Source: Actinomycetota bacterium (GTDB taxonomy: Bacteria; Actinomycetota; JAHEXW01; JAGVPG01). Taken from it: DNA of 41,341 nucleotides. Both the position numbers and the translations under genes were made by a program. The stretch is from NCBI GenBank assembly GCA_020052375.1, contig JAGVPG010000006.1:1-41341 (forward strand), given 5' to 3'. The notes beneath the pieces were generated by a model. The model had not been told where the DNA came from, made no database searches, and saw only the letters and a program-made list of their open reading frames with translations. Below are positions 1-41,341 of the stretch, piece by piece (within the stretch, counting starts at the first letter, position 1; the number at the start of each line of letters is the position of its first letter).

Positions 1-1704
1 AGATGTTTCGTCACCGAACATGAACTCGGCGAGCGTCCTTGCAAGCTCCGTTTTGCCGACACCCGAAGGCCCTAAGAATATGAATGAACCTGTCGGACGG
101 CGAGGATCTTTAAGCCCCGCCCGGCCGCGTCTGATCGCCCGCGAGACCGCTTTTAATGCTTCGTCCTGCCCGACGACGCGCTTATGCAGCGCGTCTTCCA
201 TCCTTAGAAGCTTCTGCGATTCTTCTTCCGTAAGCGCTTGAACGGGAATGCCCGTCCAGGAGGACACTACCTCGGCTATCTCTTCCTCGTTCACCTGTAT
301 CCTGCGGCTTGAGTCCGGTTTCTTCCATTCCTTCTCCATCTGGACCTTCTCGAAGAGCAGCTTTCGCTCCTGATCGCGCAGGTTCGCCGCCTTTTCATAC
401 TCCTGCGCCTCGATAGCCGATTCCTTCTCGTTGCGAAGTCTCTTTAAGCGTTCTTCCATATCGCGGAAGTTCGGCGGTGCCGTCATGCTCATTATCTTCA
501 CCCTTGATGCCGCCTCGTCCATAAGATCGATCGCTTTATCGGGCAAGAAACGGTCGGAGATGTATCTATGCGCAAGGTTGACGGCCGCGACCAGAGCGTC
601 ATCCGTGATGGTGACTCCATGATGCGCTTCATAGTTATCTCTAAGACCTTTCAGTATCTCTACGCTGTCGACGACCGATGGCTCATTAACGGTTATCGGC
701 TGGAAGCGGCGTTCCAGAGCGGCGTCTTTCTCAAGATATTTTCGATACTCGTCCAGAGTCGTCGCGCCGATCGTCTGAAGTTCACCGCGCGCCAGCGCCG
801 GCTTAAGGATGGATGCCGCGTCTATGGCGCCTTCCGCCGCGCCCGCTCCGACGAGATTGTGGACCTCGTCTATGAAGATGATGATGTCGCCGCGGTTCCT
901 GATCTCTTTTATCAGCTTCTTCAGGCGTTCCTCGAAATCGCCGCGGTAACGCGAGCCCGCGACCAGTGCCCCCAGGTCAAGCGTGTAGAGCCTCTTGCCT
1001 TTAAGGACTTCGGGGACTTTGTTCTGGACGATCGCCTGGGCGAAACCTTCTACAACCGCCGTCTTACCGACACCCGGTTCACCGATAAGGACAGGGTTGT
1101 TCTTAGTCCTTCTCGATAGGATCTGCATCACGCGTTCGATCTCTTTGCGCCGGCCGATAACCGGATCGAGCTTGCCATCCTGGGCAAGCTTTGTCAGGTC
1201 GCGTCCGAACTGATCGAGGATCTGGCTCTTCTGGGTAGTCTCTTTAGTCGGCTGAGCGCCCGTCGCATAGGCGCCGCTTAGAAGCTGTATGACCTCGTTT
1301 CTTACCTTCTCGAGGTCTGCGCCCAGATTTATCAGTACCCGCGCGGCGACTCCTTCGCCTTCGCGGATCAATCCCAATAATATATGTTCTGTGCCGATAT
1401 AGTTATGGCCGAGCTGAAGCGCCTCGCGCAGAGACAGCTCGAGCACCTTCTTCGCGCGCGGTGTAAATGGTATATGCCCCATCGATGTCGCTTCGCCTTT
1501 ACCTATGATCTTCTCGACCTGAAGACGGACATCTTCAAGACTGATATCGAGGTTTTCAAGGGCTTTGGCGGCTACTCCTTCGCCTTCAAGGATCAAGCCG
1601 AGAAGCAGATGTTCGGTCCCGATGTAGTTCTGATTGAGCATCCGGGCTTCCTCGCGCGCCAGTACGACTACGCGTCTCGCCCGTTCTGTAAATCGTTCAA
1701 ACAA
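1..1704 (-). CDS. clpC: ATP-dependent Clp protease ATPase subunit ClpC (5' part, cut by window edge)
   Basis: HSP100 unfoldase that feeds substrates to the ClpP protease in the cytoplasm. The 568 visible codons cover the double N-terminal repeat (about residues 1-145, beginning [11 protein letters not shown]), AAA+ module 1 with Walker A GEPGVGKT and Walker B IIFIDE, the middle UVR-like segment ([13 protein letters not shown]) and the start of AAA+ module 2 with Walker A GPSGVGKT. The window ends just after FGDETS. The start is a TTG at 1704, because the canonical N-terminus begins exactly there and AGGTGATG precedes it at good spacing; there is no usable ATG. Unlike the Firmicutes ctsR-mcsA-mcsB-clpC arrangement, no adaptor genes lie upstream, and the gene has its own promoter. 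Very confident in family. Confidence 0.96.
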
Positions 1705-1744
1705 AGGTCATCACCTGTCCTTGGTTTATTACGACTCTATTCTC

Positions 1745-1773
1745 AATATAGCAGTAATGACGAGGGGTGACAA
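1745..1773 (-). promoter_or_regulatory. sigma-70-type promoter of clpC
   Basis: Reading the minus strand, TTGTCA (1773-1768) is separated by 17 bases from TATATT (1750-1745). This predicts a start near 1738 and a leader of about 35 bases before the TTG start of clpC. No CIRCE-type or CtsR-type operator was recognised around it. Confidence 0.7.
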
Positions 1774-2009
1774 GGAAAGCAGATGATGGGAGTGCTGAAG
1801 AGCTGAAGGCGGAAGCGCTGAAGGAAGAGCAATCAGCAATCGGAAACAAACTAAGAAAGAAGCGAGAAGCAACACACCAGTGTCGTTGCGAGAGAGCCCC
1901 GAGGGGACCGACCGAAGCAAACTAAGCGAAACCATCTATTAAAGACGTTTTCAAACGTGAGAAGTCATTCCGAACGAAGTGAGGAATCCACGAAAAAGCA
2001 AATGTAGCC

Positions 2010-2027
2010 GCCGACCTTCAGGTCGGC
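2010..2027 (-). repeat. REP-like hairpin GCCGACCTGAAGGTCGGC, copy 1
   Basis: An 8-bp perfect stem around GA, read on the minus strand as GCCGACCTGAAGGTCGGC followed by GGCTAC. Six further copies occur in this window, all intergenic, usually with a GCTGCTACA-like flank. Confidence 0.85.
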
Positions 2028-2156
2028 CTGTTTTAGACCTGATAATTTACCTATAAACCAAATCCTTCATTTTCAACGTTCAGAGGTATTGGTTTGAAAA
2101 AGAAATAATTCACCTCTTTAGCAGACCAGAGCAAATATTGCCTTATCCTATCCATT

Positions 2157-2684
2157 ATGAAATTATGTAATGTGAGAAGCATAAAAAGTGGGATATACAT
2201 GCAGAACGATTCTGAAACTAAGCCAGATATAAAAGGAAAAGATAAATCAAAACCTATCATTGGTGATGGTTTTGTCATGCGACCAGCCGACAAACACTGG
2301 TCATTAACATCGAAAGCCATGTTCCTTTTTGTTCTCGGACTTGGCAAGGCCATACTTAATCTATACAGACTTCCAAGAAATTTGTGGCATAAAACGGCTA
2401 ACACAAATGAGAAGAAAATCGTTCTAATTGCTATCATCCTTCTCATTGTTTTGACGTTGGCATATACAATATTGTTATTCGAGACAATTGGTCAGATGAA
2501 TTCACTTCGAATGAGATATGAGTACAAGGGAATCGTACTTCCAGCAGTTGCATACTCATTATCTCAGGGATTGAGAGAAAAAGAGATAAAGCTCAGGTAC
2601 TTAACATTTCTTTATATATCATCTCTTGGTATAACTGGTATATCGTCAGCTTGTGTATTTTTCATCATCAAGAAAAACAAGTAG
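2157..2684 (+). CDS. unrecognised membrane protein
   Basis: I do not recognise this protein. It has a hydrophilic, charged N-terminal part (about residues 1-50), one clear membrane segment (about residues 88-110, VLIAIILLIVLTLAYTILL) and a second near the C-terminus (about 147-170) ending in KKNK. The called ATG lacks a ribosome binding site, so Met15 (position 2199, preceded by AGTGGGA) may be the true start. It is followed after 23 bases by another unrecognised gene on the same strand, and both are clearly more AT-rich than clpC and lysS around them, which suggests acquisition by transfer. A minus-strand frame overlaps it, but the plus frame has the better protein-like composition. Confidence 0.55.
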   Translation: MKLCNVRSIKSGIYMQNDSETKPDIKGKDKSKPIIGDGFVMRPADKHWSLTSKAMFLFVLGLGKAILNLYRLPRNLWHKTANTNEKKIVLIAIILLIVLTLAYTILLFETIGQMNSLRMRYEYKGIVLPAVAYSLSQGLREKEIKLRYLTFLYISSLGITGISSACVFFIIKKNK

Positions 2685-2707
2685 CCAGCATAATTTGGAG
2701 TACTTAA

Positions 2708-3208
2708 GTGGGAACTACTAACACCAAACAGTACAATCAAAATATTGGTAACATCTTCGTATTGCTGAATAAGCAATATCAGTCTGCAATTGGTCTAGCT
2801 AATGGTGAACCTCATGATGGATTTCTTATCGATAAGATAAATACTAAGATTCCCTACGAAATTGTTGAGACCCTAATTAATGAGCATATTAAGCGAATTA
2901 AACGTGAGCACACCGTTATAAGCATGGGAGCCGGTGTATCGGGTATAACAAACTTTTACCCGAACAGGACACTCAAAGTGATTCAACGTAAATCCTTAAA
3001 CCATAAGGGAGAAATTCTCCTTGTGGTTGTACATTGTTTTGATGATCCACCCCACCTCTACGCTCGAGATCAGTTTCAAGATTTTAAGGATAAAAACCAA
3101 GTACCACTATCGGCATTTGGTTTTAATAAAATTTGGCTTGTAGATACGCGAATCTTAGAAGACAATAGCCAACAAGGTCGGCAAATATTCCAACTTTTTC
3201 CATTCTAG
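2708..3208 (+). CDS. unrecognised soluble protein
   Basis: No family is recognised in this 166-residue protein. The start is a GTG with GGAG seven bases upstream. The sequence alternates helix-like and strand-like parts: a predicted helix EIVETLINEHIKRIKREH near residues 56-75, then ILLVVVHCFDDPPHLYARDQF near 103-125, which looks like a buried strand followed by a polar loop. It has no signal peptide or membrane segment. Its position 23 bases after a small membrane protein and the shared AT-rich composition suggest a two-gene unit. Function unknown. Confidence 0.6.
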   Translation: MGTTNTKQYNQNIGNIFVLLNKQYQSAIGLANGEPHDGFLIDKINTKIPYEIVETLINEHIKRIKREHTVISMGAGVSGITNFYPNRTLKVIQRKSLNHKGEILLVVVHCFDDPPHLYARDQFQDFKDKNQVPLSAFGFNKIWLVDTRILEDNSQQGRQIFQLFPF

Positions 3209-3345
3209 AAGAGAGCGAGACTTAAAGGTTGGTTTTGTTTTCTCTAGCACATAGGTCTTCTTTTCATGCTTTATGGATTACGGATGTTGTGCAAGCGTGA
3301 TAATGTTGTTTTAGTCACCTCTCGCAAAGCCATCACATTAAGGGA

Positions 3346-3363
3346 TCCGACCTGAAGGTCGAC
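3346..3363 (+). repeat. REP-like hairpin, diverged copy 2
   Basis: TCCGACCTGAAGGTCGAC followed by TGCTACATT. It keeps the central CGACCTGAAGGTCG core but has lost the outer base pairs. Confidence 0.75.
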
Positions 3364-3461
3364 TGCTACATTATTCTTATATTCGAGCGAGTGGGAATAA
3401 ATACTATAAAACCCGCAGGTTGTTCTACGAGAAAAGCGTCGAAGGCCGAGCGGGCATGGTG

Positions 3462-3648
3462 TCGGTAGCGTTTGTCTCTTGCTTGGTTCCTTCGTCGGTC
3501 GCCTAACGGCGACCTCCTCAGGATGACAGCTTTTAGCAGTTGACAGCCTTATTCTTATACATGCGTGCTAGCGGGAGGATATTGGTTTTGGTCAGCCGAC
3601 ATCGGGAGCTGACCTTAGATCTGTGCGAGCATTTACCAGGTCTGTGAG
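3462..3648 (+). repeat. long dispersed non-coding repeat R, copy 1
   Basis: This stretch aligns by eye with 18780-18942. Shared blocks in the same order are TCGGTAGCGTTTG, TTCCTTC, AGGATGACA, AGCAGTTGACAGCCTT, CTTATACAT, CGGGAGGAT, GACCTTAGAT and CCAGGTC-GTGA. It lies 3' of the minus-strand gene lysS, as copy 2 lies 3' of the minus-strand UPF0182 gene. Within it is the hairpin GGTCGCC-TAAC-GGCGACC. Confidence 0.7.
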
Positions 3649-3776
3649 GAAGACCTTTGGGTCATGTGTAAAAAAGAGTCTTACGAACGACCTGAGGAAA
3701 TGTGAGTACAAATCAAGGACAGTTTCCAGGAGGATGATAAAAACAATATCCCCCGCGGGCACTCACTTTTAAGGGA

Positions 3777-3794
3777 GCCGACCTGAAGGTCGGC
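3777..3794 (+). repeat. REP-like hairpin, copy 3, 3' of lysS
   Basis: Perfect GCCGACCTGAAGGTCGGC followed by GGCTACA, 13 bases past the lysS stop codon. In this position it could stabilise or end the greA-lysS transcript, although no T-run of a classic terminator follows on the minus strand. Confidence 0.8.
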
Positions 3795-3807
3795 GGCTAC
3801 AAATGCG

Positions 3808-5283
3808 TTAGTCTTTTTGCGGGCGGAGTTGGGGGAAGAGGATGACGTCGCGGATCGAGGGTGAGTCTGTCAATAGCATCACCAGGCGGTCGATGCCGAT
3901 GCCGAGGCCGCCGGTAGGCGGCATGCCGTATTCCATCGCGTGCAAGAAGCTCTCGTCGATCTCGTGTGTCTCTTCTTTGCGGCCAGTCTTCAGCTGTTCC
4001 TCGAGCCTTTTGCGCTGGTCTATCGGATCCGTCAGCTCCGAGAAAGCGTTAGCCAGTTCGCGGCCGGCGACCATGAGTTCAAACCTCTCTGTAAGATCCG
4101 GGTTGTCGGGACACCTGCGCGCCAGCGGCGACATCTCGCTCGGGTAGTCTAGGACGAAAGTCGGCTGCATAAGAAGATGTTCGACCTTCTTCTCGAATAT
4201 CTCGCATATGACGCCGCCTTTGCCGAACCGCGGCTCTATCTCGACTTTTAGATCCCCAGCCATCTTCTTCAAGTCATCCAGAGACATGTCGAACGACAGC
4301 TCGACACCCGCGTACTTCTTTATCGCGTCAAGCATCGTTATCCGCGTCCATGGCGTCTTGAAGTCTATTGTTTCTCCTTGATAGTCGATCTTGGTAACAC
4401 CCACCATCTCTTTGACCGCGCCGGTTATCAGTTGTTCGGTGAGTTCCATCATATCGTTGTAATCCGCGTATGCCTGATATACCTCGAGCATCAGGAACTC
4501 CGGGTTGTGCTTAACGGAGATGCCCTCGTTGCGGAAGCTTTTATTCAGTTCGTACACCTTCTCCAGACCGCCGACTATCAACCGTTTAAGATACAGCTCC
4601 GGCGCAATCCTTAGATATAGGTCGGTGTCCAATGCGTTGTGGAAAGTGATGAAAGGCCTGGCCGCAGCTCCTCCGGGGATCGGCTGTAGCATCGGCGTCT
4701 CGACCTCCATGAAACCACGGTCGTCGAGGAACGCGCGGATCGATTTAATCGTCTGTGTCTTTATCTTAAACGCCTCTACTACCGCCGGATTCATGATCAG
4801 ATCAAGGTATCGCTGACGGTAGCGGGCTTCGATGTCTTTAAGGCCGTGCCATTTCTCGGGTAGCGGGCGAAGCGACTTTGACAGCAGATCGAACTCTTTG
4901 ACGGCGATCGATAACTCTCCTCGTTTCGTCTTGAAGACCTCTCCCCCGACACCGACAAGATCGCCGATATCGAATGACAAGAACTTCTCGTAAGGGTCTT
5001 CACCCAGGACATCGATCGCCAGATAGAGCTGGACTCTTCCTGTCGTATCGACTACTTCCGCGAAGCTCGCTTTACCGTGCCGCCGGATGGCCATCAACCG
5101 GCCGGCTATGACCGCTTCATCTCCGGTATGCGTGCCCGGCTCTATGTCTTTATGCTTCTCGATTATCTGTGAGATGGAATGGGTTCTTAAAAATGAGGAT
5201 TTATAAGGAGTGTCGCCTGAACTGATCAGATCTTCAAGCTTTTTTTTTCTTACATCTAGCAGGTCGCCTTGTTCACTGTTCAC
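3808..5283 (-). CDS. lysS: lysyl-tRNA synthetase, class II
   Basis: Charges tRNA-Lys with lysine in the cytoplasm. It has the class II LysRS layout: an N-terminal OB-fold anticodon-binding domain (AGRLMAIRRHGKASFAEVVD region) and a C-terminal catalytic core with motif 2 (FRNEGISVKHNPEF) and motif 3 (GLGIGIDRLVMLLT). The open frame extends to a GTG at 5322, but that extension reads through a CATTCTGAG-type dispersed repeat and a heptamer repeat. I therefore favour the GTG at 5283, preceded by CGGGGA and leading into QGDLLDVRKKKLEDL, which resembles a normal LysRS N-terminus (491 residues). It lies downstream of greA in the same direction, a common actinobacterial and firmicute order near clpC. 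The family is certain; the start is not. Confidence 0.95.
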   Translation of the reverse strand: MNSEQGDLLDVRKKKLEDLISSGDTPYKSSFLRTHSISQIIEKHKDIEPGTHTGDEAVIAGRLMAIRRHGKASFAEVVDTTGRVQLYLAIDVLGEDPYEKFLSFDIGDLVGVGGEVFKTKRGELSIAVKEFDLLSKSLRPLPEKWHGLKDIEARYRQRYLDLIMNPAVVEAFKIKTQTIKSIRAFLDDRGFMEVETPMLQPIPGGAAARPFITFHNALDTDLYLRIAPELYLKRLIVGGLEKVYELNKSFRNEGISVKHNPEFLMLEVYQAYADYNDMMELTEQLITGAVKEMVGVTKIDYQGETIDFKTPWTRITMLDAIKKYAGVELSFDMSLDDLKKMAGDLKVEIEPRFGKGGVICEIFEKKVEHLLMQPTFVLDYPSEMSPLARRCPDNPDLTERFELMVAGRELANAFSELTDPIDQRKRLEEQLKTGRKEETHEIDESFLHAMEYGMPPTGGLGIGIDRLVMLLTDSPSIRDVILFPQLRPQKD

Positions 5284-5334
5284 TGTTCCCCGTTCACTAT
5301 TTACGTGGATTCTTCGCTTCACTCAGAATGACAG
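5264..5334 (-). repeat. heptamer repeat plus CATTCTGAG element at the greA-lysS junction
   Basis: On the minus strand a CATTCTGAGTGAAGCGAAG element (about 5334-5306) is followed by degenerate heptamers of AGTGAAC (about 5300-5264). The same CATTCTGAG element occurs at 25669 and, diverged, at 1964, and the AGTGAAC heptamer recurs near 26798. This repeat DNA overlaps the region where lysS translation starts. Confidence 0.7.
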
Positions 5335-5346
5335 CAGAACACGCTG

Positions 5347-5841
5347 TCACTTACTTATCTTCTCCACCTTATACCTTAGTGCGCCGTGCGGTAGTTCTAT
5401 AACAACGATGTCCCCGACCTTCTTGTCCATTATCGCTTTTCCTACAGGTGATTCGTGCGATATCTGAAGAAGGTCCGGGTCCGCTTCATACGAGCCTACC
5501 AGTTTAAAATCATGACTCTTGCCTGTTTCGAGGTCTTTCAAGGTTGCGGTCAGTCCGACAGTCACGCTATCGGTTTTCGCTTGCTTTGTGTCGACTATAT
5601 GCGCGTGCATCATCACATGCTTGATCTCGCGTATACGCCCTTCGACGAAGGCCTGCTCGTTCTTGGCGTCTTCATATTCCGAGTTCTCGGACAGGTCGCC
5701 GAAGCTCTTGGCCTCCTTCAAACGCGCCGCCACCTCTTTACGCTTGACCGACACGAGATGGTCGAGCTCATCTTTGAGCTTCTCGAAACCGGTCTTTGTC
5801 AGTATTGTCTCGTTATTATCGTACGCTTCCTGGATGTCCAA
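5347..5841 (-). CDS. greA: transcription elongation factor GreA
   Basis: Rescues backtracked RNA polymerase by stimulating transcript cleavage through the secondary channel. It shows the N-terminal coiled coil with the conserved tip (AKSFGDLSENSEYEDAKNEQAFVEGRI) and the C-terminal FKBP-like domain (ISHESPVGKAIMDKKVGDIVVIELPHG). The frame opens at an ATG at 5853, but that ATG is part of the strong ribosome binding site GGGAGGG. The TTG at 5841, which gives DIQEAYDNNETILTKTGFEKL, is therefore the better start (about 164 residues). Its stop is 63 bases from the preferred lysS start, so the two are probably co-transcribed. High confidence. Confidence 0.95.
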   Translation of the reverse strand: MDIQEAYDNNETILTKTGFEKLKDELDHLVSVKRKEVAARLKEAKSFGDLSENSEYEDAKNEQAFVEGRIREIKHVMMHAHIVDTKQAKTDSVTVGLTATLKDLETGKSHDFKLVGSYEADPDLLQISHESPVGKAIMDKKVGDIVVIELPHGALRYKVEKISK

Positions 5842-5856
5842 TATCCCTCCCATAAT

Positions 5857-5900
5857 AGCTAGTAGCTGGTAGCAGTTTTATAAGCTACAAGCTACAAGCC
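5857..5900 (-). repeat. heptamer repeat forming a hairpin in the greA leader
   Basis: On the minus strand the leader reads GTAGCTTGTAGC, a short AT-rich loop, then GCTACCAGCTAC. Two 5-bp stems are separated by a mismatch, built from AGCTACA-type heptamers. It ends about 15 bases before the greA ribosome binding site. An additional TATAAT box (5961-5956) upstream could be the -10 element, but no good -35 accompanies it. Confidence 0.5.
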
Positions 5901-5991
5901 AATAAAATCCTGCTGTTTGATCATGAATTTCCGGGATTTTAAATAGTAAGAACACATTATACAGAATTCGTTAGGATTGCACTAGAGGATA

Positions 5992-8355
5992 TTAGTCCGA
6001 TTTGATCTCAACGTCAATAGCGGCGGTATCCGCTCCCGTATCATGGAACCATACTTTATCGCCGTCTATAAGATCGAGTTTGAGAGTGTAGTTGCCCGGC
6101 TTTTCGGGTGTCTTGACGGTTAAAGTCAGAAGTTCCGAGCCGCCTACTATGACTTTGTCCCGGATCGGAACTACAGCCGTGTATTCACCAGGCACTCCAT
6201 ATGTGAAGAAACCATATCCCAGCTTTATCCATCCTTCTCCCGGCCAATCGATCTTGCCTGTGTTTTTCACCCTTACTGAAAGATCGATCTGTTTGCCCGC
6301 TGTTAACACCGGGAACACCACCAAGTCGGTATATTCCGCTCCGTATGGATTGTCGACCACGACAGCTTTTCCGGGCATCGGTACGCCGTACTTGGAGAAC
6401 CATGTGTAGCCGTCGTCCTTAAGATCGAATCTAAGGGTATAGACCCCGGCAACGCTCGGACTTGTCAGTGGTACCGTTAAAAGGACTTGATCGCCCGGTT
6501 TCACAGTCTCCGGTAACGCTATCCCGTCGGTGTAACCGGAATGGTCGCCTTTATCCGTAAAGCTGTATGCCAGTTTTATCCTGCCGTTCGCCGGCCAGAC
6601 CATCTCCGATGTGTTTGTCAATCTGATCTTTGCCTCACCCGGATATCCCGCGACCAGATCGCCGATTGCGACATCGGTATACGATGCTTTATAGTCGCTT
6701 ATGACATGAACCGGCACGCTGAATATCTTAACGTCCTTCGATGAGAACCAGCCGATGGTCTCGTAATAAAGATCGAGTTTAAGATCGTAAGTACCCGGGA
6801 TCGACGGCGGATCGACTGTCACCGGGATCGTTATGTTCTCTCCCGGGGATACGTCCTGCGGCATCCTTATGCGTTGTGTATAGCCATCATGAGCACCTTT
6901 GTCGTCGAATGTGTAAGACAGTTGGACCAGGCCGTTCTGCGGCCACATCATCCTTGATGTATTGGTTATGTTCACATTGATGATCTTCGGCGTCGATACA
7001 TAAACCGGCTCGTAGTCTTCAAGGATCTTATATGAGGCGCCGAAATCCGGCATGATCTCGACATATGTTGAGTTCGTCGGTGCTCCCAGAGTAGAGAACC
7101 AGCTTCCCTTGCCGACCATGTCCTGTTTGAGTATGTAGCGGCCCGGGAGGGACGGCGTCCTTAAGTCGGCATTGAATCTTACTGTCTGACCCGGCGCGAT
7201 ATCCGTTTCAAGAATGCCAGCTTGCTGGTCGCTGATAGCTATTGCTCCGCTATCGATATTTATCCACCAGTAACCGGCTTTGACCTTGCCGGCCGGCCAC
7301 ACCATGCTGCTCTTATTGGTGACTTCGGGTTCGATGCGATATGAAGTCCCCGCGTACATCGCATTTCCTGTAATGCCCGAACCGCTAAAGGCCGCGTTGC
7401 ACAACGGATCGGCATTCTCTACTCTCACCGTTTTATCAAGTGTGTGCACCCCGGTGGTGGAAAAGGCGGTAACGCCCTCGTTTACCATATCGAATCTTAG
7501 ATTATATATCCCGGGGGTGATCGGCGGCGTCACCTGGAATAGAAGCAGCGCTTCGCCCTTCGGCGGGACGTCCTCCGGCATTGCCGTACCTGCAACATAC
7601 TGATCGTTGCCCTGGGTTCCCACGAACTGATAGTAAAGCTTGAAAGGAGAATCCTTCGGCCAGACTTTCTGACCCCTGTTCCTTACATAGATCGCTACGG
7701 TGTTCGGCTGGCCCGCATACATCTTCTCCTGAATATCTATGGCTTTATACGCCGCGTCATAATCGCGGTATGTTCCCGGGTATATGTATCCGGATATGCG
7801 CGAAGCAAACTCGTTCATGATATCCGCGATACTCTGAGCCCATGTCTTACTTGAAGCGTAATGAACATTCATACCTTGAAGTGTCGGACCGTATTCAGTG
7901 TAATAGTCTCCTCCGGGAGTCAGATACATCGTGTTTATATTGGAAGCGACATAGTCGATGTTGTCGGCGTAACTGTTGGAGCTTTCGGCCATGCCTTCCG
8001 GGTCGCGGTCGTACGCGCCCCAACCGTACAGGTTCTTCTTGTTCTGGGATATCCAGCTGAAACCCCAGCCGGATTCGAGGATGGCGTGGGCCATCAGGTA
8101 TACCGGGTCTATATTATACTTGGCGCCTACTTTCACCCACACCTGTCCCAAACCTACCATGGGGCTGTTCGGATATACGCTCCAGATGTAATTGTCGATA
8201 TCAGCGCCAGTGATCTGGGGATTGTGACGTAATGTGGTTTCGACGGTGTATTTTTCACGGTTGCTTTGCTCTTCCCCGATAGCACCGGATTGTGGTGCTA
8301 TTACCAGGATCACCATCGTTATGATAAGAAGAATGACCGTTAACTTTCGGCTCAC
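5992..8355 (-). CDS. secreted glucosaminidase-domain protein with five Ig-like repeats
   Basis: An exported cell-wall enzyme or adhesin of 787 residues. A signal peptide (residues 1 to about 26, MSRKLTVILLIITMVILVIAPQSGA) is followed by an N-acetylglucosaminidase domain of the FlgJ/LytG (GH73-like) type at about 50-190, with the probable catalytic Glu94 in AHAILESGWG and the NLYGWGAYD motif. Five repeats of about 100 residues follow (roughly 205-312, 333-434, 450-550, 565-667, 684-784). Each has an N-x-(G/S)-x-x-WP motif, a (V/A)-x-PG turn, P-x-x-(P/A)G-x-Y and a W/F-F segment, resembling NBR1-type or CARDB-like Ig folds. The start is GTG with AAGGTGG upstream. The gene stands alone with its own promoter. 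The enzyme class is confident; the exact peptidoglycan bond cut is inferred. Confidence 0.85.
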   Translation of the reverse strand: MSRKLTVILLIITMVILVIAPQSGAIGEEQSNREKYTVETTLRHNPQITGADIDNYIWSVYPNSPMVGLGQVWVKVGAKYNIDPVYLMAHAILESGWGFSWISQNKKNLYGWGAYDRDPEGMAESSNSYADNIDYVASNINTMYLTPGGDYYTEYGPTLQGMNVHYASSKTWAQSIADIMNEFASRISGYIYPGTYRDYDAAYKAIDIQEKMYAGQPNTVAIYVRNRGQKVWPKDSPFKLYYQFVGTQGNDQYVAGTAMPEDVPPKGEALLLFQVTPPITPGIYNLRFDMVNEGVTAFSTTGVHTLDKTVRVENADPLCNAAFSGSGITGNAMYAGTSYRIEPEVTNKSSMVWPAGKVKAGYWWINIDSGAIAISDQQAGILETDIAPGQTVRFNADLRTPSLPGRYILKQDMVGKGSWFSTLGAPTNSTYVEIMPDFGASYKILEDYEPVYVSTPKIINVNITNTSRMMWPQNGLVQLSYTFDDKGAHDGYTQRIRMPQDVSPGENITIPVTVDPPSIPGTYDLKLDLYYETIGWFSSKDVKIFSVPVHVISDYKASYTDVAIGDLVAGYPGEAKIRLTNTSEMVWPANGRIKLAYSFTDKGDHSGYTDGIALPETVKPGDQVLLTVPLTSPSVAGVYTLRFDLKDDGYTWFSKYGVPMPGKAVVVDNPYGAEYTDLVVFPVLTAGKQIDLSVRVKNTGKIDWPGEGWIKLGYGFFTYGVPGEYTAVVPIRDKVIVGGSELLTLTVKTPEKPGNYTLKLDLIDGDKVWFHDTGADTAAIDVEIKSD

Positions 8356-8422
8356 AAGACCACCTTAATGATTGTTATTACAGGGAGGCGTGCGCCTGTT
8401 TTCTATTTCCTTGACCTCTTAG

Positions 8423-8451
8423 ATTGTAGCACAAAGTCACAATGTAGTCAA
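8423..8451 (-). promoter_or_regulatory. sigma-70-type promoter of the glucosaminidase gene
   Basis: Minus strand TTGACT (8451-8446), 17-base spacer, TACAAT (8428-8423). It predicts a leader of about 60 bases, which contains the small stem AGGCG-CA-CGCCT. A degenerate GTAGTGAA-type tandem repeat (about 8466-8500) lies just upstream. Confidence 0.75.
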
Positions 8452-8505
8452 ATATGAGCAGGTCATGATAGGGAAGTAGTGAAGTAGGTAAGTAGTGATA
8501 AAAGT

Positions 8506-9258
8506 CTAAGGGGCGGATAAGGCTGCGCCGAGGGCGCCGACTATTTGAGGGTCCTCCGGTACGAAGATCTCGATCCGCAGCTTGTCCTCCAGGATCTTTT
8601 TCAAGCATCTGTTACGGGCGCCGCCGCCGGCGAAAAACAGGTCGCCGGATATGCCGACGCGGTTGATCATGGCGACGACGCGCTCGGCTATCGCTTCATG
8701 TACGCCATAGGCGATGTTTTCGCGTTCTTCACCGGCGCCGATCAGCGATACGACTTCGGACTCGGCGAAGACCGTGCACATACTGTTGATCTTTGACGGT
8801 TTCGGCGCTTTCATCGCCGCCTCTCCGAATTCGTCCAGCGTATAGTCTAGAGCTTTTGCCATGACCTCCAGGAACTTCCCGGTTCCCGCCGCGCACCGGT
8901 CGTTCATCTCAAAATCCGCCACTTTGCCTTCGTCCGACAGCTTGATCACCTTAACATCCTGCCCGCCGACATCCAGGATACCCGGATAACCGGCGTTTAT
9001 GGAGTTGGCTCCTATGGCAAATGCTTTGATCTCTGTCAGAACACTGGCGCCGTAGGCTTTCCTGAGCATATGCCGCCCGTATCCGGTGGCATATAGCATC
9101 TTTGGCTGGCCGCCGCTGAGTAGTCTATTGCACTGAGACAAGGGGTCGTGTGTGGTATCGGTGAGCTCGGACCGAACGACTTCACCCCTACCGAATTCGA
9201 CGAGGGCTATCGTCCTTGATCCGATATCGATTCCGACGACCGAATCCGCGGTATCCAT
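8506..9258 (-). CDS. CoA-substrate-specific enzyme activase (HgdC/BadF family)
   Basis: ATP-dependent one-electron donor of the ASKHA fold that normally activates 2-hydroxyacyl-CoA dehydratases or benzoyl-CoA reductase-type enzymes through a [4Fe-4S] cluster shared by a homodimer. The sequence has phosphate-1 GIDIGSRT (residues 9-16), LDVGGQDVKVI near 95-105, and the two cluster cysteines Cys122 (NDRCAAGTGKFLE) and Cys161 (SMCTVFAESEV). The 39-residue spacing is that known for HgdC. The C-terminal FAGGGARN nucleotide motif is present. It starts one base after the fdhE stop, so it is translationally coupled as last gene of the formate dehydrogenase operon. No dehydratase or reductase subunits are nearby, so its target is unknown. 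Confidence 0.9.
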   Translation of the reverse strand: MDTADSVVGIDIGSRTIALVEFGRGEVVRSELTDTTHDPLSQCNRLLSGGQPKMLYATGYGRHMLRKAYGASVLTEIKAFAIGANSINAGYPGILDVGGQDVKVIKLSDEGKVADFEMNDRCAAGTGKFLEVMAKALDYTLDEFGEAAMKAPKPSKINSMCTVFAESEVVSLIGAGEERENIAYGVHEAIAERVVAMINRVGISGDLFFAGGGARNRCLKKILEDKLRIEIFVPEDPQIVGALGAALSAP

Positions 9259-9259
9259 C

Positions 9260-10162
9260 TTATTCGGGGCCGATGGCGAACGTTACCCGCCCGCCAGGTT
9301 CATATCCCCTGTCTTTGGCGATGAAATCGAGTTCGATCGTCGCAAGGTCCTCGACATCGAGATCGATCTCGCGGTCGAGCTTCCTTTTATCCGTGGTTTT
9401 TATGTATTTCTTGCAGTTGTTGCAGATGTATACGAGATGGGCTTCGTCGTCTGTAGAGTAGAAGTACTCGAGTTTATCCTCATCCTTGGTCATGCATATA
9501 GCGCACTGCTTTCGAGGATACGACCACCAGCTCTTACACGTCGAACACTGGAGTATCCTCAGCCCGTCATCATCCGTCAACATCGCCATACTCGGTTTCC
9601 GGCCGCATACCGGACACACCGGCTGCTGCCATTTCTCGTAATCGATCCTGTCTCTATACGCATAGGAGGCCTTCTCGATGAATGGATTCGTCGTATGATA
9701 GATTATGAAGAACATGAGCTCGTTGTTCAGAGGTATTCGTTTAGCCAGATCGGTAAAATATTCCGTCCTGAACTCCAAGGCGTTCTGTATCAGTACCGGC
9801 GTCTTTTTACCGTCCGACTCTTTAAGGTCCGGGTTTTTAAGAAGATCCTCTACCGACTCCTCGAATGATTCATTTGTCTTGGCGATCACACCACATATGT
9901 CGCTTAGCATGTCTTTGAACACACCGCTATCTATCCCGATGTCACCCGTGTTTAATAGCGGCATGTTGTTTTTAAGACGAACGGCGAGCTTTTCGTCGTC
10001 CAGTTCCGGTACAGAGACTTCCATCTTCTCCAGATACCCGGATTCGATCTCGAATAAAGAACGGTACAGAGCAAGAAGATCCACAAGCTCGGGTTTCAAT
10101 TTACTGTAATACTCCATTTCGGAACGTATCTGATCGATTGTCAGCGGTTTCTGTTTAGGCAT
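9260..10162 (-). CDS. fdhE: formate dehydrogenase accessory protein FdhE
   Basis: Cytoplasmic maturation factor for respiratory formate dehydrogenases. It is 300 residues with the FdhE arrangement: a helical N-terminal half and a C-terminal part with four cysteine pairs, CPVC (184/187), CSTC (207/210), CAIC (221/224) and CNNC (248/251), which bind iron or zinc in rubredoxin-like modules. The ATG at 10162 overlaps the TGA of the cytochrome b gene by one base (TGATG); a TTG one codon earlier is less likely. Context in a formate dehydrogenase operon supports the assignment. Confidence 0.9.
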   Translation of the reverse strand: MPKQKPLTIDQIRSEMEYYSKLKPELVDLLALYRSLFEIESGYLEKMEVSVPELDDEKLAVRLKNNMPLLNTGDIGIDSGVFKDMLSDICGVIAKTNESFEESVEDLLKNPDLKESDGKKTPVLIQNALEFRTEYFTDLAKRIPLNNELMFFIIYHTTNPFIEKASYAYRDRIDYEKWQQPVCPVCGRKPSMAMLTDDDGLRILQCSTCKSWWSYPRKQCAICMTKDEDKLEYFYSTDDEAHLVYICNNCKKYIKTTDKRKLDREIDLDVEDLATIELDFIAKDRGYEPGGRVTFAIGPE

Positions 10163-10833
10163 CAATTAAGCTCCTTAGCTTCTTTTTTTAACTCATTATA
10201 CCATCTAGACCATCCGGATTTTGCTTCGATTTCCGGTACATAGCCTGTAACCATGGATGTCCATGAACGGCGCGTAGCCGGGAACAGCAGTCCCATATAC
10301 AGATGCATGGCAACTATAAAGACAAGCGCGGCAGTACACAGATCATGCACGATGTATGTCCAGCGGACGATGTCCGCCGGCAGATCTTGTGCCGCCCACA
10401 TCATCATGCCGGACGCGGATATCACGACAGCGAACCCGATTATGAACCAGGCGCTTACTTTCTGGCCCGCTTTTTCCTTTCCTTGCTGCGGAAGCTTGAC
10501 TGATTGCGGACGTAACATCCACTTCAAGAACCTCCGCATCCAGGCCGAATCGTTCTTGTCCCATGTCAGTATCGTTTTCATGAACCGGCCTGTTCCGCGT
10601 CCGAAGACAAGCATGGCGGCGACTGGTATGACCACGAATATCACCGCGGCGATGTGGTGGATAGTCTGTCCCACTAAGAGATCGCCGCTTAGGAGCACGT
10701 GAGTCTCCGGCCGCAGCCTGGCTACGCCTGTATATAAAAGCGTAAAGAAGCTTAACAGATGGACTGCATGTATCAGCCGCGCCGCCAATGAAAACCTTAA
10801 TACTTTTCCATCCTTAAACACCTGCTTACTCAC
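10162..10833 (-). CDS. fdhC: formate dehydrogenase cytochrome b subunit (FdnI/FdoI-like)
   Basis: Membrane subunit that takes electrons from the FeS subunit and passes them to quinone through two b hemes. From the GTG at 10833 it has 223 residues, close to E. coli FdnI. Four membrane segments are visible (HAVHLLSFFTLLYTG, IHHIAAVIFVVIPVAAMLV, WFIIGFAVVISASGMMMW, DLCTAALVFIVAMHLYMGLL), with candidate heme histidines in RLIHAVH, HHIA, YIVHDL and MHLYMG. The frame is open to an ATG at 10929, but that would add a KEVKEVKEV-type repeat tail and overlap the FeS gene by 104 bases. The GTG at 10833 overlaps the FeS stop by eight bases, with AAAGGG upstream, and is preferred. Confidence 0.9.
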   Translation of the reverse strand: MSKQVFKDGKVLRFSLAARLIHAVHLLSFFTLLYTGVARLRPETHVLLSGDLLVGQTIHHIAAVIFVVIPVAAMLVFGRGTGRFMKTILTWDKNDSAWMRRFLKWMLRPQSVKLPQQGKEKAGQKVSAWFIIGFAVVISASGMMMWAAQDLPADIVRWTYIVHDLCTAALVFIVAMHLYMGLLFPATRRSWTSMVTGYVPEIEAKSGWSRWYNELKKEAKELN

Positions 10834-11665
10834 TTTGCTTTTTCCCTTTATCTCCTCGACTTCCTTCATCTCCTTGACTTCTTTGACTTCCTTGACCTCT
10901 TTGACTTCCTTTATACCCAGTCGATCCAAGTAGACTCACCAAAGCCGCTAAACCCGCTCCGCCGCCGGCGACCGCTATCATCGGTTTAAAAACGTCCTGC
11001 CAGATATTAACGGAAAGAGGGACTGTGGGTTTTTCCGGAAATCCATAAAACGACGGTGATGAAGTAAGCAAAAACATGACTCCCAGTCCGCCGAGTTCCT
11101 TTTCTCCGTAAAGCCCGGCGTCCTTAAAGCCCCGTTTCTTTAGCTTGCCCAACCTCATCTTTGCGATCGCGACCATGATCGACCGCTCTCCGAACATCAC
11201 CGCTTCCGGCGCACAGACCTTGGCACATGCGGGGATCTGTCCGTTCGAGATCCGGTCGACACACAACGTACACTTCTCGACTGTGTTTGTCTGCACATTA
11301 TAACGAGGCACATCAAAGGGACAAGCCGATATGCAGTATTTGCAGCCGGTACATTTTTCCGCGTCTATGACCACCGCGGTCGAAAGCCGGTGTGATATAG
11401 CTTTTGGCGGACATACTTGTTCGCATGCGGCGTCAGTACAGTGCTGGCAGAGCACTCTCCGGAATTGCCATTTTACTTCATCACCCACGGCTTCTTCGAT
11501 AAACGCGACACGGGTCCATGTCTGAGCCGAAAGGTCCGGAGGATTCTCGTAACTTCCCTGGTTCTGCGTGCGTTCCGCGTGCCGCAGGTTCCACTCCTTA
11601 CAGGCGACCTGGCAAGCCCTGCATCCTATGCATCTTGACACGTCTACAAGCATCGCCGTTGCCAT
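10826..11665 (-). CDS. fdhB: formate dehydrogenase iron-sulfur subunit (FdnH/FdhB-like)
   Basis: Electron-transfer subunit with four [4Fe-4S] clusters linking the catalytic subunit to cytochrome b. Sixteen cysteines fall in four ferredoxin-type groups: CIGCRACQVAC (residues 12-22), CQHCTDAACEQVC, CTGCKYCISAC and CTLCVDRISNGQIPACAKVC. A hydrophobic stretch near residue 235 (PMIAVAGGGAGLAALVSLLG) fits the C-terminal membrane anchor of this family. The last 30 residues are a low-complexity GSQRGQGSQRSQG-type tail encoded by a 9-bp repeat. The start ATG lies three bases after the fdhA stop. Confidence 0.93.
   Translation of the reverse strand: MATAMLVDVSRCIGCRACQVACKEWNLRHAERTQNQGSYENPPDLSAQTWTRVAFIEEAVGDEVKWQFRRVLCQHCTDAACEQVCPPKAISHRLSTAVVIDAEKCTGCKYCISACPFDVPRYNVQTNTVEKCTLCVDRISNGQIPACAKVCAPEAVMFGERSIMVAIAKMRLGKLKKRGFKDAGLYGEKELGGLGVMFLLTSSPSFYGFPEKPTVPLSVNIWQDVFKPMIAVAGGGAGLAALVSLLGSTGYKGSQRGQGSQRSQGDEGSRGDKGKKQSE
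10851..10914 (-). repeat. 9-bp tandem repeat at the FeS/cytochrome b junction
   Basis: Degenerate repeats of GAAGTCAAG on the minus strand, about seven units. In the FeS frame they encode the Ser/Gln/Gly/Arg tail; in the frame of cytochrome b upstream of its preferred start they would encode KEVKEVKEM. Copy number could vary without shifting either frame because the unit is a multiple of three. Confidence 0.75.
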
Positions 11666-11668
11666 ACG

Positions 11669-14600
11669 CTAACCCACTTTCCTTATGTCGACCAGGAATG
11701 CTTTATATTCCGGCATACCCGTATTCGGATCGTATACGTTCGATGTCACCTGATTCGCCGAGTAGTCTTTGTCTTCATCGCCTCCGGTCACATATCCTAC
11801 AAAGCCGTAATGGTCCGGCATACTCACTGCTTCCGGCGCGTTCGGGGATAGTTCAAACGGCTTGATCCGGTTGGTCACGATCGCCACGCCGGTCACTTCT
11901 CCACGAGGTGATATGACTTTTACCTTGTTTCCGTTTTCGATACCATGCCTTGCCGCAAGCTCAGGACTTATCTCTATGAACATCTCCGGCATCATCTCAG
12001 CCAACCATGGCAGATTCCTGCTGATCGAGCCCGTTTGCCAGTGTTCCGCGACCCGGCAGGTAAACCCTATGTACGGGTACTTGGACGAGCCCGGCTCCAC
12101 CATCTTGTCCATGTCCGATTGCCAGATCTTGACCAGCGGATTATTCTGTTGCCCGCTTAACAGGTTATTGGAAGGCGATTCGACCGGCTCGTAATGCTCG
12201 GTCAGCGGTCCGTCTTTTATAAGCCCGTCCGGTATGAAAAAGCGGGCTTGTCCTTCCGGCAACATGATGAACGGGCTTTTTGCCGTCTTATCAGGCGTAA
12301 CGATGGCCCCCGCGACATCTTTAATGCTGAAGTCGGGAACGTCGTTGTTGACCCATTTTGCTCCGTCCCAACTGACGAGCATTCTTCTTTTGTCATAAGG
12401 GACACCTTCGGCGTTGGCCGAACACCTGTTATAGATGATGCGGCGGTTCAAAGGCCACGAATATGCCCATTCCGGATACAGTCCCAGTTTATCCGGGTCT
12501 CTGCTTGTATCCGTTTGCGCGGCTCTGTTATCCGCTTTCTTATCCCCCGGATAAAAACCGGAGTATATCCAGTTCCCGCACATAGTGGAACCGTCGTCGC
12601 TCAGTTTTGTAAAATTGATGATCTGCGTTTTATCGGTTACGGTGAATCCGTTTATCTCTTTCGCCACCAGATGAGGATCAGGCTCATCATCTCCGTAATC
12701 CCAGTTGAGTTTCAGGAGCGGTTCGGAGAACTTGGCAGTTGCCTCTTGAGAATATGCATCCTTGAGCGCCTTAAAAAGACTGTCTATGATCCATAGGTCG
12801 GGCCTGGCTTCTCCGGGAGGATCAGCCGCTTTGTTCATCCACTGGATCAAGCGCGCCGAGTTCGTGACGCTTCCTTCTTTCTCGAAAGACGCGGCTGCCG
12901 GCAATAAAAAGACCTCGGTCCGGACGTCTTCCGGCTTCATGCCGGGCCTTTTCCAGAACACGCTCGTTTCAGTCTCGAACAGATCGCTTACGACGAGCCA
13001 GTCCAGCTTGGTGAGAGCGGCGGCGGTCATGTTCGCATTGGGACCGCTAAGGACCGGGTTCTGCCCCCAGCAGAGCAGGCCGTTGATCTTATCCGCGTAC
13101 ATCGCCTCGAAGAGCGGTACCCAGGAGTAGCCGCTCTTGTCATAGCCGTCCCCCAATTTCGGCAGGAACTCGTAGAGAAAGTCATTTTCCTCCGTGGCAT
13201 ACTCTCCCCACCATGCTTTAAGGAGGCTGACAAACCATTTTGTCTTATTTACTGCGTAACCCGACTTCGCCACCTCGGCATCCTTGTACCTTGAGAAGGT
13301 CTCATGCTTGGAAGCGAGAGGCATGTTCAAGTACCCGGGTAAAAGATTAAAGAGAAGGCCGAAGTCCGTCGAACCCTGGACGTTCGCGGCGCCGCGCAGC
13401 GCGTTCAGACCCCCACCGGCGATCCCTATGTTACCGAGCAGCAGCTGAACCATACCGGCTGCCCTTACGTTTTGCGTGCCTGTAGTATGCTGAGTCAGAC
13501 CCATGGCATAGAGGATCGTCCCTGATCTATCGGGCTTTCCGGTGCGGCAAAACGCGTCGGCGATCTTCTTGAACGAATCTTCGGACATACCGCATATCTT
13601 TGATACCCGATCAGCAGTATATCTCGAGTAGTGGTCTCTCATAAGCTCCAGGACACAGTTCGGATTGTTGAAATCCGTGTCTTTTGAGACCTCTCCATTG
13701 AGCTGAAGCTGATACGTCCACGTGTCGTAATCATATGACTTTAAGTCTTCATCATACCCGCTGAACACCCCGTCTTTGAAACTGAAGCCCGGATTTACGA
13801 GGTAAGAGGCGTTCGTATAGTTCTTTATATACTCCTCGTGATATAGCTTGTTTGTAATGATGTAATTGATCAGGCCGCCAAAAAAGGCGGCGTCCGTTCC
13901 CGGACGGATCCGCGCAAATGTATCCGCTTTGGCAGCCGTCCTTGTGAATCTCGGATCGACGACGATCAGTTTGGCGCCTTTATCTTTTGCCGCGGTGATC
14001 CATTTGAAAGATACAGGATGGTTTTCCGCGGGATTCGCGCCGCAGACAAGTATGACATCCGCGTTCTTTAAGTCTATCCATGAATTCGTCATTGCTCCTC
14101 TGCCAAACGTAGGACCGAGACCGGCCACAGTCGGAGAGTGTCATATGCGCGCCTGGTGCTCGAGAAAAACGATACCAAGAGATCGCGCCAGCTTTGCCAG
14201 CAGATAACATTCCTCGTTGTCCAGCGCCGCTCCACCGAGTTGCGCCAGGCCTTCCGTCCTGTTGACAACGATCCCCTTTTTATCTTTCACCTTGAACGTC
14301 TTGTCGCGGGCTTTTAACATCCGCGTAGCTATCTCCCGCAACGCCCAATCCCAGTTCTTTTTCTCCCACTTATCGGAGCCGGGCGCTCTATATAGGACAG
14401 ATCTCAACCGTCTATTGTTATTGGCTAATTCATAGAGAGCCTGGCCTTTACTGCATAGTGTGCCGCGGTTAATGGGATGATCCGGATTTCCCTCGATCGA
14501 TTGGACCTTGCCGTTGGATGTTGAAGTATGTACGATCACGCCGCAACCGACCGAGCAGAAACCGCAAATGGTCGACGTCTCTCTCGCTCCGGCTGTCTTA

Positions 14601-14719
14601 AGTCTCTCGGCTGCTCTAGCAACCGGGACAAGATCCAGGCCAAGGCAGTTCACAGCAGACAAAGCGGCAATGCTTCCTGTCAGTTTTAGGAAATCCCGCC
14701 TTGAGAGACCGGAGGTCAA
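11669..14719 (-). CDS. fdhA: formate dehydrogenase catalytic subunit, selenocysteine-containing (FdnG-like)
   Basis: Molybdenum or tungsten bis-MGD enzyme oxidising formate to CO2. It reads as one 1016-residue protein if the in-frame TGA at 14143-14141 (codon 193) is selenocysteine. The context ARI-U-HSPTVAGLGPTFGRGAMTN matches the Sec site of E. coli FdnG (1015 residues), and an SECIS-like hairpin follows. A twin-arginine signal (SRRDFLKLTG, residues 6-15) predicts export of the folded enzyme. A [4Fe-4S] site is formed by Cys52, Cys55, Cys59 and Cys89. The C-terminal domain carries the usual MGD-binding region (SPRGEVTGVAIVTNR). It lies between a thioredoxin lipoprotein gene and the FeS subunit. 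Automatic calling would split it into 192- and 819-residue frames; that is not a frameshift. Confidence 0.96.
14113..14143 (-). promoter_or_regulatory. selenocysteine codon and bacterial SECIS-like hairpin in fdhA
   Basis: UGA (14143-14141) is followed after 14 bases by GGCCG-GUCU-CGGUC (14126-14113), a five-pair stem (one G-U pair) with a GUCU loop. The GU in the loop and the distance from UGA fit the SelB-binding hairpin of E. coli fdnG and fdhF. Confidence 0.85.
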
Positions 14720-14741
14720 TTTATAAGTCCTCCTTTTTGTT

Positions 14742-15143
14742 CTATGAACCGGTTCGGCACTTGGCGATGTTCTTAGAGATGAAATGCTCGAGTGACTTTA
14801 AAGGAACCCCGCCAGACAGCCGGTCGACGATCTTGCCTTTCTGGTCGACGATGATAAAGGTCGGTATCGTTGTGATCTTGTATCTGTCGGCTAGCTTGGC
14901 GTTGGCAGGTTCTGTTATATCGTATGTCACGAATTGCAGACGTGTTTCGTATCTATGTCCGACCCGGTCCAATCCTGGCTTCATCTTCAAACAGCGCGGG
15001 CACGTCGGATCGTAGAAACCATAGACCTTGATCCCGCTAGGCGTTACAGTCGTAGTACAACCGCTTGTCACCAGCGCAAGAAAGCATACGAATATGAGGG
15101 TCTTGAGGATACTTCTTGTCCCTATCATCCCGGCTTTAGGCAT
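14742..15143 (-). CDS. thioredoxin-fold lipoprotein
   Basis: Predicted extracytoplasmic thiol-disulfide protein, 133 residues. The N-terminus is a lipoprotein signal with lipobox-like LVTSGC (Cys29). The redox motif CPRC is at 48-51 (FYDPTCPRCLK), followed by a thioredoxin-fold order with the cis-proline loop TIPTF and IIVDQKGKIVDRLSG. It overlaps the rex stop by eight bases and is 22 bases before fdhA, so it belongs to the same operon. A role in keeping extracytoplasmic cysteines or selenocysteine of the formate dehydrogenase in the right state is a guess from position. The family is clear; the substrate is unknown. Confidence 0.85.
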   Translation of the reverse strand: MPKAGMIGTRSILKTLIFVCFLALVTSGCTTTVTPSGIKVYGFYDPTCPRCLKMKPGLDRVGHRYETRLQFVTYDITEPANAKLADRYKITTIPTFIIVDQKGKIVDRLSGGVPLKSLEHFISKNIAKCRTGS

Positions 15144-15777
15144 TCCTCTTCACGACGCGAGTCAGATAGTAAAGGGTATGGAGAAGCTCGCGCGCAGGAT
15201 CGGATGTGTGAACCTGGATCTCTTCCGGTACGGTTACCGGCGTCGCCGTATAGTTAAGAATTATATTAACACCGCTCTCCACAAGGATATCGGCTATTTT
15301 TTGTGCCACTTCACCAGGTACGGCAACAATCGCTATTTTTATCTTGTTCTCCGTCAAGATTTCCTTTATATCTGAGATGTCTCTTACCTGCACCCCATTG
15401 ATCTTCTTCCCGATCTTCTCCGGATTGCTGTCAAAGACGTGCGATATCTTGAAACCTTGCTCCTGTAGCCCGCTATACCCCATAAGCGCCCCACCGAGCT
15501 GTCCGACTCCGATAAGCGCTATCTCCGTTACACGCTTGACGTCAAGGATGTCGGATATGACCGAGATCAGCTTATCAACGTCATACCCTAGTCCACGTCT
15601 CCCGAAAGACCCGAAATAAGAAAGGTCGCGGCGTATCTGTGCCGGATTGACACGCGCGCTCATGCTTAGTTTCTGGGATGATATGACCGATTTGCCCGTT
15701 CTCTTGTATGCTACGAGACATCTAAGATAGGACGACAAACGTTCGATAACACCCTCTGGTACTCGTCCTGTTTCCAT
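15136..15777 (-). CDS. rex: redox-sensing transcriptional repressor Rex
   Basis: NADH/NAD+-responsive repressor: it binds DNA when NAD+ is high and leaves when NADH accumulates. It is 213 residues with an N-terminal winged helix (about 11-80, including QIRRDLSYFGSFGRRGLGY, the family signature) and a Rossmann domain with GVGQLGGALMGY (90-101). The C-terminal domain-swapped helix (ELLHTLYYLTRVV) is present. The start ATG has GGAG upstream. It is the first gene of the formate dehydrogenase operon, and a Rex-type operator lies upstream, predicting autoregulation and control of formate oxidation. Confidence 0.96.
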   Translation of the reverse strand: METGRVPEGVIERLSSYLRCLVAYKRTGKSVISSQKLSMSARVNPAQIRRDLSYFGSFGRRGLGYDVDKLISVISDILDVKRVTEIALIGVGQLGGALMGYSGLQEQGFKISHVFDSNPEKIGKKINGVQVRDISDIKEILTENKIKIAIVAVPGEVAQKIADILVESGVNIILNYTATPVTVPEEIQVHTSDPARELLHTLYYLTRVVKRNA

Positions 15778-15823
15778 GATTCTCCTCGATGAAACAATGG
15801 ATTAATGTAACAACATATATATC

Positions 15824-15853
15824 ATATTACCGCATTTGTAATCATCATTACAA
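15824..15853 (-). promoter_or_regulatory. putative rex operon promoter
   Basis: Minus-strand TTGTAA (15853-15848), 18-base spacer, TAATAT (15829-15824). The Rex operator overlaps the -35 box and spacer, so bound Rex would block polymerase. Confidence 0.55.
15836..15853. promoter_or_regulatory. Rex operator upstream of rex-fdh operon
   Basis: TTGTAATCATCATTACAA is a perfect 7-4-7 inverted repeat with the 18-bp geometry and outer TTGT/ACAA bases of the known Rex operator TTGTGAA-N4-TTCACAA. A second overlapping repeat, TTACAAA-CTT-TTTGTAA, spans 15848-15864. It lies 59 bases from the rex start codon and covers the -35 box. Confidence 0.85.
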
Positions 15854-15873
15854 ACTTTTTGTAACAAAATCTT

Positions 15874-17160
15874 TTATGCTGTTTCACGCGCTCTGACTTC
15901 ACTTCTTATGTCGATGAAAAACAGGATCAAACCTGCGGCTATCAGACAGCCGCCGATCGACAGCATACCGACCGATACCCAGAACGCTCTGATGTCTTCC
16001 GAGCCGTACTGCTTGATCGGTTCCACAACGGTCTTGACCACTTGCGACGCCGGCACCTTGACCACCTTTTCAGTTATCCCTTCACTGTTCACCCTTACAT
16101 CGATATAGTGATAATAAGAATCGGCCGACTCCAATACGGCGCCGGCACCTCCGGATATAACATAAGTAACGCCGTCCCGCTCGAAGCGGTGATATCCGTG
16201 TATGTGAGACAGATAGACTCTGGTCACCCGGTAGCGTTTCATCAGGTCCAAGAACAGATCCCTCTGGCCTGTGTTTGTGAACGCGTGGTTCTTCCCGGGG
16301 CGCGGATCCAAAGGCGGCACATGAGCGAAGATGAAGACTTTAGGGAGGTGGTTGGTCTTGAGGTCGGATTCCAGCCATCTGTACTGTGTCTCATCAAGCC
16401 CCTTTTCCGTAGTCCGTAGAAAGATGAAATGGCATTCCCCGAATGAGAACGAACAGTAGGGCGTGCCTAGAAGACTCTCGTAGTAGCTCAATCCATTCAT
16501 TCTCGAATCGTGGTTTCCGATCGTTGTCAGAACCGGCTCTTTCGCTTTGGTGATGACGTCCATAAAGTCTCTATATTCTGACAGGGAACCGTTCGTCACC
16601 AGGTCACCGTTGTCCAGACCGAACAGGGGCTTCTTCTTGTTCATGTCGTCGATGATGCGGGAAAGTACATTCAGCCCACCCCTGCTGTCACCGAAGACAA
16701 AGAATGAAAAATCATATGGATTGTCGGCCGGATATAGCGTAACGCTCCTCGTCTGCCCGGGTTCGAGATCCAGATCGAAGGATACCGTATTAGGCGGCTC
16801 GCGTCTTATCGGTAGCCCATCCGCCGCCATGCCGACGGATTCCGCATTGACATTCTGTACTCTGATACCTATCTTCTCGCGTTTGTCCGAAGTCAGCCGC
16901 AGTCTTACGATCAAGCCGGTGGCGCGGACCAATAGTTTGTTTCCCTTGAAACTACGGATGATACCGTCTTCGATGACCGCGGTCCTTCCGTTCTGTATGG
17001 TCCGGCTAAGATTACTTGAACCGGCGATCTCCGTCTGATTTGAACCCTGCGTATATAATAAAGGCTGCCTGACCAGCAGCGTCAACAGGACGATACATGC
17101 AAAAACGGCCAGGATGAACCCCGAGGCCAGAAGGGTAAAAGATATGAGTCTTCTGTTCAT
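15874..17160 (-). CDS. membrane-anchored calcineurin-like metallophosphoesterase
   Basis: A 428-residue phosphoesterase held to the outer face of the membrane by segments at both ends (about residues 7-31 and 398-420). After an N-terminal beta-rich region of about 120 residues comes the dimetal phosphoesterase core: GDSRG (157-161), NGD (184-186), GNHD (215-218), AHVPP near 280 and SHIHG near 322, so all five metal-binding motifs are intact. The substrate cannot be told from sequence; relatives act on phosphomonoesters or phosphodiesters. GAGGAGGAG precedes the ATG. It lies divergent from a lipoprotein gene and just upstream of the rex operon on the same strand. Confidence 0.88.
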   Translation of the reverse strand: MNRRLISFTLLASGFILAVFACIVLLTLLVRQPLLYTQGSNQTEIAGSSNLSRTIQNGRTAVIEDGIIRSFKGNKLLVRATGLIVRLRLTSDKREKIGIRVQNVNAESVGMAADGLPIRREPPNTVSFDLDLEPGQTRSVTLYPADNPYDFSFFVFGDSRGGLNVLSRIIDDMNKKKPLFGLDNGDLVTNGSLSEYRDFMDVITKAKEPVLTTIGNHDSRMNGLSYYESLLGTPYCSFSFGECHFIFLRTTEKGLDETQYRWLESDLKTNHLPKVFIFAHVPPLDPRPGKNHAFTNTGQRDLFLDLMKRYRVTRVYLSHIHGYHRFERDGVTYVISGGAGAVLESADSYYHYIDVRVNSEGITEKVVKVPASQVVKTVVEPIKQYGSEDIRAFWVSVGMLSIGGCLIAAGLILFFIDIRSEVRARETA

Positions 17161-17219
17161 GCTCCTCCTCGTCGATCTTTAGACTAATATTACCATACGG
17201 AGATCGGAACTCATTACGG

Positions 17220-17248
17220 TTGACCTTATACCGGCGGAAAACTAGAAT
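17220..17248 (+). promoter_or_regulatory. sigma-70-type promoter of the lipoprotein gene
   Basis: TTGACC (17220-17225), 17-base spacer, TAGAAT (17243-17248), placed about 35 bases before the ATG, with AAAGGAG as ribosome binding site. Confidence 0.75.
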
Positions 17249-17283
17249 GTGCTTACAATCGATATTTAAAGGAGACGATCGCT

Positions 17284-18027
17284 ATGAACAAACGTACCCA
17301 GACCACCTTGATCACTCTTGCTTTATTATCACTCCTGGCATTCTTTATGTTCGGCTGCGCGCCCTGTTGTTGTCCTTGGGGAGGTTTCGACTTGAACGAC
17401 CTGAGAGACCTGAATGAATTGACCGGGACCGGGGGAACGGTACGCGGAACGGCTTACATCAAAAGTGCGACGACCGACCCCGTGCCTAATGTGACCGTCG
17501 AGATCGGTACACATACAGCCCAGACAGATGCAGACGGTGGGTTCGAGATCAAAGATATCTCTCCGGGCAAGTATACGATCAGGATCTATGGTGGCGATCT
17601 GGGGTATACAGGTTCAGTTACTGTCAAGAAGGGTGAAGTAACCGACCTCGGCTCCGTCTATCTCCACCCGACTCTCCCGCCGCCGAATACAGAATATCCG
17701 ACCGACGCCGAAGGCGTGATCACAGCATATTATGAAGCGATAAACGCCAAGGATTATTCAAAAGCCCTGACATACTTGACAGGACAGATGGGCGGTTCGA
17801 CCGAGGATTCATTAAGGTCCAGCTACGAACCTTATATTAAGAATGTCTCCATTGCTAGGATCGACAGAACGCCGGAAATGGACTACGGCGGTCGCCTCAT
17901 CTACATCGTCACATTCACAGCCGAGTATATCAAACAATATCCTGCCGGCAGCGGTTATCTACCAACGGTACATAGCATGATCCTGGTAAACGACCAGTGG
18001 AAGATCCAGGAGATCGGCACCGGCTAG
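17284..18027 (+). CDS. lipoprotein with carboxypeptidase-regulatory-like domain
   Basis: A 247-residue surface lipoprotein of unknown role. Its lipoprotein signal ends at FMFGC (Cys25), followed by an unusual cysteine cluster CAPCCC. Residues about 52-125 form a carboxypeptidase regulatory-like beta-sandwich (VRGTAYIKS, GGFEIKDISPGKYTIRIYG). Residues about 135-245 resemble an NTF2/DUF4440-like helix-sheet domain (AVITAYYEAINAKDYSKALTY-type region and a final NDQWKIQEIG strand). It stands alone between a divergent phosphoesterase gene and repeat element A, 48 bases past its stop. The domain calls are from motif resemblance. Confidence 0.75.
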   Translation: MNKRTQTTLITLALLSLLAFFMFGCAPCCCPWGGFDLNDLRDLNELTGTGGTVRGTAYIKSATTDPVPNVTVEIGTHTAQTDADGGFEIKDISPGKYTIRIYGGDLGYTGSVTVKKGEVTDLGSVYLHPTLPPPNTEYPTDAEGVITAYYEAINAKDYSKALTYLTGQMGGSTEDSLRSSYEPYIKNVSIARIDRTPEMDYGGRLIYIVTFTAEYIKQYPAGSGYLPTVHSMILVNDQWKIQEIGTG

Positions 18028-18075
18028 CAAGTAAAAAGTGAGTCTTCGCAGTCGGCGCAATACAAGATAAGCGTT

Positions 18076-18206
18076 TGTCTGGGGAGGTTGAAGTAAATCT
18101 TCTCGCTAAAGATTCTCGCTCGAAGAATTCTTCAACCTCCCCAGACATAGTATATATAATGCTCTTGTTTTCGTCTCCTGCTCGAAAAATGCACATTGTT
18201 TAAGAA
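18076..18206 (+). repeat. compound palindromic repeat, copy A
   Basis: The palindrome (18076-18147) has perfect 18-bp ends, TGTCTGGGGAGGTTGAAG and its reverse complement, around a core with CTTCTCGCTAAAGAT and CTCGCTCGAAGAATTC. A shorter arm to about 18206 (TATATATAATG, CTCCTGCTC, AATGCACATTGTTTA) is shared with copy D. It lies 3' of the lipoprotein gene. Confidence 0.85.
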
Positions 18207-18240
18207 AGGTAAATCATTAAGATAGGATACTTAAACAACC

Positions 18241-18618
18241 TTATGCGAAGGTACGACCGAAGAACATGCCAAGCCATAGAGCGGTAAGGCACAAGGTGAT
18301 ACTTCCCAAGATATTAGCAAAACCCAGCATCGCACTACCGTCTCCGACTAGTTTGAGCGTCTCGTAGCCGAATGTTGAAAAGGTCGTATACCCGCCTAAA
18401 AACCCGATGGCAATAAACAGGCGGGCATGCGGGTGTGCATTCAGTCCACCGGGTGTTGTCGCCATAAACAGTCCTATGGCAAAACAACCTGTTATATTTA
18501 TCGCCAGTGTCGCGAAGGGGAATCCCGAACCAGTCCTTTCAGAGATCAAACTACCGATCGTATAACGACTTGCCGCACCTAGAAATCCACCTATCCCCAC
18601 AATCAGAACGTCTAACAT
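18241..18618 (-). CDS. crcB: fluoride ion channel CrcB/FluC
   Basis: Small dual-topology membrane channel that expels fluoride. From the ATG at 18618 it is 125 residues with four membrane helices and the family signatures GGFLGAASRY, NITGCF and GFLGGYTTFSTF (pore phenylalanines and the Na+-site region). The frame also opens four codons earlier at a TTG, but that TTG lies within the GGGAGG ribosome binding site. A fluoride riboswitch with an overlapping terminator lies directly upstream, which confirms the assignment. There is no second crcB next to it, so the channel would be a homodimer. Confidence 0.96.
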   Translation of the reverse strand: MLDVLIVGIGGFLGAASRYTIGSLISERTGSGFPFATLAINITGCFAIGLFMATTPGGLNAHPHARLFIAIGFLGGYTTFSTFGYETLKLVGDGSAMLGFANILGSITLCLTALWLGMFFGRTFA

Positions 18619-18630
18619 ATATCCTCCCAA

Positions 18631-18661
18631 ATATAAAAAGCTCCTGCACCAAGGCAGGAGC
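18631..18661 (-). terminator. riboswitch-controlled intrinsic terminator before crcB
   Basis: GCTCCTGC-CTTGGT-GCAGGAGC (18661-18640) is an 8-bp stem followed by TTTTTATAT. Its 5' arm, GGCTCCTGC, is also the 3' strand of the fluoride aptamer, giving a classic mutually exclusive switch. Confidence 0.92.
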
Positions 18662-18703
18662 CATCAGCATCTTCGTAAGCAATAAGTGAGCCCCATCACT
18701 ATC
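18650..18703 (-). ncRNA. fluoride riboswitch (crcB motif)
   Basis: On the minus strand the leader carries GTGATGGGGCTCAC, a small hairpin region (GCTTACGAAGATGC) and CTGATGGCTCCTGCC. These correspond to the conserved GAUGGGGCUC and CUGAUGGCUCCU segments of the fluoride aptamer in the right order and spacing. The 3' part of the aptamer overlaps the terminator stem, so fluoride binding should prevent termination and allow crcB transcription. Confidence 0.92.
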
Positions 18704-18779
18704 TATTTCATATAATAAACAGGAATATACTAGATTTTGAGGTCGTGTGTCAACATTTCGAGGTCGATCAGACACGGTT

Positions 18780-18942
18780 TCGGTAGCGTTTGCTCTTTCT
18801 TAGTTCCTTCACTTCGTTCAGGATGACACCTTTTTAGCAGTTGACAGCCTTTTACTTATACATTCGTACGAACGGGAGGATGTTGTTTTAAGAGCGACTC
18901 GTAGCGACCTTAGATGTTGTGAGCAATCTGCCAGGTCGGTGA
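18780..18942 (+). repeat. long dispersed non-coding repeat R, copy 2
   Basis: It aligns with 3462-3648 through ordered blocks TCGGTAGCGTTTG, TTCCTTC, AGGATGACA, AGCAGTTGACAGCCTT, CTTATACAT, CGGGAGGAT, GACCTTAGAT and CCAGGTC-GTGA. It carries several indels relative to copy 1, so it is an old repeat. Confidence 0.7.
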
Positions 18943-19014
18943 ATATACTTTTTCCTTGGGTTGCTTCGTCACGCTGGCAACCATTGTTTCTCGCAATGAC
19001 ACCGTTTAGCAGGT

Positions 19015-19156
19015 TGTGTTCGTGGAACTTCTCATAAACTATATCCGAGCGCACAAGATGCCGGTTACATATACATACTGTGCCTGGGGAGGTTGAAGAA
19101 TTCTTCGAGCGAGATATCTTTAGCGAGAAGATTTCCTTCAACCTAGCTCAGACACA
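19015..19156 (-). repeat. compound palindromic repeat, copy B
   Basis: The palindrome (19079-19156) is inverted relative to copy A and has ends TGTGCCTGGGGAGGTTGAAG and CTTCAACCTAGCTCAGACACA (one end diverged). The longer arm at 19015-19078 shares ATGTATA and a TGTGCGCT-like segment with copies C and E. It begins seven bases past the UPF0182 stop codon. Confidence 0.83.
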
Positions 19157-19162
19157 CACTAT

Positions 19163-21943
19163 TTACTTGGCCTTCTGCAGTTGGTTTAACACGTCTTGGA
19201 GTTTGCTCAATTCGTCACCGTAGGCGGCCCAGTTTCCGTCCTTCTGGTACTGAACGGCCTTGTTGTAATGCTCCACCGCCTGGTCGACCAGCGCTTTCGT
19301 GTCGGTAGTCTGTACCTGCCCGGTATCTCCAGTAGTGCTAGGTTCCTGGGGCGCCGGTTGCGCGGTCCCGAATAAGCGCGCCAGCGCGGCCTCCAGCGTA
19401 CTTTCCATAGCCACCTGGTTGCCATAGGATACGAATATCCGTTTTAGCTCCGGCAGTTCACCCTGTTCCGCCTGTATGTAGAGCGGCTGTACATATAGCA
19501 GCGCATCGGCGATCGGGATGACGAGTAACGGTCCTTTGCTGATGACCGATCCTCTCTGGCTGACCAGCGTCAGGAATTGCGAGATGGCCGGGTCCTGGTT
19601 TATCCGCGCCTCTATCTGCATCGGACCGAAGATCAGTTTATCCTTCGAGAACTGATAGACGATCAACGAGCCGTAGTCTTCTCCGTCGCATCTCGCCGCC
19701 ATCCAGGCGATCATATTGTTCTTATTCGCGGGCGTAAACGGCTCGATGAGCATGAACTCCTCTTTCGAGCCCTCCGGTAACTTCATTATCATATAGTATG
19801 GGTCCATCTGTTGCGCACCGCCGGCATATGTCTCCTTGGCGACTTCCCACATGTCCTCTTTGTTATAAAAGACCTGGGGTTCCGACATGTGATATGTGGA
19901 ATGCATATACGCCTGTATTTTGAACAAGTCCTCCGGATAACGAAGGTGCTTCCTTAAAGCCCCCGGCATCTTTTCAAACCTGGTAAACAAACCGGGGAAC
20001 ATCTTTTCGTAAGTCTTCAAGACAGGATCTTTGTCGTCGATACTGTAGAAAGTCGTCGTCCCGTTATAGGCATCTACAACTACCTTTACGGAATTCCTTA
20101 TATAGTTCTCTCCGCTTGCGCCATATGGTTTTGAGTACGGGTACATGTCCGTCTGCGTATACGCGTCGATGATCCAAAAGAGCCTTGACTTGCCTTTTTC
20201 ATCCGGTACCACCACCATGTACGGATCGTTGTCATACGCGAGGAACGGCGCTATCGTATCCAAGCGTTCCTGGATGTTGCGATGAAAGAGCGCTCTGCTA
20301 TCGGTCGTTATGGAATCCGACAGTACAAACCTCAAAGATGAGAACCTGACCGCGAAGATCGCCTTTCTTAGATACGAAGAGACAGGAACACCGCCGGTAC
20401 CGTTATATGTCGCGTAAGCGTTTTTATCGCCTTTAGGATAATCAAATTCCTTTGTCTTTGTCTTGACCACGGCATAGTCGTTCGTCTTCTCACCGAAGTA
20501 GATCTCCGGCCGGTCGATCGACATGAGATCCGACTTAGGCGGTATGTCCTTGACTGCGAATTGCGGCAATCCTTCCGCGGAGATACTGGTCACCGGACTC
20601 ATCACAAGGCCGTAACCATGCGTAAAGACGAGATGTTCGTTGATCCAAGTCTTAGCCGTATCCGGGAGTTGATCGATCGACAACTCGCGCGGCGCCAGGT
20701 TGTATTGCTGGTATCGCCCGCCAAGATCGTAACGGTCGATGTCGACATCCACAAAATCATAGTAGAGCCGGATGGCCTGCAGTTGGTTGTATGTCTTTAA
20801 AACAGGGCGCCAGTCCCATAGACGGATGTTCTTTATCGTCGCGTCATTGCTTGTGATCGTCTGTATATCAAGGGTGCCGGCGGCTGGAAACGGCTTAGTC
20901 TTTATCTTGTCCAATCCATAAGCCTTCCTGGTGAAGTCTATGTTCCTCTTGATATACGGCCTTTCCTTGACGATCTCATTCGGGGATACTCTGTATGCCT
21001 GTATGACCGAGGGGTATATGCCGGCCAAGACGATCAATCCGAAAACGAGGATCCCCAAACCCGCCGCGGGCAGTGTCCATCCACGGAAGTACGTGTTGGC
21101 GAACATGATGATAGCCGTGATCGTCGCGATGACCATCAATATCTGATACGCCGGTAATTGCGCATTGACGTCCGTATAACTCGCGCCCGCAACGACGCCG
21201 CGACTTGAATAAAGCAAACCGTAAGCAAGAAGCCGGAATCCACCCGCGACCAGTAGGAAGATCGTACCCCCGAGTATCGATATATGGGCTTTCACATGCG
21301 GAGCGAACTTCTGCGCTCCACGCGTCACCATGATCGCCCCGTCTATGACATGGATCATCACCGATATCAAGAGCGCGAGTAGCAGAGCCATAAACAAGAA
21401 ACCCCATAAGAAACTGTAAGCGGGGAGTTTGAAAGCATAGAACGAGATATCTATCGAAAAGACGGGATCCTTGATATTAAACGGTGTCGCGTTGAAGAAC
21501 TTTAGGAATACATCCCAGTAACCGGTTGCAGCCAGACCGGCGATCGCACCGAGAGCAATCGAGACGATCAACAGGATGCGGTTCATGTATTTCTCGATGA
21601 CCGGGTTTTTCATCTTGATCAGGCCATCGAGGTAAGAGACGCTGTACTTCGGAGCGAGCTTTCTCGCCAGGAAGACATTCCCATAGATGATCCCGAAGAA
21701 CAACGCTCCGAAGACAAACCCCAGACCGATCTTTGTCGTCAGGATCTTTATAAACACAGGGGTGTAGCCGACTTCTTGAAACCACAGATACTCGCAGTAA
21801 AGGCTGATAAGACTACCTAAGAAGACGAGAACGACTACCAATAAGATAAAAAGGACACCTCTTATCCTGTCGCCGACACTGCTTCCGACTTCTTTCGCCG
21901 TTCCTTTTTCCGGGATCTTCCATTTTCCATCCTGCATTGCCAT
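19163..21943 (-). CDS. UPF0182 (COG1615) family membrane protein
   Basis: A 926-residue integral membrane protein of a widespread family without a known function. The N-terminal third has about seven membrane segments (for example VLFILLVVVLVFLGSLISLY, IGLGFVFGALFFGIIYG, FLWGFLFMALLLALLISVMI). The middle is a large extracytoplasmic region (NIRLWDWRPVLKTYNQLQAIRLYYDF, DVDIDRY), and the C-terminus carries a Pro/Thr-rich linker and a helical tail (ALVDQAVEHYNKAVQYQKDGNWAAYGDEL) resembling a TPR-like hairpin. Its ATG directly follows the TAG of the glycosyltransferase gene, with GAGGG as binding site, so translation is coupled. The family is certain; the role is unknown. Confidence 0.93.
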   Translation of the reverse strand: MAMQDGKWKIPEKGTAKEVGSSVGDRIRGVLFILLVVVLVFLGSLISLYCEYLWFQEVGYTPVFIKILTTKIGLGFVFGALFFGIIYGNVFLARKLAPKYSVSYLDGLIKMKNPVIEKYMNRILLIVSIALGAIAGLAATGYWDVFLKFFNATPFNIKDPVFSIDISFYAFKLPAYSFLWGFLFMALLLALLISVMIHVIDGAIMVTRGAQKFAPHVKAHISILGGTIFLLVAGGFRLLAYGLLYSSRGVVAGASYTDVNAQLPAYQILMVIATITAIIMFANTYFRGWTLPAAGLGILVFGLIVLAGIYPSVIQAYRVSPNEIVKERPYIKRNIDFTRKAYGLDKIKTKPFPAAGTLDIQTITSNDATIKNIRLWDWRPVLKTYNQLQAIRLYYDFVDVDIDRYDLGGRYQQYNLAPRELSIDQLPDTAKTWINEHLVFTHGYGLVMSPVTSISAEGLPQFAVKDIPPKSDLMSIDRPEIYFGEKTNDYAVVKTKTKEFDYPKGDKNAYATYNGTGGVPVSSYLRKAIFAVRFSSLRFVLSDSITTDSRALFHRNIQERLDTIAPFLAYDNDPYMVVVPDEKGKSRLFWIIDAYTQTDMYPYSKPYGASGENYIRNSVKVVVDAYNGTTTFYSIDDKDPVLKTYEKMFPGLFTRFEKMPGALRKHLRYPEDLFKIQAYMHSTYHMSEPQVFYNKEDMWEVAKETYAGGAQQMDPYYMIMKLPEGSKEEFMLIEPFTPANKNNMIAWMAARCDGEDYGSLIVYQFSKDKLIFGPMQIEARINQDPAISQFLTLVSQRGSVISKGPLLVIPIADALLYVQPLYIQAEQGELPELKRIFVSYGNQVAMESTLEAALARLFGTAQPAPQEPSTTGDTGQVQTTDTKALVDQAVEHYNKAVQYQKDGNWAAYGDELSKLQDVLNQLQKAK

Positions 21944-23212
21944 CTACCCTCTTTTGCTATTGGCTTTTGCCTCGTCCCATCTTCTGATGAGATAGGGTTT
22001 GTATTCCTCGAATATCCTCGCCTGGCCTTCGATAAGCGCTTCCACCATGATCGCGCCCATACCCTCCACTTCGAGCATGAACGACGCGGTGCGGCCGAAG
22101 TAGATCGGCGTAAGCGCACCGACAGTATATCTTGCTTCCTCCCCGGACCAGTTATATGTGACCGCGAAGTCATAGACGATCTGAGCCCACAACTCCTCGG
22201 GGAAATGAAAATTCGCCGGGTCGGACAGGGTGATCTTCTTAAGTTCTTTGTAGCAATCCACATTAAGGTAGTGCCGGTAGAACGCCTCGTGTGTCTTATA
22301 GCCAGCCTTGAATCTCTGTATCAGATGGTCGGGGGATTCTTCCTTGACCTTCAACTCGCGCTGTTTCGATTCGCCTCCATATCTGTAGACCGGTACGCTA
22401 CCTTCGATCGCCTTCCATTTGACCTCGTGCTCGCGCATAGTCGCAAACAGCGTACCTACGACCTGATGAAACATCGGACCAAGGTCCGTCGACGGGTCTC
22501 TGGGATCATGGAGTTTGACGCCCATCGATGCCTGGCTTAATCTGAAGCCCTCCGTGATAGCCGTCGTGGTCATCCAGACGTCGATCCCGAACTTGGCGAT
22601 ATCCGTATCCCAGACATCCTGGTGCGAAAACAGTTTCGCAAGCGCGCCTGAAAAACAGAACTCCCCGCCGATCGGTTGCCTGACTCTAAGCCCGTATAAC
22701 GCACGCGTAAGAGGATAAGCAATATTATTGGTGATGGTGCCGTCGTGTTTGTGGCGAAAGTAAAGCGGTGTCACAAAACCGAAACTGTATTTATAGATCG
22801 GGTCGGCCAGCAGCTTGATCCATTTCGGTTTCATACTACGCAAGTCAGCGTCGAGAGTTATTACTATGCGCGCCCCGAGCCTGTCCGCTATCTCGAAAAT
22901 AGTCCTGAAAGCGCTACCCTTGCCGGGCACTCCGCGATAGTGGGTGACCATCTTGTAAATACCTTTGGGGACCGGTACTTTCATTATCGTACTATGCGTA
23001 TGGGGAAACGACTCCGGGTCTCCTGACGCATTGACGATGAGCGCTTTGAGACCGGGGAAATACTTATTCAGTCCTTCAGCGGTCGCGGCCACTACACGAG
23101 AAATGGTCTCAGTGTCACGATGGCTGGGTATCCCGACTAGAAAATCGACTCTTTCCAGCTCTTTTATCTGCTGAATACATTCTGCGTTGAGGATCGAGCG
23201 TGACGTCCGCAT
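21944..23212 (-). CDS. GT-A glycosyltransferase, mannosylglycerate-synthase-like
   Basis: A 422-residue nucleotide-sugar glycosyltransferase. It begins with a GT-A Rossmann-like fold (VDFLVGIPSHRDTETI), has the probable metal-binding DxD at Asp121-Asp123 (ITLDADLRSM), and then QPIGGEFCFSGAL and the WDTDIAKFGIDVW region. These resemble QPLGGELL and WGIDT of Rhodothermus mannosylglycerate synthase (GT78), so synthesis of a glycosylglycerate-type solute or a related glycoside is possible. The acceptor is not provable from sequence. It lies two bases after the M50 protease stop and abuts the UPF0182 gene, forming a three-gene operon. No membrane segment is seen. Confidence 0.8.
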   Translation of the reverse strand: MRTSRSILNAECIQQIKELERVDFLVGIPSHRDTETISRVVAATAEGLNKYFPGLKALIVNASGDPESFPHTHSTIMKVPVPKGIYKMVTHYRGVPGKGSAFRTIFEIADRLGARIVITLDADLRSMKPKWIKLLADPIYKYSFGFVTPLYFRHKHDGTITNNIAYPLTRALYGLRVRQPIGGEFCFSGALAKLFSHQDVWDTDIAKFGIDVWMTTTAITEGFRLSQASMGVKLHDPRDPSTDLGPMFHQVVGTLFATMREHEVKWKAIEGSVPVYRYGGESKQRELKVKEESPDHLIQRFKAGYKTHEAFYRHYLNVDCYKELKKITLSDPANFHFPEELWAQIVYDFAVTYNWSGEEARYTVGALTPIYFGRTASFMLEVEGMGAIMVEALIEGQARIFEEYKPYLIRRWDEAKANSKRG

Positions 23213-23214
23213 CC

Positions 23215-24348
23215 CTAGACTCCCAACCTGGCCTTTAGATGCATTAGGTTCAAAACATCGCTTTTTGTCACTATCCCGACCAACACCCCGTCTTCCATCA
23301 CCAGGAGATGTCCGGTACGGCCTTGCGCCATCTTCTCGAGGATCTCCTCACCAGGTGCATCAGGCTTTATTTTATAGACCTGATCCAATGGAGTAGCTAT
23401 GTTCTTAACGAAGACGAAGGGCCATTTGTCCCTGGGTATGTCGCGTACCTGGTGTAATGTGACGATTCCGGTAATATTGCCGTTCTCGTCTGTGACAGGA
23501 AAACGGCCGTGCTTGTATCTCATGAAATACTCGTTCACGGCTTGCATAAGGTCGAGCGAATCGTCTATCACTTTGACATCACCCGTCATCAGGTCCCGTA
23601 CCGTAACTCCTGCAAGGCTCCCTCTAAGGACAAGATCCTGATAGCTGGAACCCGCCATCTGGTAAAGAAAAAGACCGATAAAAATGAACCAGATGCCGTT
23701 CGGCCAGAACTGCGAGGCGAACAGAAGTACCAGTCCTAAAGCTATCAGGACAGCTGCAAAAGCCTGCCCGAATATAGACGCGATCCGTGTTGCTTTCCTC
23801 AAGTCGCCCATGAAGTGCCATATAAGACTTCTTAGTACGCGGCCTCCATCCAGCGGAAATCCTGGCACAAGATTGAAGATACCCAGAAGCAGGTTGATAG
23901 CCGCTAGATATTGCGCCGGCGCGGCGACCAGAACACCCAGAGGTGAAAGTTGCGCCCCCAGCGCTATTATGCCGAAAACGGTTGCCAGGACAAAACTTGC
24001 CAGCGGACCGGCTAGAGCCATCAAGAACTCCGCGCTTGGCTTATCCGGCTCTTTGGTCATATTGGAGACTCCCCCGAATATAAAGAGGGTTATACTTTTA
24101 ATCGGGATGTTGTTCATCCTGGCGACCAGGGAATGGGCGAGTTCGTGTAGTAACACCGAAATGAAGAAGAAAAGCGATGTCACGATGCCCCACGTGATAT
24201 ACGTGGCCTGCGGAAGCCCTTGATACTGTTCCGGAAAATAAGCCGCCGCCAGTATCACCGTCACCAGTCCGAAGACGATGAACCAGCTGTAGTTGACACC
24301 GATCTCTATTCCGAAAATCTTGCCTATGCGGATGGTCTGCGAAACCAT
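23215..24348 (-). CDS. site-2 protease-type M50 metalloprotease with CBS pair
   Basis: Intramembrane zinc protease of the group with C-terminal CBS domains (Rip3/SpoIVFB-like, 377 residues). The zinc site is HELAH (residues 68-72) with the third ligand Asp167 in NLVPGFPLDGGR. About six membrane helices span residues 15-235. Two CBS domains follow (about 247-305 and 312-372, VRDLMTGDVKVI and GHLLVMEDGVLVGIVTKSDVL), which usually bind adenine nucleotides and gate activity. It is the first gene of the operon with the glycosyltransferase and UPF0182 gene. A likely role is regulated cleavage of a membrane-bound regulator; the substrate is unknown. Confidence 0.92.
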   Translation of the reverse strand: MVSQTIRIGKIFGIEIGVNYSWFIVFGLVTVILAAAYFPEQYQGLPQATYITWGIVTSLFFFISVLLHELAHSLVARMNNIPIKSITLFIFGGVSNMTKEPDKPSAEFLMALAGPLASFVLATVFGIIALGAQLSPLGVLVAAPAQYLAAINLLLGIFNLVPGFPLDGGRVLRSLIWHFMGDLRKATRIASIFGQAFAAVLIALGLVLLFASQFWPNGIWFIFIGLFLYQMAGSSYQDLVLRGSLAGVTVRDLMTGDVKVIDDSLDLMQAVNEYFMRYKHGRFPVTDENGNITGIVTLHQVRDIPRDKWPFVFVKNIATPLDQVYKIKPDAPGEEILEKMAQGRTGHLLVMEDGVLVGIVTKSDVLNLMHLKARLGV

Positions 24349-24398
24349 AAAATCCAGTGTATCATTCTTTGCGAGACGAGACTATGAAAGGTATTATT

Positions 24399-24533
24399 GG
24401 TAAGTCGTGAGTAGTGAGTGGTGAGTCGTGCTTTGAAAGCACGGATCCTGTCTTGATCCGGTTGTGATCTTTGAAAGTATGGATCCTGTCGGATTCCTGA
24501 TACGATTTACCCGACTCACGACTCACTACTAAC
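24399..24533. repeat. inverted heptamer-repeat block between divergent genes
   Basis: Heptamers of the type GTCGTGA/GTAGTGA/GTGGTGA (24401-24430) face an inverted counterpart, CCCGACTCACGACTCACTAC (24510-24529). Between them is a direct repeat CTTTGAAAG-N3-GGATCCTGTC (24431-24452 and 24469-24490). The whole could fold into a long hairpin in the leader of the APH-like gene. Confidence 0.65.
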
Positions 24534-24550
24534 GGTTCACGGAGGTATCT

Positions 24551-25660
24551 ATGGCTGATATACGATTCAAGTCTGTTGGAACTTATCTGACTCAACTCTT
24601 CGGAAAGACTGTGAAACTCCTGTCTGTCGGGGGGATGCCGGCGACCGGAAAGAAAGATGAGCTAAAAGGGTTCGGTTACGGCGAACCGGTGATGGTCGAG
24701 TATGAGGTGGACGGCGAGGTTAGACGGTCAGTTTTAGCGACGGCGCGCCACCAAGGCGGTTTCGGTCATGACTACCTAGCCGACCGGGCTGCCGGTATGG
24801 TGCTGGCGCATGAGACTTTCAACAACCTTCCAGGCCATGTCAAATCCCTCGACCTCGGTGTACTAAGACAAAACGGCGATATGGTGTCCATCGGAGACGT
24901 TGATGATCTATTCCTCTTAGACGAGTTCGTTGAGGGTTATGAATACTTCCGGGATCTCGAACGAATAAAGGACACAGGAAAAGCCGGAGAACATGACATC
25001 GAACGCTGCAAAGCATTGAGTGACTACCTGGCCGACATCCACCGCGAACCCGGGCTTTCGGATAAAAAAACACGCGAGGTCCTCTATGCGCGCCGCATCC
25101 GTGACCTTATCGGACATGGCGAGTGCATAATGGGCCTCGTCGACAGCTATCCGCCTGATTGGGCCTTCCTTAAGACCGATGAACTGAAGGAAATCGAGAT
25201 GGCATGCGTCTCGTGGCGCTGGCGGCTGCGCTTGAAAGAACATCGCCTCTGCCAGGAGCATGGCGACTTCCATCCCTGGAACGTATTGTTCAAGGATGAT
25301 ACGGGTACCGGTTTTTGGGTGCTCGACAGAAGCCGGGGCGAGTTCGGGGAAGCGGCTGACGATGTAGCGGCAATGAGCATCAACTATATCTTCTATGCCC
25401 TTCAGCACACCGGTGAGTTCAGCGGTCCCTTCGCCTCACTCTACAAGGAATTCATGGAGAACTATATAAGGAAGACTGGGGACGAGGAGATGCTGTCTGT
25501 CATCCAGCCTTTCTATGCATGGCGCGGTTTGGTGATCGCGTCGCCCGTATGGTATCCGAAACTGGACGATAAGATAAGAAGGAAGATATTCAACTTCATT
25601 GAGAATGTGCTGGATACGAATGTGTTTGATATAAGTGACATGAGAAGTTACTTGGAATAA
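24551..25660 (+). CDS. aminoglycoside-phosphotransferase-like kinase
   Basis: A 369-residue protein of the APH/choline kinase fold. The catalytic loop is HGDFHPWN (residues 237-244) and the metal-binding aspartate lies in VLDRSRGEFGEAADDVA (Asp259), a little unlike the usual IDWE. The N-terminal lobe (VMVEYEVDGEVRRSVLATAR) has a lysine-poor strand, so the usual ATP-anchoring lysine is not obvious. The start ATG has GGAGG upstream. The next gene, an APS-kinase-like protein, follows in the same direction after 112 bases of repeat. The substrate is unknown; antibiotic resistance should not be assumed, since this fold serves many small-molecule kinases. Confidence 0.82.
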   Translation: MADIRFKSVGTYLTQLFGKTVKLLSVGGMPATGKKDELKGFGYGEPVMVEYEVDGEVRRSVLATARHQGGFGHDYLADRAAGMVLAHETFNNLPGHVKSLDLGVLRQNGDMVSIGDVDDLFLLDEFVEGYEYFRDLERIKDTGKAGEHDIERCKALSDYLADIHREPGLSDKKTREVLYARRIRDLIGHGECIMGLVDSYPPDWAFLKTDELKEIEMACVSWRWRLRLKEHRLCQEHGDFHPWNVLFKDDTGTGFWVLDRSRGEFGEAADDVAAMSINYIFYALQHTGEFSGPFASLYKEFMENYIRKTGDEEMLSVIQPFYAWRGLVIASPVWYPKLDDKIRRKIFNFIENVLDTNVFDISDMRSYLE

Positions 25661-25668
25661 CTTTAGAT

Positions 25669-25746
25669 GTCATTCTGAGCGAAGCGAAGAATCCACGCAT
25701 ACGTAGGTCCTTCGTCGGTCTGCTTCGCAGACCTCCTCAGGATGAC
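25669..25746. repeat. CATTCTGAG-type inverted element between the two kinase genes
   Basis: It begins GTCATTCTGAGCGAAGCG and ends CTCAGGATGAC, so its ends are inverted repeats. It contains the hairpin GGTCTGC-TTC-GCAGACC (25718-25734). Related pieces occur at 1964, 3486-3526, 5306-5334, 18800-18833 and about 26831-26895. Confidence 0.8.
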
Positions 25747-25772
25747 ACCGTTCTCTTTTTAGGAGTTTCAAA

Positions 25773-26300
25773 ATGGACAATAAGGGATTTGCTATATGGC
25801 TTACGGGGACGCCGGCTAGCGGGAAATCAAAACGGTCAAGGCTGCTGGTGGAAAAACTAAGAAGCGAAGGAATCTGCATCCAGCGGCTTGAGTCCGATGA
25901 GCTGCGAAAAGTGCTCACGCCGGACCCGACCTATTCAATGGAAGAACGCGAATGGTTCTATTCCGTCCTTGTTTACCTCGGTAAGATGTTGACCGATAAC
26001 GGTGTGAACGTCATCTTCGATGCTACCGGCAACCTTCAAAGATACCGGCACGCTGCCCGTGATCAAATAGAGAAGTTCGCCGAAGTCTATGTGCATTGTC
26101 CGCCTGATGTATGTCTAGGCCGGGACCCGAAAGGATTCTACAAAGACGCCAAGGAAGGAAAAGCTCCGAACTTACCGGGCGTAGGCTCTCCCTACGAAGT
26201 CCCAGAGAATCCCGAACTTACCTGCGTCTCCGGCGAAGAACCCCCCGAAGAATCAGTCGACAAGATCCACGCCTGGATGAAGAACGCTGGCTGGCTCTAA
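25773..26300 (+). CDS. APS-kinase-like protein (CysC family)
   Basis: A 175-residue P-loop kinase of the adenylylsulfate kinase family, which phosphorylates APS to PAPS. Walker A is GTPASGKS (residues 12-19), differing from the usual GLSGSGKST, with Lys in place of the Thr after the loop. The family block RDPKGFYKDAKEG followed by LPGVGSPYEVPENPEL matches APS kinases, as do ESDELRKVL and VIFDATG. It is shorter than typical enzymes and no sulfate adenylyltransferase gene is near, so it may act on another substrate. AGGAG precedes the ATG. It follows an APH-like kinase gene. Confidence 0.82.
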   Translation: MDNKGFAIWLTGTPASGKSKRSRLLVEKLRSEGICIQRLESDELRKVLTPDPTYSMEEREWFYSVLVYLGKMLTDNGVNVIFDATGNLQRYRHAARDQIEKFAEVYVHCPPDVCLGRDPKGFYKDAKEGKAPNLPGVGSPYEVPENPELTCVSGEEPPEESVDKIHAWMKNAGWL

Positions 26301-26307
26301 ATAAAAG

Positions 26308-26491
26308 TGTGCCTGGGCTAGGTTGAAGTAAATCTTCTCGCTTAGACCTCGTTTGGGCTTGCTTTAGTCACACTCGAAGAATTCTTCAACCTCCCCAGCC
26401 ACATAATGTATAGAAGAACCCTTATGTGCGCATTGGATTCAGTTAACGATATGTTTCGCGCCTCCTGCTCGTACGAATTAACAATGTAGCA
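26308..26491 (+). repeat. compound palindromic repeat, copy C
   Basis: The palindrome (26308-26403) begins TGTGCCTGGGCTAGGTTGAAG and ends with CTTCAACCTCCCCAG; a block of about 25 extra bases replaces part of the core. The arm (26404-26491: ATGTATAGAAGAACC, TGTTTCGCGC, CTCCTGCTC) matches copy E and runs up to a REP hairpin. It starts eight bases past the APS-kinase-like stop. Confidence 0.83.
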
Positions 26492-26509
26492 GCCGACCTT
26501 CAGGTCGGC
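26492..26509 (-). repeat. REP-like hairpin, copy 4
   Basis: Perfect GCCGACCTGAAGGTCGGC on the minus strand with GCTGCTACA flank, left of the defence island and inverted relative to the copies on its right side. Confidence 0.85.
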
Positions 26510-26990
26510 CTATTTTGCAGAACTGATGATTCAGGACTCAATCCCAAAAACCGACGATTATAGCCGACGGTTTTAGACTAAACCATCGATTACGTCTGAC
26601 TGTTTTTCCTCACAAAAGAAGATTTTGTTCATAGCATATGTCTTTATTCCTTTAAGATGATATTGACGCTTCCTTGCACCAATACACTAGAGTATAGAAG
26701 CAGGGCAGTTCAGATTATGTACACGCTTCCATTAATTGACGTATATAAGTGCCGGGTGTGGGAGATCTGCAATAGTGTGAGAGGTCTACGAAAGTGACGA
26801 ACAGTGAACAGCAAACATGCATGTAAACGGTGTAATTCTGGGCATAGCCCTTCGTAGCTACTGCGAAGAGGGGCGAAGTGAAGAACCCAGAGAAGTGCGA
26901 ATGTTACAGAACTGATAATTCAAGACCTGGCACCGTTACCGTTACTGGGATTTTTCATAGATGCCCCCAATAATTTCCGAAGTTCTTCAG

Positions 26991-27212
26991 TTATCCGATT
27001 CTTTCATATGGATAAACGTTCTTGTAGTTTCTGTGTAAATAGGACCCTACCGATGGAGCATTCTTTAAACCTTCGAATTCATGAACCGGGACATTCTTAT
27101 AACCATATAGGCTACCATTTAGAAAACGCACATACACAGTTTGAGTTGATTCATCATAACCAATCTCAGCTACATTTGAGGAACTTACCTGTATCATTTC
27201 TGGTAACTTCAT
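26991..27212 (-). CDS. KTSC-domain small protein
   Basis: A 73-residue single-domain protein matching the KTSC domain, first noted at the C-terminus of some lysyl-tRNA synthetases and as stand-alone proteins. Visible features are the opening VSSSNVAEIGYD, the central FLNGSLYGYKNVP with the YxY motif, and APSVGSYLHRNYKNVYPY. Nucleic acid binding has been suggested for the family but not shown. Its ATG is two bases after the herA stop and uses the GAGGAGG inside the herA 3' end, so it is translationally coupled to the SIR2-HerA pair. Confidence 0.85.
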   Translation of the reverse strand: MKLPEMIQVSSSNVAEIGYDESTQTVYVRFLNGSLYGYKNVPVHEFEGLKNAPSVGSYLHRNYKNVYPYERIG

Positions 27213-27214
27213 TC

Positions 27215-29008
27215 TTAGTCCTCCTCTAGCTTAAGTTTTTGATTTCTCCAACACTTAACGGTCCTAGCATATTCACCTTTACCAGGTCGATTTTCCGTCC
27301 ATTGTTCAGATGCTTTTGGATCAGCGCTTTTTGGTGCATGTGCAATTTTATAAAATTTAACTCGAGATGGAATTTTAACCGCCTCGCCAGAGATTAAGCC
27401 CTCACCAGTTCTTAAGCTCGGTAGTAAGTCTACTATTGGCTGCAACTCATCCTGAACTGCTGATCTTATATGGCTACGATCTTGTGAATTGTTCATTCGA
27501 AGTGCAATAATAGTTCCGCACTGGCTTAGAACCGTTGCGTCCAATTCTGAAGGTCTTTGCGTTACCAACATGAGGCCTATACCATGCTTTCTGCCTTCTT
27601 TTGCGATACTTCGTACTGTCCTTGATGAGATTGAGTTTTCACCTGATTTCAAGTAATTATGCGCTTCTTCAAGAACCACTAATAGCGGTTGTTGTTTCCC
27701 TCCAACCTTGGTGTTTTGACCCCAAATAAGTGCATCATTGACTGTGTTTATCAACGTCCCCGAGATTGACACAATGATTTCAGATGGAACACCAGATAGA
27801 TCCAGAATGGTCACCGGCCTTTCATTACCTAGCCAGTTATACAACAAGTCATCAAGGTCCTTTTTTACTTTTCCTTTAAGATCAGGCTCCCAATCTCCTG
27901 GAAGAAATAGGAAACTATAGCGACTGTCCTTCAGCCTTATCCTAATACCATCCAGGAAACCTAGTATTCCCTTAGCATAGTTGTTCAAAAAAGGACTTCC
28001 TCCACCAGCGCTTGCTGGCTCATATTCATTTGAAATAAGTTTCTCAGCATGTCCTTCTGTCTTTTTATCTGTTAAGGTATCGGGTTCTCTCGATTTCTTA
28101 AACGTTTGCCTTTCAAAATCATCCAGTTTAAACCATAGTTTCTTCAAACTGAAGGGAATGGGGCTATCAGCTGTTACTACCTCTTTCTCTATTCCTAGTT
28201 TATTATTCTCGACACTCTCAATTTTCATTTCTACAATTTTCTCTCTAACATAATCTTTTTGAATGTCCGATAGGCTCCCCGGAAATATCTTTATCAATTC
28301 CTCATAAGAAAGCGCCCAATAGGGAATCTGAAGTTCGTTTTCATTAATACCTGCATTTATCTTAAATATGCGACTTTCCTTTTGAAGGATTTCGCTATAC
28401 TCGCCGTGCGGATCTATTACCAATATTCTTGAACTCTTAAAACCTTTTTCTGCAATTGCCTCTAATAATACAGCGACAAAATTCGATTTGCCGGTACCCG
28501 TCGAACCAACTATCGCACAATGCCTAGCTATCAATTTGTCAAGATCCATCTTTGCATTCAGGCTTTCTGATGCGCTAATATTTCCTACAACTATCGAGTT
28601 TGAATGCTCAAAGCCACCATAAACTACATCCAAATCTTCAATGGTTACTAAGAAGACCTTATCTCCTGTAGATGGAAACTGTGTTACACCTCTTTCAAAT
28701 TTATTTCCAACTTGCTCCCCAATTAACACCATATTAAGCCAGCAAGTATTCATCAACTTTCCATAATCCTGCAACGCAAGCTCTTTCAAATAGTCTGGGA
28801 TTGCAGCAGAGCCGATTTGTGTTACAAGTCCATATAGGTTGGCGAATCCCAGCGGTATTTTAAGAAATGAGCCAATCTGCCCAACTCGATAAACAACGCC
28901 ATTGATAACTGGCATGGTGGACTTGATACTATCGGATAGCCGTATGGAAACAACATTACCGTTAATGCTGTCGATTTCCCCAATTTCTGCTGACCTATGA
29001 TTTTTCAT
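27215..29008 (-). CDS. HerA-type ATPase of a SIR2-HerA anti-phage system
   Basis: Hexameric FtsK/HerA-superfamily motor, 597 residues. It has an N-terminal HAS-barrel-like beta domain (EIGEIDSINGNVVSIRL), Walker A GSTGTGKS (168-175), VIDPHGEYSEI shortly after, Walker B LLVVLEE (442-448) followed by AHNYL, and SQCGTIIALRMNN with the downstream arginine region. Its ATG overlaps the end of the SIR2 gene by 14 bases. SIR2-HerA pairs are known phage defence complexes in which HerA assembles with and stimulates the SIR2 effector. A charged insertion near residues 300-340 lies between the motor motifs. Confidence 0.92.
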   Translation of the reverse strand: MKNHRSAEIGEIDSINGNVVSIRLSDSIKSTMPVINGVVYRVGQIGSFLKIPLGFANLYGLVTQIGSAAIPDYLKELALQDYGKLMNTCWLNMVLIGEQVGNKFERGVTQFPSTGDKVFLVTIEDLDVVYGGFEHSNSIVVGNISASESLNAKMDLDKLIARHCAIVGSTGTGKSNFVAVLLEAIAEKGFKSSRILVIDPHGEYSEILQKESRIFKINAGINENELQIPYWALSYEELIKIFPGSLSDIQKDYVREKIVEMKIESVENNKLGIEKEVVTADSPIPFSLKKLWFKLDDFERQTFKKSREPDTLTDKKTEGHAEKLISNEYEPASAGGGSPFLNNYAKGILGFLDGIRIRLKDSRYSFLFLPGDWEPDLKGKVKKDLDDLLYNWLGNERPVTILDLSGVPSEIIVSISGTLINTVNDALIWGQNTKVGGKQQPLLVVLEEAHNYLKSGENSISSRTVRSIAKEGRKHGIGLMLVTQRPSELDATVLSQCGTIIALRMNNSQDRSHIRSAVQDELQPIVDLLPSLRTGEGLISGEAVKIPSRVKFYKIAHAPKSADPKASEQWTENRPGKGEYARTVKCWRNQKLKLEED

Positions 29009-30269
29009 CTATAACCGACTCATTGATTTCATTGCCAATTATCATTGCTTCAAGAAAAGCAACTAGGTTGTAAAACTCCGGCAATCGAAACTCCCCTTCA
29101 CCTGTCCAAATCTCCTCACCTTTCTTCTCTTCATTCTTTTTATCTGTTTCATTAATTGGAGCGTCCTCATCAAAATACAGATTGATGTTTATTGTGTCCT
29201 CTTTGTCAGGCTCAGTTCTTAGTTTCCATTTTCCTCGCTTACATCCAATTACTGCTGACCGAAGACCGTAAACGGATATTTTGCTATTTGAACAGGCCAT
29301 TTTATGCAAGAGAGAGTTATTCCAATCAGCATTCTCAAAGTCCCCATCACAATAAAGCGCTATAACGTGAGAGGTCGCATCCGTATCTAAAGCGGTTTTG
29401 ATGCGTTCGTTAATATGTTCATCGCAAAAAGAGTATCCGCAGGTAACCAGAATCGAATCATCTTGCCTTAAGAAGTTACAAAGCCTATCCATAAAGCTTG
29501 TGTAAGGCTGTTTTTTTGACTCATCATATTTTAGGATTGATGGATAAATGAGGATGTCTTTTTTATCTGAACCTTTTCTAATTATTTTGCCTGTCGCTTT
29601 ATCATAATGCCATCCTAAAGACCCATGAATCTTCCATAGCTTAGTTTGTCTTGCTAGGAAACTGAAATCTTCAATTGACGCAGCATAGAAAAAGGGGCAA
29701 TAACTACCCGTGAACCCGTCATAATAAGGGATGTCGTTGTGCTCTAAACCCAATTCAAATAAATAGTCGTAGTTTGTAGTAAATATTTCTACCGGGTATT
29801 TTCTATTAGCTCGACCAATCCATTTAGCGAAATCGGAGTGTACCAGGTCTTCATAATCCTCCGGTTCTAATAATTTATGACAGCATACTTCGTGCATTAT
29901 TTTATTCTTCAACATGTTGATTAAGTCGATAAATCCTTGCTTATCTAAGCTATTTAGTCGTCCTTTTCCAATAACCTGTTGTTTACTCTCTAGATTAGAC
30001 AAGATTAGTTCGATATTGAAGCAAGCCTCTGTTAGCTCGTTCTTGATTTCATCTAGTGCGGTTTTGTATGAGGCCTTCTCGCTTCCAATTTCCTCAACCA
30101 CCTTTCTTGTCATGTCTGCGATTGCGGGAATCGTGATTGAACTTTCACCCTTCTTGGCATGAAGAGACGTTCCAGCTCCAAAGAGAAACCCGATCTTTTT
30201 TTTGTCTGATATCAGAATCTGTTGAAGACCTTTAACATATTCGGTCGGATCATACACCCCGCTTTTCAT
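28995..30269 (-). CDS. SIR2-domain effector of a SIR2-HerA anti-phage system
   Basis: A 424-residue NAD+-hydrolase-type SIR2 protein. The nucleotide site is GAGTS (31-35), the catalytic Asn is in FTTNYD (Asn166) and the His is in KIHGSLGW (His215), so all key residues are intact; CGYSFCDEHIN is the second NAD motif. A helical segment (about 60-150) is inserted, as in SIR2 defence proteins, and the C-terminus is acidic (about 360-395). GAGGAG precedes the ATG. Known relatives deplete NAD+ or act as nucleases with HerA after phage infection. The stop overlaps herA, confirming a paired system. Confidence 0.92.
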   Translation of the reverse strand: MKSGVYDPTEYVKGLQQILISDKKKIGFLFGAGTSLHAKKGESSITIPAIADMTRKVVEEIGSEKASYKTALDEIKNELTEACFNIELILSNLESKQQVIGKGRLNSLDKQGFIDLINMLKNKIMHEVCCHKLLEPEDYEDLVHSDFAKWIGRANRKYPVEIFTTNYDYLFELGLEHNDIPYYDGFTGSYCPFFYAASIEDFSFLARQTKLWKIHGSLGWHYDKATGKIIRKGSDKKDILIYPSILKYDESKKQPYTSFMDRLCNFLRQDDSILVTCGYSFCDEHINERIKTALDTDATSHVIALYCDGDFENADWNNSLLHKMACSNSKISVYGLRSAVIGCKRGKWKLRTEPDKEDTININLYFDEDAPINETDKKNEEKKGEEIWTGEGEFRLPEFYNLVAFLEAMIIGNEINESVIDEKS

Positions 30270-30563
30270 TTATGCTCCTCACCCCATTATCTGCTGCCTA
30301 AAGGTTATAACTTGCTTCTTTGCATACTCATCTTCTCGCGAAGAACCTTATGACAGAAACATTACGCTAGGTATTCCGAAGGTCCTTGTGAGCCAATACC
30401 GTTTCTTAAAAACACAGTTCCTCTAGCATATTATTCCCTCAGTAGCTGCTTTCCACAATCTTGATTTCTTCGTCTGTTAATCCGTAAAGCTCATAAACAA
30501 GGTAGTCAATTTACCAGCCGAATCTCGGCGATTGTAAAATTAACCAGGTGCCCTTACCTGAAC
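30270..30563. other. gap between the two defence operons
   Basis: Apart from the methylase remnant, nothing else is recognised. It probably contains the promoter of the SIR2-HerA operon, but no strong -35/-10 pair was found. Confidence 0.5.
30439..30510 (-). pseudogene. C-terminal remnant of a DNA methylase (TaqI/Eco57I-like C-terminus)
   Basis: The minus strand encodes IDYLVYELYGLTDEEI and a few more residues before a stop. This is the well-known C-terminal end of type IIG and BREX-type N6 adenine methylases. The codon before it is a stop, and a short frame upstream (NFTIAEIRLVN) is in another phase, so only a scrap of the gene survives. It lies in the 294-base gap between the SIR2 gene and the restriction operon. 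Confidence 0.6.
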
Positions 30564-31559
30564 TCAAGCTCGTCTTTTCGCATTTTCCACCAGTTCCAGC
30601 ATAAGCTCATCAACAACATCCTGCACAAGAGGGTCGCCAGTCTTTACCCGCTTCATAGGTAATTCGCATGGATTAAATAAAAGACCAAGCGCTAAGTCCT
30701 TTAGAGCTGTATTCCACAACTCTATCGGTAGTTTTGCTTTAAGTTCCATTATTTCATTGGCAAGTTCATTTAAGAACTCATTGGCACCTTTAAGAAACGT
30801 ATTTGCGCCTGAGTATAAACCTCGCGGGAATTCTCCGTTTGTTGCGGTATCTAGTGCGTACGAGTCATAACCATTTACATTGTATATGGAGCTATGCCTA
30901 GCCTGCACTAGCTCATTTATACAACTTGTCAATTCTTGACTTGCATCGACGCATTTATCATAGGGGCCATAATAGCGGCAATAACGGAGCAGTTCTCTTA
31001 GTCCTTTCGGTGTAGAAAAAGCATCTTGCCCATGGACCTGCTCGAGCTCCCTCCAATTTCCAATGTGGGATCGGTCGCGAAGTTCAAATACCCAATCATA
31101 TTTTTCCGTCCGTATGCACATAACGTCTCTATTGCCTGCAATGTCGTCCGCACTCTTGTCGGTTGAAAACCAACTAATCCGAACCCGCCCGCAAACAGCA
31201 AGGTACGCGCGTACTGTATGAAATAAGCTTCCATAGGATTGTTGGATAGACGCAGCATAATATTTTTCTTTAAGTAAATAGTTAGCAGCTGAAAGACACG
31301 TTGTAGCAGCTAGAAATGACATAAGTATTGTCCTGACAATAAACATTCCAAGAAACTGGTGCTGATATACCTCTAGGTTGTCTGTCTTTGTCCTATAAAA
31401 ACATGGCATGACAGCAAACATTAGCGTTGCCGCAGTTTGAATAACTTCGTTGCCTTCTTGATCTGCGCTAAGCCATATCAGATACTCCGGAGGAATCGCA
31501 GGTTTTGCAGTTACAATCTCCAGCGAGTCTCTTAGCACGTCGTATATCCTGTCTTCCAT
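30564..31559 (-). CDS. unrecognised third gene of the type III restriction-modification operon
   Basis: I do not recognise a family with certainty. The preferred ATG (31559) is one base after the res stop (TAATATG); a TTG start at 31577 would overlap res. The 331-residue protein is mostly helical. A segment KYYAASIQQSYGSLFHTVRAYLAVCGR (about 98-124 from the ATG) looks like the core helix of HEPN-type proteins, which often read as Y-x-x-A-F-H-x-x-R-A-L. Two basic/His pairs (RDRSH and ARHSS) could be HEPN-type residues, though the classic R-x4-6-H motif is not clear. Its tight coupling implies a role in or with the restriction system, such as a toxin-like backup effector. The function is open. 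Confidence 0.75.
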   Translation of the reverse strand: MEDRIYDVLRDSLEIVTAKPAIPPEYLIWLSADQEGNEVIQTAATLMFAVMPCFYRTKTDNLEVYQHQFLGMFIVRTILMSFLAATTCLSAANYLLKEKYYAASIQQSYGSLFHTVRAYLAVCGRVRISWFSTDKSADDIAGNRDVMCIRTEKYDWVFELRDRSHIGNWRELEQVHGQDAFSTPKGLRELLRYCRYYGPYDKCVDASQELTSCINELVQARHSSIYNVNGYDSYALDTATNGEFPRGLYSGANTFLKGANEFLNELANEIMELKAKLPIELWNTALKDLALGLLFNPCELPMKRVKTGDPLVQDVVDELMLELVENAKRRA

Positions 31560-31560
31560 A

Positions 31561-34239
31561 TTATCTAAAACCTGCAATTGTTTGACTAAAGCTTTTAGGT
31601 CTTTCGCTCCTTTTTTCCCAATCCTCTTGCTTGATGTAGAGCATGTTATATGTTGCCTTTTTTTGATTAGCGTTTACGTCAACGCACCACTGTTTAAGGC
31701 GTTTGATCTTTTCGATGTCGTCGAGATTTTCCCGTCCCTTGGTTTCGACGATCCAATATTCAGAGTTAGAAATTTTGACTATGAAATCTGGGTAGTAATT
31801 CGAGATTTCACCACTTGTATTGCGGTATTCAATCCGGAAGTTTACGGCGAAATAGTTCTTCGCATATGAGACAACGTCGTCGCATTCATCAAGAAAGCTT
31901 GCGAATTGCAGTTCAAAATGGCTGTCTCCGACTATCCTATTAAAAGGACTCTTCTTAGGAACTATATATGCTTGGTCGGAAACAACGAAGGGCCGACTTT
32001 TGCTTACTTTTAGATAGTCACGTATCTCTGCCTCACCTTTGTCTAAGACAGTCAGCTCGTTAATCTGTTGTTTAAATGTCTCAATGATTGTACGCACAGC
32101 CTCAATTTCAGACAGATTCCTTAGGTCGTTGGTGTCCTCTATGTTAAATGGCTTATTAAACAGATAATTTGTGATGAAAAGCTTTAACTTTTCGTATAGA
32201 ATGTCGAGACTGCTGACTAAGCACAATTCTTTCATGATTATTTGCGTGAAGTAGCCGGCGATACTCTGGAAGTTAGGAACGAAATCCGTATCAAGTTGCG
32301 TTGTATGAGAGTACTTGTTGTCGGTTATCTCCCAAAATACGATTTCTCTTTTCTCTTTTTCCGAGAACTTCCTTATTGGCAACCGAGCATTTCCGAATTT
32401 AGATACATCCAAGTCCGATAGGTTCTTGTACTCTCTATAGATTCTTGGCGTGAGCACCGGAATCTCAAGATCTAACTTCTGTATATCTTTCTTGACATTC
32501 TCGTTGTCTATTTCGATTACCAATGGTGCTTTTGCCTTGGTCCCGGCGCCCATTGGTTTAGTTTCTAACTCAACACCCTCGGTTTTTATCGATTCTACAA
32601 AGTCAATAAAGGCATCAGTGCCAACAACACTGACAAATTCCCCAACAGTAGACTCCCTGTACATACGCCGCAATCCTCTACCAAGAGTCTGTTCGGGAAG
32701 GATATTGCTTTTCGAGGTATATGGGCGTAAACCAACAATTGTGGTCACATTGCGGACATCCCAACCTTCTTTCAGCATCATTACCGATACTATTGCCTTA
32801 TACTGACTTTCAAAGCTATCTATTTTGTTTGCTTCATCACGCAATCGTCGTAGATCTTCTTCATTCTTACGGCTAACACTTTCTGAAATCTCACCGCTTT
32901 TATTTGTATGAATAACTAGCACCGCGTCATTCAGATCGGGATATGAGCTCTCGAGATACTCCGCCACCTCATCACAATTTTTTGTGTCATCGGTCATCAA
33001 GAAAAGAACGGCTTTCTTGCCATCCTTCAGAAGTTCGTTATAGACTTTCTCCCATTCTAGATATCCAAGATGGATATAGTCTTTATATTTCTCTGTGTAT
33101 TTGGCACTTTTGTGCTCCTGGAGTTTCGCTCGGCTAGCCGGCTCCGGGATAACAGGATGCTTAACGACGTCTTGATATATCGCCTCTACAAGGGGGTAGT
33201 CGCATACTGTTTGAACGAAGATCGCGCCGTTCTCATGCTTCGGAGTGGCCGTGGTGTCAACCTGAAGAGCTAACTTTCCACCCTTCATTTTCATCTTATT
33301 GTGGATGTCTTCAATTGCTTTGAACCAAGCAAGCCGTGGGTCATGAATATGATGCGCCTCGTCATTAAGGACCACAAGCTCATCAATACTCCGGACAATA
33401 TCTCCCACATCTAGTTTTGATTCATTTGTCGCGCCGACAGGTTTTTTACCAAGGAAGTAGTCGGCCGTGTCGGAGTCGTCGAAGCTTGACGATTCAGTTG
33501 CACCTTCATAAACGCGGTGGATGTTTGTCAGGAATATGTTGCCGGTATTGCTTATAGCACCGATTTCATCTTGTATGTGTAAATTCGGCTGGAAGTCACT
33601 TCGCCAATCCTGTCCCTCATGACCGTTATCCGGAAGCACAGGATCGGAAAAGAATATCTTAAGACCTTCAAAGTCAGTCCGAATGCGGTCGAGCACAATT
33701 ATGTTTGGAGTAATGATCAAAAAGTTTTGCGACAGCTCGGAGTCAGTTTCGTAAAGTTTATGAAAATATGACCAAGCCAAAACAAGACTCAAGACTTTTG
33801 TTTTTCCGCTACCGGTCGCCATCTTAACCACATACCGCGGCCAGTCTTCGTCAATCATGCCAGTCGATATGGCACCTGAACTGTCATATCGCATCAGGTC
33901 ATATTTATCGTGAACTTTAGCAACTTCATAAAGCCATATGATCGTCTCGAGCGCTTCACGCTGAGCAAAGTAGTATCTGAAGAGAAATGTTGCGCCATCT
34001 GATTCAGTTATAGGGTGTTCTTTTAAGAACCACCAGCGAAGCAATGTTTTACTTGTCTCGCTAGCGCCGGCATAACCGGAGTCGCGCCACGTATATACTT
34101 CCTTGCGAAGCTTTGCGACCAATGGCGGCAAAAGGCGGTCATAACTCGTCGTGCGAAGACTCTCGTCGGCAGGGAACCATCGCAATTCAGGATTAATAAC
34201 CGCATATGGTGATTTTGGGAAATCCCTGTGCAGCGCCAT
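31561..34239 (-). CDS. res: type III restriction enzyme Res subunit
   Basis: An 892-residue SF2 helicase-nuclease that cuts DNA together with the Mod subunit. Walker A is ATGSGKT (141-147), motif II is DEAHH in VVLNDEAHHIHD, later motifs include MMLKEGWDVRN and LGRGLRRMYR, and the C-terminal nuclease has the PD-(D/E)xK pattern YPDFIV then ETKG. Its ATG lies three bases after the mod stop, and an unrecognised gene follows after the stop. All motifs are intact, so the enzyme should be active. Confidence 0.93.
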   Translation of the reverse strand: MALHRDFPKSPYAVINPELRWFPADESLRTTSYDRLLPPLVAKLRKEVYTWRDSGYAGASETSKTLLRWWFLKEHPITESDGATFLFRYYFAQREALETIIWLYEVAKVHDKYDLMRYDSSGAISTGMIDEDWPRYVVKMATGSGKTKVLSLVLAWSYFHKLYETDSELSQNFLIITPNIIVLDRIRTDFEGLKIFFSDPVLPDNGHEGQDWRSDFQPNLHIQDEIGAISNTGNIFLTNIHRVYEGATESSSFDDSDTADYFLGKKPVGATNESKLDVGDIVRSIDELVVLNDEAHHIHDPRLAWFKAIEDIHNKMKMKGGKLALQVDTTATPKHENGAIFVQTVCDYPLVEAIYQDVVKHPVIPEPASRAKLQEHKSAKYTEKYKDYIHLGYLEWEKVYNELLKDGKKAVLFLMTDDTKNCDEVAEYLESSYPDLNDAVLVIHTNKSGEISESVSRKNEEDLRRLRDEANKIDSFESQYKAIVSVMMLKEGWDVRNVTTIVGLRPYTSKSNILPEQTLGRGLRRMYRESTVGEFVSVVGTDAFIDFVESIKTEGVELETKPMGAGTKAKAPLVIEIDNENVKKDIQKLDLEIPVLTPRIYREYKNLSDLDVSKFGNARLPIRKFSEKEKREIVFWEITDNKYSHTTQLDTDFVPNFQSIAGYFTQIIMKELCLVSSLDILYEKLKLFITNYLFNKPFNIEDTNDLRNLSEIEAVRTIIETFKQQINELTVLDKGEAEIRDYLKVSKSRPFVVSDQAYIVPKKSPFNRIVGDSHFELQFASFLDECDDVVSYAKNYFAVNFRIEYRNTSGEISNYYPDFIVKISNSEYWIVETKGRENLDDIEKIKRLKQWCVDVNANQKKATYNMLYIKQEDWEKRSERPKSFSQTIAGFR

Positions 34240-34242
34240 GAA

Positions 34243-36498
34243 CTAGACTGTCACCTCTATTACTTTCATGGTGTCGTTGCCGAAAATATCAACGACTTTA
34301 ACAGCGATCTTACGTTTGCCTTTTTCAAGTTCATGAGCAACACTCGTTAGCTCAAGTGTCTTGTCTTTCTTTGTCCTAAACGACTGCCATTCATTTTCAA
34401 AAATATAATCGCCTGTCCACTCTTCTTTGAATTCACCGGACTTCTCGTCTTTGAAACGAACGATTTCACGCTTGCTCTCAAAGTTGAAGTCAACCGCCCA
34501 ATAGTCGATCCAGTCCGTCCATTTCTTGGTCAGCACCTCATTCTTGACGATGCCGTCTTTATCCTTACTCATTTTATAGATCACACCGTTTTGGACATAA
34601 ACCTTAGATGAACCGTTCTTGAGGGTCTGCTCGATCTGTTCTTTAAGGTCTTGATTGTAGTAGACACAATAATCTGTTAGTTCAATAGACACAGACTGCT
34701 TCTTGATGATTGGCTTGACTTCAATATAGGATACGTCGTGAAAGACGACTTGGTTTTTCTCGATTGCTCGTTTATCAAAAACATCACGCGGTATGTATTT
34801 AAGGGCAAGATCAATACCCTTACTTCTTGCTTCCTCCTGGATATTTGGGAAAAGGCCCATCTCAAACTCGAAAGCCAAAATATCTACCTTTGTAATGCTC
34901 TTTCCTAAACACTCGTCGATGACTTTCTCTACATAGAGACGTGACAACGGCAAATTGATCGGACCGATCGAAACAAGTCGCACGCCTTTCTTGCCGTAGA
35001 ATGTTTTAAAGCCATCAACCTCTTCAGCCTTATATGCTGAAAGAATCAGTGAAACAAAATCCTTCTCTTTCTTAGCAATTTGTTGCTGTTTCTCTTCATC
35101 ACGGAGATTAGGATTAACACCGATAAAGTGCTGGCGTTCATACTTACCAAGGTTGAGAATTTCAAAAGCTCGATAATCTTTCCCATCGGTTTTAAGTTGA
35201 CGCTGAACCCCGATCATTCTCTTGCGAGTGGTGTGAATGGCAAACTTGCCAATATCGCTCACTATCCATGCACGGCCCAATCTCTCAGCGGCGGTCGCCA
35301 TAGTACCAGAACCGCAGAAGAAGTCGGCCACTAGATCACCTTCGTTACTCGACGCCTTGATAATGCGTTCAAGCAACGCTTCTGGTTTCTGGGTCGGGTA
35401 ATCGAAAGACTCCGCTCTGTTGGCGCCAACACTTGGTATATCATCCCACAGGTCTGACACCACGACGCCTTTGTTATCTTCGAAATAATACTTTAAATTA
35501 GGCGCCCCATCAGATTTCTCGGGCCAGACTATTAGCTTCTGCCTATCATATTCTTCCAGCTTTGCGTGCATCGTGACCCAGTGCATTCCGTTCTTGCCAC
35601 GTCTATTGGGGTCAATGCCTCGCCACGGTTCGCCAGTGTTCCCTGTTCTTCGCCCACTTACGAGCAGGGGTACAAGACGGAACCTACCACGTTCGTCATC
35701 TTTTGAATAGATTGCGAGCGATGCTTCCGAGAGCGGTTTGCGCTGGAAATTGAAGACATAGTCGGCAGATTTTGTGAAGTGATGAATGCTGTCTTGTGCA
35801 CGTTTCCAGATCTTACCGATACTAGATGTGTTGGCACTCCGTTTCCAGCAAATCTCATTGACAAACCGTTCTTTGCCAAAGATTTCTTCTAGCACCAACC
35901 TGATGTAGCTGCTTACACGCCAATCGCAGTGTACGTAGATGCTGCCGTCATCCGTCAGCAAATCGCGCATCAGCACCAGACGCTCATAGATCATGGCAAT
36001 GAAGCTGTCTGCCCCTTTACCCCACGTGTCGCGGTAGGCGATCTCTTCAAGGATGTTGGGCTTCTTAGTGAAGGTGTTACCGCCGATCTCAATATCCATC
36101 GAGAAGTCCGCACCCACGTCAAAGGGCGGGTCAATATAGATCAATCTGATGCCACCTTGCGTTTCGATTGATTCGCGAAGCGGTCCGTTCTTTAGGCTAG
36201 ATAAGATTAACTTGTTATCACCCCAAATAAGCTTGTTCGTCCATCCCTTAAGTTGGCGCCCGCGCGTATCAAAGAGGCTTGGCTGTAGCTTAATTTCTTT
36301 TTCTTCACGCGGCTCATCGACGTGCTCAATAATCTGAAAAGGCAGAACAACGTTATTTACCTCGTTTGTCTTGCCATTCCAGACAAGCTCAACTTCTCGC
36401 TTATCTTCGAATAACAAAAACCGGTACTTCCCCGGCAGTGGTTTATCCGCTTCGAGGTACTTGATGATGTCTCGTTTTTCGTTATCTGTTAGAAACAT
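34243..36498 (-). CDS. mod: type III restriction-modification methyltransferase Mod subunit
   Basis: A 751-residue adenine-type methyltransferase of the beta class. The catalytic motif IV is DPPF (Asp123-Phe126) in RLIYIDPPFDVGADF and precedes the SAM motif FCGSG (394-398, ADFFCGSGTMATAAERLG), with the adjoining YPTQKPEALLERII. DPPF in place of the usual DPPY is known in this class. The long central part would hold the target recognition domain and sets the sequence methylated, which cannot be read from the protein. AGGAGA precedes the ATG. It is first in the mod-res operon with its own promoter. Confidence 0.93.
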   Translation of the reverse strand: MFLTDNEKRDIIKYLEADKPLPGKYRFLLFEDKREVELVWNGKTNEVNNVVLPFQIIEHVDEPREEKEIKLQPSLFDTRGRQLKGWTNKLIWGDNKLILSSLKNGPLRESIETQGGIRLIYIDPPFDVGADFSMDIEIGGNTFTKKPNILEEIAYRDTWGKGADSFIAMIYERLVLMRDLLTDDGSIYVHCDWRVSSYIRLVLEEIFGKERFVNEICWKRSANTSSIGKIWKRAQDSIHHFTKSADYVFNFQRKPLSEASLAIYSKDDERGRFRLVPLLVSGRRTGNTGEPWRGIDPNRRGKNGMHWVTMHAKLEEYDRQKLIVWPEKSDGAPNLKYYFEDNKGVVVSDLWDDIPSVGANRAESFDYPTQKPEALLERIIKASSNEGDLVADFFCGSGTMATAAERLGRAWIVSDIGKFAIHTTRKRMIGVQRQLKTDGKDYRAFEILNLGKYERQHFIGVNPNLRDEEKQQQIAKKEKDFVSLILSAYKAEEVDGFKTFYGKKGVRLVSIGPINLPLSRLYVEKVIDECLGKSITKVDILAFEFEMGLFPNIQEEARSKGIDLALKYIPRDVFDKRAIEKNQVVFHDVSYIEVKPIIKKQSVSIELTDYCVYYNQDLKEQIEQTLKNGSSKVYVQNGVIYKMSKDKDGIVKNEVLTKKWTDWIDYWAVDFNFESKREIVRFKDEKSGEFKEEWTGDYIFENEWQSFRTKKDKTLELTSVAHELEKGKRKIAVKVVDIFGNDTMKVIEVTV

Positions 36499-36548
36499 GT
36501 AACTTGTTCTCCTGAAAATAATTGTTGTCCTACTTACGATTAGCTTAG

Positions 36549-36577
36549 ATTATGCTCTAATGAAGAAAAAACCTCAA
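36549..36577 (-). promoter_or_regulatory. sigma-70-type promoter of the mod-res operon
   Basis: Minus strand TTGAGG (36577-36572), 17-base spacer, CATAAT (36554-36549), leaving a leader of about 45 bases before the mod start codon. Confidence 0.7.
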
Positions 36578-36654
36578 CGACTGAATTAAATATATAGTTC
36601 ATAGTATCAGCGAGAAATGTGAAGCTGGGCTTTGCTGCATCTGCTACTCGAGAT

Positions 36655-36960
36655 CTAACGATCCCCACAAGGGGGATCGAACTTGTTTCTTATTTGCTGT
36701 TCGATTTGCATTCTTCCACGTTGACTCATGCCTGGTGTATAAAGCACTGCAAACTCTATCGAGCCCTGTTTGTGTCTAGCCCAGCAGGTACTTCTGTCAT
36801 GATTCTCAAGGCGGGTACGCAAATTCGCAGATTCGCCGACATCTAATACACGATATGACAAAAGTGATCTTGATAGAACTGCGTAGATGCCCGCACGGTC
36901 ATATATGTATCGTGTGCTAGGATATGGTCCTTCGAAGTTGTATGTATCGATTCTGATCAT
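36655..36960 (-). CDS. GIY-YIG-nuclease-like small protein
   Basis: A 101-residue protein with the GIY-YIG pattern in diverged form: AGIYAVL, then YRVLDVGESANLRTRLENHDR (Val-Leu-Asp-Val-Gly in place of YIG, with the conserved Arg) and a later Glu in QIEQQIRNKFDPPCG. GGAGG lies about 10 bases before the ATG. It lies between mod and a small conserved gene in the same direction, and may belong to the defence island as a nuclease, but a structural or repair role is equally possible. The nuclease residues look only partly kept. Confidence 0.7.
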   Translation of the reverse strand: MIRIDTYNFEGPYPSTRYIYDRAGIYAVLSRSLLSYRVLDVGESANLRTRLENHDRSTCWARHKQGSIEFAVLYTPGMSQRGRMQIEQQIRNKFDPPCGDR

Positions 36961-37052
36961 ATATTTCTAGCCTCCTTTCCTTCTCTCTGGTGTAAGCTCT
37001 TGTTGAATGTTGACACTCTTTGTTTTGATCTCACAACATTGCCCAGCTTTTT

Positions 37053-37307
37053 TCAAAATGGTACGTTGTCAGGTTCGTCTAGTGTGAACTCCCTATGCTT
37101 TGTCCCTGCAAACTTTGCTTTCGTGACGCGAACCTCGTCTTCAATCGCGTCAAAGATTTTTTTAACATCAGCAGGTGTATAGTCATACGCGTTTTGGTTC
37201 GCGCAATTACCTAAGACCCGAAGCCTCTTCATTACTTCATTTGTACGGCTGGCAGCTAATCTCTTAAAGCGATCCCTCTTTCTATTTGTAAATGATGACA
37301 TCTCCAT
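37053..37307 (-). CDS. small conserved protein of unknown function
   Basis: 84 residues, basic N-terminus (TNRKRDRFKRLAASRTNEVMKRLRVLGNC), then NAYDYTPADVKKIFDAIEDEVRVTKAKF. I have a general recollection of similar small proteins (pattern RxNxxxKxIxLIGNLxNxxxYEYT) next to restriction and mobile genes, but no named family. It has its own promoter and GGAGAG before the ATG. The mixed basic and helical make-up suggests nucleic-acid contact, which is inference. Confidence 0.7.
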   Translation of the reverse strand: MEMSSFTNRKRDRFKRLAASRTNEVMKRLRVLGNCANQNAYDYTPADVKKIFDAIEDEVRVTKAKFAGTKHREFTLDEPDNVPF

Positions 37308-37360
37308 AAGACCACTCTCCTCTGCTATAAATAATGTTACATTTGTTTTATACTTTCCTT

Positions 37361-37389
37361 ATTCTACTATAATGTTATTTCTACGTCAA
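37361..37389 (-). promoter_or_regulatory. sigma-70-type promoter of the 84-residue gene
   Basis: Minus strand TTGACG (37389-37384), 17-base spacer, TAGAAT (37366-37361). It could also serve the downstream GIY-YIG-like gene. Confidence 0.75.
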
Positions 37390-37619
37390 GCTATCATGTA
37401 TTAAGAGAGTTTTTGTCATTAACTATTATCTACAGTAACTCCTAGATAACTTTGTTACCTGTTCAACGATGTTCTCATTGAAACATGAGGTGATTCTTGA
37501 AATAATATTGTAACATTTACAATTCTCTATGGCTGGAATGCTTTGTCTCGCGGTGGAATAGTCAGGTCTTGAGATGTCGGTTCTGGAACACTTTGTTGAC
37601 ACATTAGCGCTGGTGGGAG

Positions 37620-37637
37620 GCCGACCTGAAGGTCGGC
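37620..37637 (+). repeat. REP-like hairpin, copy 5
   Basis: Perfect GCCGACCTGAAGGTCGGC followed by TGCTACATT. Confidence 0.85.
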
Positions 37638-37729
37638 TGCTACATTAGAACTGCTATGTTCGCTCTTTGTGTAGTTTGCTTCGTCACGCTGGCGGACGCT
37701 GCTTCTCGCAATAACACCGTTTACCTGTG

Positions 37730-37874
37730 CTTTTTACCTTTTACTAAACAATGTGCATTGTGGGAGCAGGAGGAGAAAGCAGGTTATTATACATACTGTG
37801 TCTGGGCTACGTTGAAGAATTCTTCGAGCGCGATATCTCTAGCGAGAAGAACGTGCTTCAACCTCGCCGGGCAC
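37730..37874 (-). repeat. compound palindromic repeat, copy D
   Basis: The palindrome (37797-37874) has ends TGTGTCTGGGCTACGTTGAAG and CTTCAACCTCGCCGGGCAC; the arm (37730-37796: TAAACAATGTGCATT, GAGCAGGAGGAG) matches the arm of copy A. It is followed after about 20 bases by a REP hairpin. Confidence 0.83.
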
Positions 37875-37893
37875 TCTCTTGTTTGGGGGGTTG

Positions 37894-37911
37894 GCCGACC
37901 TGAAGGTCGGC
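37894..37911 (+). repeat. REP-like hairpin, copy 6
   Basis: Perfect copy, preceded by the stretch TCTTGTTTGGGGGGTTG, which is identical before copy 7. Confidence 0.85.
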
Positions 37912-37949
37912 TGCTACATTTTCTCGTTTTACGGTGATTAAGAAGGTGC

Positions 37950-38100
37950 ATTGTGGGAGGAGTAAGCGCGAAACATCCGCTTATTAAATTCAAGCGCGCA
38001 GACGATGGTTCTTCTATACATCTTGTGCCTGAGGAGGTTGAAGTCTTCTTCGAGCGAGAATCTTTAGCGAGAAGAACATGCTTCAACCTCGCCGGGCACT
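37950..38100 (-). repeat. compound palindromic repeat, copy E
   Basis: The palindrome (38024-38100) begins TGTGCCTGAGGAGGTTGAAG and ends CTTCAACCTCGCCGGGCAC. The arm (37950-38023: TGCATTGTGGGAGGAG, GCGCGAAACAT, GGTTCTTCTATACAT) matches the arm of copy C. Copies D and E share an identical right flank through the following REP hairpin. Confidence 0.83.
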
Positions 38101-38118
38101 CTCTTGTTTGGGGGGTTG

Positions 38119-38136
38119 GCCGACCTGAAGGTCGGC
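38119..38136 (+). repeat. REP-like hairpin, copy 7
   Basis: Perfect copy, 45 bases 3' of the ACT gene stop. Confidence 0.85.
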
Positions 38137-38181
38137 TGCTACAAAAGCACCTTCAGTTCTTCAGCCTTCAGCTCTTCAGCA

Positions 38182-38613
38182 CTATAGGTTGTAGACGTCG
38201 TCCGCGCTGAGGACTTTGAAGCCGGCCACTTCCAGCACCGTCTCCGCGTCGGCTTGAGTATCGACGCGCATGCTCACTATCGCCTTGTCTCCGCTTCGTG
38301 CCACAAACGCGTATGCGTATTCTATATTGACGCCCTTATCCTTCAAGGCACCCAGCACCTTTGCCAGTCCGCCCGGCACGTCAGGGATCTCGACCGCCAG
38401 TACATCCGTCTCGGCGACCGTGAAGCCTGCGCCTTTCAGTATCGTATTAGCTTTGTCCGGTTCATTGACGATCATCCTGACGATGCCGAAGTCAGCCGCC
38501 TCGCCAATCGATAGCGCCCGCATATTGATACCGTTCTTTCCGAGAACGTCACAGAGTTCCCATAAGCGGCCGGCCCGGTTTTCCAGGAATACTGATATCT
38601 GTTTGACAGTCAC
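38182..38613 (-). CDS. tandem ACT-domain protein
   Basis: A 143-residue protein built from two ACT domains (about 1-68, KQISVFLENRAGRLWELCDVLGKNGINM; about 70-140, AVEIPDVPGGLAKVLGALKDKGVNIEYAYAF). ACT domains bind amino acids and regulate partner enzymes. This stand-alone tandem type regularly follows phenylacetate-CoA ligase genes, as here with an 18-base gap. It probably senses an aromatic or branched-chain amino acid, which is inference from context. Confidence 0.9.
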   Translation of the reverse strand: MTVKQISVFLENRAGRLWELCDVLGKNGINMRALSIGEAADFGIVRMIVNEPDKANTILKGAGFTVAETDVLAVEIPDVPGGLAKVLGALKDKGVNIEYAYAFVARSGDKAIVSMRVDTQADAETVLEVAGFKVLSADDVYNL

Positions 38614-38631
38614 TATTGATCGCCCCCTCCT

Positions 38632-39936
38632 CTAACCGGCCAGGTCGCGCTTATCGACCAGCCTCTTGGCTTTGCCTTCACTTCTCTGTATCGTCTTCGG
38701 CTCCACAAGTGTCACTTTAGCTCCGATGCCCAGATCTTCTCTGATCTCCTGTTCGATCAGACCACTGAGTTGCGCCAGGCGCTTGATCTCGTCTGAGAAG
38801 ATGTCCGCCGCGACTTCCACCTGTATCTCGACTTCGTCCAGCGCTTTCTGCCTGTCCACGATGATCTGGTAGTGCGGCTCCGTTCCTTCAACGCTCATCA
38901 GTATCTCTTCTATCTGTGACGGGAAGACATTGACTCCCCGGATGATCAGCATATCGTCGCTTCTACCGAATACCCGCTGCATCCTGGCGTGTGTCCGCCC
39001 GCAAGCGCAGGGTTCGAAGTTAAGAGATGTCACGTCTTTGGTCCGGTATCTGATGACAGGTGTCGCCTCTTTGGTGATCGTCGTAATAACAAGTTCGCCC
39101 TGCTCGCCGGGACCGAGTACTTCTCCGCTATCCGGATCGATCACCTCCGGGATGAAGTGGTCTTCGAATACATGCAGACCTTGCTGCACTTCGCATTCAT
39201 TCGCCACACCCGGTCCGATCACCTCGCTTAGACCGTAGATATCGTAGGCTTTCAGGTTCAGTTTCGCTTCGATCTCCTGTCTCATACTCTCCGACCAGGG
39301 CTCCGCACCAAAAATACCGGCTTTTAGATTCAGCTGTTTGAAATCGATGCCCATCTCCGCCGCCACCTCGCCCATATATAGAGCATATGACGGGGTACAG
39401 CAGAGGATAGTAGAGCCGAAATCCTTCATAACCTGTATCTGTCTTTTGGTATTCCCGCCCGACATCGGTATGACCATAGCGCCCAGTTTCTCGCCACCGT
39501 AGTGCAGACCTAATCCGCCGGTGAACAGACCGTACCCGTAAGCCACCTGGATGATATCTTTTTTCGTGCCGCCGCTTAAGACTATGCACCTGGTGACGAG
39601 TTCAGCCCAAGTATCGATATCTGTTGCCGTATAACCGACTACTGTCACCTGTCCAGTCGTACCTGAAGATGCGTGAACTCTCACAATATCGTCAAGCGGC
39701 TCCGCGAACATGCCGAACGGATAGTTGTCTCTCAGATCGTTCTTGGTCGTAAACGGCACCGACTTCAGGTCGTTCAGGGTTTTTATTTCAGCCGGCTTGA
39801 CACCGGCATCATCGAACTTTTTTTTATAGAAAGGGATCTTCGAATAGGCCCTATCGAGCGTCGCTTGAAGCCGTGAGAGCTGCAATACCTGCATTTCGTC
39901 TCGGCTCATAGCCTCGTTTTTCTCATCCCAGAACAT
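38632..39936 (-). CDS. paaK: phenylacetate-CoA ligase family protein (second copy)
   Basis: AMP-forming acyl-CoA ligase, 434 residues, activating phenylacetate or related aryl acids to CoA thioesters. It shows the phosphate loop [11 protein letters not shown], the adenylation motif [22 protein letters not shown] and the C-terminal hinge and lysine region ([25 protein letters not shown]). Its ATG overlaps the TGA of the previous ligase gene by one base, with GGAGGGG upstream. The PaaK family is certain; the exact acid substrate, including indoleacetate or phenylacetate from amino acid fermentation, is inferred. Confidence 0.93.
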
Positions 39937-41234
39937 CAGTTACCCCTCCTGTCGACAACCCTTTTCGCTTTGCCTGCCGTCCTTTCGATCGAGTTCGGTT
40001 CGACCAATTTGACCTTTGCATGCAAGCCTAACACATTATAAAGCCGGTTCTCAATGTCCCTTTCGAACTCGACTAGCTTCCTCATCGCATCCGGGAATAC
40101 GGCTTGCGAGACTTCGACCCAGACCTCGATCTGATCCATCGTCCCTTCACGGGTCAACACGATCTGGTACTGCGGCTCTACACCCTCGATCTCCGTCAGT
40201 ACATGTTCGATCTGGGATGGGAACACGTTGACGCCGCGGATGATGAGCATATCGTCGGTCCGTCCCTGCACCCTGGCCATCCTTATCAGCGTCCGCCCGC
40301 ATTCACAGGGTTCGGCGATAAAGCTGGTCAGGTCCTTTGTCCGGTAGCGTATCATCGGAAAAGCCTCTTTGGTAAGCGTTGTAAAAGCCAGCTCGCCCGT
40401 CTCTCCCATGGGAAGCTGTTCGCCCGTTTCCGGATCGATGACCTCCGGTAAGAAATGGTCCTCGCTTATATGAAGCCCGTTCTTCTGTTCGCACTCGAAC
40501 GCTACACCCGGGCCCATGATCTCGGACAGCCCGTAATTATCCGTCGCCATAACGCCGAGCCGTTCCTCTATCTCTTTTCGCATTCCTTCAGACCATGGTT
40601 CCGCACCAAAGAGCGCGATCCTTAAAGGCATCGACCTCATATCGACTCCCATCTTTGCCGCCACCTCGGACATATGTAGCGCATACGATGGTGTACAGAT
40701 CAGGCCCGTAGTCTTTAGGTTCTGCATGATCATTATCTGCCTTTCAGTGTTGCCCGCGGATACCGGGATCACTGTAGCCCCGACGCGCTCTACACCATAG
40801 TGCATACCGAAACCTCCGGTAAAGAGCCCGTAACCAAAGGATACCTGGATGACATCGTCTTCAGTTACACCGCCGCCGGCCGCTACTCTGGCTGTTACCT
40901 CCGCCCATGTGTTTATATCACCGCGGCTATAGCCAACGACAACCGGATCGCCTGTGGTTCCCGATGTCGAATGGATACGGACGACCTTGCTCATCGGTAA
41001 GGCAAAGAACCCGAAGGGGTAATCCTCCATAAGATCGTCTTTTGTAGTGAAGGGCAGCTTCGTCGAGTCCTCAAGAGTCTTTATATCGGATGGCTTGACA
41101 CCCGCTTTATCCAGCTTCTTCTTATAGGCAGGGACCCGTTCGTTGACCCATTTGACGATCCATTGAAGCCTCCTAAGCTGCAGCTCCCGGATGTCTTCCC
41201 TCTTCATGCTCTCATATTCAGCATTCCATATCAT
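39936..41234 (-). CDS. paaK: phenylacetate-CoA ligase family protein (first copy)
   Basis: 432 residues, a close paralogue of the following gene, with the same motifs: [12 protein letters not shown] (89-100), [22 protein letters not shown] and [15 protein letters not shown], and the C-terminal lysine region [18 protein letters not shown] inside the end of the transporter gene serves as binding site. Two adjacent ligases of the same length suggest duplication followed by specialisation to different aryl or branched acids. Downstream of a branched-chain amino acid transporter gene, a role in amino acid catabolism is likely. Confidence 0.93.
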
Positions 41235-41245
41235 GCGGGCACCTC

Positions 41246-41341
41246 CTATATCTTCTTGCCAAAGTATATCTCTTTTACTGTCGGGTCATCGATCAGCTTC
41301 GAGGCCTTCTCCTCGATCACGACCTGCCCGGTCTGAAATAC
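41246..41341 (-). CDS. livF: ABC transporter ATP-binding protein, LivF-like (C-terminal end only)
   Basis: Only 31 codons and the stop lie in the window: [20 protein letters not shown] followed by KEIYFGKKI. This is the typical end of branched-chain amino acid transporter ATPases (…G-x-I/V-V-x-E-G…L…D-x-x-V-K-E-x-Y-x-G). It is followed after 11 bases by the first phenylacetate-CoA ligase gene, so uptake and activation are probably co-expressed. Confidence 0.8.

Follow-up and report, generated by a model that had tools for sequence, protein, structure and literature searches.

A rex-Led Gene Set for a Selenocysteine-Containing, FDH-N-Type Formate Dehydrogenase with a Predicted Rex Operator and an Activase of the DCCP-Pairing Kind

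Introduction

The locus considered here raises two questions, namely, whether the repressor Rex, whose gene stands first in a set of formate dehydrogenase genes, controls that set, and what purpose is served by the activase encoded by the last gene, which is of the kind that pairs with the reductase known as double-cubane cluster protein (DCCP). Rex regulons are marked by the operator TTGT-N10-ACAA, by autoregulation and by control of anaerobic energy genes, and the window (the whole analysed stretch of 41,341 nucleotides, contig C12 of a 1.64 Mb genome in 35 contigs, 95.4% complete) shares with them the protein family and the operator form. With FDH-N operons containing FdhE it shares a selenocysteine (Sec) alpha subunit with a twin-arginine leader, an iron–sulfur beta subunit, a cytochrome b gamma subunit and FdhE, but it differs from them in starting with rex and a thioredoxin-like lipoprotein gene, in ending with an activase gene, and in beta, gamma and FdhE products that score below the strict models. 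In the titles and opening parts of abstracts of the literature examined, there was no case of Rex as the first gene of a Sec-FDH-N operon, and an earlier description may exist elsewhere.

Operon Organization and Gene Families

Seven genes run on the minus strand from 15777 to 8506, and no gap between neighbours exceeds 22 bases. The first-pass annotation had described them as overlapping or separated by no more than that distance, which gene order and spacing bore out, and its overall observation of a rex-led fdh gene set with a palindrome was confirmed. The features are as follows:

15836..15853, no strand assigned: predicted Rex operator, a perfect 7-4-7 palindrome, conserved in genome G001 and with comparable sites in front of the rex genes of G047 and G093
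15136..15777, minus strand: rex, NADH/NAD+-sensing repressor (213 aa; NF003995, 252 bits, and NF003993, 222.8 bits, both over the cut-off)
14742..15143, minus strand: thioredoxin-like lipoprotein (PF00085, 44.6 bits; CPRC motif and lipobox identified by eye), overlapping rex by 8 bases
11669..14719, minus strand: fdhA, formate dehydrogenase-N alpha subunit, a selenoprotein (TIGR01553, 1216 bits, cut-off 814.2), 22 bases after the lipoprotein gene
14141..14143, minus strand: in-frame TGA read as selenocysteine (U193), in view of the Sec machinery of the genome
10826..11665, minus strand: fdhB, iron–sulfur subunit (TIGR01582, 241.5 bits, below the cut-off of 334.7; PF13247), 3 bases after fdhA
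10162..10929, minus strand: fdhC, cytochrome b subunit (PF01292, 70.7 bits; TIGR01583, 97.3 bits, below the cut-off of 115.85)
9260..10165, minus strand: divergent fdhE-like accessory protein (PF24859 and PF24860 over the cut-off; TIGR01562, 62.4 bits, below it), overlapping fdhC by 4 bases
8506..9258, minus strand: activase of the DCCP-pairing kind, BadF/activase family (TIGR00241, 222.7 bits, over the cut-off), 1 base after fdhE

The overlap of fdhC with fdhB arises only with the longest possible fdhC start, and the true start probably lies inside the interval given. The Rex product combines the N-terminal DNA-binding and Rossmann domains (PF06971 and PF02629, also over the cut-off) and matches the solved Rex 5zz5 with an E-value of 1e-42. 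The alpha subunit passes its equivalog cut-off, whereas beta and gamma do not; since the formate dehydrogenase models are nevertheless the best matches of these two subunits, the complex is FDH-N-like and not a strict member of the type. An Rfam scan of the window gave no match.

The first-pass annotation had overlooked the selenocysteine of fdhA. A single in-frame TGA splits the gene into two ORFs, and readthrough yields one protein of 1016 residues with the formate dehydrogenase active-site motif HQARI-U-HSPTVAGLGPTFGRGAMTNSW. Because selD (C3:72413), selA, selB and tRNA-Sec (C3:77110) are clustered on contig C3 of the same genome, the reading of this TGA as a selenocysteine codon at the predicted catalytic site is well founded. 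The RNA fold behind the TGA, evaluated as a SECIS stem-loop, was no better than that of shuffled sequences (−17.9 kcal/mol, z = −0.98). The twin-arginine leader of FdhA, recognized by eye, and the FDH-N type together reasonably suggest a respiratory enzyme facing the periplasm. A second FDH-N alpha subunit (C26:1422-4463, 63% identical) likewise contains Sec and has a thioredoxin-like gene in front; neither rex nor the operator was found at that gene set.

The Activase and Its DCCP Partner in Related Genomes

The last gene of the run had been called simply an activase, a name that missed its kinship with activases pairing with DCCP. A pattern scan of one genome per species (84,980 species) yielded 44 activase loci, and a DCCP-like gene adjoined the activase in all 39 loci with at least 44% identity (36 near full length, including L121 and L131 with reading frames broken as assembled, and three as partial matches only); at the five loci with 33–40% identity, no adjoining DCCP was seen. 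The DCCP neighbour scored 498.5 bits against NF040772 (cut-off 350), and a profile built from 29 of the 36 neighbours matched 6eno and 7yyl over the whole length of the neighbour protein with 633–635 bits, while the window activase matched the activase of 7yyl over residues 8–249. The DCCP of the relatives and the activase of the window thus both match the system of Carboxydothermus hydrogenoformans (PDB 6eno, 7yyl), from which the window differs in having no DCCP; many of the relatives' pairs, moreover, lie in or near selenium gene clusters.

All 39 close relatives have a DCCP gene beside the activase, whereas the profile search at an E-value of 1e-80 found no DCCP in the window genome. The sole PF06050 match over the cut-off in that genome is a distant protein on contig C6. 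The lone HGD-D protein at C6:75499 is an unsupported candidate for the missing partner, with a weak DCCP match (29.8 bits) and, by eye, neighbours of the queuosine type. It should be noted that this genome is odd: the genes for selenocysteine insertion are present and the activase of the fdh operon is intact, yet no DCCP was found.

A fuller arrangement is seen in G001 (locus L090 among the 39), with the order rex-fdhE-DUF3343-DCCP-activase, LysR_Se on the other strand, and selD-yedF-selA-selB. This suggests a relationship between the window operon and the rex-fdhE-DCCP-activase order in which fdhABC on one side, and DUF3343 and DCCP on the other, were gained or lost. The strongest rival account of the last gene is that the activase is a leftover of DCCP loss and does nothing special for formate dehydrogenase; with G001 as the fuller form and DCCP at 39 of 39 close loci (three partial) but not in the window genome, this account is a serious one whose chances fall somewhat below even. 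Against it, the window activase is intact, retains C122 and C161, which are common to other activases and which we take to be cluster ligands, and lies one base behind fdhE; in addition, a genome that is 95.4% complete may hold a DCCP that was missed.

Association of the DCCP–Activase Pair with Selenium Genes

At least one of yedE, yedF, DUF3343, selD, selA and selB was present in 18 of the 39 pair loci (580,491 bases) and in none of 30 control loci (478,359 bases), where the reference proteins were taken from L090 and L091, both among the 39, so that these two loci score by construction. The other 21 pair loci held none of the six genes searched. LysR_Se, YedF, YedE and SelD were confirmed over curated cut-offs; DUF3343 was called by eye (72 aa, no NCBIfam match) and is probably undercounted.

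Within the phylum, the DCCP profile at an E-value of 1e-80 matched 45 of 396 genomes, of which 39 were counted as full DCCP members; G076, G098, G109, G152 and G227, which carry a shorter relative of 334–350 bits, and G254, where the match is truncated by a contig end, were excluded. Judged by the listed E-values, selB over the cut-off was found in 37 of the 39 DCCP genomes and in 177 of the 357 others (214 of 396 in all; Fisher p = 8e-9, kinship ignored), or in 37 of 40 with G254 added, and in none of the six excluded genomes. For selD, 37 of 38 other pair-locus genomes were positive (including G406, just under the cut-off) versus 20 of 32 genomes of the phylum that lack DCCP (p = 3e-4, kinship ignored), and the SelD protein was a selenoprotein in its own right in all 36 pair-locus genomes with the start covered versus 7 of 20. 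Two genomes, G093 (97% complete) and G359 (77% complete), contain DCCP with neither selB over the cut-off nor selD. None of these p-values allows for kinship or for an anaerobic life in common and, with related genomes counted, all are too small; the co-occurrence may reflect the shared anaerobic life itself.

The selenium clusters have a partial precedent. In the part of Lin et al. 2015 consulted (PMC5322559), a CoA-enzyme activase and a 2-hydroxyglutaryl-CoA dehydratase subunit are given as STRING neighbours of YedE, YedF, DUF3343 or LysR_Se in Slackia, appearing in Table 1 only and untied to DCCP. A term search of a 2022 review on selenium in prokaryotes (PMC9312934) returned neither the activase nor the dehydratase subunit. 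The biological function of archetypical DCCPs was called unknown in 2025 (PMC11971306, consulted in part), and the portions examined of the literature on double-cubane proteins, alone or with selenium, contained no link between DCCP and selenium metabolism. Since the NCBI models NF040772 (DCCP), NF040779 (selenocysteine lyase) and NF040786 (LysR_Se) bear close accession numbers, the curators may already be aware of such a link.

Predicted Rex Operator and rex Genes of Related Genomes

The palindrome TTGTAATCATCATTACAA lies at 15836-15853, 58 bases upstream of rex, and is the perfect 7-4-7 inverted repeat that the first-pass annotation had claimed. The occurrence of TTGT-N10-ACAA in the window is in itself unremarkable (1 observed, 0.37 expected), and nine perfect 7-4-7 palindromes of any sequence are present there; single-base shuffling of the 120 bases before rex, however, produced a perfect palindrome starting with TTGT in only 16 of 200,000 trials, which argues that its placement before rex is not due to chance. 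The further claim that the repeat covers the −35 box is plausible by eye (TTGTAA-18-TAATAT), but the promoter scan listed no promoter there.

The closest relative that carries this rex is G001, with 71% identity between the Rex proteins. There, 17 of the 18 operator bases are identical, while the adjoining flanks agree at chance level (6/20 and 8/20); this is the reverse of an unconserved operator amid conserved promoter bases, the pattern that had been named as evidence against Rex control. Very similar operators precede the solitary rex genes of G047 and G093 (family f18). Among the 20 rex loci compared, the exact core was found within 300 bases before rex in these three genomes.

A Rex match was obtained in 114 of the 149 relatives searched, and rex neighbourhoods were taken from 20 regions. 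The comparison of gene order gave a mixed result: a Sec-fdhA follows rex in three members of family f6 (G006, G104 and G147, the last ending at a contig end), with fdhB and fdhE also seen in the first two, but TTGT-N10-ACAA was found neither at rex nor in the rex–fdhA gap of these loci, and the G001 locus has rex and fdhE without fdhA. In the Rex tree, the f6 and window proteins fall in different clades. Given this separation and the missing operator, f6 was no longer taken to prove that rex and fdh were inherited as a unit, and the neighbourhood may have arisen twice.

These comparisons bear on the reading in which the palindrome lets Rex control rex only and the fdh genes, merely adjoining, have a promoter of their own. 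The solitary f18 rex genes with the same kind of operator and the f6 rex–fdhA gap of 363 to 561 bases, which leaves room for a separate promoter, speak for it, but the window genes, which overlap or lie no more than 22 bases apart, leave room for a promoter between rex and fdhA only inside coding sequence; we regard this reading as improbable. Least probable of all is that the palindrome is the site of a different regulator or of the second Rex of the genome (contig C24, 43% identical). The presence of two Rex proteins and the lack of a clear operator at the C24 gene speak for this, but the operator accompanies this rex in G001 and rex in f18 and no TTGT-N10-ACAA core occurs within 300 bases upstream of the C24-type rex in G000 (the window genome), G001 and G002.

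A motif scan for the operator at other anaerobic genes had also been proposed as a check. Counts of TTGT-N10-ACAA in the whole genome were close to those of the reversed control pattern (24 vs. 18; with two mismatches, 57 vs. 50; in a further scan, 8 vs. 3), so that no genome-wide Rex regulon could be demonstrated from this motif and no further targets can be named. Motif sites, unproven as targets, precede two genes on contig C1, one for an ABC transporter (C1:71991) and one for a metal P-type ATPase (C1:75344).

Discussion

According to the evidence as a whole, we favour, with a probability of about 0.72, a Rex-autoregulated operon for a Sec-containing, membrane-bound, outward-facing enzyme of the FDH-N type, with an activase probably serving selenoenzyme maturation, selenium supply or another reductase. 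When NADH is low, Rex would occupy the palindrome at the promoter and repress rex together with the six genes behind it; when NADH rises, Rex would be released, and formate dehydrogenase and its maturation factor FdhE would be made, with electrons presumably flowing in the respiratory direction. The Rex models, the conserved operator, the f18 operators and the f6 rex-fdh loci are consistent with the initial proposal of Rex control of fdh with feedback on rex, whereas the lack of a demonstrable regulon, the operator-less f6 loci, the second Rex and the second FDH-N gene set without rex do not fit it.

The points against the favoured explanation as a whole are that no genome-wide regulon stood out, f6 without the operator and with Rex in a separate clade, G001 without fdhA at this locus, a second Rex possibly competing for the site, and the unremarkable fold behind the TGA.

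The activase would be an ATP-driven electron donor of the kind that works with DCCP, and this pair is linked to selenium genes in the relatives. In the window operon, it would probably act in maturation of the selenoenzyme, in selenium supply to it, or with another reductase; taken on its own, the selenium role is rather unlikely, at roughly three chances in ten. A broader proposal, still slightly more tentative, places DCCP and the ATP-driven activase in selenium metabolism. The two would donate electrons of very low potential for the production or delivery of selenide, to be used by SelD and in the assembly of selenoproteins; the compound reduced could be, for instance, selenite, elemental selenium or a selenium carrier. 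In this lineage, the pair or the activase alone would stand under Rex, and selenium supply and the Sec-containing formate dehydrogenase would follow NADH together.

Considered by itself, the operon adds a neat new example of formate respiration controlled through NADH sensing and is mostly ordinary. Its lasting interest lies in the lead from its last gene, the activase, to DCCP and selenium: gene neighbourhoods and co-occurrence suggest selenium metabolism as a role of DCCP to examine.

Rex-form palindromes, a second rex and a second formate dehydrogenase gene set

Two further good Rex-form palindromes were found in intergenic DNA of the genome holding the window (G000), both at one locus on contig C1 (L046), where the names of the surrounding genes were assigned by eye; the same genome carries a second rex (L053) and a second FDH-N gene set (L142).

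C1, 71991-72008: Rex-form palindrome, lying 25 bases ahead of an ABC transporter gene and flanked on its other side by a gene for a tungstate-type binding protein
C1, 75344-75361: Rex-form palindrome, flanked by genes for an NfeD-like protein and a metal P-type ATPase
C24, 65880-66488: second rex, within a multihaem cytochrome cluster
C26, 1106-5928: second FDH-N gene set, with a Sec-containing alpha subunit 63% identical to that of the window

Counterparts of the C24 rex were present in the related genomes G001 and G002, and no clear operator was found at this type of rex in any of the three genomes. The C26 set is preceded by a thioredoxin-like gene, and neither rex nor a Rex operator was found there; its fdhB appears to be frameshifted.

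Selenoprotein-related genes and the PF06050 protein

A lone PF06050 protein of G000 (L077) lies beside queuosine-type genes, with no adjoining activase gene. SelD, with an in-frame TGA, is itself a selenoprotein in 36 of 36 DCCP-bearing genomes with the SelD start covered (genomes of loci L091-L127), compared with 7 of 20 DCCP-free genomes. In G000, a second selB directly follows a tRNA (L149).

C6, 75499-76449: lone PF06050 protein
C16, 7670-7761: tRNA of 92 bases, anticodon GCA (Cys), passing the Rfam tRNA-Sec cut-off (50.7 bits)
C16, 7780-9696: second selB

The C16 pair resembles the tRNA-Cys system selC*/selB*. According to a review (PMC7609411), that system occurs in Firmicutes, Thermodesulfobacteria, Nitrospirae and Proteobacteria; the host of the C16 pair is a probable actinomycete.
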